From contig JASBUG010000039.1 in assembly GCA_030148025.1 (NCBI GenBank), positions 1-64,000 on the forward strand: DNA of 64,000 bases. The letters run 5' to 3'. Of the stretch, positions 1 to 64,000 are shown one piece after another. The translations under genes were made by a program, and so were the position numbers. The notes beneath the pieces were generated by a model, which was not told the origin of the DNA, made no database searches, and saw nothing but the letters and a program-made list of their open reading frames with translations. Each line of letters opens with the position of its first letter. Position 1 is the stretch's first letter. Source of the DNA: Flavobacteriaceae bacterium (lineage in GTDB: Bacteria; Bacteroidota; Bacteroidia; Flavobacteriales; Flavobacteriaceae).

Positions 1-1157
1 TCGTAAGCGTCTTTGTTGTTCCAAAGTTCTATTTGAGCCAATGTTTGGTTTGTAAACGAGTTACTCATTACAAAACTCGGGTGTCCTGTTGCACAACCTA
101 AGTTTACTAGACGACCTTGAGCTAAAATGATAACATCTTTACCGTTTACGTTGTATTTGTCAACTTGTGGCTTAATTTCATCTTTAGTGTTACCATGGTT
201 TTTGTTTAACCAAGCCATGTCAATTTCATTGTCAAAATGTCCAATGTTACAAACTATGGTTTTGTCTTTCATAGCTTCAAAGTGCTCACCACGAACAATA
301 TCTTTATTTCCTGTAGTTGTAATTACAACATCTGCATTACCAATAACAGTTTCCAGTTTCTTCACTTCAAAACCGTCCATAGCAGCTTGTAGTGCACAAA
401 TAGGATCAATTTCAGTAACAGTTACAATACTTCCTGCACCTTTAAAAGAAGCAGCAGTACCTTTACCCACATCACCATAACCACAAACAACCACACGTTT
501 TCCAGCTAGCATAACGTCAGTTGCACGACGAATAGCATCTACAGCACTTTCACGACAACCATATTTATTATCAAATTTCGATTTAGTAACCGAATCGTTT
601 ACGTTAATTGCAGGCATTGGAAGTGTTCCATTTTTCATACGCTCATATAATCTGTGAACACCTGTTGTAGTTTCTTCAGATAAACCATTAATTCCAGCAG
701 CTAATTCTGGGTATTTGTCTAACACCATATTTGTTAAATCACCACCGTCATCAAGAATCATGTTTAATGGTTGCCTGTCTTCACCAAAAAATAATGTTTG
801 TTCGATACACCAGTCAAATTCTTCTTCAGTCATATCTTTCCAGGCGTAAACCGCAGTTCCAGCATCAGCAATAGCAGCAGCAGCTTGATCCTGAGTTGAG
901 AAAATATTACAAGAACTCCATGTTACTTCAGCACCTAAAGCTTGTAGGGTTTCTATTAAGACAGCAGTTTGTATGGTCATATGTAAACATCCGGCAATAC
1001 GTGCACCTTTAAGTGGTTGAGAGTCTTTATACTCTTCTCTCAAACTCATTAATCCAGGCATTTCAGCTTCGGCTAATTCAATCTCTTTTCTTCCCCAAGC
1101 CGCAAGCGACATATCCTTTACTTTGTAAGGTACATATGGAATTGTTTTTGTACTCAT
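1..1157 (-). CDS. ahcY: Adenosylhomocysteinase, C-terminus cut by window edge
   Basis: Cytosolic NAD-dependent enzyme that splits S-adenosylhomocysteine into adenosine and homocysteine, clearing the by-product of methylations. The reading frame starts with [19 protein letters not shown] and runs 385 codons to the left edge; the family is about 435 residues, so roughly 50 C-terminal residues lie outside. Seen directly: the substrate-domain segment [12 protein letters not shown], the lysine-containing [13 protein letters not shown] segment, and the NAD-binding loop [17 protein letters not shown]. The ATG at 1157 is the first in frame and lies about 110 nt downstream of a good -7 box (1275-1282), so the mRNA has a fairly long leader. 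Transcribed divergently from the phosphopantetheinyl transferase operon. Identification is secure. Confidence 0.97.
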
Positions 1158-1274
1158 AAATAGTGTTTTTTAATATTCAACAATTTTGGGATTAGACGCT
1201 AAATAGCTTAATTTCGTTACCCAAAAATGATTAATTCGCCAAAGGCTTATTTATCGTAATTTTTTTTGTGACTG

Positions 1275-1282
1275 CAAAGATA
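1275..1282 (-). promoter_or_regulatory. -7 promoter box for ahcY
   Basis: On the minus strand the bases read TATCTTTG, a perfect match to the Bacteroidota -7 consensus TAnnTTTG. Transcription would start near 1268, leaving a leader of about 110 nt before the ahcY ATG. No convincing -33 TTG was seen at the usual distance. Confidence 0.55.
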
Positions 1283-1305
1283 ACCAATAACTTTCAGAAT
1301 ATTAA

Positions 1306-1932
1306 ATGCCACTATATAAATCGATAAGTCCAAACTCACAAACTACTGTTAAAATCTGGAAGATAACAGAGTCTTTTGAAGACTTATACCAGCCTCTTGA
1401 TCTTAAATCAAATAGTAAGGAACGCGTGATGGGAATGAAAAGTGAGTTACATCAACGTGGTTTTTTGAGCGTGAGACATCTGTTAAGAACGTTTGGATAT
1501 ACTGATCAGGATCTCTATTATGATACCTATGGTAAGCCACATTTAAAGGACGGTAAACATATTTCTATTACACATTCGTTTACATTTTCAGGCGTAATTA
1601 TAAGTGACCACGAAGTTGGGATTGATATAGAAATGCAGCGTGAAAAAATTGGTAGAATTGCACCAAAATTTGTGGATTATGAATTTCAGTATTTAAATAA
1701 AAAATCTAATTGTTTTGTTAGACGATTAACCGTTATTTGGGGGATTAAAGAATCGTTGTATAAACTATTTGCAACTCCTGGAATGCTATTTAGAGAACAT
1801 TTTTTGGTAATTCCTTTTATGATTGATGATACCGAAACAGTTGCATGGATAGATTATAAAAATAAGAAGTATAGATACAATGCCAGTTTTTTAGAGTTTG
1901 AAGGGTTTACTTGTGCTTATGTAATTGCTTAA
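1306..1932 (+). CDS. 4'-phosphopantetheinyl transferase superfamily protein
   Basis: Moves the phosphopantetheine arm of coenzyme A onto a serine of a carrier protein. Two Sfp/AcpS signatures are visible: VGIDIE near residue 105, whose acidic residues hold Mg2+, and WGIKESLYK near residue 145, matching W-x-x-K-E-x-x-x-K. The 208-residue length fits a Sfp-type monomer. It opens a six-gene operon; its TAA stop overlaps the ATG of the next gene by one base. Whether the partner is the fatty-acid carrier protein or a secondary-metabolite carrier cannot be told; no polyketide or peptide synthetase lies nearby, so a housekeeping role is the simpler inference. Confidence 0.88.
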   Translation: MPLYKSISPNSQTTVKIWKITESFEDLYQPLDLKSNSKERVMGMKSELHQRGFLSVRHLLRTFGYTDQDLYYDTYGKPHLKDGKHISITHSFTFSGVIISDHEVGIDIEMQREKIGRIAPKFVDYEFQYLNKKSNCFVRRLTVIWGIKESLYKLFATPGMLFREHFLVIPFMIDDTETVAWIDYKNKKYRYNASFLEFEGFTCAYVIA

Positions 1933-2654
1933 TGAAAAACATTTATCAAGACATATTACATGCAGTTGCAAATAAAAAAAGACTCTTAGCTGTCCTTCTG
2001 GATCCTGATAAGTTGTCGATTAACCAGATTCCTGAGATAGCTTCTAAAATAAACCGCTCTATTGTAACACATATTTTAGTTGGAGGAAGTATAATAGAAG
2101 AAAGTGTAATGGATCCTTTTGTTATAGAATTAAAAAAACAAACTGAGTTACCAATTGTAATATTCCCTGGAGATATTACACAAATTTCAAATCATGCTGA
2201 CGGTCTTTTGTTTTTGTCTTTGATCTCAGGGAGAAATCCAGAATTTTTAATCGAAAAACAAGTACAATCAGTTTCTAAATTAAGAGGAAGTAATCTTGAA
2301 GTTATACCAACTGGATATCTTTTAATAGAAAATGGAAAAGAAACGGCTGTGCAACGTGTTTCACAAACAAATCCAATGTCTAGGGGTAATACCTCTTTAA
2401 TTGTAGATACAGCAAAAGCGGGCGAGTTATTGGGAATGAAATTAATTTATCTGGAAGCTGGAAGTGGTGCTACGCATCCAATAAATAGAGAAATAATTTC
2501 AAAGGTAAAGGCTGATTTAAATATGCCATTGATTGTAGGTGGAGGTATAAGTAATAAAAAACAGCTTGATACAGCATATACTGCTGGTGCAGATATGGTG
2601 GTAATTGGAACTGCATTTGAGCAAAACGATGCTTTTTTTAATGAGTTAATATGA
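1932..2654 (+). CDS. Geranylgeranylglyceryl/heptaprenylglyceryl phosphate synthase
   Basis: TIM-barrel prenyltransferase that joins a long isoprenyl diphosphate to sn-glycerol-1-phosphate, the reaction that begins archaeal ether lipids and also occurs in some Bacteroidota. Visible: LLAVLLDPDKL at the N-terminus, the substrate-binding LEAGSGATHPI segment and the phosphate loop IVGGGISNKKQ. About 240 residues, usual for the family. I start it at the ATG at 1932, which overlaps the upstream stop; an in-frame extension upstream to 1911 lies inside the previous gene. Its stop overlaps pnuC as ATGA, implying translational coupling. What the lipid does in this bacterium cannot be deduced here. Confidence 0.9.
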   Translation: MKNIYQDILHAVANKKRLLAVLLDPDKLSINQIPEIASKINRSIVTHILVGGSIIEESVMDPFVIELKKQTELPIVIFPGDITQISNHADGLLFLSLISGRNPEFLIEKQVQSVSKLRGSNLEVIPTGYLLIENGKETAVQRVSQTNPMSRGNTSLIVDTAKAGELLGMKLIYLEAGSGATHPINREIISKVKADLNMPLIVGGGISNKKQLDTAYTAGADMVVIGTAFEQNDAFFNELI

Positions 2655-3328
2655 CAGATATTTTAGATTTTTTTATCGACCCTTATAAAACGTATTCTAC
2701 TACTCAAATAGTTTTAGAGTCAATTGCTGCATTATTAGGAATTGCTAGTGTTTGGTATGCTAGAAAAGAAAATATTTTAGTGTATCCAACAGGAATTGTA
2801 AGTACTGGACTGTACGCGTATTTATTGTTTGGCTGGCAGCTTTATGGTGACATGGTAATAAATGTTTATTATTTTACAATGAGTATTGTGGGATGGTATA
2901 TTTGGACAAGAAAGATAGATGCAACGCATTATACGCCTATAACCAAGATGAACCAAAGAGACATTAAATATGCAGTTGCTATTTTTGTGTTAGCAGTAGT
3001 TGGAATTTTAGTCATCTATAAATACAAACCATATATAAATAGTGGATTTAATTCTGAATTTTTAGATAAAGCATATGCATATATAGCTACCGACTATGTC
3101 GATGCTTTTACTACCGGAACAGCCTTTGTAGGAATGTGGTTAATGGCAAAAAAACGCTTACAGCATTGGCATTTCTGGATCATTACAAACGTAGTAGCAA
3201 TTCCATTATATTTTTGGTTTAAAAAACATGGAATTACTGGAATTCAGTATATTATATTTTTAATTTTTGCCATTTTAGGATTACGTGAATGGAAAACAAG
3301 CTTAAGCAACAACCAGCAAAATGTATAA
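2651..3328 (+). CDS. pnuC: PnuC-family vitamin transporter (nicotinamide riboside or thiamine)
   Basis: Inner-membrane facilitator of the PnuC family, which takes up nicotinamide riboside, or in relatives called PnuT, thiamine; trapping depends on phosphorylation inside the cell. The 225-residue protein has about seven hydrophobic segments and the family pattern N-x2-Y-x6-G-x3-W (NVYYFTMSIVGWYIW), plus a late TM with a tryptophan-rich WHFWIITN segment. It overlaps GGGP synthase by 4 nt and the following kinase by 40 nt. The NadR-like kinase argues for nicotinamide riboside; the TPP-riboswitch receptor 2.5 kb downstream argues for thiamine. Sequence reading alone does not settle it. Confidence 0.85.
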   Translation: MTDILDFFIDPYKTYSTTQIVLESIAALLGIASVWYARKENILVYPTGIVSTGLYAYLLFGWQLYGDMVINVYYFTMSIVGWYIWTRKIDATHYTPITKMNQRDIKYAVAIFVLAVVGILVIYKYKPYINSGFNSEFLDKAYAYIATDYVDAFTTGTAFVGMWLMAKKRLQHWHFWIITNVVAIPLYFWFKKHGITGIQYIIFLIFAILGLREWKTSLSNNQQNV

Positions 3329-3864
3329 AAGTAGTTCTGTTTGGACCAGAATCTACTGGTAAAACTACTTTGTCTAGACACCTGGCACGATATTATAATT
3401 CGGTTTGGGTTAGAGAATATGCCCGTGAATATTTGCAAGACGTTTGGAATAATGAACGTAGAACTTGTGAGCCTAAAGACTTATTGCCAATTGCTGAAGG
3501 ACAGATGAAACTAGAGAATGAGCTGGCACAAAAAACTAACACGGTGTTAATATGTGATACAGATTTGTTAGAAACCAAGGTGTATTCTGAAGCTTATTAT
3601 TCAGGAACTTGTGACCCTACTCTTGATAAATATGCCGTAGAAAATACTTACGATTTGTACTTTTTAACTTATATTGACGTTCCTTGGGAAGCTGATGACT
3701 TACGTGATAAGCCAAACGAACGTGAACGTATGTTTAAAGCTTTTGAAGATGCCTTAAAAAAATACAATCGCCCTTATATACTTTTAAAAGGAGATAAAAA
3801 GGAACGTTTAGAAGAGGCAGTAAAACATATTGATAAGCTAATTCAAGAAAAAGAAAAACATTGA
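3289..3864 (+). CDS. NadR-like P-loop kinase/ATPase
   Basis: P-loop protein of the AAA_28/NadR C-terminal type; family members phosphorylate nicotinamide riboside to NMN. The Walker A loop is GPESTGKTTL near residue 19, followed by the VREYAREYL segment and a Walker-B-like LICDTDLLETK. At 191 residues it is only the kinase part: the HTH and adenylyltransferase domains of NadR are absent. It starts inside the 3' end of pnuC (40-nt overlap) and its TGA overlaps the TTG start of the next gene. Kinase plus PnuC is the expected uptake-and-trap pair. A thiamine kinase role is an alternative because of the nearby TPP-controlled receptor. Confidence 0.82.
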   Translation: MENKLKQQPAKCIKVVLFGPESTGKTTLSRHLARYYNSVWVREYAREYLQDVWNNERRTCEPKDLLPIAEGQMKLENELAQKTNTVLICDTDLLETKVYSEAYYSGTCDPTLDKYAVENTYDLYFLTYIDVPWEADDLRDKPNERERMFKAFEDALKKYNRPYILLKGDKKERLEEAVKHIDKLIQEKEKH

Positions 3865-5411
3865 AATTTTCAGAAAAAGATATACAACAAATCACTGAAA
3901 GAGGATTAACAGTTGAAAAAGTAATTTCTCAAATCGAACTTTTTAAAAAAGGTATTCCTTTTATTACATTAAAAAGTACCGCTACAATTAACAATGGCAT
4001 TTTATCTTTAAGTAATGAAGAAAATAACAAGTTTATTTCCTTTTTTGATCATAAACGTGACGATGTATCTATTGTTAAATTTGTTCCTGCATCTGGTGCG
4101 GCAACCCGAATGTTTAAGCTATTATTTCAATTCCTGAAAGAATACAACCCTAAAAAAGAAACAATCAATGCTTATATAAATAAAAATAAAGCAAAGGAGT
4201 TATCGGTGTTTTTCGTTGGTTTAGAGAAATTGCCATTTTTTGAGGAAATTATTAAGAACATTCATAAAACAATACCAAACTTCAATGAGTTGCCTTATGA
4301 TGAACAGCGCTACGAATTCGTTAGAATCATGTTGAGTAAGGACCAACTTAATTACTCATATTACCCAAAAGGTTTATTACCTTTTCATAGATATAAAGAG
4401 CATGTGTCAACAGCCTTTGAAGAACATTTATTCGAAGCAGCATTATATGCTTCTTCCAAAGATAAAGCAGACCTTCATTTTACTATTTCTGAAAAACATA
4501 AGGATAAGTTTGATGAAGAATTTAGATTTATTGAAGAAGATGTTGAAGAGCGTACAAATACAAAATTTAATATATCCTTTTCTTATCAAAAACTAGCAAC
4601 CGATACGATAGCGGTAACACCCAATAATGAACCGTTTAGAGAGTCTAATGGAGATTTAGTGTTTAGACCATCTGGTCATGGTGCTCTAATAGAGAATTTA
4701 AATGAGATAGATGCCGATGTCGTTTTTATTAAAAATATCGACAACGTTGTTGTAAAGAAATACAAGGATGAAGTTGCAAAATATAAGAAAGTATTAGCAG
4801 GTGTGTTGCTTGAAGTGCAAGAGCAAGCTTTTTCATATTTAGAGGCACTTGAAAACGATATGACTGAAGATTTAATTTTTAAGATTGCTCAATTTTTGTC
4901 TAATAAACTAAACGTTACTATTAGTGAAGAGTTTGAAAAATACTCTGAAAAATATCAAATAGAATATTTAAGAAACAAACTTAATCGTCCAATAAGAGTT
5001 TGCGGAATGGTTAAAAATGAAGGGGAACCAGGAGGAGGACCATTTTGGGTAAAGGACGAAAGTGCAAATATATCGTTACAAATTGTTGAATCTGCACAAA
5101 TAGACAAGAAGAATAAGCAACAGAAAGATATTTTAAAAAATGCTACACACTTTAATCCTGTAGATCTGGTTTGTGGAATTAAGAATTACAAAGGCGATAC
5201 TTTCGATCTTAAAAAATATGTCGATCCTAAAACGGCATTTATTACCATGAAAACCAAAACAGGAAAAGATCTAAAGGCACTTGAACTTCCAGGTCTTTGG
5301 AATGGTAGTATGGCTTACTGGAATACTATTTTTGTAGAAGTTCCCTTAACAACATTTAACCCTGTGAAGACTGTAAATGATCTCCTTAAAGCTCCTCACC
5401 AAATATTGTAA
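3861..5411 (+). CDS. DUF4301 family protein
   Basis: A 516-residue soluble protein that I recognise as DUF4301, a Bacteroidota family without an assigned function. No signal peptide or membrane segment is seen. It has a glycine-rich VPASGAATRMFK near residue 75 and a glycine-rich NEGEPGGGPFWVKDES near residue 390, which look like phosphate- or nucleotide-binding loops, but this is inference. Translation begins at TTG (3861), overlapping the previous stop in ATTGA, and it ends two bases before the next gene, so it sits firmly in the PnuC/kinase operon. A role in nucleotide or vitamin metabolism is possible but unproven. Confidence 0.75.
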   Translation: MKFSEKDIQQITERGLTVEKVISQIELFKKGIPFITLKSTATINNGILSLSNEENNKFISFFDHKRDDVSIVKFVPASGAATRMFKLLFQFLKEYNPKKETINAYINKNKAKELSVFFVGLEKLPFFEEIIKNIHKTIPNFNELPYDEQRYEFVRIMLSKDQLNYSYYPKGLLPFHRYKEHVSTAFEEHLFEAALYASSKDKADLHFTISEKHKDKFDEEFRFIEEDVEERTNTKFNISFSYQKLATDTIAVTPNNEPFRESNGDLVFRPSGHGALIENLNEIDADVVFIKNIDNVVVKKYKDEVAKYKKVLAGVLLEVQEQAFSYLEALENDMTEDLIFKIAQFLSNKLNVTISEEFEKYSEKYQIEYLRNKLNRPIRVCGMVKNEGEPGGGPFWVKDESANISLQIVESAQIDKKNKQQKDILKNATHFNPVDLVCGIKNYKGDTFDLKKYVDPKTAFITMKTKTGKDLKALELPGLWNGSMAYWNTIFVEVPLTTFNPVKTVNDLLKAPHQIL

Positions 5412-5413
5412 TA

Positions 5414-5818
5414 GTGAACCTTGATCAATTAATACAAGAATTGAAATTTAAAGCTGTGAGAAGCTCTGGTGCAGGAGGGCAACATGTGAATAAAGTAGCT
5501 TCGAAAATAGAGTTACAATTTAATGTTGTCGAATCAGAACTCTTGGATAACGACCAAAAAGAACGTGTTTTAGAGAATTTAAAAACTAGACTTACAAAAA
5601 ATGGCGTCTTAATTCTACAATGTGATGAAAGCCGAAGTCAGCATAAGAATAAAGAATTAGTTATAAAACGATTCCTAAAAGTTATTGAGCAAGGGTTAAT
5701 AATTCCTAAAGAGCGCAAAGAAACAAAAGTGCCCAAAGCAGTTATTAGAAAGCGCCTTAAAGACAAAAAAATACAGTCTTTTAAAAAGACAAATAGAAAA
5801 AAACCAGATTTAGAATAA
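5414..5818 (+). CDS. arfB: Alternative ribosome-rescue factor ArfB
   Basis: Small release-factor homologue that releases peptides from stalled, stop-less ribosomes. The catalytic loop is present as SSGAGGQHVNKV near residue 17 (GGQ), and the 134-residue chain ends in a strongly basic tail rich in Lys and Arg, which in ArfB enters the empty mRNA channel. The length is right for ArfB and too short for RF1 or RF2. It starts at GTG (5414), two bases after the DUF4301 stop, and is the last gene of the six-gene operon. Its product is unrelated in function to the vitamin genes beside it, so the linkage may only reflect compact gene packing. Confidence 0.88.
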   Translation: MNLDQLIQELKFKAVRSSGAGGQHVNKVASKIELQFNVVESELLDNDQKERVLENLKTRLTKNGVLILQCDESRSQHKNKELVIKRFLKVIEQGLIIPKERKETKVPKAVIRKRLKDKKIQSFKKTNRKKPDLE

Positions 5819-5837
5819 AAATATAATTTTTCATGAC

Positions 5838-5845
5838 TATCTTTG
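5838..5845 (+). promoter_or_regulatory. -7 promoter box for the TPP riboswitch transcript
   Basis: TATCTTTG matches the Bacteroidota consensus TAnnTTTG perfectly. It lies 19 nt after the arfB stop and puts the transcript start near 5851, exactly where the riboswitch begins. The TonB receptor is therefore likely a transcription unit separate from the pnuC operon. Confidence 0.6.
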
Positions 5846-5850
5846 CGGCG

Positions 5851-5935
5851 TTCTCAAAAAGGGGTGCCTAATAGTGGCTGAGATCATACCCATTGAACCT
5901 AGAACAGGTAATGCTGTTTAGGGATCCGAGTGAAG
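5851..5935 (+). promoter_or_regulatory. TPP riboswitch (THI element)
   Basis: Conserved thi-box blocks occur in order: GGGGTGCC (5861-5868), GGCTGAGATCATACCC (5876-5891), GAACCTAGAACAGGTAATG (5895-5913) and TTTAGGG (5917-5923). ACAG and CTGT can close the small P5 stem, and CTC/GAG can close P1. It binds thiamine pyrophosphate and lies in the leader of the TonB-dependent receptor, so that receptor is predicted to be repressed when TPP is plentiful and to bring in thiamine or a precursor. The element is downstream of the pnuC operon and does not control it in cis. Confidence 0.93.
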
Positions 5936-5938
5936 TTG

Positions 5939-5959
5939 AAACATCCAGTGGATGTTTTT
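5939..5959 (+). terminator. Riboswitch expression-platform hairpin (possible terminator)
   Basis: AAACATCC (5939-5946) pairs perfectly with GGATGTTT (5950-5957) around a 3-nt loop and runs into a short T tract. This is the likely terminator arm of the TPP switch. A second hairpin (CTGGA 5981-5985 with TCCAG 5994-5998) follows. Its CTGGA can also pair with TCCAG at 5944-5948 inside the first hairpin, giving a plausible antiterminator. Few unpaired Ts follow the stem, so the mechanism is uncertain. Confidence 0.5.
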
Positions 5960-6063
5960 AACGAGGACTCAGATGGCGCGCTGGACGTTTTTATCCAGAA
6001 CATAATTATTAATTAACTTAAAGAATAATTACCTCTTTTTATTCGATTTTAAATGTAATCGTA

Positions 6064-8187
6064 ATGAAAAATTTATTTCTTTTTTTAACACTTTTAGTGT
6101 TATCAGTCAGTGCTACTGCACAAGAAAACCAAACACAACAAGACTCAACAAAAACTCAAAAACTCGATGAGGTTTTAGTAAAGGCAGTTAGAGTAAATGC
6201 CACGTCGCCAATTACGCATACCAACGTAAAGAAAGAAGAGATCGCAAAACGTAATTTAGGGCAAGACATTCCTATGTTATTAAACTATTTACCTTCGGTT
6301 GTATCTTCTTCAGATGCTGGTGCAGGAGTTGGATATACGTATTTACGTGTAAGAGGATCTGATGCGACACGTGTAAATGTAACTATTAACGGAATTCCTT
6401 ATAACGACAGTGAAAGTCAAGGGACATTCTGGGTGAATTTAGGAGACTTTGCTTCTTCTACACAAAGTTTACAATTACAACGTGGTGTAGGAACCTCTAC
6501 AAATGGTTCGGGAGCATTTGGTGCTAGCTTGAATATTTTAACCGATGCTATTTCTGAAAAAGCAGGAGGAGAAATATCAAACTCTTTTGGGTCGTACGGT
6601 ACAAGAAAGCATACCGTAAAGTTTACCACTGGAAAAATTAATGATCACTTTGAGTTTGCAGGTAGGTTATCTAAAATAGATTCTGACGGATATGTAGATA
6701 GAGCTTTTACCGATCTTAAATCATATTTTTTACAAGGAAGCTATTTTGATGATAATACTTTAATTAAAGCTATATCTTTTGGAGGAAAAGAACAGACCTA
6801 TCAAGCATGGGCTGGTCTTTCTGCCGATCAATTAAAAGAAGATCGTCGTCAAAATCCATATACTTACGAAAATGAAACTGATAATTTTTGGCAAGACCAT
6901 TACCAATTACACTGGAATGAAAGAATTGACGCTAACTGGTCAACAAACATCGGTTTAAATTATACACGAGGTAAAGGGTATTTTGAACAGTTTAAAGACG
7001 ATAGAGATGCAGCAGATTATAATAATTTAATTGTAGATGGAAGTGATGTGATAGTGCGTCGTTGGTTAGATAATCATTTTTATGTGGTTAACGGGAATGT
7101 AACTTTTAAAGACGGAAAACTAGAAGTCATATCTGGTGTTTCGTTCAACACCTTTACCAATGATCATTATGGTGAGGTTATTTGGGGAAGCGACTTAGCT
7201 CCAAATGTAGAGATTAGAGACCGCTACTATTTTAGTGCTTCAGACAAAACAGATTGGAGTGTGTTCTCTAAAGCAACTTATAGTATTTCTAATAAGTTAA
7301 AAGCATTTGTAGATGTTCAGGGGCGTTTTGTAAACTATAAAACTAAAGGTTTAACTTCTAATAGAGCACCAATAAATGTTGATGAAAACTTCAGTTTCTT
7401 TAATCCTAAATTCGGACTTACGTATAAGTTGAATAATGCAAATAGTTTATATGCATCTTATGCAAGAGCAAATAAAGAACCAAATAGAAACGATTATGAA
7501 AGTAATGGAGACGATGTAACACACGAGAGCTTGAATGATTTTGAACTTGGGTGGCGTTTTGTTGGTGATAAAATAAGAATAAATGCCAATGTTTACTATA
7601 TGGACTATAACAATCAACTGGTATTAACAGGAGCTATTGATAATGTAGGAGAGTACTTAAGAGAAAATGTAAAAGATAGTTACCGTTTAGGATTGGAAGT
7701 AGATGCTAACATTAACCTTACTGAAAAATTGATGTTTAATAGTAACATAGCTATTAGCGAAAATAAAATTAAAAATTTGGTTATAGATCGTGATGGAGGG
7801 CCAAAGAATTTTGGAAATACTACATTGGCATTTTCGCCAAGTTTTATCTCTGGAAATTCGTTAGTATTTATGCCAGCTAAAAATGTGCAATTATCCTTGT
7901 TAGGAAAGTATGTAAGTGATCAGTATTTAAGTAATACCGATACAAAAGCATCAAAAATTGATGGGTACTTTGTAAGCGATTTTAATGTGGTTTACGAAAT
8001 TGAAACTAACAAGATATTTAAATCAATTATCCTAAAAGGATTGGTAAACAACATATTCAATAAAGAATATGTTGATAGAGGATATACTTATTTAAATACC
8101 TGGAGTGGTCCAACAGCTATTGAAGAGCAAGGGTATTATCCGCAAGCAACTACTAATTTCTTATTAGGAGTAACCTTAAAATTCTAA
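6064..8187 (+). CDS. TonB-dependent receptor, predicted thiamine uptake
   Basis: Outer-membrane barrel that imports a ligand using energy passed on by TonB. A signal peptide (MKNLFLFLTLLVLSVSATAQ) is followed by a TonB-box-like TQKLDEVLVKA, a plug domain with the typical LRVRGSDATRVNVTINGIP segment, then a beta-barrel ending in LLGVTLKF with C-terminal phenylalanine, as required for barrel assembly. 707 residues is usual. There is no carboxypeptidase-like N-terminal extension and no SusD partner, so it is not a glycan SusCD pair. The TPP riboswitch in its leader points to thiamine or a related compound; the ligand is inferred from that control alone. Confidence 0.9.
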   Translation: MKNLFLFLTLLVLSVSATAQENQTQQDSTKTQKLDEVLVKAVRVNATSPITHTNVKKEEIAKRNLGQDIPMLLNYLPSVVSSSDAGAGVGYTYLRVRGSDATRVNVTINGIPYNDSESQGTFWVNLGDFASSTQSLQLQRGVGTSTNGSGAFGASLNILTDAISEKAGGEISNSFGSYGTRKHTVKFTTGKINDHFEFAGRLSKIDSDGYVDRAFTDLKSYFLQGSYFDDNTLIKAISFGGKEQTYQAWAGLSADQLKEDRRQNPYTYENETDNFWQDHYQLHWNERIDANWSTNIGLNYTRGKGYFEQFKDDRDAADYNNLIVDGSDVIVRRWLDNHFYVVNGNVTFKDGKLEVISGVSFNTFTNDHYGEVIWGSDLAPNVEIRDRYYFSASDKTDWSVFSKATYSISNKLKAFVDVQGRFVNYKTKGLTSNRAPINVDENFSFFNPKFGLTYKLNNANSLYASYARANKEPNRNDYESNGDDVTHESLNDFELGWRFVGDKIRINANVYYMDYNNQLVLTGAIDNVGEYLRENVKDSYRLGLEVDANINLTEKLMFNSNIAISENKIKNLVIDRDGGPKNFGNTTLAFSPSFISGNSLVFMPAKNVQLSLLGKYVSDQYLSNTDTKASKIDGYFVSDFNVVYEIETNKIFKSIILKGLVNNIFNKEYVDRGYTYLNTWSGPTAIEEQGYYPQATTNFLLGVTLKF

Positions 8188-8214
8188 ATAAATTTAGGGA
8201 TATTATTTTAGGAG

Positions 8215-8244
8215 AAAGGCCTTTACATTTATGTAAAGGCTTTT
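8215..8244 (+). terminator. Intrinsic terminator after the TonB receptor
   Basis: GCCTTTACA (8219-8227) pairs with TGTAAAGGC (8232-8240) around a TTTA loop and is followed by TTTT. It lies 30 nt after the receptor stop and touches the end of the convergent lipoprotein gene. Confidence 0.85.
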
Positions 8245-8674
8245 AATTTGTAATCACCAAGTTATTTCCGTTTGCTGTTACTCGGTATGCTTTTAAAGCA
8301 CATCGTAAATCACTATTGCCAACAGGTTGTCCCGAAAATAATTCATATTTATTAGCATCTGGACAACCACATGTACCTTCAATTCCAGAAATAGTTAATA
8401 CCGAACACGAACTTGGTGCGTGATTTGGGTCTGCTGCATCAAAGGCTGCATAACCAGTACCTGTATTAGTTACAATAATACCACCATTACCAGCATTAGA
8501 AATATAAACTGGGTTACTAGGGAATTGTAATTGGTTGTACTGTGGTAAACTAGTATTAATACTTACATTAACCCCTATATTTAATAAATGTCTACAATTA
8601 CTATTATTAATATTGCTCTTGCTACAAGAGAAGTAAGTTAATCCAATACACAGGATAAAAAAGGTCTTTTTCAT
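8243..8674 (-). CDS. Rieske-like lipoprotein with degenerate cluster motif
   Basis: Small secreted lipoprotein of about 143 residues. The N-terminus MKKTFFILCIGLTYFSC ends in a lipobox cysteine, so it should be membrane-anchored outside the cytoplasm. The C-terminal half reads like a Rieske domain: a first cysteine in SSCSVLT, then TCGCPDANKYELFSGQPV and ALKAYRV followed by VITN at the end. The histidines expected after each cysteine (CxH and CxxH) are missing, so it probably does not bind a normal 2Fe-2S cluster. I start at the ATG at 8674; in-frame ATGs at 8680 and 8695 would add residues ahead of the MKK start. Function unknown; divergent from greA. Confidence 0.6.
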   Translation of the reverse strand: MKKTFFILCIGLTYFSCSKSNINNSNCRHLLNIGVNVSINTSLPQYNQLQFPSNPVYISNAGNGGIIVTNTGTGYAAFDAADPNHAPSSCSVLTISGIEGTCGCPDANKYELFSGQPVGNSDLRCALKAYRVTANGNNLVITN

Positions 8675-8730
8675 GATCATGATTTTCGAGTGCAATTTAC
8701 AACAAAAAGCACTGTGAGTTAAATATTTTG

Positions 8731-8738
8731 TATATTTG
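8731..8738 (+). promoter_or_regulatory. -7 promoter box for greA
   Basis: TATATTTG is a perfect TAnnTTTG box. It predicts a start near 8744, so the mRNA would begin immediately before the first leader hairpin and have a leader of about 72 nt. Confidence 0.6.
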
Positions 8739-8745
8739 CTATAGG

Positions 8746-8794
8746 TCTCGTGAAAACGAGATTTTTTGATGCTGAACTCGTTTCAGCATCTTTT
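8746..8794 (+). promoter_or_regulatory. greA leader with two tandem terminator-like hairpins
   Basis: Hairpin 1 is TCTCGT (8746-8751) with ACGAGA (8756-8761) around a GAAA tetraloop, followed by six Ts. Hairpin 2 is GATGCTGA (8768-8775) with TCAGCATC (8783-8790), followed by TTTT. The right side of hairpin 1 (AAACGAG, 8754-8760) is perfectly complementary to CTCGTTT (8777-8783) in hairpin 2, so the two could exclude each other or form a pseudoknot. This looks like an attenuator or the source of short leader RNAs controlling greA-HIT expression. Structure is read by eye; regulation is inference. Confidence 0.55.
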
Positions 8795-8815
8795 ATTAAG
8801 TAAAACGATGAAGTT

Positions 8816-9292
8816 ATGAGTAACGTATCTTATTATACTGCAGAAGGATTAAAAAATTTAAGAGACGAGTTGCGTCAACTAAAAGATATAGAGCGCCCAA
8901 AAGCTTCTCAAGCAATTGCAGAAGCCAGAGATAAAGGAGATTTAAGTGAAAATGCAGAATACGATGCAGCCAAAGAAGCACAAGGATTATTAGAAATGAA
9001 AATTTCTAAACTTGAAGAAACATTGGCTAATGCAAGATTAATTGACGAGTCACAATTAGACACGTCAAAAGTATTGGTGTTATCTACCGTAAAAATAAAA
9101 AATCAGGTAAATGGTATGGAAATGACCTATACCTTGGTAGCTGATGGAGAAGCTGATTTAGCATCTGGGAAAATATCTGTAAATTCACCTATAGCTAAAG
9201 GCTTATTAGGAAAATCAGTTGGTGAGGTTGCCGAGATACAAGTGCCTAATGGCACTATGAAATTTGATGTTCTAGAAATAACCAGAGACTAA
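8816..9292 (+). CDS. greA: Transcription elongation factor GreA
   Basis: Rescues backtracked RNA polymerase by stimulating cleavage of the nascent RNA 3' end. The N-terminal coiled coil contains the acidic tip (DKGDLSENAEYDAAKEAQ), whose Asp and Glu reach the polymerase active site, followed by the FKBP-like C-terminal domain with NSPIAKGLLGKSVGE. At 158 residues it is full length. Its stop overlaps the ATG of the HIT gene by one base. The leader carries two terminator-like hairpins, so expression may be attenuated. Confidence 0.97.
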   Translation: MSNVSYYTAEGLKNLRDELRQLKDIERPKASQAIAEARDKGDLSENAEYDAAKEAQGLLEMKISKLEETLANARLIDESQLDTSKVLVLSTVKIKNQVNGMEMTYTLVADGEADLASGKISVNSPIAKGLLGKSVGEVAEIQVPNGTMKFDVLEITRD

Positions 9293-9684
9293 TGGCATCT
9301 ATTTTCACTAAAATAGTAAATGGGGATATACCTTGTTATAAGGTAGCCGAAACAGACCATTTTTTAGCGTTCCTGGATATTAATCCTAATGCCAAAGGAC
9401 ACACACTTTGCATACCTAAAAAAGAAGTTGACAAGATCTTCGACCTTGATGAAGATACTTATAATGGATTAATGGCGTTTTCTAGAAAAGTAGCCATGGC
9501 TATTGAAAAAACAGTTGACTGCAAACGGATAGGGATGTCTGTTATAGGTTTAGAAGTGCCTCATGTACATGTGCATTTAATTCCGTTACATACTATGGAA
9601 GATGCACGATTTACAACAAAAGTATCATCTTTAAGCTCTGAAGAGTTTGAAGCACTGGCAAAAGCTATTAATAGTAATCTATAA
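9292..9684 (+). CDS. HIT family nucleotide hydrolase
   Basis: Histidine-triad protein of 130 residues that hydrolyses nucleoside phosphoramidates or related AMP conjugates. The triad is seen as VPHVHVHLIPL near residue 97, and the N-terminal IFTKIVNGDIPCYKV segment is typical. Translationally coupled to greA (1-nt overlap), a common flavobacterial arrangement. Its 3' end overlaps the convergent histidine kinase by 6 nt. The physiological substrate is unknown. Confidence 0.92.
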   Translation: MASIFTKIVNGDIPCYKVAETDHFLAFLDINPNAKGHTLCIPKKEVDKIFDLDEDTYNGLMAFSRKVAMAIEKTVDCKRIGMSVIGLEVPHVHVHLIPLHTMEDARFTTKVSSLSSEEFEALAKAINSNL

Positions 9685-10839
9685 TTGTTTTAATGAAATT
9701 TGAATGGTCGTACCTTTTCCAATTTCGGAGTGTACGACTTTTATTTTGCCGTTATGGTAATCTTCAACAATACGTTTTGCTAATGACAAACCTAAGCCCC
9801 AACCACGTTTTTTACTTGTAAATCCAGGTTCAAAAATCTTTTTAAACAACTGTTTAGAAATTCCTTTTCCTGTATCGGTAACTCTTATATGAATAAATTT
9901 GTCATTAGGAATTACTTCAATTTTTAGATCACCCTTACCTTTCATTGCATCAATAGCATTCTTTACTAGGTTTTCTATGGTCCAGCTATATAATTGTTTG
10001 TTTAGCTGCACTTGTATATTACTTTCTGGAGCAACAAACTCAAAATTAACAAGCTTAGAAGAACGCGATTTTAAGTAGTTGTACGATTCTTTAGTTTCTT
10101 CAACAATATTAGCCGTTTCTAAGGCTGGGACAGATCCAATTTTGCTAAAACGCTCTGTTATGGTTTGTAAGCGATTAATATCTTTTTCAATTTCTTTAAT
10201 ATGATCAGGGTCAATATTTTCCATTTTCAAGATCTCGGTCCAACCAATTAACGACGATAAAGGTGTGCCGATTTGATGCGCCGTTTCTTTAGCCATTCCA
10301 GACCATAATTTGTTTTGTGTTGCAACTTTCGAGCTTTTATAGAAAAAGAATACAACCGCAGCAAAAAGAACAATTATTAAAACTAAAGCTAAAGGATAGT
10401 ACTTAAGCTTGTTAAGAAGAGGAGAATTGCCATAATACAAAGTTCCAGCGCTTTCAGTTTTATTGGTATACTGATTTAAATAGAGCAATTCTATAGGCTC
10501 ATTTTCCTTTTCAAATTGTTTTATTAATCTTTTTATGTATAAAGAATCTTTAGCCTTTTCATCATCAATATTGTTATAGTTATAACTACTGTCAATATTA
10601 AGAGTAATCATTGGTGTTGTACTATTTTTTGAAATTACTTTAAAGGCAAACTCATTGAGGTCTTCGTTTACATCTAAAGCTTTATGAATTTCACTTTGGG
10701 CTTCTGCCCAAATTTCCATTTTCACGCGTTCTTCTGCCTTAAAATGTTGAAAAAAGGTATATGTATTCCATAAAATAAGCGATATAATAGCAAAAGAAGC
10801 TATTATAATAATCCAACGTAAAATGTTTCTGTTGCTCAA
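9679..10839 (-). CDS. Membrane sensor histidine kinase
   Basis: 386 residues: a first membrane helix near residues 8-28, an extracytoplasmic sensor region of about 110 residues, a second helix (LALVLIIVLFAAVVFFF) and a cytoplasmic HisKA/HATPase_c core. The phospho-acceptor histidine is in AKETAHQIGTPLSS; the N box is NLVKNAIDAM and the G boxes are DTGKGISK and GWGLGLSLAK. Start codon is TTG at 10839, giving MSNRN. No response regulator is adjacent, so it is an orphan kinase whose partner lies elsewhere. The signal sensed is unknown. Confidence 0.9.
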   Translation of the reverse strand: MSNRNILRWIIIIASFAIISLILWNTYTFFQHFKAEERVKMEIWAEAQSEIHKALDVNEDLNEFAFKVISKNSTTPMITLNIDSSYNYNNIDDEKAKDSLYIKRLIKQFEKENEPIELLYLNQYTNKTESAGTLYYGNSPLLNKLKYYPLALVLIIVLFAAVVFFFYKSSKVATQNKLWSGMAKETAHQIGTPLSSLIGWTEILKMENIDPDHIKEIEKDINRLQTITERFSKIGSVPALETANIVEETKESYNYLKSRSSKLVNFEFVAPESNIQVQLNKQLYSWTIENLVKNAIDAMKGKGDLKIEVIPNDKFIHIRVTDTGKGISKQLFKKIFEPGFTSKKRGWGLGLSLAKRIVEDYHNGKIKVVHSEIGKGTTIQISLKQL

Positions 10840-10941
10840 AAAAAAGTGATCTTAAAATGTAATTCTAAATATAATGCAATTATGTTAATATTATTGTTCT
10901 AGTTGTTAGTAAAAATGGTTTTTAGTTAATACATAGATTCT

Positions 10942-10949
10942 TAACTTTG
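10942..10949 (+). promoter_or_regulatory. -7 promoter box for the flavin reductase gene
   Basis: TAACTTTG matches TAnnTTTG, 17 nt upstream of the ATG at 10967, so the leader is very short. Confidence 0.5.
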
Positions 10950-10966
10950 CTCAAATTTAAAAGCAA

Positions 10967-11836
10967 ATGATTTCATTTGAACCTAAAGAACTTTCGGTTA
11001 AAAACTTACATGGTTATTTATTGAGTTCGGTCGCACCAAGACCAATAGCATTTGCTAGTACAATTGATGCTGAGGGGAACCCAAACTTATCACCATTTAG
11101 TTTTTTTAATGTATTTAGTGCTAATCCGCCAATTATGGTGTTTTCACCAGCTAGACGTGTTAAGAACAATACAATAAAACACACTTTGGAAAATGCTGAA
11201 GCTGTTAAAGAAGTGGTGATTAATGTTGTTAATTTTGATATTGTTCAGCAAATGTCGTTAAGTAGCACAGAATACCCAGAAGGGGTTAATGAGTTTGATA
11301 AGGCAGGGTTAACAATGTTAGCTTCAGATATTGTAAAGCCATATCGTGTTGCAGAATCTCCAGTTCAGTTTGAATGTAAGGTAAACGATATTGTTAAGTT
11401 AGGTACTGAAGGAGGTGCTGGAAATTTGATTATTTGTGAAGTTGTAAAAATGCACATTGCAGAAGAGGTGCTCAATGAAGATAAAACTATAAATCAAGAA
11501 CAACTTGATCTTGTGGCGAGAGCAGGAGGTAGTTATTACAGTCGCGCGAATAAGGGCTTTTTTGAAATCCCTAAACCATTGTCAACACTTGGTATTGGTG
11601 TAGATGCTATGCCAGAACATGTAAGAAATAGTATGATATTAACTGGGAACGATTTAGGGATGCTAGGAAATGTTGAAGCATTACCATCAAAAAAAGACAT
11701 AGAAAGTTTTTTAAAAGATGTTAGTGAGCGCTACCCGAACGTTCGTGAAACCTCGCATAGAGAAAAACATAAAATTGCGCGAAACTATTTAAGCTACGGC
11801 GATGTTGAAAGCGCATGGAAATTATTATTAAGTTAA
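10967..11836 (+). CDS. Flavin reductase-like domain protein
   Basis: 289-residue protein of the flavin-reductase-like FMN-binding family (split barrel). The N-terminal FMN region is recognisable: SVAPRPIAFASTIDAEG followed by NLSPFSFFNVFSANPP. The C-terminal 80 residues form an extension not needed for FMN binding. Such proteins reduce flavin with NAD(P)H or act as FMN oxidoreductases; the substrate here is not predictable. It is followed 33 nt later by DUF3127 on the same strand and probably shares its transcript. Confidence 0.85.
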   Translation: MISFEPKELSVKNLHGYLLSSVAPRPIAFASTIDAEGNPNLSPFSFFNVFSANPPIMVFSPARRVKNNTIKHTLENAEAVKEVVINVVNFDIVQQMSLSSTEYPEGVNEFDKAGLTMLASDIVKPYRVAESPVQFECKVNDIVKLGTEGGAGNLIICEVVKMHIAEEVLNEDKTINQEQLDLVARAGGSYYSRANKGFFEIPKPLSTLGIGVDAMPEHVRNSMILTGNDLGMLGNVEALPSKKDIESFLKDVSERYPNVRETSHREKHKIARNYLSYGDVESAWKLLLS

Positions 11837-11869
11837 AAAGAATAAATTTAGAACAGAAAATAAGTATAG

Positions 11870-12244
11870 ATGGAAGTACAAGGAAGAATTAAAGTAATTG
11901 GAGAAACGCAAACATTTGGTGCCAACGGATTTAGAAAGAGAGAAATTGTTGTAACTACAGAAGAACAATATCCGCAACACATCATGATAGAGTTTGTTCA
12001 AGACAAAACAGATTTATTAAACAGCTATCAAGTTGGTCAGCAAGTAAAAATAAATATCAATTTACGAGGAAGAGAATGGGTAAACCCACAAGGGGAAACA
12101 AAATACTTTAACTCAATTCAAGGATGGCGTATAGAAGCGCTTCAAGCTGAAACAAATGGAAACGTGCCACCTGTACCGCCAGCTGAAGCTTTTGAACCAG
12201 CAGATAATTTAAATGAAGGAGATCATGACGATCTACCATTTTAA
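11870..12244 (+). CDS. DUF3127 family protein, OB-fold-like with SSB-like tail
   Basis: A 124-residue protein I recognise as DUF3127. The first 85 residues alternate short beta strands (MEVQGRIKVIGETQTF, KREIVVTTEE, VKININLRGREW), which fits a small OB-type barrel. A Pro- and acid-rich linker follows and the chain ends in DDLPF, very like the acidic C-terminal tip of bacterial SSB. This suggests single-strand nucleic acid binding or mimicry of the SSB tip that recruits repair proteins, but no function is established. Strong terminator follows. Confidence 0.75.
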   Translation: MEVQGRIKVIGETQTFGANGFRKREIVVTTEEQYPQHIMIEFVQDKTDLLNSYQVGQQVKININLRGREWVNPQGETKYFNSIQGWRIEALQAETNGNVPPVPPAEAFEPADNLNEGDHDDLPF

Positions 12245-12264
12245 TTAAACCGAGTTAAAAAGAT

Positions 12265-12299
12265 AAAAAGCCTTAATGTTTAAACATTAAGGCTTTTTT
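12265..12299. terminator. Intrinsic terminator after DUF3127
   Basis: AAAAAGCCTTAATGTTT pairs perfectly with AAACATTAAGGCTTTTTT with almost no loop bases, and ends in six Ts. It ends 29 nt before the atoE ATG and is symmetric enough to work from either strand. Confidence 0.92.
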
Positions 12300-12328
12300 C
12301 TTGAATGAAATTATGTTATTTTTCAACT

Positions 12329-13705
12329 ATGAACATCACTAAAGCAATTGAAACTGTTTTTAAAAGGTATTTGCCCTCTCCTTTTACCATTGCCATTATT
12401 TTAACACTTTTAACCATAGTTTTAGCATTGGTCTTTACAGAGCCAGTATCAGGTGAAAATCAATTATTTAGTATTTTGTCTTTTTGGGAGCAAGGTATTT
12501 GGAATAATGGGCTATTGGTTTTTGCCTACCAAATGATGCTTATTTTGGTACTTGGTCATGTGCTGGTTTTAAGTAAACCTGCTAATAGGGTGATTGTTAG
12601 TTTATCAAAAAATGTCACGAATACAACTAGTGCTGTTATTTTAGTTAGTATAACTACTATGCTTGCTGCATTTTTAAATTGGGGACTTGGATTAATATTT
12701 GGGGCGATTTTAGCACGAAAAGTTGGCGAACATGCTCAGAAGAATAACATACCAATAAACTACCCATTAGTGGGCGCTGCAGGATATGTAGGCCTTATGG
12801 TTTGGCATGGTGGGATTAGTGGGTCTGCTCCAATTAAAGTTGCTGAGAATAACCATATTCGTGATTTCATGTCAGGAATATCTTCGACTGATTACAGCTC
12901 TCAAATACCTGAGAGTATTGGTTTTGATGCGACAATTTTTAGTTGGTGGAATTTATTACTGTTTGGAATACTCTTAGTATTAGTGCCTTTTGTTTTAAGT
13001 AGAATTGCTAAGTCTACAAAACCTACAAATTTTCAATTAGACGATTATAAGTTTGAACAGCACACTTTAGAAGCTATTGAAGGCGCCGAAAAACTGGATT
13101 ACTCAAAGGTTGTTGGAATAGGTTTTGGAATAGTTTTACTAACGACCTTTTTCTACCAATACTGGAGTAACCTTATATCCTTACAGATCACACCTAACAT
13201 GCTTAATTTTTTCATGTTAGGCATGGCGATTGTATTACATAAAAATTTTAGAAACTTTTTGAATGCCGTTGAAGAAGCTATAAAGGGAACTTCTGGAATT
13301 TTAATTCAATTCCCCTTGTATTTTGGCATTATGGGCATCATGAAAAGTACAGGAATGGTTGTGATGATCTCCGATTTTTTTGTGTCGGTCGCAACCGAAA
13401 CCACCTTGCCTATTTTTACTTTTTTTAGTGCAGGTTTGGTTAATGTTTTTGTGCCTAGTGGTGGTGGGCAGTGGGCCATACAAGGTCCTATTGTAATAGA
13501 ATCGGCCTTAAAATTAGGAGTACCGCTTCCAAAAGCTATTATGGCTCTGTCTTATGGAGATCAAATTACAAATATGCTGCAACCTTTTTGGGCTTTACCT
13601 TTATTAGGGATAACTAAGTTAAAGGCTAAGGAAATACTACCATACACACTTTTATTAATGTTAGTAGGTACTGCCGTATTTATTTTAGGATTACTGTTAT
13701 TGTAA
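12329..13705 (+). CDS. atoE: Short-chain fatty acid transporter, AtoE family
   Basis: Polytopic inner-membrane permease with about twelve hydrophobic segments, 458 residues from the chosen start. Conserved family pieces include VGLMVWHGGISGSAPI and the late FVPSGGGQWAIQGPI motif, which resembles anion-transporter hairpins. AtoE-type proteins take up acetoacetate or short-chain fatty acids. I start at the ATG at 12329 (MNITKAIETVF) rather than 12305 because the alignable family begins there. The stop codon is immediately followed by the ATG of aat, so the two are cotranscribed. Confidence 0.85.
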   Translation: MNITKAIETVFKRYLPSPFTIAIILTLLTIVLALVFTEPVSGENQLFSILSFWEQGIWNNGLLVFAYQMMLILVLGHVLVLSKPANRVIVSLSKNVTNTTSAVILVSITTMLAAFLNWGLGLIFGAILARKVGEHAQKNNIPINYPLVGAAGYVGLMVWHGGISGSAPIKVAENNHIRDFMSGISSTDYSSQIPESIGFDATIFSWWNLLLFGILLVLVPFVLSRIAKSTKPTNFQLDDYKFEQHTLEAIEGAEKLDYSKVVGIGFGIVLLTTFFYQYWSNLISLQITPNMLNFFMLGMAIVLHKNFRNFLNAVEEAIKGTSGILIQFPLYFGIMGIMKSTGMVVMISDFFVSVATETTLPIFTFFSAGLVNVFVPSGGGQWAIQGPIVIESALKLGVPLPKAIMALSYGDQITNMLQPFWALPLLGITKLKAKEILPYTLLLMLVGTAVFILGLLLL

Positions 13706-14332
13706 ATGCATTATTTAACCAAAGAAATAAAATTTCCCGATGTGTCACTAGCCTCAGAGGACGGATTACTTGCAATAGGTGGGGATTTATCTGTTGAACG
13801 TTTACTTCTGGCCTATAAAAATGGTATTTTTCCTTGGTATGAAAATGGACAGCCAATTTTATGGTGGTCCCCAAATCCCAGATTTGTATTGTTTCCAGAA
13901 AAACTAAAAGTATCTAAAAGTATGCGAAAAGAACTTACTACTTGCGGATATACGGTAACTATTAATAAAGATTTTAAAGGCGTTATTAATGAATGTGCAA
14001 AGATTAAAAGAGAGGGACAAGCAGATACATGGATAACAAACGATATGATAAATGCTTATATTGAATTGCATAAATTAGGCTATGCAAAATCTGTTGAAGT
14101 ATGGGAAAATGAATCTCTCATAGCTGGTTGTTATGGAATAGATTTAGGAAATGAGGTGTTTTGTGGAGAAAGTATGTTTACAAAAAAAAGTAATGCTAGT
14201 AAGGTCGGGTTTATAACTTTTATACATAACACAAATTATAAATTAATTGATTGTCAGGTGTATACAAATCATTTGCAAAGTTTGGGTGCAGAGGAGATTT
14301 CTAGAACAGACTTTTTAAGTTATTTAAGTTGA
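13706..14332 (+). CDS. aat: Leucyl/phenylalanyl-tRNA-protein transferase
   Basis: Adds Leu or Phe from aminoacyl-tRNA to proteins with N-terminal Arg or Lys, marking them for ClpAP (N-degron pathway). Seen: the IFPWYENGQPILWWSPNPR segment near residue 40 with the PRFVLFPEKL continuation, and GCYGIDLGNEVFCGESMF in the GNAT-like domain. 208 residues, normal. It abuts atoE with no spacer. The 3' end is followed by 58 nt before the first ppk2 gene. Confidence 0.95.
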   Translation: MHYLTKEIKFPDVSLASEDGLLAIGGDLSVERLLLAYKNGIFPWYENGQPILWWSPNPRFVLFPEKLKVSKSMRKELTTCGYTVTINKDFKGVINECAKIKREGQADTWITNDMINAYIELHKLGYAKSVEVWENESLIAGCYGIDLGNEVFCGESMFTKKSNASKVGFITFIHNTNYKLIDCQVYTNHLQSLGAEEISRTDFLSYLS

Positions 14333-14390
14333 TATTTATCATATTTTCTGTACAATAGATTTAGGAAATTAGTAGAACTAAACCATTTTT

Positions 14391-15239
14391 ATGCTAACAC
14401 AAGAAGATTTTTTAACATACAAAAACATAGACACTTTTTTAAAGATCGTAGAAGAAAAAGTTGAACCAGAACGTTACCAATCCATTAAGAATACCATTCA
14501 ATATGAGAAGGAATTATTGCAGTTACAAGCAGAACTGGTAGACTTACAACATTGGGTGGCAAAAAATAACAAACGTGTTTGCGTTATTTTTGAAGGAAGA
14601 GATGCTGCGGGTAAAGGCGGTGCTATACGTAGATTTGCCGAACATTTAAATCCGCGTTCCATGCGCATTGTGGCACTTACTAAACCTACCGATGTTGAAA
14701 GAGGGCAATGGTATTTTAGACGCTACATTAAAGAGTTGCCCAATCCAGGTGAAATAGTATTCTTTGACCGAAGTTGGTACAACCGAGCTGTAGTTGAACC
14801 AGTTATGGGATTCTGTAATGATGAACAGTACGAAAAGTTTATGGTACAAGTGCCTGAATTTGAACATATGCTATATGAGGATGGTGTAGACATTATCAAG
14901 TTTTGGTTCTCCATTTCAAAAGACGAACAAGAAAGACGATTTGATTCAAGACTTCAAAATCCATTGAAACGATGGAAGTTTAGTGAAGTAGATAAAGAAG
15001 GTCAAAAGCTATGGGATAAATATACCTACTACAAAGAACAAATGTTTGGAAAAACACATACTACATTTAGTCCGTGGATAATTGTTAAGACAAATAACAA
15101 AAAGCAAGCGAGATTAGAGAGTATTAGGCATGTACTTTCACGATTTGATTATGAAGGGAAAGGAAATTCTGGAACCACGACACTTCCAGACCCTAATGTA
15201 GTACAACGTTATCACAGAATGGTAAAACAAATTGACTAA
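14391..15239 (+). CDS. ppk2: Polyphosphate kinase 2, first tandem copy
   Basis: Uses inorganic polyphosphate to phosphorylate nucleotides (NDP to NTP in class I). Walker A is GRDAAGKGGAIRRF near residue 67; the lid and Walker B region is FFDRSWYNRAVVEPVMGFC near residue 125. The one-domain, 282-residue form fits class I PPK2. Its stop is only 4 nt before the ATG of a second ppk2 homologue, so they form an operon. The N-terminal 40 residues differ from the second copy, while the catalytic part is clearly paralogous. Confidence 0.93.
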   Translation: MLTQEDFLTYKNIDTFLKIVEEKVEPERYQSIKNTIQYEKELLQLQAELVDLQHWVAKNNKRVCVIFEGRDAAGKGGAIRRFAEHLNPRSMRIVALTKPTDVERGQWYFRRYIKELPNPGEIVFFDRSWYNRAVVEPVMGFCNDEQYEKFMVQVPEFEHMLYEDGVDIIKFWFSISKDEQERRFDSRLQNPLKRWKFSEVDKEGQKLWDKYTYYKEQMFGKTHTTFSPWIIVKTNNKKQARLESIRHVLSRFDYEGKGNSGTTTLPDPNVVQRYHRMVKQID

Positions 15240-15243
15240 TTGT

Positions 15244-16065
15244 ATGGAAAAATTAACAGCAAAAGATATAAAGCAACTCAATACCAAAAAGGGACTGAAG
15301 TTATTAATAAGCGATAAAGATATAAGCCTTTCAAAGGTGTTACGAACTGTAAACTACGAATCTCGCTTAAAGAAATTACAGGAAGAACTTATCAAGCTAC
15401 AGCATTGGGTAGTTAGTAATAATGAAAAAGTGGTTGTTATTTTCGAAGGGAGAGATGCGGCAGGAAAAGGTGGTGCCATAAGGCGTATGACCGAGCATTT
15501 AAACCCCAGAGAGTTTAGGGTGGTTGCATTGCCAAAACCTAGTGATGAGGAAAAGGGACAATGGTATTTTCAGCGATATATAAATCAACTTCCAAGAGAA
15601 GGTAAAATAGTATTCTTCGATAGAAGCTGGTATAATAGAGCAGTTGTAGAACCAGTTAATGGCTTTTGTACAGAACAAGAATATCATACATTCATGAATC
15701 AAGTCAATGAATTTGAACGTATGATATCTGAATCGGGAATTAGATTGGTCAAATTTTATTTTTCTATATCTAAAGATGAACAGATAAAACGTTTTGAAGA
15801 TATTAAATCAAGTCCTATAAAAAAATGGAAATACAGTGCTGTAGATCAAAAAGCTATAGGGCTATGGGATGATTATACCGATTATAAAAAGAAGATGTTT
15901 GCTAAAACTAATACAGCCACAGCTCCGTGGATTGTTATAAAGGCAAATCGAAAAATGAAAGCCCGTATTGAAGCTATCGAAAAGGTGTTAGAAATTATTC
16001 CCTACAACCCAAAAGATAAAGAAGTTATACAGCATATTGAAGTAGAAGAGAAAGAAGTTGGTTAA
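15244..16065 (+). CDS. ppk2: Polyphosphate kinase 2, second tandem copy
   Basis: Paralogue of the preceding gene with the same catalytic blocks: GRDAAGKGGAIRRM, QWYFQRYINQLP, FFDRSWYNRAVVEPVNGFC. I use the ATG at 15244 (MEKLTAKDIK); an in-frame TTG at 15232 overlaps the upstream gene and is less likely. 273 residues. Two adjacent copies may differ in preferred nucleotide or in direction of phosphate transfer, or assemble as a mixed oligomer; this is inference. The stop overlaps the convergent tag gene. Confidence 0.92.
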   Translation: MEKLTAKDIKQLNTKKGLKLLISDKDISLSKVLRTVNYESRLKKLQEELIKLQHWVVSNNEKVVVIFEGRDAAGKGGAIRRMTEHLNPREFRVVALPKPSDEEKGQWYFQRYINQLPREGKIVFFDRSWYNRAVVEPVNGFCTEQEYHTFMNQVNEFERMISESGIRLVKFYFSISKDEQIKRFEDIKSSPIKKWKYSAVDQKAIGLWDDYTDYKKKMFAKTNTATAPWIVIKANRKMKARIEAIEKVLEIIPYNPKDKEVIQHIEVEEKEVG

Positions 16066-16628
16066 ACTTCGTTATATCTAAAACAACTAGTTTCATGATC
16101 ATTTACCATGCCTGTGGCTTGCATATGAGCGTAAACAACCGTAGTGCCTACAAATTTAAAACCACGCTTTTTTAAATCCTTGCTAATAGTATCGCTTAAA
16201 GGCGTATTGGCTGGAACTTCTTTTAAAGAGGGAAAGGCGTTTTTTATAGGTGCTCCATCAACAAAGCCCCAAATGTATTTACTAAAGCTTCCAAATTCTT
16301 TTTGAATTTTAATAAAGGCTTGAGCATTGGTAATAGTGGCATTTATTTTTAATTTGTTGCGAATAATACCAGCATCTTGAAGTAGCTCATTAATTTTGTC
16401 CTGATTATAATTGGCTATCTTTTTATAATCAAAACCATCAAATGCGTTTCTGAAATTTTCACGCTTTCGTAAAACTGTGATCCAACTCAAACCTGCTTGA
16501 AATGTTTCAAGTATTAAGAATTCAAAAAGTGTGTCGTCATCATAAACAGGTTTGCCCCATTCTTCATCATGATAAGCTTCGTACAAAGGATCTCCTACGC
16601 ACCACGCACATCTGTGTTTATCACTCAT
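16062..16628 (-). CDS. tag: DNA-3-methyladenine glycosylase I
   Basis: Excises 3-methyladenine from DNA at the start of base-excision repair. The N-terminal zinc and substrate region is typical (RCAWCVGDPLYEAYHDEEWG), followed by FEFLILETFQAGLSW, and the C-terminal zinc ligands lie in VYAHMQATGMVNDHETSCF. 188 residues, full length. It converges on ppk2 with a 4-nt overlap. A second alkylation-related gene, an alkyltransferase-like protein, lies 30 kb away in this window. Confidence 0.96.
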   Translation of the reverse strand: MSDKHRCAWCVGDPLYEAYHDEEWGKPVYDDDTLFEFLILETFQAGLSWITVLRKRENFRNAFDGFDYKKIANYNQDKINELLQDAGIIRNKLKINATITNAQAFIKIQKEFGSFSKYIWGFVDGAPIKNAFPSLKEVPANTPLSDTISKDLKKRGFKFVGTTVVYAHMQATGMVNDHETSCFRYNEV

Positions 16629-16705
16629 AGTTCTGTTTTGTAAGTTTTTGATTTAAAGATAGACATAGTATGACATATATCATCTATTATAAAAATGGAA
16701 GATAC

Positions 16706-16713
16706 TAATTTTG
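16706..16713 (+). promoter_or_regulatory. -7 promoter box, supports the start at 16732
   Basis: TAATTTTG matches TAnnTTTG. It overlaps the upstream alternative starts (16711 TTG, 16714 ATG), so translation from 16732 is the consistent choice. Confidence 0.5.
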
Positions 16714-16731
16714 ATGCCGGAAAGTAAAATT

Positions 16732-17349
16732 ATGAATACAATTATTAAAGAGAGCCTAGGTAAGGCGCAATCATATAAAGAGTATAGAGATCTTGTATCT
16801 CGTTTGGTAGAAGAAAATTCAACAACAGGTAATGAAAAAACTGAAAACCTAATTGAATTTACAAAGCTAAATAACCGACGTATGAAACGTTGGGATAAAA
16901 CTTTAAAGATACCTGCCGATATTCAACATAAAATAGAAACTTTAGATACAAAAGTTACATGGTTGGTAATTACTGAGAGTTGGTGTGGTGATGCAGCTCA
17001 TATTATGCCAGTAATAAATAAAGTTGCCGAAGCTAATAACAATATTACTTTTAAAACCGTGCTTAGAGATGAGAACGAAGCTTTAATGGATGCGTTTTTA
17101 ACCAATGGTAGCAGATCCATACCAAAAGTTGTGATGATCGACAATGAAACTGAAGATGTTGTGGGAACATTTGGACCTAGACCAAAGGTAGCCACACAAT
17201 TGGTTGATGATTTTAAGAAGGAACACGGAAAACTAACATCAGAGTTCAAGCAAGATCTACAAGTTTGGTATAATAAGGATAAAGGGCAGAGTGTTATGGA
17301 AGATTTAACCGAAATGCTTTGCGAGCTAGAACCTAAAGTTTGCCTTTAA
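16732..17349 (+). CDS. Thioredoxin-fold protein with a single-cysteine active site
   Basis: 205-residue cytosolic protein of the thioredoxin family. The usual WCxxC position reads ESWCGDAAHIMPVI, so only one active-site cysteine is present, followed by the cis-proline region RSIPKVVMID. A one-cysteine site cannot do classical disulfide exchange; such proteins may act as glutathione- or bacillithiol-type reductases or as structural adaptors. No signal peptide. The 3' end overlaps the convergent TonB-like gene by 17 nt. I choose the ATG at 16732 (MNTIIKESLGKAQ) because the -7 box overlaps the earlier starts. Confidence 0.75.
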   Translation: MNTIIKESLGKAQSYKEYRDLVSRLVEENSTTGNEKTENLIEFTKLNNRRMKRWDKTLKIPADIQHKIETLDTKVTWLVITESWCGDAAHIMPVINKVAEANNNITFKTVLRDENEALMDAFLTNGSRSIPKVVMIDNETEDVVGTFGPRPKVATQLVDDFKKEHGKLTSEFKQDLQVWYNKDKGQSVMEDLTEMLCELEPKVCL

Positions 17350-18079
17350 AAATAAAAGTAATGGTACCCAATTGAGAAGCTTTTTTAGGGTTTCTTGAAA
17401 ATCGAGATTCTTTAGCGTATTCTAAAGCATGATCTATTAAGCACCCATTGTCAGATGACGAAGAGGTATTAATATAAGCTTCAGTAACATTACCGTCACG
17501 ATCTACTTTTATATTTACCACAATGGTTCCTCCTTTTTCACATAAATAAATAGGAACAGGTAAAAAAGTGTGAGTTCTGTCAACTAACGAATAACTTACC
17601 GAACTGTTTTTGTTGGCATTTTCAATAGCTTCTTTTTGACTATCTAAGCGCTTATTAACAACATTGTTTATGTTATTAAATGAAGACGAATTGTCTTTGT
17701 CATGATCACTTCGCGAAGCTGTCAGCATACCACTTTCTTGGGTAGCAGCTTTAATATCTTCAACAGTCGACCTGTTTTTTATGGCTTCCATTTGTTCTTC
17801 AAAAGCTTGATCATCTGCTTTTTCATTTTCATAAGCCTTTGCTTCATTATAAGCCTGATTGGTTGCTGGTGTAGCCATTAAATTATCAAGGCTCTTTAAA
17901 ATATCTTCTAGCTCTTCTTTTTCCTCTTCTTCAATGGCTTCAGCATCCATTTCGTAATAGGTTTCAGCATCCAGTTTTGATTGTTTTTTTATGTGTAAAG
18001 TAAAACCAAGGAACACTACCAAAGTTGAAACCAAGGTAGTTGCAATAAGTGCTTTATATGTACTAGACGCTAGAGTCAT
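17333..18079 (-). CDS. TonB-like energy transducer homologue
   Basis: 248 residues: a short N-terminal segment, one membrane helix (ALIATTLVSTLVVFLGFTL), a long acidic and charged region (residues 40-150, EEEEKEELEDILKSLD) and a C-terminal domain resembling TonB_C (VNIKVDRDGNVTEAYINTS, ending GTITFIFKGKL). The Pro-Lys-rich stretch of true TonB is replaced by an Asp/Glu/Lys-rich spacer. It probably spans the periplasm, but whether it energises receptors cannot be said; no exbB/exbD is nearby. Downstream of truB on the same strand, with an 86-nt gap. Confidence 0.65.
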   Translation of the reverse strand: MTLASSTYKALIATTLVSTLVVFLGFTLHIKKQSKLDAETYYEMDAEAIEEEEKEELEDILKSLDNLMATPATNQAYNEAKAYENEKADDQAFEEQMEAIKNRSTVEDIKAATQESGMLTASRSDHDKDNSSSFNNINNVVNKRLDSQKEAIENANKNSSVSYSLVDRTHTFLPVPIYLCEKGGTIVVNIKVDRDGNVTEAYINTSSSSDNGCLIDHALEYAKESRFSRNPKKASQLGTITFIFKGKL

Positions 18080-18165
18080 GATGTTAGTAATAACCTAAGT
18101 TATATACGTTTTATATCGAAAAATAGTTTAAAAGAGTTGTTTCTCCAAATAGGAAAATAGTATTC

Positions 18166-18855
18166 TTAGCCTAAACTAGCTATAAAATCTTCAATTGTAA
18201 GGGCATTTTTCACATCAAAATCTCCAATCTTAGTGCGTCTTAATACTGATAGATGACCTCCGCAACTAAGTGCTTTTCCAAAATCATTTGCTAAAGACCG
18301 AATGTAAGTGCCTTTACTGCAAACTACTCTAAATTCTACGTTTAACCCATCAATATTTGTGACTTCAAATTCTGAAATAGAAATAGATCGTGGTTTAATG
18401 TCTACCTCTTTACCAGCACGAGCAAATTCGTATAAGCGTTTGCCATCTTTTTTAATGGCCGAAAAAACTGGAGGATATTGTTCAATATTGCCAACAAACT
18501 GTTTTGTAGTATTCTTTATGAGCTCGTTAGTTAGATGATTGGTAGGAAATGTTTCGTTTATATCTGTTTCAAGATCGTATGAAGGAGTTGTGCTGCCTAG
18601 AACAATAGTGCCAGTATATTCTTTTATTTGAGCTTGAAAGGTGTCAATTTGCTTGGTCATTTTACCAGTACAAAGCACCAATAATCCTGTAGCTAACGGA
18701 TCTAATGTTCCGGCATGTCCTACTTTTATTTTTTTTATGTTGAAGGTCTTACGAATATGCCAACGCAATTTATTGACCACTTGAAATGAAGTCCATTCTA
18801 ATGGCTTGTCTATAAGTAAAACCTGTCCTTCTTTAAAATCTTCTAAAGTTTTCAT
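18166..18855 (-). CDS. truB: tRNA pseudouridine(55) synthase
   Basis: Converts U55 of the T-loop of tRNAs to pseudouridine. The catalytic aspartate lies in GHAGTLDPLATGLLVL near residue 46; KPLEWTSFQVVNKL and GTYIRSLANDFG are also typical. 229 residues: the C-terminal PUA domain of the enterobacterial enzyme is absent, common in Bacteroidota. Lies 3 nt downstream of uppP on the same strand, in the ftsX-DUF3098-uppP-truB cluster. Confidence 0.95.
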   Translation of the reverse strand: MKTLEDFKEGQVLLIDKPLEWTSFQVVNKLRWHIRKTFNIKKIKVGHAGTLDPLATGLLVLCTGKMTKQIDTFQAQIKEYTGTIVLGSTTPSYDLETDINETFPTNHLTNELIKNTTKQFVGNIEQYPPVFSAIKKDGKRLYEFARAGKEVDIKPRSISISEFEVTNIDGLNVEFRVVCSKGTYIRSLANDFGKALSCGGHLSVLRRTKIGDFDVKNALTIEDFIASLG

Positions 18856-18858
18856 TGG

Positions 18859-19653
18859 CTAACTAAATAATGAAAATGCTATAGCAATAACACCTACAAT
18901 TACACAATAGATGGCAAAGTAAGAGAGCTTACTTTTTTTAACCAGAGCGATCATCCAGGTACAAGCAAAAAGTCCAGACACAAAAGCCGCAATAAACCCA
19001 ATAGAAATAGCAGTAAAATTATCACCTTGAAAACTTAGGCTGCCACTCAATACGTCTTTAGCGATTTTTCCAAAAATCAAAGGGACTACCATTAAAAAAG
19101 AAAAGCGTGCTGCTTTGGTTTTATCATTCCCTAATAATACAGATGTAGAAATTGTGGCACCAGATCTGGAAATTCCAGGTAACATAGCTATAGCTTGTGA
19201 AATGCCTATAACAAAGGCATTGCTAAATGATACTTTTTTATTTGTGTTTTTGGCTTTATCTGCTAAAAACAAAAGAACAGCTGTAATAATTAACATGCAA
19301 CCAACAAGTAAAATATTACCACCAAAAAGTTGTTCTAATTGTTCTTCAAAAAATAATCCTATAATTATGGCAGGAATCATTGAGACAGCAATCTTAAAGG
19401 TAAATTGAGTGTCTTCATTCCATTTAAAAGCAAATAACCCTTTAAGTATCTGGATTATATCTTTTCTAAAAACAACGATGGTACTTAAAGCAGTAGCAAA
19501 ATGCAAAACCACTGTAAATAATAAGCTTTCTTCAGGAATACTACTATCTCCAAGAATGGCTTTTCCTAACTCTAAATGCCCACTGGAAGACACAGGTAAA
19601 AACTCGGTGAGCCCTTGTACAATTCCTAGAATAATAGCATCAATAATTTCCAT
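18859..19653 (-). CDS. uppP: Undecaprenyl-diphosphatase
   Basis: Integral membrane phosphatase that recycles undecaprenyl diphosphate to the monophosphate lipid carrier used for peptidoglycan and O-antigen. Both signature regions are present: GLTEFLPVSSSGHLELG near residue 15 and LPGISRSGATISTS near residue 155. 264 residues with about eight membrane helices. It sits between DUF3098 and truB, downstream of ftsX, a conserved envelope-building neighbourhood in flavobacteria. Confidence 0.96.
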   Translation of the reverse strand: MEIIDAIILGIVQGLTEFLPVSSSGHLELGKAILGDSSIPEESLLFTVVLHFATALSTIVVFRKDIIQILKGLFAFKWNEDTQFTFKIAVSMIPAIIIGLFFEEQLEQLFGGNILLVGCMLIITAVLLFLADKAKNTNKKVSFSNAFVIGISQAIAMLPGISRSGATISTSVLLGNDKTKAARFSFLMVVPLIFGKIAKDVLSGSLSFQGDNFTAISIGFIAAFVSGLFACTWMIALVKKSKLSYFAIYCVIVGVIAIAFSLFS

Positions 19654-19710
19654 GAGGCAAATGTATCAAAATAGCCCTAACTATGTTGATTGAGTTAAAT
19701 AAGATTAAAA

Positions 19711-19968
19711 TTATTTTTTGCTTTCTGGGTTAACAAGAATAGCATATATCTGGATTCCAAACCCAATAAGTACTAACATTGGCGCTAAGCGAATACGTCT
19801 GAAACTAAAAATTTCTGGATTAAACACATTAGGGTCATCACTACCTCCACCAGACATTAAAATAAACCCCAGTGCGATAAAAGCAATACCAATAAACATG
19901 AATTTGTAATTCTTTTTTCCGAAAACGAAATTACTTTTTGCGTCTTGTTTACGTTTTTGTTCTCCCAT
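19711..19968 (-). CDS. DUF3098 family small membrane protein
   Basis: 85 residues with two membrane helices (FMFIGIAFIALGFILM and APMLVLIGFGIQIYAILV) joined by a loop containing SGGGSDDPNVF. I recognise it as DUF3098, which in Bacteroidota is regularly found between ftsX and uppP. Function unknown; the position suggests a cell-division or envelope accessory role. Confidence 0.82.
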   Translation of the reverse strand: MGEQKRKQDAKSNFVFGKKNYKFMFIGIAFIALGFILMSGGGSDDPNVFNPEIFSFRRIRLAPMLVLIGFGIQIYAILVNPESKK

Positions 19969-19970
19969 AG

Positions 19971-20318
19971 TTAATCAAATTCTGTGTAAATAGTGTCATT
20001 GTCAACTTCAAGTTGTGCAATATGACCTGAAACCCCAAACATTAGTTTTGGTAAATGCAAAGTAACAGATTTATTTAAAACAGCGGCGTTAAGATCGTCT
20101 AAATTTAATCCTTGTTCTAAACCGCGATTAATATAAAAGAGATCTCCTTCATCATTATAAAAAGCAATATCATAGGAAGTAGCTTCTTCAATTTTAGTGA
20201 TAGTTGTAGTTATAACAGCACAGTCTTCAGGTTTTGTGTCGTTTATAACGCAAGATTTTACAAATAGGAATAGCGTAAGACAAGAAAAGAGAGCAAGAAC
20301 AATAATTACTTTTTTCAT
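19971..20318 (-). CDS. Small exported or membrane-anchored protein of unknown function
   Basis: 115 residues. One N-terminal hydrophobic segment (KVIIVLALFSCLTLFLFVKSC), which may be a membrane anchor or a lipoprotein-like signal; the rest is a small soluble, beta-rich domain (LHLPKLMFGVSGHIAQLEV). I recognise no family. It lies between ftsX and DUF3098, 2 nt from the latter, so it is part of that operon and presumably acts at the envelope. Confidence 0.6.
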   Translation of the reverse strand: MKKVIIVLALFSCLTLFLFVKSCVINDTKPEDCAVITTTITKIEEATSYDIAFYNDEGDLFYINRGLEQGLNLDDLNAAVLNKSVTLHLPKLMFGVSGHIAQLEVDNDTIYTEFD

Positions 20319-20371
20319 AATGTTGTTGGTTTATGAGTGTAACAACGTGAAAAACAAATGTTTATTATGGG

Positions 20372-21250
20372 TTAATAATATAGTTGATCGGTCTTTAAGT
20401 TTAAAAAACGTTGTGTGGCAAAGTAAGTACTCACCCAAGTAATTAGAATACCAATAATAAAAACAGAAGCAAATAACCCAACAAGTAACAATTGGTTTTG
20501 TAACAGTTCTAATTCAGGAAAGGTTTTATCCACATAATAAAGCACAACACCCATTCCAACCAACGCTAAAATAGCACCAACAATTCCTAAACGAACACTT
20601 CGCCATATAAATGGGCGCCGTATAAATTGCTTGGTAGCACCAACCATTTGCATTGTTTTTATAGTAAAACGTTTGGCGTATACGGCAAGCCTAATAGAAC
20701 TATTAATTAATAATACGGCAATTAAGGTAAATAAAGCACTAATGATCAACACCCAAAGGCTAATACGTTTTACGTTACTGTTCATCATTGAAACCAGATC
20801 TTTATCATAACGTATATCATCAACAAATTTTCTTGTTAATGTAGATTGTGAGATGCTGTCTAAGCGTTGCTCGGTAACAAAATCGGCCTTTAAGTTTACT
20901 TCCAATGAGTTTTGAAGCGGGTTGTGGCCTACATCATCTAAGAAATCTTCACCATATTCGCCTTTCATAAAATCGGCCGCATCTTCTTTTGATACATATT
21001 TAGTCTCTTTTACATAACTAGCCATTGCTAAACTAGTTTCTAATTGATTGATCTCAACTTGTTTTGCCGAATCATTCAAATATATGGTCATCACCACACG
21101 TTCTTTAAAATTATCAGAAATCGTTTTAGCATTTAAAACTAGCATTCCTAATAACCCTAAAAGAAATAAAACTAAAGCAATACTTATAACTACTGAAAAA
21201 TAAGAAGATATTAGACGGCGTTTTTGGTGTCTCTCGTAAGCTGAACTCAT
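20372..21250 (-). CDS. ftsX: Cell division permease-like protein FtsX
   Basis: Membrane partner of FtsE that, by ATP-driven movement, activates peptidoglycan hydrolases during division. Layout of 292 residues: cytoplasmic N-terminus, TM1 (SVVISIALVLFLLGLLGML), an extracytoplasmic domain of about 110 residues (with MTIYLNDSAKQVEINQLE), then three more helices. The C-terminal FtsX/MacB region with MVGATKQFIRRPF is typical. No ftsE is adjacent in this window. First gene of the ftsX cluster; the divergent panE promoter region contains a 20-bp palindrome. Confidence 0.93.
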   Translation of the reverse strand: MSSAYERHQKRRLISSYFSVVISIALVLFLLGLLGMLVLNAKTISDNFKERVVMTIYLNDSAKQVEINQLETSLAMASYVKETKYVSKEDAADFMKGEYGEDFLDDVGHNPLQNSLEVNLKADFVTEQRLDSISQSTLTRKFVDDIRYDKDLVSMMNSNVKRISLWVLIISALFTLIAVLLINSSIRLAVYAKRFTIKTMQMVGATKQFIRRPFIWRSVRLGIVGAILALVGMGVVLYYVDKTFPELELLQNQLLLVGLFASVFIIGILITWVSTYFATQRFLNLKTDQLYY

Positions 21251-21291
21251 ATAATTGTTCTTGTTAGCGTAAAAATATAAAAGTAATTTTT

Positions 21292-21311
21292 ATTCTCATG
21301 TAAATGAGAAT
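21292..21311. repeat. 20-bp palindrome between divergent ftsX and panE
   Basis: ATTCTCAT (21292-21299), GTAA, ATGAGAAT (21304-21311): a perfect 8-4-8 dyad. It lies about 36 bp upstream of the inferred ftsX transcript start and 38 bp upstream of the panE -7 box, a suitable place for an operator. No long T tract follows it, so a terminator is less likely. Confidence 0.5.
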
Positions 21312-21348
21312 CTTTTAAAATAGAATTTCGTTTACTATTCATATTACT

Positions 21349-21356
21349 TAAATTTG
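21349..21356 (+). promoter_or_regulatory. -7 promoter box for panE
   Basis: TAAATTTG matches TAnnTTTG, 24 nt before the ATG at 21381. Confidence 0.5.
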
Positions 21357-21380
21357 AACATAACTATATAACTAAAACAT

Positions 21381-22301
21381 ATGAATATTGTTGTAATAGG
21401 TGCTGGAGGAGTTGGAGGCTATTTTGGAGGAAAACTTGCTAAAGCAGGTTATGATGTCACTTTTATGGTAAGGGGAAAAACGCTTGAAGTTATAAAAACT
21501 AATGGATTAATTGTAAAAAGTATTGATGGTGATTTTACAGTGCATCCCAAAGTGACTGATAATTACAATGATATTTCTAATCCAGATCTAATGATTTTGG
21601 CAACTAAATCATGGCAAATTGAAGGAATTTCAGAACAACTTAAACCTGTTATTGGAGAAGAAACAATGGTCTTACCATTGCAAAATGGAGCTGATAATGC
21701 AGATAGACTTCGAAATATTTTACCTCATAAAAATGTCTTAGCGGGATTATGTAAGATCGTTAGTAAGATAGAGTCTCCTGGTGTTATTACGCATTTTGGT
21801 TATGAACCAGAAATTATTTTTGGCGAATACGATGATGTAAAAACTGAACGCATTCAACAAGTAAAAGCCGCTTTTGATAAAGCAGGTTTTAAAAATACAC
21901 TATCAGACAATATTCATCTGGATATCTGGAAAAAGTTCTTATTCATTGCAACAATAAGCGGTATGGGAGCTATAACAAGAGCGCCTTTTGGAGCAATGCG
22001 TGAAGATGAAAATGTTCGACAGTTAATTTATCAAACAGCAAATGAAATTATGGCAATTGCCAATGCAAAAGGTATAGCTTTAACTAATGAACATGTTGAA
22101 ATGGCTATGGCTATTATTGATAGAATGGAGTATGATACAACAGCATCAATGCAGCGTGATTTTATGGCTGGAAGACCTAGTGAACTGCAAAACTTTAACG
22201 GTTATATTGTGGAGCAAGGAAAATTATTGCATGTGTCTACACCAATAAACAGATTCACCTATTATTGCTTGTCACCACAAGAGCAACAAGCCAGAAAGTA
22301 A
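21381..22301 (+). CDS. panE: Ketopantoate reductase family protein
   Basis: NADPH-dependent reductase that makes pantoate from 2-dehydropantoate for CoA synthesis. The N-terminal Rossmann loop is GAGGVGGYFGGKLAKAGYDV, a conserved LPLQNGADN segment follows, and the C-terminal helical domain has WKKFLFIATISGMGA with the catalytic lysine. 306 residues. Because family members also reduce other 2-oxo acids, the pantothenate role is likely but not proven. It ends one base before the end of the convergent EamA gene. Confidence 0.82.
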   Translation: MNIVVIGAGGVGGYFGGKLAKAGYDVTFMVRGKTLEVIKTNGLIVKSIDGDFTVHPKVTDNYNDISNPDLMILATKSWQIEGISEQLKPVIGEETMVLPLQNGADNADRLRNILPHKNVLAGLCKIVSKIESPGVITHFGYEPEIIFGEYDDVKTERIQQVKAAFDKAGFKNTLSDNIHLDIWKKFLFIATISGMGAITRAPFGAMREDENVRQLIYQTANEIMAIANAKGIALTNEHVEMAMAIIDRMEYDTTASMQRDFMAGRPSELQNFNGYIVEQGKLLHVSTPINRFTYYCLSPQEQQARK

Positions 22302-23210
22302 TCAAGATTTTTTTGGTGTTTTACTAATAAGGTATACACCACTAACGACTAATAAGCAGCTTAAAATTTTCACCAAATTTATGTCCTGTGCATACTCAGT
22401 GTGTCCTAATCCGTAAGCATAAATACTAACCATAATAAAACTCACTGCTGGTTGCAAATATACATAGCTTCCATTAACCGATGGCGATACGTAATTCAAT
22501 GCATAAATATTAAACAAGTATGCTAAAAAGGTAGTACCAATAATTACAAAGGCAATTACTAAATAAGTGTTTAATGTGAAAGCTTCAAAGTTGGTTGTGG
22601 TGATATCACCAATTCCGAACGGAAACATAAAAACAAATCCAAATAGGAATACCCAACTTATTACAGTTAGCGAATTATATTTTGCCATCATTGGTTTTAC
22701 AATAACCAAATAAAGTGCATATGAGCAAGCATTAATAAAGATAAACAGGTTCCCTAAAAACGAACTTGTGCCTCCAGAACTATTTCCATAAGCGATTAGT
22801 ACAATAGCACCAATACCTCCAACAGCAATACCTATGATTTTATTGATTGTGACTTTCTCTTTTAGAATAATGGCTCCAAAAATGAGGACTAAAACAGGAA
22901 TTGCTGTAATGATAATAGATGCATCAATTGGAGAAGTTAAATTTAAACCATGAAAAAACAACAACTGATTGGTAGCAACCCCAAACAAACCACAAAGAAC
23001 TAATCTGAAAATATCTTGTTTTGCAACCTTTTCTTTGATGAATGATTTAATGATCCAAAACAAAATTCCAGCGCCAACAATACGTAAGAATACAAAAGCC
23101 GAAGGACCAATTTTGTTAGGCATTACTCCTTTGGCAATTAAGTAGTTTGCGCCATAAATAACATTAGCTCCTAATAAGGCTAAATGCGCTTTAAAAATGT
23201 TGCTTTTCAA
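22302..23210 (-). CDS. EamA/DMT-family exporter
   Basis: 302 residues with ten predicted membrane helices arranged as two EamA repeats (ANVIYGANYLIAKG at the start of the first; GNLFIFINACSYALYLVI opening the second). Drug/metabolite transporters of this type export amino acids, nucleosides or other small metabolites; the substrate is not predictable. A -7 box (23256-23263, minus strand) precedes it. Convergent with panE with zero spacing, divergent from leuS. Confidence 0.88.
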   Translation of the reverse strand: MKSNIFKAHLALLGANVIYGANYLIAKGVMPNKIGPSAFVFLRIVGAGILFWIIKSFIKEKVAKQDIFRLVLCGLFGVATNQLLFFHGLNLTSPIDASIIITAIPVLVLIFGAIILKEKVTINKIIGIAVGGIGAIVLIAYGNSSGGTSSFLGNLFIFINACSYALYLVIVKPMMAKYNSLTVISWVFLFGFVFMFPFGIGDITTTNFEAFTLNTYLVIAFVIIGTTFLAYLFNIYALNYVSPSVNGSYVYLQPAVSFIMVSIYAYGLGHTEYAQDINLVKILSCLLVVSGVYLISKTPKKS

Positions 23211-23255
23211 TGGTAGTTAGTTTTTGAATTCGACGTTTGTAAATTCAATTGCTTT

Positions 23256-23263
23256 CAAAAGTA
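23256..23263 (-). promoter_or_regulatory. -7 promoter box for the EamA gene
   Basis: Minus strand reads TACTTTTG, matching TAnnTTTG, 46 nt upstream of the start codon. Confidence 0.45.
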
Positions 23264-23338
23264 AACCTATTATTCCATAAATAGTACAAACAACCGTATT
23301 TATTAGAACCAAAGGTTTTACAGTTTATATAGAAACCG

Positions 23339-23346
23339 TAAATTTG
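23339..23346 (+). promoter_or_regulatory. -7 promoter box for leuS
   Basis: TAAATTTG matches TAnnTTTG, 22 nt upstream of the leuS ATG. Confidence 0.5.
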
Positions 23347-23368
23347 CAACTTCTTAAAAACGACGATA

Positions 23369-26323
23369 ATGAAGTACAATTTCAACGAAATTGAAGCCAA
23401 GTGGCAAAAGTATTGGGCAGAGAACCAAACCTTTAAAGCGGAGAACAATTCCGATAAGCCAAAATATTATGTGTTAGATATGTTCCCTTATCCAAGTGGA
23501 GCTGGCTTACACGTTGGGCATCCACTGGGTTATATTGCTTCAGATATCTATGCACGTTACAAGCGTCATAAAGGATTTAATGTATTACACCCACAAGGGT
23601 ATGATAGCTTTGGTTTGCCTGCTGAACAGTATGCGATTCAAACAGGTCAACATCCAGCAATTACTACAGAAGATAATATTAAAACCTATCGTCGTCAGTT
23701 AGATCAAATCGGATTTTCATTCGATTGGTCACGTGAAGTACGTACTAGTGACCCTAAATATTACAAATGGACACAGTGGGTATTCATTCAATTATTCAAT
23801 TCTTGGTATAATAATGATTCTGACAAAGCTGAGGCAATTTCAGAATTGATTTCAATTTTTGAAAAAGAAGGGAATGTAACTGTAGACGCTGCTTGTGATG
23901 ATACTGTTGAAGCATTTACTGCTGAAAACTGGAACGGATTCACTCCTGAAGAACAACAAGAAATTCTTTTAAAATATAGACTAACATATTTAGCTGAAAC
24001 CGAAGTAAACTGGTGTCCAGCTTTAGGAACAGTATTGGCTAATGATGAAATTGTAAATGGCGTTTCTGAGCGTGGTGGTCATCCTGTTGTTAGAAAGAAA
24101 ATGACGCAGTGGAGCATGCGTATTTCTGCTTATGCTGAGCGTTTACTCCAAGGTTTAGAGACTATTGATTGGACAGATTCACTTAAAGAAAGCCAACGTA
24201 ACTGGATTGGTAAATCGGTTGGTGCCTCTGTTACATTTAATGTCATTCCGACAGAGCGTCACACTGAGCGCAGTCGAAGTGCAAGCGATGAGGAATCTAA
24301 TGATGAGATGCTGAATCAAGTTCAGCATGACAAAGAAAACTGTCATTCCGCACTTGATGCGGAATCTACTTGTCATAAAATAGAAGTATTCACCACACGT
24401 CCTGATACTATTTTTGGCGCAAGCTTTATGACTTTAGCACCAGAGCATGAATTGGTATCTCAAATCACAACACCTGAACAAAAAGCTGAGGTAGATGCTT
24501 ATGTTGAAGCTACTGCAAAACGTAGTGAGCGTGATAGAATGGCAGATGTAAAAACTATTTCAGGTGTGTTTACAGGTGCTTATGCAGAGCATCCATTTAC
24601 TAAAGAGCCTATTCAGATCTGGATTGGAGATTATGTATTAGCAAGCTATGGTACAGGAGCAGTTATGGCAGTGCCTTGTGGTGATCAACGTGATTATGAT
24701 TTTGCAAAACACTTTGGCATTGATATTCCAAACATTTTTGAAGGAGTTGATATTAGTGAAGAAGCTTTTGCCGATAAAGACAATACCATTATTGCAAATA
24801 GTGATTTCATTAACGGAATGAACTATAAAAAAGCGACCAAACGTGTTATTTATGAATTGGAGCAATTAGGTCAAGGAGAAGGAAAGACCAATTACCGATT
24901 ACGTGATGCAGTATTTAGTCGTCAGCGTTATTGGGGAGAACCATTCCCAGTATATTATAAAAATGGAATGCCGCAAATGATTGATGTGGAGCATTTACCA
25001 TTGGAGTTACCTGAAGTTGAAAAATATTTACCAACCGAAACTGGTGAGCCACCATTAGGAAATGCAACTAAATGGGCTTGGTGTACTAAAACAAATACAG
25101 TTGTTTCTAACGACCTTGTCACCCTGAGCGCAGTCGAAGGGTCTCAAGACAATGGTGTATACCCACTAGAATTAAATACAATGCCTGGGTGGGCAGGAAG
25201 TTCGCAGTACTTTAACCGTTATATGGATCCTCAAAATGATGAGGCAATTTTTTCTCAGGAAGCGATTAACTACTGGCAACAAGTAGATCTATATATTGGT
25301 GGAAGTGAGCATGCCACAGGACACTTATTATATTCTCGTTTTTGGCAAAAGTTTATGTTCGATCTTGGATTGGTAGGACATGATGAGTTTGCTAAAAAAC
25401 TGATCAACCAAGGGATGATCTTGGGGACGAGTGCTTTTGTTTATAGAGTAGAAGGAGAGAATAAGTTTTTATCTAAAGGTTTGATTGATGGTCAAAATGT
25501 GCAGCCAATTCATGCTGATGTATCATTTGTTAATTCATCTGATGAGTTAGATATTGAAGCATTTAAGAATTGGCGTCCGGAATTTAAGGATGCTGAGTTT
25601 GTACTTGAAGATGGTGTTTATAAAGTTGGTCGAGACGTTGAAAAAATGTCTAAGTCTAAATACAATGTCGTTAATCCAGATAATATTTGTGCGCAATATG
25701 GAGCAGATAGTTTAAGGCTTTATGAAATGTTCTTAGGGCCATTAGAGCAATACAAACCTTGGAATACTGCAGGTATTACAGGAGTTCATAGTTTCTTAAA
25801 GAAATTATGGAAACTATATTTTGATGACAATGGTTTAAAAGTGACAGATGTTGCACCAACAAAAGACAACTTAAAGACCTTACATAAAACTATTAAAAAG
25901 GTAGAGGAAGATATCGAGAACTTCTCATTCAATACATCTGTATCTACTTTTATGATCGCTACTAACGAGTTAACTGCTCAAAAATGTACAAGTAAAGAGA
26001 TACTAGAACCTTTATTAGTGTTAGTGTCACCTTATGCGCCGCATATTGCAGAAGAATTATGGAGTGCTTTAGGACATACTGAATCTATTTCTACAGCAGA
26101 CTTCCCAATATTTGAGGCGAGTCATTTAGTAGAAAGCAGTAAAGAATATCCAATTTCATTTAATGGTAAAATGCGTTTTAAGTTAGAACTGCCATTAGAT
26201 ATGAGTAAAGAGGAGATAGAAAAAACGGTTATGGCACACGAGCGTACACAAGCACAATTACAAGGGCGTGAACCTAAAAAGGTGATTGTAGTTCCTGGTA
26301 AGATTGTGAATATTGTAGGTTAG
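23369..26323 (+). CDS. leuS: Leucyl-tRNA synthetase with two repeat-derived in-frame insertions
   Basis: Class Ia synthetase that charges tRNA-Leu and edits mischarged products. The signature HIGH site is [12 protein letters not shown] near residue 46 and the KMSKS loop is [13 protein letters not shown] near residue 760; the CP1 editing domain has [13 protein letters not shown]. At 984 residues it is longer than usual. Two segments look foreign: about residues 291-336, between TFNV and the EVFTTRPDT strand, and about residues 582-594 ([10 protein letters not shown]). Both are translated intergenic palindromic repeats and keep the frame open. Catalytic motifs are intact, so the enzyme is probably functional; this is the only obvious leuS here. 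Confidence 0.96.
24241..24376. repeat. Composite palindromic repeat inside leuS (copy 1)
   Basis: About 135 bp built of three pieces: a unit beginning GTCATTCCGACAGAGCGTC and containing GAGCGCAGTCGAAGT; a hairpin ATGCTGAA-TCAAG-TTCAGCAT (24308-24328); and a hairpin ATTCCGCA-CTTGA-TGCGGAAT (24345-24365). The two 5-nt loops are reverse complements of each other. Length is a multiple of three and no stop arises in the leuS frame. Related copies lie at 25115, 26329, 26428 and 51314. Confidence 0.85.
25115..25148. repeat. Palindromic repeat inside leuS (copy 2)
   Basis: Begins CTTG and ends CAAG; the core ACCCTGAGCGCAGTCGAAGGGT has ACCCT/AGGGT arms around the shared GAGCGCAGTCGA sequence. Encodes [11 protein letters not shown] within LeuS, just before the conserved [15 protein letters not shown] segment. 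Confidence 0.8.
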
Positions 26324-26328
26324 TATTT

Positions 26329-26360
26329 GTCATTCTGAGCGAAAGCGTGAGAATCTCATG
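26329..26360. repeat. Palindromic repeat downstream of leuS (copy 3)
   Basis: GTCATTCTGAGCGAAAGCGTGAGAATCTC: the GTCATT-CTGAGCG-GAATCTC layout of the family, directly after the leuS stop. It is diverged in the middle relative to the GAAGTCGAA form. A separate perfect 16-nt palindrome TTCGATAATTATCGAA lies at 26391-26406. The rest of this 253-bp gap up to the next gene holds copy 4 and no recognisable gene. Confidence 0.65.
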
Positions 26361-26390
26361 ATTCAAATATGAGTGAGATTATTACATCGT

Positions 26391-26406
26391 TTCGATAATT
26401 ATCGAA
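26391..26406. repeat. 16-bp perfect palindrome
   Basis: TTCGATAATTATCGAA is perfectly self-complementary, between two repeat copies. Could be part of the repeat debris or a protein-binding site. Confidence 0.4.
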
Positions 26407-26427
26407 CCTTCTCATAATAACATAGAA

Positions 26428-26492
26428 TTGTCATTCCGCACGCTTGCAATGAGCGTAGTCGAAGTGTGATGCGGAATCCACTTGTATGACAA
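26428..26492. repeat. Palindromic repeat downstream of leuS (copy 4)
   Basis: Ends are inverted (TTGTCAT at 26428, ATGACAA at 26486) and an inner pair ATTCCGCA (26433-26440) / TGCGGAAT (26470-26477) matches the hairpin of copy 1. The centre contains GAGCGTAGTCGAAGTG, close to the shared core. Confidence 0.75.
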
Positions 26493-26576
26493 AGAACCTG
26501 ACAAAATTTCTTAACGTTTATTTGGCGCTGTTTTTGCTATAATTGTACTACATTTATAAAACAAAAAATTGAAACT

Positions 26577-27269
26577 ATGTTTGGATATTATATATTAATT
26601 GGAGGAATAGCATTAATTAGTTGGTTGGTGAGCAATCAATTAAAAAGTAAGTTTGCTAAATACTCAAAAGTGCATTTACGTAACGGAATGAGTGGTGCGG
26701 AGATCGCTGAAAAAATGCTAGCAGATCATGGTATTACAGATGTACAGGTAATTTCTACTCCAGGAAAACTGACAGATCATTACAACCCAAAGAATAAAAC
26801 AGTTAACTTAAGTGAAGCTGTATATAGTCAGCGTAATGCTGCTGCTGCGGCTGTTGCTGCTCACGAATGTGGTCACGCAGTACAGCATGCACAAGCGTAT
26901 AGTTGGTTAGAAATGCGCTCTACTTTAGTGCCTGTTGTTAGCGTGTCATCAGGAATGTCGCAATGGTTAGTTATTGGTGGTTTAGTATTAGGAGCTGCCT
27001 CAGGATTAGGACTAGGTTGGTGGGTTGCTATCGCTGGTTTAGCAATGATGGGATTTGCAACGTTATTTAGTTTTATCACCTTACCTGTTGAATATGATGC
27101 GAGTAACAGAGCATTAGCTTGGTTGCAAAACAAACACATGGTATCACAAGAAGAATATAAAGGTGCTGAAGATGCTTTAAAATGGGCGGCAAGAACCTAT
27201 TTGGTTGCTGCTATTGGAGCTTTAGCAAACCTATTATATTGGGCGTTTCAAGTTTTAGGAAGAGATTAA
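26577..27269 (+). CDS. Zinc-dependent membrane metallopeptidase, YugP-like
   Basis: 230 residues. An N-terminal membrane helix (YILIGGIALISWLVS), then a zinc site in AAHECGHAVQHAQAY near residue 96 (HExxH variant HECGH), then hydrophobic segments rich in glycine (VIGGLVLGAASGLGLGWW) and a final pair of helices. The second half holds TLPVEYDASNRALAWL, the expected glutamate-containing segment of the neutral zinc metallopeptidase family. Substrate unknown; likely protein quality control in the membrane. Followed by a strong terminator. Confidence 0.88.
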   Translation: MFGYYILIGGIALISWLVSNQLKSKFAKYSKVHLRNGMSGAEIAEKMLADHGITDVQVISTPGKLTDHYNPKNKTVNLSEAVYSQRNAAAAAVAAHECGHAVQHAQAYSWLEMRSTLVPVVSVSSGMSQWLVIGGLVLGAASGLGLGWWVAIAGLAMMGFATLFSFITLPVEYDASNRALAWLQNKHMVSQEEYKGAEDALKWAARTYLVAAIGALANLLYWAFQVLGRD

Positions 27270-27294
27270 ATAAATTATAAATAGATAAACTAGA

Positions 27295-27320
27295 GCCTCT
27301 GAGAAATCAGAGGCTTTTTT
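27295..27320 (+). terminator. Intrinsic terminator after the metallopeptidase
   Basis: GCCTCTGA (27295-27302) pairs with TCAGAGGC (27307-27314) around a GAAA tetraloop, then six Ts. It ends at the stop of the convergent DUF3995 gene. Confidence 0.93.
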
Positions 27321-27756
27321 ATATCATATTGTTTGTTGTTAGTGCAATAATAAACCCTAAAACTCCAAGAATTAAACATAAAGGAGAAAAGAGTTTGGTG
27401 TCTGCTTTGCCAAATTCGGTAGTCTTTATTTTTTTAAAGAAGCCTACATAATAAAAGTCGCCCATGGCTCTCAATGTAAATATAGATGGAATGAACCATA
27501 TTCCATATTTGTTGATCCAGTTAGGTAAATGTAATTTTAAAAACTCTCCAATAATTAAATAGAAAACGGCAAAACCTAATAAGCCTAATGCAACAATTAA
27601 AGTGTCAATTTTTTTAGGGTTTAAAACACGTTTATCTTCTAAGGTTGTTGGTAAAGCTTTATTTAATCCCCAAGTGCCTCCAAGTACCCAATTAATATGA
27701 ATCCCAGAAAGAAATAAAAACACCAAAGCTAAAACTGCAGAAATGATTGAAACCAT
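27319..27756 (-). CDS. DUF3995 family membrane protein
   Basis: 145 residues with four membrane helices (first: SIISAVLALVFLFLSGIHI) and the family-typical HINWVLGGTWGLNKALP. I recognise DUF3995; no function is known. Two nucleotides separate it from the Lrp-type regulator upstream on the same strand, so it is cotranscribed with it and may be a target or simply a passenger. Confidence 0.72.
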   Translation of the reverse strand: MVSIISAVLALVFLFLSGIHINWVLGGTWGLNKALPTTLEDKRVLNPKKIDTLIVALGLLGFAVFYLIIGEFLKLHLPNWINKYGIWFIPSIFTLRAMGDFYYVGFFKKIKTTEFGKADTKLFSPLCLILGVLGFIIALTTNNMI

Positions 27757-27758
27757 AA

Positions 27759-28229
27759 TTAGATCTTTATTTGTCTGTCAATTTGTTGATCTAACGAAAT
27801 AAACGTTTCAGTTCTGGATACGCCTGTTATAGATTGAATTTCTCTATTTAAAACATGCATTAAATGTTCATTATCCTTACAAAGCACTTTTATTAAAATA
27901 CTCCAGTTACCAGTAGTATAATGGCATTCTAAAACCTCAGGAATCTTTTTTAACTGTTTTACGGCATCTGGATTATTCATGGCTTTATCCAAAAAAATTC
28001 CAACAAATGCCATGGTCGTATAACCTAAGGCTTTTGGGTTGATCACAAACTTAGAACCAGCAAGCAAACCAGACTTTTCCAGTTTACGCAATCGTTGATG
28101 GATAGCAGCTCCCGAAATGCCAACTTGTCTTGCAATTTCTAGAACAGGTGTTCGTGCGTCTTCCATTAAAGCACGAAGTATCTTTTTATCGATACCATCA
28201 ATATGTAAGTTTTGATTTATAAGCTTCAC
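27759..28229 (-). CDS. Lrp/AsnC-family transcriptional regulator
   Basis: 156 residues: N-terminal winged HTH (DGIDKKILRALMEDARTPV, then QVGISGAAIHQRLRKLEKSG) and a C-terminal RAM/AsnC ligand domain (MAFVGIFLDKA, YTTGNWSILIKV). Such proteins sense amino acids and wrap DNA as octamers. The start codon is GTG at 28229, inside one arm of a 13-bp inverted repeat (28225-28269) likely to be its own operator. The divergence of this arm from normal leaders suggests direct autoregulation. The saccharopine dehydrogenase-like gene upstream on the same strand hints at a lysine-related signal. Confidence 0.9.
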   Translation of the reverse strand: MKLINQNLHIDGIDKKILRALMEDARTPVLEIARQVGISGAAIHQRLRKLEKSGLLAGSKFVINPKALGYTTMAFVGIFLDKAMNNPDAVKQLKKIPEVLECHYTTGNWSILIKVLCKDNEHLMHVLNREIQSITGVSRTETFISLDQQIDRQIKI

Positions 28230-28269
28230 TACTTTTACGTTTTAAAAATTGAAATATAAAAGTAGTGAA
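28225..28269. promoter_or_regulatory. 13-bp inverted repeat at the lrp start, candidate operator
   Basis: TTCACTACTTTTA (28225-28237) and TAAAAGTAGTGAA (28257-28269) are perfect inverted copies, centres 32 bp apart, about three helical turns. The repeat covers the region expected to hold the promoter and the GTG start of the Lrp-type gene. Confidence 0.55.
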
Positions 28270-28290
28270 ACTGTTTTACTTTGAAAGCAA

Positions 28291-29655
28291 TTAATTGCTT
28301 AAAGGGTTATAGCCTAAATATGGTACTTCTTTTTCGTGGAACTCAATACCATATTCTTCAAGTTCTTTTAAAATAGGCTCGTATACCTCCTTAGTAATTG
28401 GGATTTGAACACCTGGCGTTGTAATTTTTTCATTTAAAATATCTAGAGTAGCAATAGCAACTGGCAAGCCAACAGTTTTAGCCATAGCAGTATACGTTTG
28501 GTCTTCACCAATTGATACCATTGTTGCGTCAATTTGATATTTTTTACCATCAAGCTTATAACCAAACTTATGATACATCACAATCATGTCTTTATCATCT
28601 GCATCCAGTGTCCAACTATCCATAAGGATCTTTTGTAAAACTTGAGCTGGTGTTGCTTTTTTCAATCCAACCATTTTTGTTGCACTAAAGATGTCCAGTT
28701 CCTCGAGTTTTTCCCAAACTATGTCATCTTGATCGATCTTAAGTTGATGCCTGAATTTCAACTCAACAGAATCGGTTGGACTATATGGTAAAAAGGCATT
28801 TACAAAATCGCGATAGCTCATATTTTCACTATCATCAATAGTGTAACTATCGTCTGTCATTCCTAAAATAACAAACATTTGCCATGCACGAGAAAATCCT
28901 ACGCGACGCATAGTACCACGATATAGTGTTTTGGCATCGTCTAAACCATAAGCGTGTTGGTATTTTAAGGAGTCACGGTTAGCATACCCTTCAAAACGTC
29001 CATAACCTTCTACTTCAAGAAATTCTGTACGTCTGAATAATCGGTTATATGGGATGTATTTATAAGTGCCTTCCTGTAAAAACTTGGCAGCACCACCTTG
29101 ACCTGCTACAACTACATTTCGAGGGTTCCAAGTAAATTTATAATTCCATAGATTATTATCGCTTTCAGGAGCTACTAAACCACCAGTAAACGATTCGAAT
29201 AAAATAATTTCTCCACCTTTATCTCTAATTCGATCAATGACCTGCATCGCGCTCATGTGGTCAATACCAGGGTCAACACCAATCTCGTTCATGAAAATTA
29301 ATCCTTTATTCTTTGCTGAAGCATCCAAGGCCTGCATTTCTTTACTAACATAAGATGCTGTTACCATATTTTTACCAAACTTGATACAGTCTTTTGCTAC
29401 CTCAATATGAAATCTAGCTGGTAACATTGAGACCACAATATCAGAGTTTTTAATAGCTTCAGATCTGGACTCTTTATCAAAAACGTCTAAACGAATTGCA
29501 TTAGCATTTTTATGTTGTCCTATTAATTTTTTAGCGTTTTCAGTTGAAATATCGCCAATTGTAATATGTAAATTTTCAGAATCAGATTTATCTAAAAAAT
29601 ATTTTATAAGATAAGAGGAAGATTTCCCTGACCCAATAACCAAAATCTTTCGCAT
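28291..29655 (-). CDS. Saccharopine dehydrogenase-like oxidoreductase
   Basis: 454 residues. The N-terminal Rossmann segment KILVIGSGKSSSYLIKYF and the C-terminal Sacchrp_dh_C domain (MNEIGVDPGIDHMSAMQVID) identify the saccharopine dehydrogenase C-terminal family, which oxidises or reduces saccharopine-type secondary amines of lysine metabolism. Downstream comes an Lrp-type regulator (61 nt). A glutaryl-CoA dehydrogenase, a later step of lysine breakdown, occurs 22 kb away. No lysine-ketoglutarate reductase partner is seen, so the exact substrate is inferred. Confidence 0.85.
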   Translation of the reverse strand: MRKILVIGSGKSSSYLIKYFLDKSDSENLHITIGDISTENAKKLIGQHKNANAIRLDVFDKESRSEAIKNSDIVVSMLPARFHIEVAKDCIKFGKNMVTASYVSKEMQALDASAKNKGLIFMNEIGVDPGIDHMSAMQVIDRIRDKGGEIILFESFTGGLVAPESDNNLWNYKFTWNPRNVVVAGQGGAAKFLQEGTYKYIPYNRLFRRTEFLEVEGYGRFEGYANRDSLKYQHAYGLDDAKTLYRGTMRRVGFSRAWQMFVILGMTDDSYTIDDSENMSYRDFVNAFLPYSPTDSVELKFRHQLKIDQDDIVWEKLEELDIFSATKMVGLKKATPAQVLQKILMDSWTLDADDKDMIVMYHKFGYKLDGKKYQIDATMVSIGEDQTYTAMAKTVGLPVAIATLDILNEKITTPGVQIPITKEVYEPILKELEEYGIEFHEKEVPYLGYNPLSN

Positions 29656-29742
29656 AGTGAATTTAGTTGAGTATTTTTGCTGTTAATTATATAACAAAAC
29701 TACTATGATTTTGTGAAATAATATTCAAAATTTAAAATTTAT

Positions 29743-30129
29743 ATGAACAAAAAAATATTAATCTTAGGAGCTATTTTAGGATCGTTAGCTGTAATTTTTG
29801 GTGCTTTCGCAGCACATGGATTAGAAAAATTGATTTCTAAAGAGGCAATTGAAACATTTCAAGTAGGTGTGCGTTATCAAATGTACCATGCAATAGTACT
29901 TTTGTTTGTTGGAGGAACAAATGTTTTAAAAGCAAGTTCAAAAAAAATAATGTTCTATTTAATACTGATTGGAATTGTGTTTTTTTCGGGATCGATCTAT
30001 GGTTTGTCTACCAATGAGCTTACGAGTTTTAATTTTAAAACTATTGGGTTTATCACTCCTATTGGTGGTTTTTTATTAATAATTTCATGGGTGATAATGC
30101 TAGTAGATTTTGTAAAGTCTAAAGCATAA
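29743..30129 (+). CDS. DUF423 family small membrane protein
   Basis: 128 residues with four membrane helices. The start (KKILILGAILGSLAVIFGAF) followed by AAHGLEKLISKEAIETFQVG is the recognisable DUF423 signature, including the short AHG motif. Function unknown. It lies upstream of pckA, but a separate promoter in between suggests independent transcription. Confidence 0.85.
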   Translation: MNKKILILGAILGSLAVIFGAFAAHGLEKLISKEAIETFQVGVRYQMYHAIVLLFVGGTNVLKASSKKIMFYLILIGIVFFSGSIYGLSTNELTSFNFKTIGFITPIGGFLLIISWVIMLVDFVKSKA

Positions 30130-30149
30130 AATATAGAAATTTTTGAAAC

Positions 30150-30177
30150 TTGGTTTTATAAAAAATTCATACTTTTG
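30150..30177 (+). promoter_or_regulatory. Promoter of pckA
   Basis: -33 TTG (30150-30152) and -7 TACTTTTG (30170-30177) with 17 bp between, a very good Bacteroidota promoter. The transcript would begin near 30184, which rules out the upstream TTG start at 30143 and supports ATG 30200. Confidence 0.65.
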
Positions 30178-30199
30178 TACCCTAAACAACGCAAAAATT

Positions 30200-31804
30200 A
30201 TGGTGGATAACACCCAAACTTCGAAAACGATTTCGTTAGATAAATACGGAATTAAAAACGCAACAGTTAATTACCAATTAACATCTGAGCAACTACATGA
30301 AGCGACCATTCAAAAAGGAATGGGGAAAGAAACTAAAAATGGAACTTTAGCGATAAACACTGGTAAGTTTACTGGTAGATCTCCTCAAGATCGTTTTTTA
30401 GTTAAGGATGATTATACAGCTGATAAAGTATGGTGGGGTGATATAAACAAACCTGTGTCGCCAGAAAATTTTGATCGATTACAGAACAATATTGTAGCGT
30501 ATCTTTCTGGAAAGGAATTATATGCTAGAGATGGGTATGTATGTGCCGATCCAAAATATAAAATGAATGTTAGAACCATTACAGAGTATCCTTGGTCTAA
30601 CATGTTTGTTTATAATATGTTTCTTCGTCTTGAAGAGGCAGAATTAGAGAACTTTGAAGAAGAGTGGTTAGTACTTTGTGCTCCAGGATATGAATGTCCA
30701 GACCCAGAAGCTTATGGGATTCGTCAAGGAAACTTCTCTATTTTAAACTTCACAAAAAAAGTGGCTTTAGTAGGAGGTTCTGCTTATACAGGAGAAATGA
30801 AAAAAGGTATTTTCTCTGCTTTAAATATGATATTACCAACAGATAAGAATGTGTTGCCAATGCATTGTTCTGCAAATGTTGGAGAAGATGGAGATACAGC
30901 AATTTTCTTTGGATTATCTGGTACTGGAAAAACAACACTTTCTGCAGATCCTAAACGCAAGCTCATTGGTGATGATGAACACGGTTGGACTGCTGAGAAT
31001 ACAATATTCAATTTTGAAGGTGGTTGCTATGCTAAAGTAATTGACCTAACAGAAGAAAAAGAACCAGACATTTTTAGAGCCATTAAACCTGGTGCGATTT
31101 TAGAAAATGTCATCTTTAATGAAGATGGTGATGTAGATTATATGGACAGTAGCATTACACAAAACACACGTGTAAGTTACCCTATTTATCATATCGATAA
31201 TATTCAACAACCGTCATATGCTGGACAACCAAAGAATATTTTCTTTTTAACAGCTGATGCGTTTGGAGTGTTGCCTCCTATTTCAAAGTTAACACCTGGT
31301 CAGGCAGCATATCACTTCATTTCAGGATATACTGCTAAGGTAGCCGGAACAGAAGCAGGGATAGATGAGCCATTACCAAGTTTCTCAGCTTGTTTTGGTG
31401 CACCATTTATGCCATTACATCCTACAAAATATGCCGAAATGCTAAGCAGAAAAATGCAAGAAGCAGGCGTTAATGTTTGGTTAGTAAATACAGGATGGAC
31501 TGGAGGACCTTACGGTGTAGGTTCTAGAATGAAGCTAAAATATACTAGAGCAATGATCACTGCTGCCATGAATGGTGATCTAGATAATGTAGACTATAGA
31601 AACCATTCAGTATTCAAGGTAGCTATTCCTAATGAATGCCCTAATGTACCTTCTGAGGTTTTAAGCCCAAAAACAACTTGGGGTGATGATGAAGGATATT
31701 ATAATATGGCCGACAAATTAGCTAATTCGTTTATAGATAACTTCAAACAATTTGAAGAATATGCTAACGACGAAATTATGGCTGGTGCTCCTAATATTAG
31801 ATAA
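30200..31804 (+). CDS. pckA: Phosphoenolpyruvate carboxykinase (ATP)
   Basis: Converts oxaloacetate and ATP to phosphoenolpyruvate, the gateway of gluconeogenesis and in some Bacteroidota run in reverse for CO2 fixation. The kinase P-loop GLSGTGKTTLSADPKRKLIG is near residue 235, preceded by the oxaloacetate-binding LPMHCSANVGEDGD and GRSPQDRFLVKDD segments. 534 residues from the start at 30200 (MVDNTQTSKTIS). Promoter and strong terminator isolate it as a single-gene unit. Confidence 0.97.
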   Translation: MVDNTQTSKTISLDKYGIKNATVNYQLTSEQLHEATIQKGMGKETKNGTLAINTGKFTGRSPQDRFLVKDDYTADKVWWGDINKPVSPENFDRLQNNIVAYLSGKELYARDGYVCADPKYKMNVRTITEYPWSNMFVYNMFLRLEEAELENFEEEWLVLCAPGYECPDPEAYGIRQGNFSILNFTKKVALVGGSAYTGEMKKGIFSALNMILPTDKNVLPMHCSANVGEDGDTAIFFGLSGTGKTTLSADPKRKLIGDDEHGWTAENTIFNFEGGCYAKVIDLTEEKEPDIFRAIKPGAILENVIFNEDGDVDYMDSSITQNTRVSYPIYHIDNIQQPSYAGQPKNIFFLTADAFGVLPPISKLTPGQAAYHFISGYTAKVAGTEAGIDEPLPSFSACFGAPFMPLHPTKYAEMLSRKMQEAGVNVWLVNTGWTGGPYGVGSRMKLKYTRAMITAAMNGDLDNVDYRNHSVFKVAIPNECPNVPSEVLSPKTTWGDDEGYYNMADKLANSFIDNFKQFEEYANDEIMAGAPNIR

Positions 31805-31825
31805 TAGTTAGTAATTATAACTCAT

Positions 31826-31860
31826 AAAAAAAGCGTGATTTGAAAATCACGCTTTTTTTT
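31826..31860. terminator. Intrinsic terminator between pckA and hemD
   Basis: AAAAAAAGCGTGATT pairs with AATCACGCTTTTTTTT around TGAA. A and T runs on both sides allow it to serve both converging genes. Confidence 0.93.
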
Positions 31861-31880
31861 ATATCTAAAAATAAAAAAGG

Positions 31881-32627
31881 TTATTTTTTATTTACTTGTT
31901 GAATGTATTTTTCTAAAGCCATGGTCATAGATGGTGTTTCTGGTGTTGGTGCAGAAATATCTACTCTTAAACCTTTGTTCTCAACAGCTTTAATAGTGGT
32001 GTTTCCAAATACTGCAATACGTGTATCGTTCTGCTTAAAATCTGGGAAGTTATGAAATAACGATTCTATACCTGAAGGGCTAAAGAAAACCAATACATCG
32101 TAATAAACATTTGCCAGATCAGATAGGTCGCTTATAACCGTTTTATAAAACGTAGCTTGTTTCCAGTCTACACCTAATTTGTCTAATGTGTTTGGTACTA
32201 ATGGCTTAACTTTATCTGTAGTTGGTAACAAGAACTTTTCATCCTTATACTTTTTGATTAAAGGAGAAAGGTCTGGAAAAGTTCGCTTCCCTACATAAAT
32301 TTTACGTTTTCTATATACTACATATTTCTGTAAGTAGTATGCCACAGCTTCCGATTGGCAGAAATATTTCATAGTATCTGGCACTTTAAAGCGCATTTCA
32401 TCTGCTACTCTAAAGAAATGATCTACAGCATTTCTACTTGTTAATATAATTGCTGTATAGTTGTTTAAATCAACTTTTTGCAATCTAATTTCTTTTGCTG
32501 GTACACCTTCAACATGAATAAAAGGTCTAAAATCGATCTTTACACGTTGTTTTTCCTGTAGGTCAAAATAAGGAGAATTCTCTACTTTAGGTTCTGGCTG
32601 AGAAACCAAAATTGTTTTCACTTTCAT
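31881..32627 (-). CDS. hemD: Uroporphyrinogen-III synthase
   Basis: Closes hydroxymethylbilane into uroporphyrinogen III for haem and sirohaem. 248 residues with the two-lobed HemD layout: the first lobe has AIILTSRNAVDHFFRVADE and the second ends VLVFFSPSGIESLF and IAVFGNTTIKAVENKG. HemD is poorly conserved, but these TSRNA and FSPSG segments are diagnostic. A 27-nt gap separates it from DUF4271 upstream, a frequent flavobacterial pair. Confidence 0.9.
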   Translation of the reverse strand: MKVKTILVSQPEPKVENSPYFDLQEKQRVKIDFRPFIHVEGVPAKEIRLQKVDLNNYTAIILTSRNAVDHFFRVADEMRFKVPDTMKYFCQSEAVAYYLQKYVVYRKRKIYVGKRTFPDLSPLIKKYKDEKFLLPTTDKVKPLVPNTLDKLGVDWKQATFYKTVISDLSDLANVYYDVLVFFSPSGIESLFHNFPDFKQNDTRIAVFGNTTIKAVENKGLRVDISAPTPETPSMTMALEKYIQQVNKK

Positions 32628-32654
32628 AGGTCGACTTGTCTTTTTTACTCTAAA

Positions 32655-33302
32655 TTAACTATCTATAAATAGCTTATATAAAATTACATAAGGTGCAATT
32701 TCGAGTGCGCAAAGATACAAAATAAAATAGAAAAAATTAGCTATTATTAATTTTTGATGCGCTTTAAAGGAGGTTATAAACCCAATTAGGTTGATAATTA
32801 ATAGTAATCCTAGTATTACATAAATAATTGTTGTACTTGGTTTAATTGTAAAAATCAACACCGTATTAATAGGTAATAACAAAAGGCCGATAAAGTTTTT
32901 ATAATTAGTTTTTTGAAAAAGATAAGAGTCAATTAGTGCATCAATATTAAAAACACTACCTATTAATCGTTCTAGTAATATTTTAATAAGAATGATGGCT
33001 CCAATTCCTAAAATTATTTTTAAGAAAACTAAAATGTCAAAAGGGAGCGACTCAAATAATGTATTGTAGCATATAAAACAAAAAAGTGATAGCGAAATAA
33101 TAAGATTTATAAATAGTAAAGAATCAAATTGGTCTATAAATTTCTGTTCTCTGGAGTATATTTTTAGATATTTAGAATTACCAACAACCCATAAAAAATC
33201 TTGAAATCTGGCACTAAATGCATATTTTGTTAATGCCAAAATTGAGAGGCAAAAAACAATTAAAATAGTAAACCATTCGTTAGATATTACTTCGCGTAGC
33301 AT
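32655..33302 (-). CDS. DUF4271 family membrane protein
   Basis: 215 residues with about six membrane helices (WFTILIVFCLSILALTKYAF near the N-terminus). I recognise DUF4271, a flavobacterial family of unknown function regularly placed upstream of hemD. The KYLKIYSREQKF loop after the first helix is a useful marker. Not assignable to a transport class by eye. Confidence 0.75.
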   Translation of the reverse strand: MLREVISNEWFTILIVFCLSILALTKYAFSARFQDFLWVVGNSKYLKIYSREQKFIDQFDSLLFINLIISLSLFCFICYNTLFESLPFDILVFLKIILGIGAIILIKILLERLIGSVFNIDALIDSYLFQKTNYKNFIGLLLLPINTVLIFTIKPSTTIIYVILGLLLIINLIGFITSFKAHQKLIIANFFYFILYLCALEIAPYVILYKLFIDS

Positions 33303-33353
33303 GAATGCTAAATTATGAAGAATATTTCTATAAAATTAGTCCTTTAAAAAACT

Positions 33354-33361
33354 TACTTTTG
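33354..33361 (+). promoter_or_regulatory. -7 promoter box for the mannosyltransferase operon
   Basis: TACTTTTG matches TAnnTTTG, 17 nt before the ATG at 33379. Confidence 0.5.
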
Positions 33362-33378
33362 CTAAAATTATTTTTTAA

Positions 33379-34110
33379 ATGAAAGACGCTATTGTCATCA
33401 TACCAACGTTTAATGAAATAGAGAATATTGGAGCTATTATTCGAGCAACCCTTGGGTTAAAGAAGCAGTTTCATATTTTGGTTGTTGATGATAATTCTCC
33501 AGATTTAACAAGTCTAAAAGTTAAAGAACTGCAACAAGAATTTCCAGAACAACTATTTTTAGAAGTGCGAAAAGAAAAATCTGGATTAGGTACGGCATAT
33601 ATTCATGGGTTTAAATGGTGCTTAGATAAAGGGTATCAATATATTTTTGAAATGGATGCCGATTTTTCACATAACCCCAACGATTTAGAAAAACTGTATA
33701 ATGCTTGCCATATTGATGGTGCAGATATGTCTATTGGCTCACGATACATAGGGAATAAAATTAATGTAGTTAATTGGGACATAAAACGAGTGCTGTTATC
33801 ATATTTTGCATCGAGATATGTTAGATTGATCACTAGAATGCCAATAGCAGATACTACCGCTGGATATGTGTGTTATAAAAGACATGTTTTAGAAAGCATT
33901 GATCTTGATAAAATAAAATTTGTTGGATATGCTTTTCAAATTGAAATGAAATTCAAAGCGTATCTTAAGAAATTTAAAATAAAGGAAGTTCCTGTGATAT
34001 TTACAGATAGAACAAAAGGAGAGTCAAAATTGAGTGGCGGTATTATTTCTGAAGCAATATTTGGCGTTATTTCAATGAAACTTAAAAGTATATTTAGAAG
34101 AAGATCATAA
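33379..34110 (+). CDS. Polyprenol monophosphomannose synthase-like glycosyltransferase
   Basis: GT2 enzyme that moves a sugar from a nucleotide donor to a polyprenyl phosphate. The N-terminal IIPTFNEIENIGAIIRA, metal-binding VVDDNSPD, FEMDADFSHNP and SIGSRYIGN match dolichyl- or polyprenyl-phosphate mannose synthases. 243 residues without the C-terminal membrane anchor of some homologues. Followed after 2 nt by pyrC. The product may feed protein or surface-glycan glycosylation, which is common in Bacteroidota. Donor sugar is inferred from family resemblance. Confidence 0.88.
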   Translation: MKDAIVIIPTFNEIENIGAIIRATLGLKKQFHILVVDDNSPDLTSLKVKELQQEFPEQLFLEVRKEKSGLGTAYIHGFKWCLDKGYQYIFEMDADFSHNPNDLEKLYNACHIDGADMSIGSRYIGNKINVVNWDIKRVLLSYFASRYVRLITRMPIADTTAGYVCYKRHVLESIDLDKIKFVGYAFQIEMKFKAYLKKFKIKEVPVIFTDRTKGESKLSGGIISEAIFGVISMKLKSIFRRRS

Positions 34111-34112
34111 AT

Positions 34113-35459
34113 ATGAACAATAGAACGGTATTAATTAAGAATGCAAGAATAGTGAATGAAGGCACTATTTTTAATGGTGATATTCTTATTGAAAATGAGT
34201 ACATAAAAGAAATAGCAGAGTCTATAAGTGCTAAATCTCCAGATGTACAGGTGTTTGATGCAGAAAATAATTATGTATTACCAGGCGTGATAGATGATCA
34301 AGTTCACTTTAGAGAACCAGGACTTACACATAAAGCTAATATAGAAACAGAATCTAGAGCTGCAATTGCAGGAGGAATCACTTCTTTTATTGAGATGCCT
34401 AATACAAATCCGCAAACAACAACTATAGAAAAGTTGGAGGATAAGTTTGAAATAGCTTCAAAAACCTCTTATGCTAACTATTCATTTATGTTTGGAGGTA
34501 CTAATGATAATCTGGATGAAGTTTTAAAAGTAGATGCTAAAAATGTAGCTGGACTAAAATTATTTTTGGGCTCTTCTACTGGTAATATGTTAGTAGATAA
34601 CCCAGAAGTTTTAGAAAAGATATTTTCAAGTACTGACCTTGTGATATCTGTACATTGCGAAGATGAGGCAACCATTAGAAAAAACACAGAAGACTATATA
34701 GCTAAATATGGTGATGATATTCCAATTAAATACCATCCAATCATTAGAAGTGAAGAGGCTTGTTATTTGTCATCTTCCAAGGCTATAGAACTGGCAAAGA
34801 AAACGGGTGCAAGATTGCATATTTTTCATTTATCAACAGGAAAAGAAACAAACTTGTTTACGAATAAAATTCCGTTAAAAGATAAAAAGATAACTGCCGA
34901 GGTGTGTGTACACCACTTATGGTTTTCAGATAAAGATTATGACGAAAAAGGAACATTTATAAAATGGAATCCTGCGGTAAAAACGGAGAAAGATAGAGCA
35001 CAATTATGGGAAGCATTATTAGACGATAGAATTGATGTTATTGCTACAGACCATGCGCCACATACTTTAGAAGAGAAAAACAACGTTTATACTAAAGCAC
35101 CTTCTGGTGGGCCATTAGTACAACATGCCTTGTCGGCAATGTTAGAAGCATATCATCAAGAAAAAATATCTTTAGAGAAGATTGTTGAGAAGATGTGCCA
35201 TAATCCTGCTATTTTGTTTCAGATAGAAAAGCGTGGATATATTAAGGAAGGCTATTTTGCAGATCTTGTAATTGTAAACGCTAATAACCCATGGACAGTA
35301 ACAAAAGACAATGTGCTTTATAAATGCGGTTGGTCTCCATTTGAAGGTACTACTTTTAAATCGAGAGTAACCCACACGTTTGTAAATGGGGAGCTAGCAT
35401 ATAAGAACTTTAAATTTTACGATGTAAAAGCTGGAAAACGACTAACATTTAATAGATGA
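34113..35459 (+). CDS. pyrC: Dihydroorotase
   Basis: Zinc amidohydrolase of pyrimidine synthesis, cyclising carbamoyl aspartate. The metal motif is present but altered at its first position (GVIDDQVHFREPGLTHKAN, with Q for H in DxHxH), then IEMPNTNPQT, the lysine/metal segment GLKLFLGSSTGN, HIFHLSTG, and the catalytic ATDHAPHTLEEKN. 448 residues (class I type). It overlaps the following DUF4296 gene by 4 nt. The H-to-Q change at the DxHxR motif is worth noting, but DQVHFREPG is common in this clade. Confidence 0.94.
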   Translation: MNNRTVLIKNARIVNEGTIFNGDILIENEYIKEIAESISAKSPDVQVFDAENNYVLPGVIDDQVHFREPGLTHKANIETESRAAIAGGITSFIEMPNTNPQTTTIEKLEDKFEIASKTSYANYSFMFGGTNDNLDEVLKVDAKNVAGLKLFLGSSTGNMLVDNPEVLEKIFSSTDLVISVHCEDEATIRKNTEDYIAKYGDDIPIKYHPIIRSEEACYLSSSKAIELAKKTGARLHIFHLSTGKETNLFTNKIPLKDKKITAEVCVHHLWFSDKDYDEKGTFIKWNPAVKTEKDRAQLWEALLDDRIDVIATDHAPHTLEEKNNVYTKAPSGGPLVQHALSAMLEAYHQEKISLEKIVEKMCHNPAILFQIEKRGYIKEGYFADLVIVNANNPWTVTKDNVLYKCGWSPFEGTTFKSRVTHTFVNGELAYKNFKFYDVKAGKRLTFNR

Positions 35460-35977
35460 AAAAAATTGTAAATATTCTATTGATTTTTTTAGTGATTCTA
35501 TCTTGCAAGAATAACACAGTAGATAGACCTAAAAAGCCAAAAAACCTTATAAAGAAAGAGGTTATGGCTAGTATTATTTACGATATGTCCATTTTTACTG
35601 CAGCTAAAGGTGTAAATAAGAAATTAATTGAAGCCAATGGAATTTTACCTGAAGAATATGTGTATAAAAAATATAATATTGATAGTACGCAATTTGCTTT
35701 AAGTAACGAATATTATGCGTATAATATTGAAGATTATGAAGACATATATTCTAAGGTGCAAACCAAGCTTAAAAACGAAAAAAGGGTTTTAGATTCGTTA
35801 GTTGGAAAAGAAAATGAAGCTAGAAAATTAGAGAGTCAAAGACTACGTAATAGAAGAGATTCTATAAAACGTGCAGGAGGACTTAAAAAAGAGGAAAAAG
35901 AACTTTTAAAACAAAAAGGAGTTACTCCAAATCCTTCAAAAATAATTGACACGTTAAAGCGAGTGAATCGTCAATAG
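35456..35977 (+). CDS. DUF4296 lipoprotein
   Basis: 173 residues. The start MKKIVNILLIFLVILSC is a lipoprotein signal with the lipobox cysteine at residue 17, then a DUF4296 domain (MASIIYDMSIFTAAKG, EEYVYKKYNIDSTQF), then a charged, coiled-coil-like tail rich in Lys, Glu and Arg. Translationally coupled to pyrC (ATGA). The mannosyltransferase-pyrC-DUF4296 order recurs in flavobacteria. Its last 56 nt overlap the convergent epimerase gene. Function unknown. Confidence 0.8.
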   Translation: MKKIVNILLIFLVILSCKNNTVDRPKKPKNLIKKEVMASIIYDMSIFTAAKGVNKKLIEANGILPEEYVYKKYNIDSTQFALSNEYYAYNIEDYEDIYSKVQTKLKNEKRVLDSLVGKENEARKLESQRLRNRRDSIKRAGGLKKEEKELLKQKGVTPNPSKIIDTLKRVNRQ

Positions 35978-36935
35978 ATTCAAAATTATAGTTTAAAGTA
36001 TCCTTTATTTTATTGTTGTCGTAATTTGACTTGGTTGTAATAGATCTAACAGCATGTTTGGTTAAACGACGTTTCTTTTTTAGCATATGAGCTCGTAACC
36101 AATCTAAACGCCATGCAGCACTTAAAATTAATTTTGAAGCTTTTTTTGTTGGTGCTTTAACTTTTAGATATGTAGCTGCCTTGGTAAAAAAATCTTTATA
36201 GCTTAAATTTTCAGACACTAGAATATATCTATGGTTAGAAATAGAGTTTTCCATTAGTAAAATCATAGGTTTAACAACATCTATTACACTCACATAACCA
36301 ACACTTCCATTAGTATATCTTGTTAAGCCTTTATAAACAAGTTTTATTAAGCTACCACTCCCTCCACCTCGCCAATGACCTGGGCCAATAATAACCCCAG
36401 GATTAACTATTACTGCATCCAAACCTTCCTGAGTGCCACGCCAAACTTCCATTTCAGCGCCATATTTTGTAATGGCATACACACTATGGTCTTCTTCTGG
36501 ATTCCAGTGTGTTTCTTCAGTAATTAGGGTATCGTGTTCACTCTTTCCAATAGTGGCTATTGAACTTACATAACACAGTTTTTTAACTTGGTTAGAAATA
36601 CTAAGGTTAACAATGTTTGCTGTACCTTCAATGTTTACACGTCTTAATGTGTAATAATCTCTCACATCAAAAGATATAAAAGCAGCGCAATGATATACTT
36701 TAGTAATGCCTTTAAAAGCTTCTGTAAGATCTGGAATATCCAGCAAGGTAGCTTTTATCCATTCAATTTTAGAAAAGTATTGATCGACATTACTGGTGTA
36801 ATATGAGAATACATGTTTAACCAGATCAATTTTTTTTTCAGACCTATAAATAGCTCTTACTTTCTTCTCTGTTTTGGTTAATTCATATAGCAAATGACTT
36901 CCAACCAAACCTGTTCCACCAGTAACTAATATCAT
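35922..36935 (-). CDS. NAD-dependent epimerase/dehydratase family protein
   Basis: 337-residue extended SDR. The N-terminal cofactor loop is MILVTGGTGLVGSHLLYEL and the catalytic YxxxK is seen in HSVYAITKYGAEM near residue 154, with a VYHCAAFISFD segment before it. Substrate is unknown; the C-terminal region resembles dihydroflavonol-reductase-like SDRs more than sugar epimerases. Convergent with the DUF4296 gene with an unusual 56-nt coding overlap, divergent from tyrS. Confidence 0.85.
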   Translation of the reverse strand: MILVTGGTGLVGSHLLYELTKTEKKVRAIYRSEKKIDLVKHVFSYYTSNVDQYFSKIEWIKATLLDIPDLTEAFKGITKVYHCAAFISFDVRDYYTLRRVNIEGTANIVNLSISNQVKKLCYVSSIATIGKSEHDTLITEETHWNPEEDHSVYAITKYGAEMEVWRGTQEGLDAVIVNPGVIIGPGHWRGGGSGSLIKLVYKGLTRYTNGSVGYVSVIDVVKPMILLMENSISNHRYILVSENLSYKDFFTKAATYLKVKAPTKKASKLILSAAWRLDWLRAHMLKKKRRLTKHAVRSITTKSNYDNNKIKDTLNYNFESIDDSLALTCQLFLKDLE

Positions 36936-36981
36936 AAGACTAAATTACTGTTTTTTCTTTTCTCATCATGACCTAAAAAAT

Positions 36982-36989
36982 TATCTTTG
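36982..36989 (+). promoter_or_regulatory. -7 promoter box for tyrS
   Basis: TATCTTTG matches TAnnTTTG, 17 nt before the tyrS ATG. Confidence 0.55.
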
Positions 36990-37006
36990 TTCAAATTTTC
37001 AAACAA

Positions 37007-38302
37007 ATGATAAAGAATTTTATAGAAGAGTTAACATGGCGAGGTATGATTCATGATACTATGCCTGGAGCAGATGAACACTTAATGGAAAGTATGCGTA
37101 GTGCATATGTTGGATTTGACCCAACAGCAGATTCTTTACATATTGGGAATTTAGTCCCAATAATGTTATTGGCGCACTATCAGCGTTGTGGGCATAAGCC
37201 AGTGGCATTAGTAGGTGGAGCTACAGGAATGATAGGTGACCCTTCTGGAAAATCTAGTGAACGTAATTTGTTGGATGAAAAAACACTACGTCATAATCAA
37301 GAAGCAATTAAAGGGCAGCTTTCCCATTTTCTAGATTTTGAAAGTGATGCAGAGAATGCTGCAGTGCTAGTAAATAACTACGACTGGATGAAGGAGTTCT
37401 CGTTTTTGGAGTTTATTCGAGATGTAGGCAAGCATATTACAGTTAATTATATGATGGCTAAAGATTCTGTTAAGAATAGAATTTCTTCAGAATCTTCAGA
37501 AGGAATGAGCTTTACAGAGTTTACCTATCAATTGGTTCAGGGTTACGACTTCCTTCATTTATACAGAGCAAATAACTGTACCATTCAAATGGGAGGAAGT
37601 GATCAATGGGGTAATATTACAACTGGAACTGAGCTTATTAGAAGAATAGGAAATGGAAAAGGCTTTGCTATTACTTGTCCGTTAATTACAAAATCTGATG
37701 GATCGAAATTTGGAAAATCTGAAGGCGGTAATGTTTGGTTAGATGCTAAAAGAACCTCTCCTTATAAATTCTATCAATATTGGTTGAACTCTAGTGATGA
37801 AGATGCAGAAAAGTATATCAAGATATTTACGTTTTTAACTAAAGATGAGGTTGAAGCTATTGTTAGTGAGCATCAGGAAGCACCTCATATGAGAATTCTT
37901 CAGAAGCGTTTGGCAAAAGAAATTACCGTAATGGTACATTCGCAAGCAGATTTTGAAAATGCAGAAAAAGCATCCAATATTCTGTTTAGTAAAACTTTTA
38001 AGGAAGATATACAAACATTAGATGAATCAACGTTTTTAGATGTCTTTGAAGGTGTACCTCAAGCTGAAATATCAAAAGCTGAAATAGATGCAGGCTTAGA
38101 TATGATTGGAGCACTTGCTGCTAAAACAAGTTTCCTGAACTCTAATGGAGAAGCTAGAAGAGCGCTAAAAGAAAATTCTGTATCTGTAAATAAGGAGAAA
38201 GTAAAAGAAGATTATAAAATTACAGATGCCGATTTAATTAATAACACCTATGTTATTTTAAATAAAGGAAAACGAAACACCTATATTATAAAAGCTGTTT
38301 AA
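37007..38302 (+). CDS. tyrS: Tyrosyl-tRNA synthetase
   Basis: Class Ic synthetase charging tRNA-Tyr. The HIGH equivalent is [18 protein letters not shown] near residue 38, the tyrosine pocket [12 protein letters not shown], and the KMSKS equivalent is [15 protein letters not shown] near residue 230. The C-terminal S4-like domain ([17 protein letters not shown]) is present. 431 residues, full length. A 12-bp stem (38309-38341) follows the stop. Confidence 0.97.
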
Positions 38303-38308
38303 ATAACA

Positions 38309-38341
38309 AAGTCTGGTTACTATAATTATGTAACCAGACTT
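38309..38341. terminator. Long hairpin after tyrS, poor T tract
   Basis: AAGTCTGGTTAC (38309-38320) pairs perfectly with GTAACCAGACTT (38330-38341) around a 9-nt A/T loop. It sits 7 nt after the tyrS stop, where a terminator is expected, but the next bases are CGAAAAAAA, not Ts. It could be a 3'-end stabiliser or Rho-dependent end. The rest of the gap to the next gene holds a weaker dyad and nothing else I can name. Confidence 0.5.
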
Positions 38342-38454
38342 CGAAAAAAACTAACCAACCTAATTTTTCTTTATCATAGCAACTATTTGTTATGATATAT
38401 GTGTAAAGTCGAACTTGTATTCGAAACCTTTCAGATAATTACAATAAAAAATAC

Positions 38455-39435
38455 TTAAAGAGCCATTAGGTTACAGCCACGAATGTCTGAATGGTCAAAT
38501 CGACCTAGAATTTCAAAAGAATCATCAGCATATACCTTTCCTAAGTCTTGAGTAGCAATGAAGCTACAGGAGTTTATGTTAGCAAGATCAATAATATTAA
38601 CACCTCCAGTTTTGCCCTCTTTTTGAATGGTAAGTGCATCATCTGTGTCACGAGTTAAAACCTTCATCCAAGGTGGTGTTTTAAAAAGACTATGACCTTT
38701 AGAGTACGCTTGAGATAATAATTCGGTCATACCATATTCACTGTGAATTTTGTCTACACCAAACCCTTTTTGTAATAGTTCATGAAGTTCTGCTCTAATA
38801 AGCTCTTTTCGTCTGCCTTTCATACCACCAGTTTCCATAATAATAGTGTTATTTAGCTTCATATTATGGCGTTCAACAAAATCTAATAACGCAAAGGAAA
38901 CTCCTATAAGTAGTGTTTTTTTGTTTTGAGACTCTAATTGTGATATTGTTTGTTTTAGCTCTTCAAAGTTGTTTAAATAAAAACCACTTTCAGGGTGTTT
39001 AGAGCGGGATATCATATCGTTAACCATATAAATTAGCGACGATCCTTTTCGTTCTAGATAAGAAGGCAATAAAGCAAGCACAACATAATTTGTAATATCT
39101 CCGTAAAAATACTCAAACCCTTTTCGGAAACTTTGCTCGTATAAATTTATATCTGTAACAAAATGTTTACTTGTTACTTGTCCTGTTGTACCACTACTAC
39201 TAAATGTTTCTTGAATTTGGTTTTTTGAACTTAACACTTGATGTGATTTAAAAAATTGAATTGGTAAAAACGGAATATCCTCAATTGTTTTAACATCACT
39301 AGGGTGCTTATATAATAAATCGCAAAACGAACGATATACCTTATTGTTTTCAAACTGATGCTTAAAAATTTTAAGTGATATGGCTTCAAAATCTGTTTTA
39401 GATTTTATGCTAAAAATATCGTTGTGACTTATCAT
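38455..39435 (-). CDS. LuxE-like acyl-protein synthetase / acyl transferase
   Basis: About 326 residues from the ATG at 39435 (MISHNDIFSIKSKTDF). The ATP-binding loop of the ANL superfamily is present as FSSSGTTGQVTSKHF near residue 78, with ETGGMKGRRKELIRAEL and HSEYGMTELLSQAY later, matching the LuxE family. LuxE activates a fatty acid as acyl-AMP and carries it to a reductase; here no lux genes are present, so the acyl substrate and acceptor are unknown. A -7 box at 39443-39450 lies so close to the ATG that the mRNA is almost leaderless. Confidence 0.8.
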   Translation of the reverse strand: MISHNDIFSIKSKTDFEAISLKIFKHQFENNKVYRSFCDLLYKHPSDVKTIEDIPFLPIQFFKSHQVLSSKNQIQETFSSSGTTGQVTSKHFVTDINLYEQSFRKGFEYFYGDITNYVVLALLPSYLERKGSSLIYMVNDMISRSKHPESGFYLNNFEELKQTISQLESQNKKTLLIGVSFALLDFVERHNMKLNNTIIMETGGMKGRRKELIRAELHELLQKGFGVDKIHSEYGMTELLSQAYSKGHSLFKTPPWMKVLTRDTDDALTIQKEGKTGGVNIIDLANINSCSFIATQDLGKVYADDSFEILGRFDHSDIRGCNLMAL

Positions 39436-39442
39436 AATTCGA

Positions 39443-39450
39443 CAAAAATA
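39443..39450 (-). promoter_or_regulatory. -7 promoter box for the LuxE-like gene
   Basis: Minus strand TATTTTTG matches TAnnTTTG, only 8 nt from the ATG at 39435; supports that start over the upstream extension to 39474. Confidence 0.45.
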
Positions 39451-39458
39451 TAGAAAAT

Positions 39459-39492
39459 AAAAAAGCGCTACCATTAGGTAACGCTTTTTTTG
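39459..39492 (-). terminator. Intrinsic terminator after the lamin-tail T9SS protein
   Basis: On the minus strand a stem of about twelve pairs with one mismatch (AAAAGCGTTACC against GGTAGCGCTTTT, loop TAAT) runs into a T-rich stretch. Confidence 0.8.
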
Positions 39493-39508
39493 TTTATTAA
39501 GAAAGTGA

Positions 39509-41137
39509 CTACTTAATCACTAATTTTCTAGTGGTAATTGCATTGTCTTGAGTAGCTCTAAGAATATAAATTCCAGGAGTAAGACTTGTTACATCTAAAC
39601 GATTGTTTCTCACCTCTTGGCTTAAAACTTGTTTTCCTAAAACATCAAAAACATTTACAGCCATCGTAGCATTGTTATTGCTTGAGATATTTACATAGCC
39701 TTTTGATGCTGGATTAGGGTATAAGTTGAACCCGTTTATTTGCTCTTTATTAGTTGATAAAGTGTTTAGAGAGCCAGGAGTTCCTTTATCTCCTCCAGGG
39801 TTTATTTCAGATGTACTAGTTCCCCAACTAGAACCATTGTCATTGTCCGTGCTATTGAAAAGACCTGCATTTAACTCCATACTAGCACCAGCAGGGTCTG
39901 GAAACTCTGTTCCTCCATCCCAAGCTACTTGATCTATAATAGACCCAGAGCATGTTAAAATTATAGAGTCAGCTCCATTTCCTAATGTGTATGAGCTATA
40001 TTCGTAATTAACGGTGATGCCTCCATTTGTACCACTATCTGCATTATTTCCTAAGACTACAAAACCATTAGCCGGAACTATTAATGAAGAAGAAATTGCA
40101 TGAAAGTTTGAACCAGAATCAGAAAGTTCCCATCCATTTATATCTATTGGGCTTCCAGTTGTGTTATACAATTCAAACCATTCGCCATTCCCATCACTTA
40201 CTGCAGATGGGTTTTGCATTATTTCAGTAATAATAATATCTCCAGGGCTATTAGCACATGGGTTAGAAACAGAAAAATTCACAGTTGCATTTACAGCCGG
40301 AGCTATTGGTGTGTTAGAATTATTTACTAGCTCCATGAAAACTGTATAGCTTTGTCCATCTGAAACTGAAACTGATGCATCAGTAGTGTCATATTTCATC
40401 ATTGCACCACCACCATTTACTGTCCATCTAATGTGCCCATCACCTGATCCGTTTGCAACGTTAAAATTTTGAACATTAATTGAAATACTAACATTAGCAG
40501 TACCAGCCGTAAAAACTGCATTGTCAGATGGTGAAGTTATAGTTAAATTAGGTGCAGAAGAACAAGCAAAGTGAGAACCAATTTGACCCCATTCTGTATC
40601 TATAGCATAAGAAGTCCATTCAGAAGTAGCATCATCACTTCCAAAAGAATCTAATCCTACTGGATTTGGATCACAAATATCAGATTTTCTAACAAGAGTA
40701 CGATTTGAAGTGCTGCCTGATGTTCCAACTGTCCAAGCAGATCCTGGATCAGAGCCGATTTGTCCTATAACATCTATTACGGTTCCCGTTTTAAGTAAAG
40801 CAACCGCATCATCACCATTAAAAAAAGTAACAGTTGAAGCAAGATCTCCAGAATTAGCTATCGCTGGAGCAGCACTAGAGTTATAAATTACATAAACATC
40901 TCCATCTGATAAGTTTCCAGATAGCGCTTGAGTTCCTGTAGCTGTAGCAGAACCATTTGCATATAATTCAACAGAATAATTGCTAAGGTCAACACTTGCC
41001 CCAGTTCCATTATAAATTTCAAGCCATTTATTACTTGAAGAGCCTTCCCCATACATACTAAAGTATAAGTCTGAAGTTTGGGAAAAAGTTAATGTAGATA
41101 CTAGTAGAGATACTAATAAAAAGTAAAGTTTTTTCAT
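39509..41137 (-). CDS. Secreted protein with lamin-tail domains and T9SS type A sorting domain
   Basis: 542 residues: signal peptide (KKLYFLLVSLLVSTLTFSQ), a first lamin-tail-like beta domain (SSNKWLEIYNGTGASVDLS), a middle beta-sandwich-like region starting near residue 195 (NLTITSPSDNAVF), a second lamin-tail domain (IIITEIMQNPSAVSDGNGEW, then GEWFELYNTTGSPIDINGW), and a C-terminal T9SS type A domain (FNLYPNPASKGYVN ... TTRKLVIK). It should cross the outer membrane through the type IX system. No nuclease or other catalytic domain is seen; a surface-binding or structural role is more likely. Confidence 0.88.
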   Translation of the reverse strand: MKKLYFLLVSLLVSTLTFSQTSDLYFSMYGEGSSSNKWLEIYNGTGASVDLSNYSVELYANGSATATGTQALSGNLSDGDVYVIYNSSAAPAIANSGDLASTVTFFNGDDAVALLKTGTVIDVIGQIGSDPGSAWTVGTSGSTSNRTLVRKSDICDPNPVGLDSFGSDDATSEWTSYAIDTEWGQIGSHFACSSAPNLTITSPSDNAVFTAGTANVSISINVQNFNVANGSGDGHIRWTVNGGGAMMKYDTTDASVSVSDGQSYTVFMELVNNSNTPIAPAVNATVNFSVSNPCANSPGDIIITEIMQNPSAVSDGNGEWFELYNTTGSPIDINGWELSDSGSNFHAISSSLIVPANGFVVLGNNADSGTNGGITVNYEYSSYTLGNGADSIILTCSGSIIDQVAWDGGTEFPDPAGASMELNAGLFNSTDNDNGSSWGTSTSEINPGGDKGTPGSLNTLSTNKEQINGFNLYPNPASKGYVNISSNNNATMAVNVFDVLGKQVLSQEVRNNRLDVTSLTPGIYILRATQDNAITTRKLVIK

Positions 41138-41195
41138 ATAACAAAGAATTAATTAATTAAGGGCTACTAATATAGTGAGAAATTTAGGTATAAAA

Positions 41196-41226
41196 CGAAA
41201 AAAGCAGCTTAAAAAAGCTGCTTTAA
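41196..41226 (-). terminator. Intrinsic terminator after the small T9SS protein
   Basis: On the minus strand AAAGCAGCTT and AAGCTGCTTT form a 10-bp stem with a short T-rich loop, followed by TTTTCGTTTT. Confidence 0.85.
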
Positions 41227-41249
41227 CAATATCGTAACGTTAAGGTAAG

Positions 41250-41591
41250 TTATCGTACTACTAACTTTCTAGTAGCTGAGCTTTTACCTTCTTTTATTTT
41301 TAAAATATAGACTCCCGGATTAAGGTCTGTAATTTTTAATTCTTTACCATAAAGTAATTGAGACATGATTTTTTTACCTAAAACATCGTAAATCTCAATA
41401 GTCTTTGTTAAATTAAATTTGGTGCTTATATATACTTTTCCATTACTAACCGGGTTTGGAAAAATATTTAATCCTTCAATATTTTCGGTAGTAACTTTTT
41501 GAGGTGTGCTGTTTCCAGATTGCGCATAACCACCTGTTGCTACTAAGAACATTGTTAAGAATAATAATTTTAAAATGTAGTTTTTTTCCAT
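41250..41591 (-). CDS. Minimal T9SS type A sorting-domain protein without a cargo domain
   Basis: 113 residues that consist of a signal peptide (ILKLLFLTMFLVATGGYAQ), about 14 linker residues, and a complete T9SS type A domain (LNIFPNPVSNGKVYIST, IYDVLGKKIMSQ, ITDLNPGVYILKI, ending TRKLVVR). There is no room for a passenger domain. It could be a processed decoy, a regulator of the secretion machinery or the remnant of a larger protein; the frame is clean and the terminator and upstream region look intact, so a real gene is favoured. It lies divergent from a two-component system. Confidence 0.8.
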   Translation of the reverse strand: MEKNYILKLLFLTMFLVATGGYAQSGNSTPQKVTTENIEGLNIFPNPVSNGKVYISTKFNLTKTIEIYDVLGKKIMSQLLYGKELKITDLNPGVYILKIKEGKSSATRKLVVR

Positions 41592-41806
41592 AAAAATAGG
41601 TTTGCTATATAATCATTGCCTTGTAAATTTAATAAATGATTTGCAAAAGTTATACCAAAGTGATGTTAAAAAAAGCCTCTATTCATCGAAAAGTTAATCA
41701 ATTGTAAGTCTCAGGTTACCTTAATGTTATTTATTCTCAATTTTATATTAATCTTTTTGATTAATTTTATCTTTATACCAACAAATATTTATGACAAGAC
41801 CAATTG

Positions 41807-42490
41807 ATGGAAAAAAAAGACATTAAAATACTTTTAGTAGATGACGAACCAGATATTTTAGAGATTGTTGGGTATAATTTATCTGCCGAAGGCTATAAAG
41901 TATTTACTGCCGAAAATGGCGTTGAAGGTGTTAAAAAAGCAAAAAAAGAAAAGCCACATCTAATAATCTTAGATGTAATGATGCCAGAGATGGATGGTAT
42001 TGAGGCATGTGAGCAAATTAGAGTTATCCCAGAATTAAAAGACGCTGTTATTACGTTTTTAACTGCTAGAGGAGAAGATTACTCACAAGTTGCAGGATTT
42101 GAAGCTGGAGCCGATGACTATATTACAAAACCTATAAAACCAAAAGTTTTAGTTAGTAAGGTCAAAGCATTATTGAGACGATATAAAGAAGAGGAAAAGC
42201 AAGAAAATGTTGTTAAGATTGGAAACTTAACTATTGACAGAGACGAGTATAAAATCATATTAAAAGGCAAAGAGATAATTTTACCTAGAAAAGAGTTTGA
42301 ACTTTTATCATTATTAACTTCTAAACCTGGAAAAGTATTTAAAAGAGAAGAGATTTTAGATAAGGTCTGGGGCAACGAAGTAGTTGTAGGAGGTAGAACG
42401 ATCGATGTTCATATTAGAAAACTAAGAGAAAAAATAGGAGATGACTCCTTTAAAACTGTAAAAGGAGTTGGGTATAAGTTTGTGAATTAA
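41807..42490 (+). CDS. OmpR/PhoB-family response regulator
   Basis: 227 residues: receiver domain with the acidic pair in LLVDDEPDILEIVGYNL, phospho-acceptor Asp in LIILDVMMPEMDGIEA near residue 54 and the switch Lys in DDYITKPIKPKVL, followed by a winged-helix DNA-binding domain (GRTIDVHIRKLREKIGDD). I use the ATG at 41807; an in-frame TTG sits one codon upstream. The ATG of the histidine kinase overlaps its stop by one base, so they form a pair. A PhoB-like phosphate role is possible but not proven. Confidence 0.95.
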   Translation: MEKKDIKILLVDDEPDILEIVGYNLSAEGYKVFTAENGVEGVKKAKKEKPHLIILDVMMPEMDGIEACEQIRVIPELKDAVITFLTARGEDYSQVAGFEAGADDYITKPIKPKVLVSKVKALLRRYKEEEKQENVVKIGNLTIDRDEYKIILKGKEIILPRKEFELLSLLTSKPGKVFKREEILDKVWGNEVVVGGRTIDVHIRKLREKIGDDSFKTVKGVGYKFVN

Positions 42491-43533
42491 TGGCAAAAAC
42501 CTTTAAGAGATCGTATAAATTTGCGTTCAAATCGTCGTTATTAATAACGACTTTTTTAACACTCTTAATGAGTGTTTTTTTATATATATTCTACGCAATT
42601 AACATATGGCACATATTATTGTTTGCCATAGCATGTTTTGTGTTTTCCTTTTTTGTAATACAATATCGCGTTGAGCGCTTTATTTATAAACGTGTTAAAA
42701 AAATCTATGACGACCTAACGTTATTAGAGTCAAGCTCTTTTAGTAAAACGCAAATTACTACAGATATGGCTACCCTTACTCAAGATATTGACAGGTATGC
42801 TAAAGACAAAAAACTTGAAATAGAAACACTTAAAATTAGAGAACAATACAGGAAAGAGTTTATTGGTAATGTGTCTCATGAGCTTAAAACTCCTCTGTTT
42901 ACCGTTCAAGGCTATATTTCTACACTTATAGATGGTGCTGCAGAAAATAAAACGTTAAGAGAAAAGTATTTAAAAAGAGCAGATAAAGGTGTAGAGCGTT
43001 TAATATATATTATTAAAGATTTAGACATGATTACCAAGTTTGAAGCTGGTAATTTACAGTTAGATATTGAATCTTTTGATATTGTTGAGCTCATTCAAAA
43101 CGTGTTCGAATTGCTTGAAATGAAAGCCAATAAAAAGAAGATCACACTTACTTTTGATATGGAATACAAAAATCCAATCATGGTCAATGGCGATAAAGAG
43201 CGTTTGCAACAGGTAGTAACAAACTTAGTGGTAAATTCTATTAAATATGGTGAAACCAATGGAACAACAGAGGTAAGCATAGAAAACCTTATCAAAAATA
43301 AGGTAATTGTAAGAGTAACAGATAATGGTGAAGGGATTGAAAAGGAGCATATACCTAGGTTGTTTGAGCGCTTTTACCGCGTAGACAAAAGTGGCTCTCG
43401 AAAAGAAGGAGGTTCAGGATTAGGTTTAGCTATCGTTAAGCATATTATTGAAGCACACCACGAAAAATTATATATAGAAAGTGATTATGGTGTAGGTAGT
43501 GAGTTTTCATTTACTTTAGAAAAGACTAAATAG
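42490..43533 (+). CDS. Sensor histidine kinase, PhoR-like
   Basis: 347 residues: two close N-terminal membrane helices (SSLLITTFLTLLMSVFLYIF and IWHILLFAIACFVFSFFVI) with almost no periplasmic loop, a short linker, HisKA with the phospho-acceptor in NVSHELKTPLFTVQGY, and HATPase_c (NLVVNSIKYGE, DNGEGIEKEHIPRLFERF, GGSGLGLAIVKHI). The lack of a sensor domain outside suggests that it reads a membrane or cytoplasmic cue, as PhoR does with the phosphate transporter. Ends overlapping the convergent glycosyltransferase by 18 nt. Confidence 0.94.
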   Translation: MAKTFKRSYKFAFKSSLLITTFLTLLMSVFLYIFYAINIWHILLFAIACFVFSFFVIQYRVERFIYKRVKKIYDDLTLLESSSFSKTQITTDMATLTQDIDRYAKDKKLEIETLKIREQYRKEFIGNVSHELKTPLFTVQGYISTLIDGAAENKTLREKYLKRADKGVERLIYIIKDLDMITKFEAGNLQLDIESFDIVELIQNVFELLEMKANKKKITLTFDMEYKNPIMVNGDKERLQQVVTNLVVNSIKYGETNGTTEVSIENLIKNKVIVRVTDNGEGIEKEHIPRLFERFYRVDKSGSRKEGGSGLGLAIVKHIIEAHHEKLYIESDYGVGSEFSFTLEKTK

Positions 43534-44559
43534 GTCATCGTCTAAAGGCTGCTCTTTGTTTTCACGAAATCCAGAGTATTGGTTCATTTTTTCTAACAAG
43601 TCTATTTTAAAGTTCTCTTGAGAACAGAAAGGTGCAATATGTTGTTTCTCTAAATGAGAAGCTAAGTATTCTTGTTCATACTGACCAGGCGTTGGAATAA
43701 AAAAAGCTTTTTTATTTAGCTGAGCCAAATCCATAATAGTAGTGTATCCCGATCTTGAAATTATAAATTCACTTTTATTTAGCACTGATTGCAATTGGTG
43801 TGATGTCAAGAAATTATAAATAGATATATTTTTATGTGATGTAATGGTTTGTTCTTGTTCTACAACACCTCGAACAAGAAGCATTTTTTTAGAGTAGTTT
43901 TCAAACGTTTTCAAGAGGATAGTTTCTAGATAAGTTCGTTGAGGTTCTGGTCCAGAAAGCAACATGGTAACGGGGTATTCCATGTCTAACGCCTCTTTTT
44001 GTAGTCTACTTAATGTACCTATATATTTTAGTTTGGTTTTTAACGATCTTGAATGACTAAGCTTACCACTTAAAGGGTTTTCTTTAAAATCAGGAACCCA
44101 ACATTCGTCATATTGCTCTATAATTCTAGAGTGTAATTTACTGCTTAACCATGAAAGACTACCGTTTAAAATAGTTAGTTGGTGGGTGATATACACCGAA
44201 GGTACTAACTTAGAATAAACACCAAATCTATTATCACTAATAATGCCATCTATGTTATGAGACTTGATAATTTTTGCAATCAGCTTTCTTTCCTTTCTGA
44301 ACGTTCTAAAAAGCTGTGGAGACCTTTTAAGAAAATGCCAATGGAATCTTTTTGGACTTTTTGGATAGGTTATGTTGTAAGAAGGTAATTCTAAATGCAA
44401 AAGTTTGGGAAACTCCTTTTTAAGTAATAATAAAGCGTCACCGTCAGAAGCAATAATAGGCTCAAAATTCTTTTCTATAAGCTTATTGATTATAGGAATG
44501 CATCTTGTGGCATGACCTAATCCCCAATTTAAGGGAGCTATTAAAATGCGTTTTTTCAT
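43516..44559 (-). CDS. Glycosyltransferase of the MurG/GT28 type
   Basis: 347 residues with two Rossmann-like halves. The N-terminus KRILIAPLNWGLGHATRCI carries the glycine-rich donor/acceptor loop G-x-G-H, and the C-terminal half has EFIISRSGYTTIMDLAQL and FIPTPGQYEQEYLA, typical of GT28-type donor binding. The sugar and acceptor are unknown; likely cell-envelope or surface polysaccharide. No other glycan genes are next to it. Divergent from trmB. Confidence 0.8.
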   Translation of the reverse strand: MKKRILIAPLNWGLGHATRCIPIINKLIEKNFEPIIASDGDALLLLKKEFPKLLHLELPSYNITYPKSPKRFHWHFLKRSPQLFRTFRKERKLIAKIIKSHNIDGIISDNRFGVYSKLVPSVYITHQLTILNGSLSWLSSKLHSRIIEQYDECWVPDFKENPLSGKLSHSRSLKTKLKYIGTLSRLQKEALDMEYPVTMLLSGPEPQRTYLETILLKTFENYSKKMLLVRGVVEQEQTITSHKNISIYNFLTSHQLQSVLNKSEFIISRSGYTTIMDLAQLNKKAFFIPTPGQYEQEYLASHLEKQHIAPFCSQENFKIDLLEKMNQYSGFRENKEQPLDDDLFSLF

Positions 44560-44606
44560 CTAATTAAAATCAAAGATAATGATATTATAGCTCACATATA
44601 TTTCCT

Positions 44607-44614
44607 TATTTTTG
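44607..44614 (+). promoter_or_regulatory. -7 promoter box for trmB
   Basis: TATTTTTG matches TAnnTTTG, 30 nt before the GTG start of trmB. Confidence 0.5.
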
Positions 44615-44644
44615 CCAAATCTACTTAGAAAATAAAACGAATCT

Positions 44645-45319
44645 GTGGGAAGTAAAAATAAACTTAAGCGATTTAGAGAAAACGAAACATTTGCAAATGT
44701 ATACCAACCTACACGTGAGGATTTGGTAAAATCTACCTATTCTTTAAAAGGTAAATGGAATGAATTGGTGTTTAAAAACGACAATCCATTAGTATTAGAG
44801 CTAGGTTGTGGAAAAGGAGAATATAGTGTTGGTCTTGCTGAAAAGTATCCAGAGAAGAATTTTATTGGAATCGATATCAAAGGTGCTCGATTTTGGAGAG
44901 GCGCCAAAACTGCAATAGAAGAGAATATTCCTAATGTAGCTTTTCTGCGTACACAAATAGAACTTATTGATTACGCTTTTGCAGAAAATGAAGTAGATGA
45001 AATCTGGATTACATTTCCAGACCCTCAAATAAAATATAAGCGCACCAAACACAGAATGACTAATTCTACTTTTTTACAACGCTATAAAAAAGTTCTAAAA
45101 CCAGATGGTATTATGAATTTAAAAACAGATAGCGAGTTCATGCATGGGTATACTTTAGGGTTGTTGCATGGCGAAGGTCATGAGGTACTTTACGCTAATC
45201 ACGATGTATATAAACAAGAGGGAAGCCCTGAAGAAGTAACTAGTATTCAGACCTTTTATGAGAGTCAGTATTTAGAACAAAACAAACCAATTACGTATAT
45301 TAGGTTCAAAATTAAGTAA
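44645..45319 (+). CDS. trmB: tRNA (guanosine(46)-N7)-methyltransferase
   Basis: SAM-dependent enzyme that makes m7G46 in the variable loop of tRNAs. SAM loop VLELGCGKGEYSVGLAEKYP near residue 49, then NFIGIDIKGARFWRGAK, and the family-diagnostic WITFPDPQIKYKRTKHR near residue 121. 224 residues, GTG start. First gene of a short operon with a LysE-type exporter and an alkyltransferase-like protein. Confidence 0.96.
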   Translation: MGSKNKLKRFRENETFANVYQPTREDLVKSTYSLKGKWNELVFKNDNPLVLELGCGKGEYSVGLAEKYPEKNFIGIDIKGARFWRGAKTAIEENIPNVAFLRTQIELIDYAFAENEVDEIWITFPDPQIKYKRTKHRMTNSTFLQRYKKVLKPDGIMNLKTDSEFMHGYTLGLLHGEGHEVLYANHDVYKQEGSPEEVTSIQTFYESQYLEQNKPITYIRFKIK

Positions 45320-45322
45320 ACA

Positions 45323-45952
45323 TTGGATATTACTTTTATCTTTTTTATTGGTTTGGTAATTGCACTTGTTGGTGTAATTCCTCCGGGATTACTAAACATG
45401 ACTGCAGCTAAAATTAGTTTAAAAGAAGGTGCAAGTCGTGGTATCATGTTTTCAATTGGAGTTTGTGTTATTGTCTGTTTGCAAACCTATATTGCCGCTA
45501 TTTTTGCTAGGTATTTAACAAATCATCCTGAGGTTGTCGATATTCTTCAACGTGTAGCTTTTGTAATATTTGTGTTAATTACAATTTACTTTTTATTGTT
45601 AGCTAGAAAGCAGCCTAGTTTAGAAATTGAACCAACTGAAAAGAGTAAGCATAGTCGTTTTTTTTACGGCATGTTCTTATCGAGTTTAAATGTATTTCCA
45701 ATTCCTTATCAAGCCTATATGACCATTACATTAGCGTCATTTGGGTGGTTGCATTTCGATAATTTTAGTATAGGGTCGTATGTGGCAGGAGCCGCTATGG
45801 GAACTTTTATTATGCTGTATGTATATATTTTCTTTTTCGATAAGATCAAGAATAAAAAAATGACCTCTCAAAAAAATATGAATTACATAATAGGAGGAAT
45901 AACAGGAATTATAGCAATTGTAACACTGTGCAATATTTTAATGGAGTTATAA
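45323..45952 (+). CDS. LysE-family translocator
   Basis: 209 residues with six membrane helices and the family's N-terminal IGLVIALVGVIPPGLLNMTA motif (GxxPPGL). LysE/RhtB proteins export amino acids. Starts at TTG (45323), 3 nt after the trmB stop, and ends 1 nt before the next gene. Substrate not predictable. Confidence 0.82.
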   Translation: MDITFIFFIGLVIALVGVIPPGLLNMTAAKISLKEGASRGIMFSIGVCVIVCLQTYIAAIFARYLTNHPEVVDILQRVAFVIFVLITIYFLLLARKQPSLEIEPTEKSKHSRFFYGMFLSSLNVFPIPYQAYMTITLASFGWLHFDNFSIGSYVAGAAMGTFIMLYVYIFFFDKIKNKKMTSQKNMNYIIGGITGIIAIVTLCNILMEL

Positions 45953-45953
45953 T

Positions 45954-46283
45954 ATGAAACCTGAAACGTTGAATTTTTTCGAAAAAGTCTATGAGGTAGC
46001 TAAACTAATTCCTGAAGGTAGAGTGACTAGTTATGGTGCTATTGCCAGATATTTAGGTGCAGTAAGAAGTGCTAGAATGGTTGGTTATGCTATGAATGGA
46101 TCTGTAGGAAAAGATGTCCCTGCTCATAGAGTTGTAAACCGAAAAGGATTGCTTACCGGGAAACATCATTTTGAGGGTACAAACCTTATGCAACAACTTT
46201 TAGAAAGTGAAGGCATAGAAGTGATTGATAATCAAATTCAAGATTTTAAAAAAGTATTTTGGGATCCTTCTAAGGAATTGTGA
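45954..46283 (+). CDS. Alkyltransferase-like (ATL) DNA-damage sensor
   Basis: 109 residues of the MGMT DNA-binding domain: LIPEGRVTSYGAIARYLG, the arginine-finger region GAVRSARMVGYAMNG and the active-site strand. There the MGMT motif PCHRV reads VPAHRVVNRKG: the methyl-accepting cysteine is replaced by alanine. Such ATL proteins bind O6-alkylguanine without repairing it and hand the lesion to nucleotide excision repair. Small size and the A-for-C change make this assignment robust. Third gene of the trmB operon. Confidence 0.9.
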   Translation: MKPETLNFFEKVYEVAKLIPEGRVTSYGAIARYLGAVRSARMVGYAMNGSVGKDVPAHRVVNRKGLLTGKHHFEGTNLMQQLLESEGIEVIDNQIQDFKKVFWDPSKEL

Positions 46284-46287
46284 TTTT

Positions 46288-47115
46288 CTAAAAGGAAATA
46301 CCTGTTCCTAAGGTAACCATTGAAAAGTTCTGATTTCCAATTTTAAGATGCTCATAGCCTACAGTCATTCTATATTTATTTAAGTGATAATTGAATAATC
46401 CATTAAACTTATTAACCGTTTCGCTGTTCACTAAAGTTTGATTGAAAATAGCTTCAAAGCTTAGTGGTTTTGCAAAAAACAATTCAGCGCCTAACCCATA
46501 AGTAAATCCAAGCTTATTAACAGCTCCATCAATGTAGGATGCCCCTATTCCCCACCAAGCATCAAGTTTTTGAGTTCGAATGCGATAATATTTTGCTAAC
46601 GAAGTATAAATTGCTAGATGGTCAGAACCAAAATTAGGATTGTTTTCCCATAGTTGTAGATAATTAACCTCTAAACCTAACCGTTTTAAAAAGCGTAGAT
46701 CTAGATTAAAATGAGCACCTTTAATTTGATTGTTTTCAGAAATATATCTGCTAGAAATTTCTGTTCGAAATAAAGTGACATTTTCATCAAAACTATAAGA
46801 GTAATTACCTTCTTTTGAGTTGTAATAAGGATGTTTGGTTATAAAAGCACTATGAGATTTGTTGTTGTATTCAAAAGGACTTTCGATAGCTAAACCATAA
46901 ACAGTATAAGCAAATATTTGAATAAAAATTTCGCCTACTATTTCAGAGAATAAATCATTTTCAGAATTATCATTGTCTGTTTTTTTATAGGTTTTATTTT
47001 CAGAAGTATTGTCTTTTTTTGTTAGGCTTTCTTCAGCTTTTCTTATTTTACTTTGTCCATAGGTTGTAGTTCCAAAAAGGAGTATAAATCCAAAAAATAA
47101 TATAACGTTTTTCAT
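46288..47115 (-). CDS. Predicted exported outer-membrane beta-barrel protein, unknown
   Basis: 275 residues: signal peptide (VILFFGFILLFGTTTYGQ), a charged linker with many Ser, Asn, Glu and Lys (residues 22-55), a short hydrophobic stretch, then alternating amphipathic strands such as YSYSFDENVTLFRTEIS and RMTVGYEHLKIGNQNF, ending SMVTLGTGISF with C-terminal Phe. This is the profile of a small outer-membrane barrel. No named family recognised. Confidence 0.65.
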   Translation of the reverse strand: MKNVILFFGFILLFGTTTYGQSKIRKAEESLTKKDNTSENKTYKKTDNDNSENDLFSEIVGEIFIQIFAYTVYGLAIESPFEYNNKSHSAFITKHPYYNSKEGNYSYSFDENVTLFRTEISSRYISENNQIKGAHFNLDLRFLKRLGLEVNYLQLWENNPNFGSDHLAIYTSLAKYYRIRTQKLDAWWGIGASYIDGAVNKLGFTYGLGAELFFAKPLSFEAIFNQTLVNSETVNKFNGLFNYHLNKYRMTVGYEHLKIGNQNFSMVTLGTGISF

Positions 47116-47183
47116 AAGTAAAATAAAGTTGAATTATTAAGACGTTATTTCACATAAATCATACCAAAATTTGCTTTATTAAG

Positions 47184-47225
47184 AGAAGTAATGGAGCCAT
47201 AAATCTTATCAATCTCATTACTTCT
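47184..47225. repeat. 10-bp inverted repeat upstream of mrp
   Basis: AGAAGTAATG (47184-47193) and CATTACTTCT (47216-47225), centres 32 bp apart, ending 19 bp upstream of the mrp -7 box. Possible operator. Confidence 0.4.
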
Positions 47226-47244
47226 AAAATTGAACAATTCGCAG

Positions 47245-47252
47245 TATATTTG
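47245..47252 (+). promoter_or_regulatory. -7 promoter box for mrp
   Basis: TATATTTG matches TAnnTTTG, 27 nt before the ATG at 47280. Confidence 0.55.
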
Positions 47253-47279
47253 TGACTTAGAATAAATCTAAATTAGAAG

Positions 47280-48413
47280 ATGAAGCTGAATAAAAAAGAC
47301 GTTCAAGAAGCACTTAAACATATATCTGTTCCTGGTGAAGGAGAAAACATGATTGATAGTGGCGCAGTAACTAATATAGTAGTGTTTGCCGATGAGGTTA
47401 TTGTTGATATCACTATTAAAAATCCGAGTTTACAAGCTAAAAAGCGAACCGAAGTAGATATCATGAAAATTATTCATGATAAGGTTTATGAAAAAGCTAA
47501 AGTAAGTGTTAATGTAAAGGTAAATGCTCCAGCCAATCCAATTACAGAAATAAAAGGAAAAGCTATTCCTGGAATAAAAAATATAGTAGCTGTCGCTTCT
47601 GGTAAAGGAGGCGTAGGAAAATCTACAGTTACCTCAAATCTAGCTGCAACCTTGGCTAAAATGGGATTTAGCGTTGGTATTTTAGATGCTGATGTATATG
47701 GACCATCAATACCAATTATGTACGATGTTGCAGAAGCACGTCCATTAGCTGTAAATATTGAGGGAAAATCAAAAATGAAGCCTATAGAAAATTACGGTGT
47801 TAAAATTTTGTCTATCGGGTTTTTTACTCAACCTAACCAAGCTGTAATTTGGCGAGGTCCAATGGCTGCAAAAGCATTAAACCAGATGATCTTTGATGCT
47901 GCATGGGGAGAATTAGACTTCTTACTTATTGATCTTCCTCCAGGTACTGGAGATATTCATTTAAGTATCATGCAATCATTACCTATTACTGGAGCAGTAG
48001 TGGTAAGTACACCTCAAAATGTTGCATTAGCCGACGCCAAAAAAGGAGTTGCCATGTTCCAGCAAGAAAATATTAACGTACCAGTATTAGGTATCGTAGA
48101 AAATATGGCATACTTTACGCCTGAAGAATTACCAAATAATAAATATTATATCTTTGGAAAAGAAGGTGCTAAAAATTTAGCTGAAGATTTAAAAGTTCCG
48201 TTTTTAGGAGAGATTCCATTAGTTCAAGGAATTAGAGAAGCTGGTGATGTTGGTCGTCCTGCAGCATTACAGGTAGCAACACCTATAGAGGAAGCTTTTG
48301 AAGATTTAACAAAAAACATTGTGCAAGAGGTTGTAAACCGTAATGATAATTTACCACCAACTGAAGCAATAAAAATTACCACAATGGCTGGATGTTCGGC
48401 TGTTAAAAAATAA
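47280..48413 (+). CDS. apbC: Mrp/ApbC-type P-loop ATPase, iron-sulfur carrier family
   Basis: 377 residues: an N-terminal DUF59/MIP18-like domain (about 1-90) and a deviant Walker A ATPase (ASGKGGVGKSTVTSNLAATL near residue 105), with LDADVYGPSIPIM and LIDLPPGTGDIHLS. Family members bind and transfer Fe-S clusters as dimers. The usual CxxC that holds the bridging cluster, expected after ENMAYF, is replaced by TPEELPNNK; the only late cysteine is in MAGCSAVKK. It is followed 5 nt later by a NifU-domain protein. Confidence 0.92.
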   Translation: MKLNKKDVQEALKHISVPGEGENMIDSGAVTNIVVFADEVIVDITIKNPSLQAKKRTEVDIMKIIHDKVYEKAKVSVNVKVNAPANPITEIKGKAIPGIKNIVAVASGKGGVGKSTVTSNLAATLAKMGFSVGILDADVYGPSIPIMYDVAEARPLAVNIEGKSKMKPIENYGVKILSIGFFTQPNQAVIWRGPMAAKALNQMIFDAAWGELDFLLIDLPPGTGDIHLSIMQSLPITGAVVVSTPQNVALADAKKGVAMFQQENINVPVLGIVENMAYFTPEELPNNKYYIFGKEGAKNLAEDLKVPFLGEIPLVQGIREAGDVGRPAALQVATPIEEAFEDLTKNIVQEVVNRNDNLPPTEAIKITTMAGCSAVKK

Positions 48414-48418
48414 AGTAT

Positions 48419-48661
48419 ATGACATCAGAGGAAATCAAAAATAATGTTGAAAAAGCCCTTGCAGAAATTCGTCCGTTTTTAGAAAGCGATGGAGGTAATA
48501 TTTCATTGATTGATATAGAAGACGATAAGCTTGTAAAAGTACAATTGGAAGGTGCTTGTGTTGGTTGTAGTGTTAACCAAATGACACTAAAATCGGGAGT
48601 GGAGATGACTATTAAAAAGTATGCTCCACAAATAGAACAGGTAATTAATATTGAAGCTTAA
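48419..48661 (+). CDS. NifU C-terminal domain protein (Fe-S scaffold)
   Basis: 80 residues, only the NifU C-terminal/NfuA-like domain: EIRPFLESDGGNISLIDIED and the cluster-binding GACVGCSVNQMTLKSGVE with CxxC. It can hold a 4Fe-4S cluster between two subunits and pass it on. Cotranscribed with the Mrp ATPase, fitting a shared role in Fe-S delivery. Confidence 0.93.
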   Translation: MTSEEIKNNVEKALAEIRPFLESDGGNISLIDIEDDKLVKVQLEGACVGCSVNQMTLKSGVEMTIKKYAPQIEQVINIEA

Positions 48662-48662
48662 A

Positions 48663-48678
48663 TGTGACTTTTATCACA
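48663..48678. promoter_or_regulatory. CRP/FNR-type palindrome upstream of the ferredoxin reductase gene
   Basis: TGTGACTTTTATCACA is a perfect TGTGA-N6-TCACA dyad, and AA/TT extend it to 20 bp. Its centre lies about 42 bp upstream of the start predicted from the -7 box at 48700-48707, the class II activator position. It begins 2 nt after the NifU stop. Confidence 0.6.
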
Positions 48679-48699
48679 TTATTATAATCGAGTAACAAC

Positions 48700-48707
48700 T
48701 ATTTTTG
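48700..48707 (+). promoter_or_regulatory. -7 promoter box for the ferredoxin reductase gene
   Basis: TATTTTTG matches TAnnTTTG, 22 nt before the ATG. A second match, TAAATTTG (48714-48721), is too close to the ATG to be the main one. Confidence 0.5.
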
Positions 48708-48729
48708 CGCCTATAAATTTGATGTTTAA

Positions 48730-49791
48730 ATGATTTCTACAGATATACTTATTATTGGAGCTGGACCTACTGGACTGTTTACTGTTTTTGAAGCAGGATT
48801 GTTAAAGCTAAAATGCCATTTAATTGATGCTTTACCGCAACCAGGAGGACAATGCTCTGAGATCTATCCTAAAAAACCTATCTACGATATTCCTGCCTAT
48901 CCAGAAATTTTAGCGGGAGATCTTACAGAAAAATTATTAGAACAAGGAAAGCAATTCGAACCAGGATTTACACTGGGAGAACGTGCTGAAACTATTGAAA
49001 AACAAGAGGACGGAACTTTTATAGTAACAACTAATAAAGGTACAAAACACCATGCGCCAGTAGTGGCTATTGCTGGTGGTTTAGGAAGCTTTGAGCCTCG
49101 TAAACCTTTAATTCATAATATTGCCGACTTTGAAGATAAAGGCGTCGCTTATATGATCAAAGATCCTGAAGTTTATCGCGATAAACGCGTTGTAATTGCT
49201 GGAGGAGGTGATTCGGCTTTAGATTGGAGCATCTTTTTGGCAGATGTTGCTTCTGAGGTAACTTTAATTCATAGAAGAAATGAATTTAGAGGTGCTTTAG
49301 ATTCTGTAGAAAAAGTACAAGAATTAAAAAATCAAGGAAAGATCAATTTAATCACTCCTGCCGAAGTGGTAGGTATTGTTGGTGATGAAAGTGTTGCCGG
49401 AGTAGTGGTGAAGCAATCACAGCATATAGAAAAAGAGTTTGTTTTAGAGTGTGATAATTTTATCCCTTTATTTGGTTTATCTCCTAAACTTGGACCAATT
49501 GCTAATTGGGGATTAGAGATAGAAAAGAATGCTATTAAGGTTAACAATGCGTTAGATTATCAAACAAACATACCTGGAATTTTTGCTATCGGAGATGTAA
49601 ATACGTATCCAGGAAAATTAAAATTGATTCTTTGTGGTTTTCATGAAGCAACATTGATGTGTCAAGCAGCATATCAAATCATTAATCCAGGAAAACGTTA
49701 CGTATTAAAGTATACTACTGTTAGTGGTATTGATGGGTTTGACGGAACACGTAAAGAAGCACCAAAAGCAGTTGTAAAGGCAATTGAGTAA
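48730..49791 (+). CDS. Ferredoxin-NADP reductase, thioredoxin reductase-like
   Basis: 353 residues: FAD loop STDILIIGAGPTGLFTVFEA, PGGQCSEIYPKKPIYDIPA, a NADPH-binding second Rossmann (VVIAGGGDSALDWSIFLADV) and FAIGDVNTYPGK near the C-terminus. No CxxC redox pair is seen between the domains, so this is the TrxR-like ferredoxin/flavodoxin-NADP reductase family rather than a true thioredoxin reductase. The ferredoxin gene that follows, separated only by a pseudogene, is its probable partner. A CRP/FNR-like site lies upstream. Confidence 0.93.
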   Translation: MISTDILIIGAGPTGLFTVFEAGLLKLKCHLIDALPQPGGQCSEIYPKKPIYDIPAYPEILAGDLTEKLLEQGKQFEPGFTLGERAETIEKQEDGTFIVTTNKGTKHHAPVVAIAGGLGSFEPRKPLIHNIADFEDKGVAYMIKDPEVYRDKRVVIAGGGDSALDWSIFLADVASEVTLIHRRNEFRGALDSVEKVQELKNQGKINLITPAEVVGIVGDESVAGVVVKQSQHIEKEFVLECDNFIPLFGLSPKLGPIANWGLEIEKNAIKVNNALDYQTNIPGIFAIGDVNTYPGKLKLILCGFHEATLMCQAAYQIINPGKRYVLKYTTVSGIDGFDGTRKEAPKAVVKAIE

Positions 49792-49824
49792 ATAGTGATT
49801 AGTCACTAGTAGTTAGTAAAAAGT

Positions 49825-50034
49825 ATGGCTGTTAAAAAGTTTGAAGATTTATTAGTATGGCAAAAATCTCAAGATTTTTATATTTTTCACTCGCTTCAAT
49901 AGTGAAGTAAGGTCAATGTTATATCTAGCAATAAGATTGAATCTTATAGGTAAAAATGAATCACATGATTTGATTGATAAAACCAATGAAATATCAAAAA
50001 TGTACATGGATTAATTAAATCAATTAAAAACTAA
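49825..50034 (+). pseudogene. Relic of a four-helix-bundle (23S rRNA IVP-type) protein gene
   Basis: A start MAVKKFEDLLVWQKSQDFY is followed by a stop at 49900-49902. A second piece in another frame reads FNSEVRSMLYLAIRLNLIG and continues NEISKMYM, then a frame change gives GLIKSIKN and a stop at 50032-50034. These are the beginning and end of TIGR02436-type four-helix-bundle proteins (FEDLxVWQK and the EVRSxLYLA block); the middle 40 or so residues are deleted. Bases on both sides (TAGTGATTAGTCACTAG and ACTAATTACTAGCTC) are imperfect inverted copies. It separates the reductase and ferredoxin genes and explains this gap. Confidence 0.8.
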
Positions 50035-50061
50035 TTACTAGCTCCTAAATACTAAAAACTT

Positions 50062-50397
50062 ATGCAAGATCAAGATGTTAAAATAGTAATTACAGATCGT
50101 GATGGTGTTACTCATAATATTGATGCACCAACAGATATGGCCATGAACCTCATGGAAGTAGTGCGTGCTTACGAACTTGCTCCAGAAGGAACTATAGGAA
50201 TTTGCGGTGGTATGGCTATGTGTGCATCTTGTCAGTGTTATGTTAAGTCTGATCACGAATTACCAGAAATGCAAGATGATGAAGAAGCAATGTTAAGCGA
50301 AGCGTTTTATGTGCAGGATAATAGTCGATTAGGTTGCCAAATACAGATCACTCCAGAAATGGATGGTTTAGAAGTCGAGCTTGCTCCTGAGAGTTAA
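50062..50397 (+). CDS. 2Fe-2S ferredoxin
   Basis: 111 residues of the plant/adrenodoxin fold. Cluster cysteines: CGGMAMCASC (C-x5-C-x2-C) near residue 50 and the fourth in DNSRLGCQIQIT near residue 93. Long acidic C-terminus suits docking to a basic reductase face. Likely electron carrier for the reductase encoded 270 bp upstream; downstream users are unknown but a Rieske oxygenase lies 2.6 kb away. Confidence 0.94.
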   Translation: MQDQDVKIVITDRDGVTHNIDAPTDMAMNLMEVVRAYELAPEGTIGICGGMAMCASCQCYVKSDHELPEMQDDEEAMLSEAFYVQDNSRLGCQIQITPEMDGLEVELAPES

Positions 50398-51294
50398 TTA
50401 TTCAGTTTTATAATCGATCAATTTCTGAGGACCTTCAAGTAAAGTTCTTTTTATTTGTAGCGTACCATCATCTTTAGTAGCGATACTCCATTTAATTAGA
50501 GAGATTGCTCCGTTTTCAATTTCAATACCAGTAATACTTCTTGGATGAACACAGCTTCCATCGTTAAAAAAAGCAATATCCCCAGGCTCAGGAAAACGTG
50601 GTCTGTGCGTATGCCCTACGATGGTTAATTTGTTGTTGTTTTCTGCTATCCACTTCTTTGTTCGACGTTCTACTTTTATAAGTTCCTTATAATTTTTTGC
50701 AGGACTTGTTGGATCTGCAATTCCCATAACATTTAAGGGTTTCCATAAAATCCGTACTAAAAATCTGCTCCAACGCCAGAAAATATAATTCCACCAATCG
50801 GCTTGATGACCATGCGTTAAAAATAACTCTTGATTAGTTTTGGTATGTTTTAAAATAATTGCTTCATGGTATTTTAAATCACAAAATAAATCAACTTCTT
50901 CACCTGTTTTTGCATCAAAATAAGTGGAGAGGTGTTTTTCAACATATCTTGGGTTTCTATAAACCATATCATGATTCCCCCAGATCATATGTAATCGGGC
51001 TTCCTCATGAAATTGTTTCATGAGCATATACACATTTTTATGCGCGTCTAGAATTTCGGCAAAATTTGAATTCTCCCAAAGTTCATCGCCATCACCTAAT
51101 TCGCAATATTGAAAGCCTTCATTATAATAATGTTTTAAGGCATGAAAATAAATATTACGATTATTGGCAAAGTCATCGGCAAAACTATTATCTCCACGGT
51201 GGCAATCGCTAAATAAAATAAACTTACTGCTATCATCAAAGTGTAAAACTTTGGCGTTTTTGTAAGCACGATCTAAACGTTTTTTAGAAGACAT
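50398..51294 (-). CDS. Metallophosphoesterase family protein
   Basis: 298 residues from the ATG at 51294 (MSSKKRLDRAYKNAK). Metal ligands of the calcineurin-like fold: FSDCHRGDNSFAD, CELGDGDELWENSN, MIWGNHDMVYRN, FLTHGHQADWW and IVGHTHRPRF. The layout resembles LpxH-type UDP-diacylglucosamine hydrolases only loosely; phosphodiesterase substrate unknown. An upstream in-frame extension runs into a palindromic repeat and is rejected as the start. Convergent with the ferredoxin gene with zero spacing. Confidence 0.88.
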   Translation of the reverse strand: MSSKKRLDRAYKNAKVLHFDDSSKFILFSDCHRGDNSFADDFANNRNIYFHALKHYYNEGFQYCELGDGDELWENSNFAEILDAHKNVYMLMKQFHEEARLHMIWGNHDMVYRNPRYVEKHLSTYFDAKTGEEVDLFCDLKYHEAIILKHTKTNQELFLTHGHQADWWNYIFWRWSRFLVRILWKPLNVMGIADPTSPAKNYKELIKVERRTKKWIAENNNKLTIVGHTHRPRFPEPGDIAFFNDGSCVHPRSITGIEIENGAISLIKWSIATKDDGTLQIKRTLLEGPQKLIDYKTE

Positions 51295-51313
51295 AAAGTA
51301 AATGTAAATAAAA

Positions 51314-51380
51314 AATGTCATTTTGAGCGAAGTCGAAAAATCTAACGATTAAGATTCTTCATTTCATTCAGAATGACATT
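51314..51380. repeat. Palindromic repeat between metallophosphoesterase and gcdH (copy 5)
   Basis: AATGTCATT at one end and AATGACATT at the other are inverted; the interior carries TTTGAGCGAAGTCGAAAAATC, the same core as the leuS copies. On the minus strand it forms a long hairpin followed by TTTTTTATT, so it may end the gcdH transcript. Confidence 0.8.
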
Positions 51381-51417
51381 TATAAATATATAAAGATTGC
51401 CAAGTTTGGCTTTACTG

Positions 51418-52596
51418 CTACTTAAATGCGTTTAATCCTGTAACGTCTAATCCAGTGATTAATAAGTGAATATCATGAGTACCTTCATAAGTTATTACAC
51501 TTTCAAGGTTCATAGAGTGACGCATAATGCTGTATTCGCCAGTAATACCCATTCCACCTAACATTTGTCTAGCTTCGCGTGCAATATTGATAGCCATATC
51601 TACATTATTACGCTTTGCCATAGAAATTTGTGCAGACGTTGCTCTACCTTCATTTCTAAGAACACCTAAACGCCATGTTAATAATTGTGCTTTTGTGATC
51701 TCAGTGATCATTTCAGCAAGCTTCTTTTGTTGCAGTTGGAACTGTCCAATTGGTTTTCCAAACTGCGTGCGCTCTTTACTATAACGTAAAGCAGTATCGT
51801 AACAGTCCATAGCAGCGCCAATAGCTCCCCATGCAATACCATAGCGTGCAGAATCTAAACATCCAAGAGGTGCTCCTAATCCTGATTTGTTAGGTAATAA
51901 ATTTTCTTTAGGAACTTTTACGTTATCGAAGATCAACTCACCAGTAGCACTTGCTCTTAAAGACCATTTGTTATGAGTTTCGGGAGTTGAGAATCCTTCC
52001 ATACCACGCTCAACAATTAATCCGTGAATACGACCTTCCTCATTTTTAGCCCAAACTACAGCAACTTGTGCAAAAGGAGCGTTAGAGATCCACATTTTAG
52101 CACCATTTAAAAGATAATGGTCTCCCATATCCTTATAATTAGTTACCATTCCTCCAGGGTTACTCCCGTGATCAGGTTCAGTTAAACCGAAGCATCCCAT
52201 CCATTCACCAGAAGCTAATTTTGGTAAATATTTTTGACGTTGTTCTTCGTTGCCGTATTTCCAGATTGGGTACATCACTAATGACGATTGCACAGATGCA
52301 GTACTACGTACACCAGAATCACCACGTTCTATTTCTTGCATGATCAAACCATACGAGATTTGATCTAATCCCGCTCCTCCATATTCCATAGGAATATAAG
52401 GTCCAAAAGCACCAATTTCAGCTAATCCACTAATGATTTGCTCTGGAAATTCTGCTTTTTGAGCATAGTCTTCAATAATTGGTGATACATCACGTTTTAC
52501 CCACTCACGAGCAGCATCACGTACTAATTTATGTTCTTCTGAAAGAAGCTCATCTAGATTGTAATAATCTGGTGCTTCAAATAAATCTGGTTTCAT
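51418..52596 (-). CDS. gcdH: Glutaryl-CoA dehydrogenase-type acyl-CoA dehydrogenase
   Basis: 392 residues. Flavin and substrate loops FGLTEPDHGSNPGGM, the GCDH-typical RSTASVQSSLVMYPIWKYG with the substrate arginine, FDNVKVPKENLLP and the catalytic glutamate in ITYEGTHDIHLLI. These mark glutaryl-CoA dehydrogenase, which oxidises and decarboxylates glutaryl-CoA to crotonyl-CoA in lysine and tryptophan breakdown. A -7 box (52623-52630, minus) precedes it. A palindromic repeat follows and may terminate it. Confidence 0.93.
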   Translation of the reverse strand: MKPDLFEAPDYYNLDELLSEEHKLVRDAAREWVKRDVSPIIEDYAQKAEFPEQIISGLAEIGAFGPYIPMEYGGAGLDQISYGLIMQEIERGDSGVRSTASVQSSLVMYPIWKYGNEEQRQKYLPKLASGEWMGCFGLTEPDHGSNPGGMVTNYKDMGDHYLLNGAKMWISNAPFAQVAVVWAKNEEGRIHGLIVERGMEGFSTPETHNKWSLRASATGELIFDNVKVPKENLLPNKSGLGAPLGCLDSARYGIAWGAIGAAMDCYDTALRYSKERTQFGKPIGQFQLQQKKLAEMITEITKAQLLTWRLGVLRNEGRATSAQISMAKRNNVDMAINIAREARQMLGGMGITGEYSIMRHSMNLESVITYEGTHDIHLLITGLDVTGLNAFK

Positions 52597-52622
52597 CTTG
52601 TAAGATTAAATTTTTGATGCCC

Positions 52623-52630
52623 CAAATTTA
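52623..52630 (-). promoter_or_regulatory. -7 promoter box for gcdH
   Basis: Minus strand TAAATTTG matches TAnnTTTG, 27 nt before the gcdH ATG; suggests gcdH is transcribed separately from the Rieske oxygenase upstream. Confidence 0.45.
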
Positions 52631-52666
52631 AGTAAAGCAACTCAATTTAGTGCTGTTTTATTGTAA

Positions 52667-53758
52667 TTATTTATCCTGTAGGAACTCTGAAAGTAAGCAG
52701 TGAAAGTGATGCACGCCTTGCTCTCTGGTAGGGGAAAATCTGCCGGCTTTATAAAAGGATGAACGTACACCTTTTTGTACGTGCTCTACAACAAATTCAT
52801 CTTCACGTTCTACTTTTTCTAAGGCACTACCAGCACCTTTGTCTAATTTTGAAGGATCATAAACATATGAAATGAACGATACTTTTGTTCTGTTAATATC
52901 TAGTGGCTTTACAATGTTAACCGATAATCCCCAAGGGTAAAAATTAAACATCATGTTAGGGAAAACCCAATAGTAATACGCCGCTACATTTTTGCCGTAA
53001 TCTATATGACCTTCAGGCAGATCAAATACTTCAGTGGCTTCATCGGTATAACCAATTTGTAGATTGCAGTATTGATAAGTTTCGGTTTTATAACTTCCGT
53101 AATCTAATACTTTGTTCAGGTCTTCATGTACAAATGGTACGTGAAACCCTTCTAAATAATTATCGCAATAAAGCGCCCAATTGGCATGAACAAGAAAATC
53201 TTTTGAAAGAGTTTCGTTTAATGAAAACTCATTCAATGGTAAAAATCCAATACGCTCATTCATTTTGTCTATAACTTGTTGAAAATCAAATTTCGGATTT
53301 AATCCAGCAAATAAAAATGGTCCCCATTGGCGTAAAGGGAATTTGTGAAGATCATCGCAAGGTCTTGGAAAGCTTTCGGCTTCCTTAAATTCTGGCATAT
53401 GCTCAAATTTTCCTTTTAAATCAAATCGCCTGCCATGATACAAGCATGTTAATTTTTTTGACTTCCCTGGGTGTATAGCTACTAGGTTTCCTCTGTGTGT
53501 ACAAACATTAGTCAAACAATTTATAGTATCATTTTCATCACGAGTTAAAAGCATAGGCTCAGTTAAAAAACCATCTAATAACACAAATGGAAATACAGAT
53601 TGCGGTAGTTTAACTAAGTTTTTATCACCAATCCATTGCCAAGAGCTTAAAAATATGTTTTCCTTTACAGCATCAAAAACAGTTTGATCTGTATAAAATG
53701 TTGTTGGAAGTGTTTCGGCTTTTTTTATATCTCGATGAATGTTGAATTTGGCTGCCAT
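52667..53758 (-). CDS. Rieske non-haem iron oxygenase, alpha subunit type
   Basis: 363 residues. Rieske cluster ligands are complete: VCTHRGNLVAIHPG (CxH) and TCLYHGRRFDLKGK (CxxH). The mononuclear iron site is CDNYLEGFHVPFVHEDL near residue 198 (E-x2-H-x4-H). This fits the aromatic-ring hydroxylase/choline monooxygenase-like class; electrons come from a reductase and often a ferredoxin. The substrate is unknown. gcdH lies 70 nt downstream on the same strand but has its own promoter box. Confidence 0.9.
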   Translation of the reverse strand: MAAKFNIHRDIKKAETLPTTFYTDQTVFDAVKENIFLSSWQWIGDKNLVKLPQSVFPFVLLDGFLTEPMLLTRDENDTINCLTNVCTHRGNLVAIHPGKSKKLTCLYHGRRFDLKGKFEHMPEFKEAESFPRPCDDLHKFPLRQWGPFLFAGLNPKFDFQQVIDKMNERIGFLPLNEFSLNETLSKDFLVHANWALYCDNYLEGFHVPFVHEDLNKVLDYGSYKTETYQYCNLQIGYTDEATEVFDLPEGHIDYGKNVAAYYYWVFPNMMFNFYPWGLSVNIVKPLDINRTKVSFISYVYDPSKLDKGAGSALEKVEREDEFVVEHVQKGVRSSFYKAGRFSPTREQGVHHFHCLLSEFLQDK

Positions 53759-53833
53759 AGATTATTAGTTGTATATTGGTAAGGTGCTCTTAAATTTACG
53801 CAATTAAAATATATCTGCTTTAAAATACATTAG

Positions 53834-55144
53834 ATGAAATCTAATACTAAGAAAATAGGGCTAATTACGACTACGTCTTTAGTAATTGGTAATATGATTG
53901 GAGCGGGAATATTTTTATTACCAGCCTCATTAGCTTCCTATGGAAGTATTAGTCTTTTAGGTTGGGTTTTTACAGCAACAGGCGCCATAATTTTAGCTAA
54001 AATATTTAGCAATTTCAGTAAAATAATCGTTAATAAAAGTGGTGGGCCATATACCTATTCAAAAGCTGGATTTGGAGATTTTATTGGTTTTATTGTAGCT
54101 TGGGGTTATTGGATATCTGTTTGGGTAAGTAATGCTGCTATTGCGATTGCAATTATTGGAGCGTTAAGTGTATTTTTTCCTGTTTTAAATGAGCAACCCA
54201 TTTTAGCTGTAAGTGTGGGACTGGGAATGATCTGGTTTTTTACTTGGATCAATTCAAAAGGTGTAAAAGAGTCTGGAAAAGTTCAGGTTATTACTACTGT
54301 TTTAAAGCTTTTGCCGCTGGCATTGGTTATTTTGGCTGGCATATTTTTCTTTAAAATAGATAATTTCCCTGAGTTTAATCTTACTGGAGAGTCAAATTTC
54401 GAAACATTTCCAGTAGTTGCCGCTTTAACGCTTTATGCATTTTTAGGAATAGAATCTGCCACTATTCCAGCTGAGAATGTTAAAAACCCTGAGAAAATTG
54501 TGCCACGAGCTACCATGTTAGGGACACTAATTACAACGTTCTTTTACATTGTTGGTACTGTGGTATTATTTGGGATATTACCTGTAGATATACTAAAAGA
54601 TTCACCAGCACCTTTTGCAGAGGCTGGAAAAATAATTGGAGGTGAATACACTGGGTATTTTGTAGCAGCTGGTGCTGCTATATCTGGTATAGGAGCTTTA
54701 AATGGTTGGATATTAATTGTTGGGCAGTTACCAATGGCTACAGCTAGAGATAATATGTTTCCAAGGATATTTAAAAAAGAAAATAAAAGTGGAGCTCCAA
54801 TAATTGGACTTCTCATAGGAAGTGTATTGAGCTCATTAATAATGATCATGAATTTTACTGAAGGGTTAGTAGAGCAATTTACCTTTATTGTAAATCTTAC
54901 TGTTTTAACCTGTTTGGTGCCATATTTATTTGTGTCGGCTTCTTATATTATTGTTCTTGTAGAAAAGAAGAAATATCCAAATAGTTTCTTAAAAACATTT
55001 GTTCTTGGAAGTCTCGGGTTTGCTTATGCTTTATGGGCAATATATGGCTCTGGATCTGATACTGTGTTTTATGGATTTTTACTGCTGCTATTAGGGATAC
55101 CGTTTTATGTGTTAATGCATTGGAATAAACAAAAAGAAAAATGA
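53834..55144 (+). CDS. APC-family amino acid permease, AdiC-like
   Basis: 436 residues with twelve membrane helices. The substrate loop IGNMIGAGIFLLPASLASYG and PYTYSKAGFGDFIGFIVAWG resemble arginine/agmatine and basic amino acid antiporters of the AdiC type. Its TGA overlaps the ATG of the DDAH-like gene, so the two are translationally coupled; exchange of an arginine derivative for the enzyme's product (citrulline or ornithine type) is a sensible inference. Confidence 0.88.
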   Translation: MKSNTKKIGLITTTSLVIGNMIGAGIFLLPASLASYGSISLLGWVFTATGAIILAKIFSNFSKIIVNKSGGPYTYSKAGFGDFIGFIVAWGYWISVWVSNAAIAIAIIGALSVFFPVLNEQPILAVSVGLGMIWFFTWINSKGVKESGKVQVITTVLKLLPLALVILAGIFFFKIDNFPEFNLTGESNFETFPVVAALTLYAFLGIESATIPAENVKNPEKIVPRATMLGTLITTFFYIVGTVVLFGILPVDILKDSPAPFAEAGKIIGGEYTGYFVAAGAAISGIGALNGWILIVGQLPMATARDNMFPRIFKKENKSGAPIIGLLIGSVLSSLIMIMNFTEGLVEQFTFIVNLTVLTCLVPYLFVSASYIIVLVEKKKYPNSFLKTFVLGSLGFAYALWAIYGSGSDTVFYGFLLLLLGIPFYVLMHWNKQKEK

Positions 55145-56019
55145 AAACAACCTGTCATTCAGAGTATTTAAAGCTGCAGTCGGTTTATTTGAAATCGGCA
55201 AAAAAAGCATTTGTTTCAGATATTCATTTAAGCGAACAGTGGCGTGACCTTAATTACTTATCGAGACCAGATTTTGATGCTGCCATTGCTGAATACGAAT
55301 CTTTTCAAAACTGTTTGATTAATAAAGATGTGTCTTTGCGATTTTTTCCATTTGATGAACAAGTGAAAATTGATTCTATATACTGTAGAGATGCGTCGAT
55401 AGCAACCAATTTTGGGTTGATTATTTGTAATATGGGTAAAGAAGCAAGGTTAAGTGAACCATTAGCTCAACGAAAGATCTATATTGCAAATGATCAGAAA
55501 ATACTAGGAGTTATTAAATCTCCAGGGACATTAGAAGGGGGTGATGTTGCTTGGTTAGATGAAAAAACACTAGCCGTAGGACATACTTATAGAACCAACA
55601 AAGAAGGAATAAAACAATTAAAAGAAATGCTAGAGCCAAAAGGTGTTGAGGTAATCGTGGCAGAACTCCCACATTATAAGGGAGTGGAAGATGTGTTTCA
55701 TTTAATGTCGATCTTAAGTCCTGTCGATAAAGATCTGGCAGTAGTATATTCTCCTTTGATGCCCATTTCGTTTAGAAATGAATTAATTAATCGTGGGTTT
55801 GAATTGGTTGAAGTTCCAGATGAAGAATTCGAATCTATGGGATGTAATGTGCTGGCTGTGGCTCCGAGAGAATGCATTATGGTAGAGGGTAATCCAATAA
55901 CTAAAAAACGCTTAGAAGACTTTGGGTGCGAGGTGCAAGTTTATAAAGGAAACGAGATAAGTGTTAAGGGAGGTGGCGGTCCTACATGTTTAACACGCCC
56001 GTTAGAAAGACTATTATAA
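55141..56019 (+). CDS. DDAH/arginine deiminase-like amidinohydrolase
   Basis: 292 residues of the amidinotransferase superfamily. Seen: YCRDASIATNFGLIICNMG, LEGGDVAWLDEKTLAVGHTY, catalytic His in DVFHLMSILSPVDKDLAVV and the nucleophilic cysteine in GGGGPTCLTRPLERLL at the very C-terminus. DDAH converts methylated arginines to citrulline; close relatives act on arginine. Coupled to the AdiC-like permease. The 3' end overlaps the convergent trmN6 by 6 nt. Confidence 0.9.
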   Translation: MKTTCHSEYLKLQSVYLKSAKKAFVSDIHLSEQWRDLNYLSRPDFDAAIAEYESFQNCLINKDVSLRFFPFDEQVKIDSIYCRDASIATNFGLIICNMGKEARLSEPLAQRKIYIANDQKILGVIKSPGTLEGGDVAWLDEKTLAVGHTYRTNKEGIKQLKEMLEPKGVEVIVAELPHYKGVEDVFHLMSILSPVDKDLAVVYSPLMPISFRNELINRGFELVEVPDEEFESMGCNVLAVAPRECIMVEGNPITKKRLEDFGCEVQVYKGNEISVKGGGGPTCLTRPLERLL

Positions 56020-56730
56020 TTTTAAGTAGAAATCTTTTGTAAGATCTTTATATTCTTCTGTATAGTTATGCCTTGATATTTCAATGGTTAAATTCGATTC
56101 TTCAATTGGGGTTTTAGTAAAAGAAAACTCAATTAAACTTCTTATCACAGGTGTTTCTTTAGCGCCTTGGACATGTAAAATTTTGTTAGTAAATATATTG
56201 ACCTGAGATGCAATATTGATAAAATGCTCTTCTTCTTTTCTAGGAACAATAACTACAAACTTGCCATCTTCTGAAAGAAATTTGGCAGCAGCTACAACCA
56301 AATGCTCAAAGGGCATAGCATCATTAAAGCGAGCCATATCTCTTTCAAGAGAATCACTTTTGTAATCTTCAGAGTAGAAAGGCGGATTAGAAACAATTAG
56401 ATCATATGAATCTTCTATTTCTTCTATAAACTCAATTAAAGAGGCATGGTAGCAGAATAAGCGATCTCCCCAAGGAGAACTTTCAAAGTTGCTTACACAT
56501 TGCTCATATGCCTTATCGTCAATTTCTAATGCGTCTATTGTTTCGGCATGACTTCGTTGGGCTAACATTAATGCAATTAGCCCTGTGCCAGCACCTATGT
56601 CTAAAATACTATTTGGGTTGTGTTTAGTGGTTGCCCAAGCGCCTAATAAAACGCCATCTGTACCAACTTTCATGGCACACTTGTCTTGATGTATGCTAAA
56701 TTGTTTAAACTTGAAAGAGTTATTTCCCAT
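56014..56730 (-). CDS. trmN6: tRNA1(Val) (adenine(37)-N6)-methyltransferase
   Basis: 238 residues. SAM loop ILDIGAGTGLIALMLAQR near residue 41, the adenine-N6 signature LIVSNPPFYSEDYKSD near residue 110, and the N-terminal FKQFSIHQDKCAMKVGTDG that marks the YfiC family. Modifies A37 of tRNA-Val. Downstream of rimM with one small gene in between, all tRNA/ribosome maturation functions. Confidence 0.92.
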   Translation of the reverse strand: MGNNSFKFKQFSIHQDKCAMKVGTDGVLLGAWATTKHNPNSILDIGAGTGLIALMLAQRSHAETIDALEIDDKAYEQCVSNFESSPWGDRLFCYHASLIEFIEEIEDSYDLIVSNPPFYSEDYKSDSLERDMARFNDAMPFEHLVVAAAKFLSEDGKFVVIVPRKEEEHFINIASQVNIFTNKILHVQGAKETPVIRSLIEFSFTKTPIEESNLTIEISRHNYTEEYKDLTKDFYLKL

Positions 56731-56731
56731 A

Positions 56732-57010
56732 TTAAATGAAAATGGATAAAAAGCTAATAAGATGAAATAAAATTATTAATAAAAACAAGTTTCTGAAAGA
56801 TTTAAAACTTAATTGTCTTCTAATGAAACTGACAATAACTATCGAAAAAATTATTGCCCCAGGAATAACAAAATATAGATAAGGAACTGCTAAAAATGCT
56901 TTACTCCAACTACTGCTGGGAGATGTAAAACCAATTAAAAAATAAATAGCTATTACAAAGTTTAATACTCCTAGACTCCAAACAATGTATTTAGCTAGTT
57001 TTGTTTTCAT
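56732..57010 (-). CDS. Small membrane protein of unknown function
   Basis: 92 residues with three hydrophobic segments (YIVWSLGVLNFVIAIYFLIG; a middle YLYFVIPGAIIFSIVIVSF; and a final LFLLIILFHLISFLSIFI). It overlaps rimM by one base and ends 2 nt before trmN6, so it is inside that operon. I recognise no family. Confidence 0.6.
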   Translation of the reverse strand: MKTKLAKYIVWSLGVLNFVIAIYFLIGFTSPSSSWSKAFLAVPYLYFVIPGAIIFSIVIVSFIRRQLSFKSFRNLFLLIILFHLISFLSIFI

Positions 57011-57537
57011 TACTCTAAATATAGATCGATTAAACCAGAAGGTGTTTCTACTGTAATAGTTTTAGCGTCACGATTAACCTCAATAATAAACTCATCGTTC
57101 ATAGGAATAAGAATTTCGATACCATCTCGATCTATTTCAAATAATGCTTGAGCTGTAGAATCATTGATGCCTTTTATAATACCTACAGCGCCAAATTCCT
57201 TGTCAATAATGGTAAAACCAATTACTTCATGAAAATAGAACTTGTTCCCCTCTAGCTTTGGAAGTAATTCCAAAGGTAGGTATAGCTCGCTTTTTATTAA
57301 ACTATCAGCATCTGCTTCAGTATCGACATCTTCAAATTTTATTCGTAATAAATCTGATTTATGCAATTGTGAATGTTCAATAAAAAAAGGGAGTAGTGTA
57401 TTTCTGTGCGATACAAAAATAGCGTCTAAGTTTTCATATAGTTCTGGTTGATCGGTATCTAGCTTTGCTAATACTTCGCCTTTAAAACTATACTTCTTAA
57501 CAATTTTACCAAGATAAAAACAATCTTCTTTTTTCAT
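57010..57537 (-). CDS. rimM: 16S rRNA processing factor RimM
   Basis: Assists maturation of the 30S head by binding S19. 175 residues: N-terminal barrel (CFYLGKIVKKYSFKGEVLA) and C-terminal PRC-barrel (KFYFHEVIGFTIIDKEFGAV, ending IPMNDEFIIEVNRDAKTI). Downstream of rpsP as in most bacteria, but a strong terminator lies between the two, so the expression link is probably weakened or regulated. Confidence 0.95.
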   Translation of the reverse strand: MKKEDCFYLGKIVKKYSFKGEVLAKLDTDQPELYENLDAIFVSHRNTLLPFFIEHSQLHKSDLLRIKFEDVDTEADADSLIKSELYLPLELLPKLEGNKFYFHEVIGFTIIDKEFGAVGIIKGINDSTAQALFEIDRDGIEILIPMNDEFIIEVNRDAKTITVETPSGLIDLYLE

Positions 57538-57546
57538 GTTTATAAA

Positions 57547-57578
57547 TAAAAAAACCTGACAGCGAACTATCAGGTTTA
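57547..57578 (-). terminator. Strong terminator between rpsP and rimM
   Basis: On the minus strand AAACCTGATAG and CTGTCAGGTTT form an 11-pair stem (one U-G) closed by a TTCG tetraloop, followed by seven Ts. It lies 22 nt after the rpsP stop and 10 nt before rimM. Confidence 0.92.
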
Positions 57579-57599
57579 AAAGTATAAAAAATTAATTTT

Positions 57600-58112
57600 T
57601 TACTCTTCTTCGTTTGTAGCTTCAGCTTCTACTTCTGGAGCTTCTTCAGCAACTTCTTCTTCAGCTGGAGCAGCCGCAGCAATTCTTGCTTCGTTTACTG
57701 CTTTTTCAGCTTCTAAAGCTTTAGCTTTAGCATCTGCATCAGCTTTTGCTAAGCCATCTTTTTTAGCATCTACTTTAGCTGCTTTTTCCTCTAACCAAGC
57801 TTGGAATTTCTTTTCAGCTTCTTCTTCAGTTAAAGCACCTTTTTTAACACCTCCAGCTAAATGGTTTTTTAGCATAGCACCTTTATAAGATAAAATTGCT
57901 CTTGCAGTATCAGTTGGTTGCGCTCCATTTTGAAGCCATTTAACTGCACCATCAACATTTAAATCTATTTGAGCTGGGTTAGTGTTTGGATTGTAAGTTC
58001 CTAGTTTTTCTAAGAATTTACCATCTCTTTTTGATCTTGCATCTGCTGCAACAATCCAGTAAAAAGGTTTTCCTTTTTTACCGTGTCTTTGTAGTCTTAA
58101 TTTAACTGCCAT
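57600..58112 (-). CDS. rpsP: 30S ribosomal protein S16 with Ala/Glu-rich tail
   Basis: Structural protein of the small subunit. The first 80 residues are the conserved S16 fold ([35 protein letters not shown]). The remaining 90 residues are an Ala-, Lys- and Glu-rich tail ending in [19 protein letters not shown], an extension seen in Bacteroidota S16; it is probably flexible and outside the fold. A consensus promoter and a small hairpin leader (GAGGT/ACCTC, 58125-58139) lie upstream. Confidence 0.97.
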
Positions 58113-58158
58113 AAAAATTAATTAGTGAGGTTCTCGACCTCTGTTATTAATGAGAGCG

Positions 58159-58187
58159 CAAAGATACTATAAAATTCTAATTCTCAA
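58159..58187 (-). promoter_or_regulatory. Promoter of rpsP
   Basis: On the minus strand TTG (58185-58187) and TATCTTTG (58159-58166) are separated by 18 bp. The transcript starts near 58152 and has a leader of about 40 nt with a short hairpin. Confidence 0.65.
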
Positions 58188-58210
58188 GTAAAAGGTTTAA
58201 AATTTTATTA

Positions 58211-58218
58211 TACTTTTG
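58211..58218 (+). promoter_or_regulatory. -7 promoter box for the DUF6252-like lipoprotein
   Basis: TACTTTTG matches TAnnTTTG, 24 nt before the ATG at 58243 and overlapping the earlier in-frame start at 58216, which it argues against. Confidence 0.5.
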
Positions 58219-58242
58219 AGTTTCGAAAAACGTTATGTGTCT

Positions 58243-58935
58243 ATGAAAAGATTTTTTGCGCTCCTAATCTTGGTTCTTAGCTTAAATAGCTGTGGTGATG
58301 GTGTACAGTTTAACAACCCTTCATTTCAAGGAATTAAAGATGGTCAGTTATTTTGGAAAGCTACTGGGTATTCAATAGAAATAGATGATACAACTGGATT
58401 TCTAACTTTTGTTGGAAGTAGTAGTGCTGGCGTATTAACATTGCGAGTACCATCGGCTAGTGTTGGGACATATGTGTTAGGGAATGTGCCGTCGATGGAA
58501 GCAGCTTTTACAGATAATAATTCCCTTGAATTTTCAACAAATAATATAGGTGGCAGAGGACCTTTTAATTTTAGTGATGGTGAAATTGTAATTGAAGAAA
58601 TTGACCTTGCTAAGAACACTTTTACAGGAACGTTTAGGTTTAACGCCTATAATGCTGAAGGTTTAGAAAGTGTAAATTTTATGGAAGGTATTTTTTATAG
58701 ATTGCCGTTGTCATCGGGTTCTATTCCTTCTAATGTAGTAACATGTATTGATGTTCAAGCCGAAACTTCTCAAGCACTTCAATCGTTTCAGGATGCTGAT
58801 CCGTCAAACCCTATAGAATATACTACAGCCTGTAATGCCTATAGAGCAGCACTGCAGCGTCAACGAACTTATTGTGGTGATATAGATAATACTATTCAAG
58901 ATAGAATTGATAGTTTAGGGAATTGCACACCTTAG
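58243..58935 (+). CDS. DUF6252-like lipoprotein
   Basis: 230 residues from the ATG at 58243. Signal MKRFFALLILVLSLNSC with a lipobox cysteine, then a beta-rich domain (GQLFWKATGYSIEIDDTTG, GVLTLRVPSASVGTYVLG, TGTFRFNAYN) that I place in the DUF6252 group, and a short Cys-containing helical C-terminus (VQAETSQALQSFQDADPSN). Exported and lipid-anchored; function unknown. The 155-nt gap to dnaE holds only A/T-rich sequence with a weak dyad near 59010. Confidence 0.65.
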   Translation: MKRFFALLILVLSLNSCGDGVQFNNPSFQGIKDGQLFWKATGYSIEIDDTTGFLTFVGSSSAGVLTLRVPSASVGTYVLGNVPSMEAAFTDNNSLEFSTNNIGGRGPFNFSDGEIVIEEIDLAKNTFTGTFRFNAYNAEGLESVNFMEGIFYRLPLSSGSIPSNVVTCIDVQAETSQALQSFQDADPSNPIEYTTACNAYRAALQRQRTYCGDIDNTIQDRIDSLGNCTP

Positions 58936-59090
58936 TCTTTAAAAAGTAGACTGTTTATTATTCTTGTTTTTTGTTTAAAACTCTTTATAACTTCTCCCAA
59001 AAAAAGTGAAGTAAATATGTATTTTTATACACTTCGTTTTGTGAAAAAAACGAATATTCAATTCAATAAATAAACGACTGAACATAGGGA

Positions 59091-62000
59091 ATGTATTTAA
59101 TTTTTGATACTGAAACAACGGGATTGCCAAAACGTTGGAATGCACCCATTAGTGATACCGATAATTGGCCTAGATGTATACAAATTGCATGGCAATTGCA
59201 TGATGAGATGGGGAATTGTATCGAACATCAGGATTATTTGGTACAACCAGATGGGTTTAATATTCCGTATGATGCAGAAAAAATCCACGGTATTTCTACA
59301 GAGTTGGCTCAGGAACAGGGAGTGCCTTTGACAGAAGTATTAGAAAAATTTAATGCAGCCCTACAAAAGGCAAAATTTGTAGTAGGGCAAAATGTAGGGT
59401 TCGATGTAAATATTATGGGTTGTGAGTTCTTTCGTGAAGATACTGCGACGTCATTACAAGAATTACCGGTTTTAGATACATGTACAGAGCATACGGCATT
59501 ATTGTGTAAAATTCCAGGAGGAAGAGGAGGGAAATATAAACTACCAACCTTAACCGAATTACATCAATACTTATTTGGTAAGGCTTTTGAAGAAGCCCAT
59601 AATGCAACTGCCGATGTTGAAGCTACTACACGATGTTTTCTTGAATTAATCAGAAGGCAAGAATATACTCAGGAACAGTTAGATGTTCAACCAGATTACT
59701 TTAAGAATTTCAGTGAGGCTAATCCAGCCGAAATCAAGCTAATAGGGCTTAAACATATTAATTTAAAGGCAGCATCTGCTAAAATTAATGAACGATTAGA
59801 AAAAGAACAAGCTGCTCTTGGAGATGTAGATCAGGTTAACTCGGGCGATCTTGCAAAGTTAAACGAAGTCGATTTTGTACATCTTCATAACCATTCGCAA
59901 TTCTCTATATTACAGTCTACAATTAGTATTGGTGACCTTGTAAAAGAAGCAGCGAACAATAATATGAATGCTGTTGCTCTTACTGATCATGCCAATATGA
60001 TGGGAGCGTTTCATTTTGTAAGAGAGGTCGGTAATCATAATAAATCTGTAAAAGATAGAAATGCAGAAGCGATAGCTAAGGGAGAAGAGCCGACTGCAAA
60101 AGAAATAACCCCAATAATAGGATGTGAGTTTTTTGTTTGTGATGATCATACCAACAAGACTCAAAAAGATTATGGCTATCAAATAGTCTTGATAGCAAAA
60201 AACAAGAACGGCTACCATAACCTTGCTAAAATGTCGTCTATAGCATATACTGACGGATTTTATTATGTGCCTAGAATTGATAGAAAGGTTATTGAACAAT
60301 ATAAAGAAGATGTTATTGTTCTCACAGGGAACTTGTATGGTGAAGTGCCTAGTAAGGTCTTAAATGTTGGTGAACGACAAGCAGAAGAGGCGTTGATTTG
60401 GTGGAAAGAACAGTTTGGTGATGATTTGTATGTAGAATTAATGCGCCACAATCAAGAAGATGAGAATAGAGTTAATCCTGTGCTAATCAATTTGGCTCGT
60501 AAACACGACGTTAAAATTGTAGCGACCAATAACACATATTACGCTGCTAAAGAAGATGCTAATGCCCATGACATTTTATTGTGTGTAAAAGATGGGGAAA
60601 AACAAGCAACACCTATAGGAAGAGGGCGTGGTTACCGTTATGGTTTACCAAATCAGGAGTACTATTTTAAATCTTCTGATGAGATGAAGACCATATTTAA
60701 AGATCTTCCTGAAGCTATCATTAACACTCAGGAAATAGTTGATAAAGTTGAACCTTTTGAATTAGCTCGTGATGTATTACTTCCTAAGTTTGATATTCCT
60801 GAAGAATTTATACATGCTGAAGATGCTGAAGATGGTGGGAAGCGAGGTGAGAATGCCTTCTTAAAACATTTGACTTATGAAGGTGCGAAAAAACGTTATG
60901 GTGAGATAACACCAGAAATAAAAGAGCGTCTCGATTTTGAATTAGATACTATTGAAAAAACAGGATACCCTGGATATTTCTTAATTGTTGAAGATTTTAT
61001 ACGGGAAGCTAGAAATATGGATGTGTCTGTTGGTCCAGGTCGTGGTTCTGCGGCAGGATCGGTAGTCGCATATTGTCTTTGGATTACTAATATAGACCCT
61101 ATTAAGTACGATCTGCTTTTTGAGCGTTTCTTAAATCCCGATCGTGTGAGTATGCCTGATATCGATATCGATTTTGATGATGAAGGGCGTGGCCGTGTAA
61201 TGGATTATGTAATTGATAAGTATGGTGCCAATCAGGTAGCTCAAATTATTACTTATGGAACCATGGCAGCAAAGTCTTCTATTAGAGATACTGCAAGAGT
61301 TCTGGATCTGCCACTTCATGATGCCGATAGAATAGCGAAGTTAATTCCTAATATGTCCAAACTGAATAAGATTTTTGGCAAGGATGAAAAAGAATTAAAA
61401 AGCAAGTTTAGAGCTGAGGAAATGGAACTTATTAATCAGCTGCTCAACATTTCTGAAGGAGACGATCTTGAGGCTGAAACTGTTAATCAGGCTCGTGTAT
61501 TAGAAGGGTCGGTAAGAAATACAGGGATTCATGCCTGTGGTGTAATTATTACGCCTGACGATATTACCAATTTCGTTCCGGTTTCGGTTGCAAAAGATTC
61601 CGATTTGTACGTTACCCAGTTCGATAACTCGGTTGTAGAAAGTGCAGGATTGCTGAAAATGGATTTCCTTGGACTAAAAACCCTGACACTAATTAAGGAT
61701 ACTGTAAAGATTGTAAAAGCAAAACACGGTATAGAATTAGATCCCGAAAATTTTCCGCTGGATGATGAAGAAACCTATGCGTTGTTCCAAAGAGGTGAAA
61801 CGGTTGGAATTTTTCAATACGAATCTCCTGGAATGCAAAAGCACATGCGCGACCTTAAACCAACCGTATTTGCCGATTTAATAGCAATGAATGCTTTATA
61901 CCGTCCTGGTCCTTTAGAATATATTCCAAGTTTTATTAGACGTAAACATGGCGATGAAGAGATAGAATATGATCTTCCCGAACTTGAAGAATACCTTGAA

Positions 62001-63479
62001 GAAACCTATGGTATTACTGTATATCAGGAGCAAGTAATGTTATTGTCTCAGAAGCTTGCAGATTTCACCAAAGGTGAAGCAGATGTATTACGTAAAGCCA
62101 TGGGTAAAAAGCAAAAGGCGGTACTAGATAAAATGAAGCCTAAATTTATTTCGCAAGCAGCAGCTAAAGGAATGGATGAGAAAAAGCTTGAGAAGATATG
62201 GAAAGACTGGGAAGCTTTCGCTAGTTACGCCTTTAATAAGTCTCACTCTACATGTTATGCTTGGATCGCCTACCAAACGGCTTATTTAAAAGCGCATTAT
62301 CCTGCAGAATATATGGCTGCGGTATTATCGAACAATATGAACGACATTAAGCAGGTGACCTTTTTTATGGAAGAATGCAAGCGCATGAAGCTTAATGTAC
62401 TTGGGCCAGATGTAAATGAAAGTTATTACAAGTTTTCGGTAAATAACGAAAATGCAGTTCGTTTTGGAATGGGCGCCATAAAAGGTGTTGGTCATGGCGC
62501 AGTAAAAACTATTGTTGAGAACAGGAAAGAAGATGGCAATTATAGATCGATATTCGATCTAGCTAAGCGAATAGACTTAAGAGCAGCAAACAAAAAAGCA
62601 TTCGAAAATTTAGCAAATGCGGGCGCTTTCGATTGTTTTAGTACAACTCACAGAGCACAGTATTTTCACGATTCAGGAGATGGAATTACCTTTTTAGAAA
62701 AGACCATTAAATATGCTAATAAGTATCAGGAAAATGAAAATTCGGCACAGGTGAGTTTGTTTGGAGAAGCCAGTAATGTGCAAATTCCAGAGCCAGAAGT
62801 ACCACCTTGTGAAGAATGGGGTACCATGGAGAAGTTGGCTAGAGAACGAGAGGTAGTAGGAATTTATATTTCAGGCCATCCGTTAGACGATTTTAAAATT
62901 GAAATGACCACATTTTGTAATGCTGAAGTAAGCCTGTTTAATGATCTGGGGAACTATGTAAATCGTGAATTAACTTTTGGCGGTGTAGTTACAGATGTGC
63001 AGCATCGAGTGAGCAAACAAGGAAAAGGATGGGCAGCATTTACTATTGAGGACTATGTAGATTCGTATGAGTTTAGAATTTTTGGAGAAGATTACTTAAA
63101 ATTCAGGCATTTTTTAATGATCAGCAATTTTGTATATGTTCGTGCTTTTGTTCGAGAAGGTTGGGTAAATAGAGATACTGGTAAGAAAAGTGACCCTAGA
63201 ATACAATTCAATAATTTTCAATTATTGCATGATGTCATGGATGCTTATGCAAAAAAGTTATCTATTCAGGTAAACATACACGATCTTAAAACAGATAAAA
63301 TTGAGGGTATTAAAGAGCTAATACATATGCATCCTGGTAATAGTGCTCTTAATTTTGTGATCTATGATAATAAAGATCAGTTAAAACTAACAATGCCTAG
63401 CAGAAAACAAAAGGTTAAAATTTCGCAAGAATTGCTTAATGAATTAGAGGGTTTTGATGTGCATTATAGACTTAATTAA
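59091..63479 (+). CDS. dnaE: DNA polymerase III alpha subunit with N-terminal epsilon-like exonuclease
   Basis: Replicative polymerase of 1462 residues. Residues 1-200 are a DnaQ-type 3'-5' exonuclease (MYLIFDTETTGLPKRW; VVGQNVGFDVNIMGCEFF; HNATADVEATT, all DEDDh residues present). The PHP domain starts near 261 (FVHLHNHSQFSILQSTISIG). The polymerase active-site acids are in RVSMPDIDIDFDDEGRGR near 688, with VGPGRGSAAGSVVAYCL before it; then FNKSHSTCYAWIAYQTAYL and an OB-fold near 1300 (ELTFGGVVTDVQHRVSKQGK). The exonuclease fusion puts proofreading in the same chain. Confidence 0.97.
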   Translation: MYLIFDTETTGLPKRWNAPISDTDNWPRCIQIAWQLHDEMGNCIEHQDYLVQPDGFNIPYDAEKIHGISTELAQEQGVPLTEVLEKFNAALQKAKFVVGQNVGFDVNIMGCEFFREDTATSLQELPVLDTCTEHTALLCKIPGGRGGKYKLPTLTELHQYLFGKAFEEAHNATADVEATTRCFLELIRRQEYTQEQLDVQPDYFKNFSEANPAEIKLIGLKHINLKAASAKINERLEKEQAALGDVDQVNSGDLAKLNEVDFVHLHNHSQFSILQSTISIGDLVKEAANNNMNAVALTDHANMMGAFHFVREVGNHNKSVKDRNAEAIAKGEEPTAKEITPIIGCEFFVCDDHTNKTQKDYGYQIVLIAKNKNGYHNLAKMSSIAYTDGFYYVPRIDRKVIEQYKEDVIVLTGNLYGEVPSKVLNVGERQAEEALIWWKEQFGDDLYVELMRHNQEDENRVNPVLINLARKHDVKIVATNNTYYAAKEDANAHDILLCVKDGEKQATPIGRGRGYRYGLPNQEYYFKSSDEMKTIFKDLPEAIINTQEIVDKVEPFELARDVLLPKFDIPEEFIHAEDAEDGGKRGENAFLKHLTYEGAKKRYGEITPEIKERLDFELDTIEKTGYPGYFLIVEDFIREARNMDVSVGPGRGSAAGSVVAYCLWITNIDPIKYDLLFERFLNPDRVSMPDIDIDFDDEGRGRVMDYVIDKYGANQVAQIITYGTMAAKSSIRDTARVLDLPLHDADRIAKLIPNMSKLNKIFGKDEKELKSKFRAEEMELINQLLNISEGDDLEAETVNQARVLEGSVRNTGIHACGVIITPDDITNFVPVSVAKDSDLYVTQFDNSVVESAGLLKMDFLGLKTLTLIKDTVKIVKAKHGIELDPENFPLDDEETYALFQRGETVGIFQYESPGMQKHMRDLKPTVFADLIAMNALYRPGPLEYIPSFIRRKHGDEEIEYDLPELEEYLEETYGITVYQEQVMLLSQKLADFTKGEADVLRKAMGKKQKAVLDKMKPKFISQAAAKGMDEKKLEKIWKDWEAFASYAFNKSHSTCYAWIAYQTAYLKAHYPAEYMAAVLSNNMNDIKQVTFFMEECKRMKLNVLGPDVNESYYKFSVNNENAVRFGMGAIKGVGHGAVKTIVENRKEDGNYRSIFDLAKRIDLRAANKKAFENLANAGAFDCFSTTHRAQYFHDSGDGITFLEKTIKYANKYQENENSAQVSLFGEASNVQIPEPEVPPCEEWGTMEKLAREREVVGIYISGHPLDDFKIEMTTFCNAEVSLFNDLGNYVNRELTFGGVVTDVQHRVSKQGKGWAAFTIEDYVDSYEFRIFGEDYLKFRHFLMISNFVYVRAFVREGWVNRDTGKKSDPRIQFNNFQLLHDVMDAYAKKLSIQVNIHDLKTDKIEGIKELIHMHPGNSALNFVIYDNKDQLKLTMPSRKQKVKISQELLNELEGFDVHYRLN

Positions 63480-63645
63480 AATATAAAAACTAAAAAATAG
63501 TTTGTAACTTTACAACCACTAGTTAATTGCCATAACACCAATCAATTTTTAAATAGGCAAAACAAATAGTATCAGTGTAAGCATTGGTTTATTTTTTGAC
63601 TAATATTGCAATAAATTAGAATAAAACACAATTAAATTAAATATT

Positions 63646-63963
63646 ATGGCATTAGAAATAACAGATGCAACGTTTGAAGAAACAGTATTAAAGAGTGATA
63701 AACCAGTAATGGTAGATTTTTGGGCTGCTTGGTGTGGACCATGTCGTATGGTAGGACCAGTGATCGAACAAATTAGCGAAGAATATGAAGGAAGAGCTGT
63801 TGTAGGTAAGGTTGATGTTGATGCAAATCAAGAATTTGCTGCAAAATATGGTGTTCGTAACATTCCTACAGTATTAGTGTTTCAAAATGGAGAAGTAGTT
63901 GGTCGTCAAGTAGGTGTATCACCAAAAAACGTATATGCTGAAGCATTAGATTCACTATTATAA
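63646..63963 (+). CDS. trxA: Thioredoxin
   Basis: 105-residue general disulfide reductase. Active site MVDFWAAWCGPCRMVGPVIE near residue 25 (WCGPC), cis-proline in VRNIPTVLVFQNGEVVGR. Cytosolic, no signal. The 166-nt gap after dnaE carries only A/T-rich sequence with a small dyad (TTGTAA/TTACAA, near 63501-63515) and presumably its promoter. The last 37 bases of the window after its stop show nothing I can name. Confidence 0.97.
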   Translation: MALEITDATFEETVLKSDKPVMVDFWAAWCGPCRMVGPVIEQISEEYEGRAVVGKVDVDANQEFAAKYGVRNIPTVLVFQNGEVVGRQVGVSPKNVYAEALDSLL

Positions 63964-64000
63964 GTCACAATGTAAAAGAAAACATAAAAGGTTTGCCTAA

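Follow-up and report, generated by a model that had tools for sequence, protein, structure and literature searches.

Repeats that lie in frame inside essential genes are commonly taken as accidents. The leuS gene described here raises the question of how such repeats came to lie within an open, apparently working synthetase gene, and whether the loop that holds them is an accidental or a recurrent target. The gene lies in a stretch of 64,000 nucleotides, hereafter the window, which comprises positions 1–64000 of one contig of a 3.37-Mb draft genome (47 contigs, 88% complete). Its product, leucyl-tRNA synthetase (LeuRS), carries the LeuRS editing domain (PF13603, 178 bits) together with the Pfam domains tRNA-synt_1 and Anticodon_1, and the best named match is a LeuRS of Flavobacteriaceae from an uncultured Lacinutrix MAG (84%). 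Two in-frame repeat insertions, site 1 and site 2, interrupt it (Table 1). The earlier note on this DNA had described a repeat in the editing-domain boundary that leaves the frame open, and the sequence, frame and coordinates that it gave are correct. The answer that we favour, and hold to be quite probable, is that repetitive extragenic palindromes (REPs) of the CGTC class came into leuS in frame and took the place of a short hairpin loop with which the editing domain begins, that the enzyme carries the translated insert as a floppy loop on its surface, and that insertions have landed in this loop repeatedly.

Table 1. Coordinates and basis of the leuS features in the window, and of the DUF559 genes discussed in the text.
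Feature	Position or locus	Strand	Description and basis
leuS, LeuRS	23369..26323	+	984 codons; open frame, Pfam, PDB LeuRS matches
Site 1	24245..24376	+	44 in-frame codons (I293-H336) replacing a short loop where the editing domain begins
Repeat unit 1, composite	24241..24299	+	Outer repeat TGTCATTCCGACAGAGCG...AGCGATGAGGAATCTA; unsplit in L058 and L060 (by eye)
Type A repeat nested within unit 1	24259..24283	+	Core CACTGAGCGCAGTCGAAGTG at 24262-24281; genome copies of core
Repeat unit 2	24307..24332	-	Minus-strand TGTC head, 8-bp stem, loop TCAAG; inverted-repeat scan, genome copies
Repeat unit 3	24341..24367	+	TGTC head, 8-bp stem, loop CTTGA; genome copies
Site 2	25117..25143	+	Type A, the second in-frame repeat of the gene; encodes VTLSAVEG, a net gain of 8 residues
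Intergenic repeats just downstream of leuS	26328..26490	.	Short palindrome and second nested composite, of unit-3 and type A kinds (by eye)
DUF559 in recG	L288, L290, L331, L421, L422		Pfam confirms L290 host; rest by motifs or likeness
DUF559 in metH	L287, L409, L414		Pfam confirms L287 host; rest by motifs or likeness
DUF559 at front of hemD-like gene	L398, L400, L402, L406, L407, L416		Six genera; Pfam-confirmed in L400 only
DUF559 at end of hisD	L399		Host confirmed by Pfam
DUF559 at front of PLP-dependent enzyme, host genome	L293, G000:C27:27420-27731		Host confirmed by Pfam
Second DUF559 gene of host genome	L285, G000:C22:35381-35704		

Aligned with solved LeuRS structures, the window protein breaks off at residue 292/293 and resumes at 337/338, and the gap is flanked by residues 236 and 242 in Thermus thermophilus LeuRS (1h3n) and by 257 and 263 in chain 9tjv. 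About five residues in the solved enzymes stand against 44 codons here, and compared with the usual LeuRS that lacks an insert, the protein is 39 residues longer at this site. A full-length AlphaFold model (27 of the 81 LeuRS rows as input) was too poor to use, with a mean pLDDT of 55.1 and a pTM of 0.32, so the editing domain was modelled alone (58 of the 79 domain rows; mean pLDDT 80.4, pTM 0.77). In this model, the insert occupies residues 15–58 between the strands 2–15 and 59–64, and consists of a helix (17–26) of falling confidence and a stretch, 30–54, below pLDDT 50. The predicted position between two editing-domain strands, mostly at low model confidence, is in keeping with the surface loop that had been proposed.

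The insert is built of three units. Units 2 and 3 are arranged head-to-head, and their 8-bp stems and mutually reverse-complementary loops are as first described. Unit 1 had been counted as a third palindrome; it is instead a nested composite, in which an outer repeat, found whole at the same leuS site of two relatives, is interrupted by a second one. Comparable nesting can be seen by eye in other LeuRS genes: a CCTGCCGGACAGG-type palindrome splits a repeat at site 1 of L121 that is whole in L080, and a palindrome sits within the loop of a QVQHD-type repeat at site 2 of L073. Palindromes like CCTGCCGGACAGG, translated as LPAGQAG or LPAGKAG, occur within these two repeats and also in the isoleucyl-tRNA synthetase (IleRS) of L392. 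The repeats of the window insert may have arrived in succession, one being split by another, with the head-to-head pair following.

The class of these repeats can be read from their parts. CGTC-class REPs are defined by a CGTC, TGTC or CCTC tag, an 8–9 bp stem starting with AT, a 4–5 nt loop and a CCA tail (PMC3733652). The TGTC heads of units 2 and 3 are one of these tags, their stems, ATGCTGAA and ATTCCGCA, are 8 bp long with AT first, their loops have 5 nt, and both head-to-head dimers and numerous genome copies are present (14 places for unit 2 and 13 for unit 3). The tails in the window read CTA in unit 3 and CTC, on its own strand, in unit 2, and the majority of the unit-3 copies in the genome finish with ..ATCC; the nested unit 1 lacks the AT-starting stem of 8–9 bp. 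As far as sequence features can tell, the published description largely fits, and the window repeats would be a CGTC-class REP cluster whose composite unit and tails are no exact match to the consensus.

Much of this has precedent. The passages of PMC3733652 that bear on such repeats record CGTC families in Bacteroidetes, REPs within tRNA synthetase genes of X. oryzae, E. lithoralis and S. alaskensis, REPs that two Xanthomonas species share at nearly one position of recB and other intragenic copies, and argue for neutral insertion into linkers and loops; the class, its occurrence in Bacteroidetes, its entry into genes including those of tRNA synthetases, and the shared recB site are already known from there. 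Neither LeuRS nor Flavobacteria is named in these passages, and the case described here differs from the REPs that they treat in that one loop has been filled independently in many genera and is shared with a nuclease domain. The likeness to palindromic elements of Rickettsia that had been drawn holds at the level of class only, because the same passages equate RPE-4 and RPE-6 of Rickettsia conorii with CGTC families. RPE-1 and other palindromic elements of Rickettsia likewise insert in frame and leave the host protein open, but RPE-1, by its description there, is set apart by longer palindromic insertions, and the host here is not a Rickettsia, its nearest named LeuRS being one of Flavobacteriaceae.

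RAYT transposases were weighed as a mover of the repeats. Short palindromes of the GTAG kind (REPs or REPINs) are thought to be moved in trans by a small gene product, RAYT. The tag here is TGTC, not GTAG, and the host genome has a single Y1_Tnp gene, whose surrounding 3.3 kb hold no match to GTCATTCC or to type A, so that RAYT as the mover of the window repeats is unsupported in this genome. That gene, which is RAYT-like (G000:C17:16936-17172; L001, L393), adjoins palindromes of another kind, ACTAGTCACAGACTAG.

The earlier note had asked whether the repeat recurs in the genome. With 3 mismatches or fewer allowed, unit 3 is found at 13 places, unit 2 at 14 and the type A core of unit 1 at 26, against none for the reversed patterns. 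Of these 53 matches, 47 lie outside frames of at least 110 codons; four of the six inside are leuS itself, one is in RNase R, and one is in a membrane protein with sub-threshold Pfam matches to glycosyltransferases (one match, L038, which falls right where a 167-codon frame begins, was not counted as intragenic). Within the window, the statement that the same units occur between genes is right for the unit-1 core, which recurs with 1 mismatch at 26450-26464 in the intergenic block behind leuS; looser copies lie at 51324-51338 (the same core, with 2 of 15 bases mismatched) and at 8765-8789 (unit 2, 4 mismatches), and no further copy of unit 3 exists in the window at up to 5 mismatches.

Type A was also counted in 12 hand-picked genomes, where the reversed control gave a single match overall. 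It occupies 19–50 places in each of the nine genomes with type A in leuS and 0, 2 and 7 in the three with an empty leuS. Of 30 type A copies whose surroundings were read in other genomes, 26 lie outside genes, while the four inside comprise two in leuS, one in what we take, by its sequence, to be an efflux-pump-like protein and one in an acyltransferase linker before the E3-binding domain; such shares lean towards leuS, because nine of the 12 genomes were picked for carrying type A there. Type B has at least one place in eight of 12 genomes searched for it. The sole type B place within 3 mismatches in one genome, of a Cellulophaga, is the copy in leuS; a live repeat family is therefore not always present.

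How often the LeuRS loops have been filled was judged from one genome per genus. LeuRS matches were found in 146 genera, one being the window's own; 136 others were taken (nine matching genera are outside the sample), and exclusion of L242, whose leuS frame is broken, from the alignment left 135. Site 1 is enlarged by at least 3 residues in 45 of them, through recognised repeats in 13, in-frame DUF559 domains in 10 and unrecognised sequence in 22, so that among the 136 genera including the window's own, the site is empty in 90, holds a repeat in 14 and a nuclease in 10, and is enlarged by sequence of no recognised repeat type in 22. Site 2 is enlarged in 10 of 128 genera, nine times with a recognised repeat. 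In the window and its relatives, site-1 repeats replace the native loop instead of merely adding to it. A second set, the window and 80 named relatives that are its best matches and not a random draw, has site 1 enlarged in 31 rows and site 2 in 16, with recognised repeat types in 24 and 13 of the 81; a tree of 910 other columns requires at least 20 and at least 12 changes, respectively. Counts of recognised repeats in leuS are inflated, because the repeat patterns came partly from leuS inserts, and lone short matches can be chance, because 12-base matches occur in conserved leuS stretches. A few relatives carry repeats in two further leuS loops, one around window residues 820-836 and one that follows IPNIF.

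A scan of 216 leuS genes for perfect hairpins, which is blind to types A and C, found 16 in 11 genomes at site 1, 7 in 6 at site 2 and 6 in 6 at a third peak (window residues 802-814); the total of 58 is no evidence, because the mirror-repeat control found 97, and the clustering alone is useful. Judged by these sequence comparisons, insertions have landed repeatedly in the site-1 loop of LeuRS among Flavobacteriaceae, and this forms part of the explanation that we favour.

Why this loop? The most likely course is that single repeats land mostly between genes and are kept within genes only where a loop takes the in-frame peptide. Insertions that disrupted the reading frame or the protein fold would have been lost, and the surviving insert would be translated as a floppy surface loop of a working enzyme. 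Around intergenic repeats, 17 of 282 frames of 135-base segments are open (3.9% in shuffles), which makes an open frame uncommon but not extraordinary and a weak sign of selection. Tolerance might even be the whole story: with random insertion everywhere, the leuS loops would simply be among the few coding places that accept in-frame repeats. This account, to which we give serious weight while leaning somewhat against it, is in keeping with the intergenic majority of copies in the host genome and elsewhere, with the further intragenic copies in RNase R, the glycosyltransferase-like membrane protein and the acyltransferase linker, and with the neutral insertion argued for in the passages of PMC3733652. 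It is harder to reconcile with the sister synthetase IleRS, which is of similar size: across 616 IleRS residues, at least 4 extra residues occur in three of 60 genera (5, 8 and 23 residues, one of the three extras being a palindrome-like NLPAGKAG peptide), as against 19 at LeuRS site 1 among the 55 such genera for which a sequence is available, window included. That count is free of repeat patterns and so is fairer than a comparison across 80 loci, in which 48 repeat places in leuS (231 kb) stand against 21 in flanks twice as long (467 kb), with patterns that favour leuS; three flank matches in long frames resemble chance 12-mers, and none lies convincingly within another gene.

Loop tolerance is necessary, but by itself leaves the excess of LeuRS over IleRS unexplained. 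The excess suggests, as a hypothesis, an added cause, such as a site preference of mobile DNA or the capture of repeats at breaks; the candidates are loops that are more tolerant, a mobile-DNA preference, and nuclease cutting combined with repeat capture.

The last of these candidates is raised by the nuclease domains at site 1. In ten of the 135 genera, the site holds about 130 residues or more. The four of these inserts that were scanned with Pfam match DUF559 (PF04480) at 60–133 bits, against a cut-off of 20.6, and a DUF559 search of the genomes finds all ten inside leuS; ten is a low count, because DUF559 matches also occur in L420 and L423, which are outside the sample and leuS by motif, and within the broken leuS frame of L242/L425. 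The only Pfam domains in the four scanned inserts are DUF559 and the related MTES_1575, with no splicing domain, and the DUF559 domain appears, on this evidence, to stay in the LeuRS protein. The arrangement resembles inteins with homing endonucleases in that a nuclease domain lies in frame in conserved genes with a patchy distribution, but differs from them in this absence of a splicing domain. In a side case, L424 (G136:C1:234500-238000), a DUF559/Vsr-like nuclease lies in a protein that matches intein-splicing and Hint domains weakly, below the Pfam cut-offs, which suggests that the nuclease fold may also ride in an intein.

DUF559 is found in 71 of 149 genera overall and is embedded in several other genes (Table 1); the start of hemD looks like another recurrent landing place. 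Embedded copies start near CCCCATCCTATCCTTCCCCAAAGGGGAA and finish close to TTCCCCCTTCGGGGGCTAGGGGGAT, or to variants, as inverted hairpins that are clear by eye in nine of the ten leuS copies and unclear in the decayed L264; eight DUF559 genes outside leuS, recG and metH have comparable hairpin pairs of varying clarity, and hairpin repeats adjoin both DUF559 genes of the host genome. The motif E-x-D-G is retained in nine of the ten leuS copies. L078 has both element ends with no frame between them, and L092 retains an apparent tail of such an element. In a tree of 23 DUF559 domains, the embedded copies fall on one side of a branch from the free ones (92/92), and eight of the ten leuS copies group together (93/92), although their LeuRS hosts are scattered; L264, L289 and L296 sit on long branches. 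In the genus tree, the ten carriers require at least nine changes. Both spread between lineages and an old presence followed by many losses would fit this distribution equally well.

DUF559 with inverted hairpin ends might be an unrecognised mobile element that enters leuS, recG, metH and the ends of hemD and hisD in frame and unspliced, its cutting turning the leuS loop into a trap that captures palindromic repeats during repair; we regard this as possible but doubtful. Slightly less likely, in our judgement, is a hot spot driven by the nuclease, whereby DUF559 elements would cut or target the empty leuS loop and repeats would be captured in break repair or kept because they destroy the cutting site. 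The sharing of one loop by nucleases and repeats (10 and 13 of 135 genera), the grouping of the embedded domains in scattered hosts, the retained motif, the replacement of the native loop by repeats, the frameless ends in L078 and the possible intein host in L424 all speak for it, but old presence with many losses suits the trees as well, and neither of the two DUF559 copies of the host genome is in leuS. RecG also weighs against it: at the nuclease site, 30 of the 58 genera with a match comprise one with the nuclease, four with enlarged loops, none a clear REP, and 25 of the common length. The four enlarged RecG loops (L333, L343, L349, L353) may be scars of lost inserts, and those of L333 and L349 start with KGP, as in the nuclease-bearing copies.

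The insert could also have been selected, its peptide or mRNA hairpins altering the editing, folding or expression of LeuRS. The RNA of 24238-24379 has a strong predicted structure (-42.9 kcal/mol, z = -2.92, with 0 of 200 shuffles as low), and inserts recur in this one gene, both of which speak for such a role. The peptides, however, vary between genera and reading frames, 90 of the 136 genera have none, and the TTRPDT motif directly after the insert, invariant in a 27-row LeuRS alignment, is unaltered, as are the other invariant residues; an adaptive role is improbable.

A single ancestral insertion, decayed or replaced in place, is similarly improbable. The boundaries FNV...IEV and the start V-[IL]-P-N, common to several distant genera, speak for it, but the nearest LeuRS in the sample, L142 by identity (91% over 882 columns) and L145 by path, are empty at both sites; close relatives thus do not all carry the segment. 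Site 1 requires at least 37 changes over four states, 30 for enlarged or not, and 13 for repeat against empty with other states set aside (14 carriers), on a quick genus tree with 46 of 133 inner branches open and many weak forks, whose counts cannot separate gain from loss. With its nearest relatives empty and so many changes, single insertion is unsupported. An assembly artefact or dead gene, which a draft genome of 47 contigs and 88% completeness might invite, is scarcely credible against a single 984-codon frame open across the insert, no second full LeuRS in the genome, and comparable inserts at the same leuS site in the cultured Olleya namhaensis DSM 28881 and Psychroserpens damuponensis JCM 17632.

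The favoured reading, of REPs that repeatedly entered one editing-domain loop, makes the gain, decay and loss of repeats countable, as many genera have the loop filled anew next to sister lineages in which it is empty. The DUF559 inserts are a candidate mobile nuclease within working enzymes without splicing, and would offer a testable reason for repeated hits at one site. In the openly licensed literature searched, outside which most subscription papers lie, no report appeared of DUF559 inside LeuRS, of a landing site shared by REPs and a nuclease, or of the LeuRS loop as a landing site; among openly licensed papers naming DUF559, no title or abstract start concerns LeuRS or insertion. The insertion at site 2, the nested structure, the independent filling in many genera and the nuclease domain in some go beyond what had been noticed at first. 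For annotation, this means that a conserved protein may owe peptides such as SAVEG, ERSRS and HSELDSES to the translation of repeats. Near window residues 698-714, 22 of the 81 LeuRS have a separate insert of varying length, at most about 40 residues, with no repeat features.
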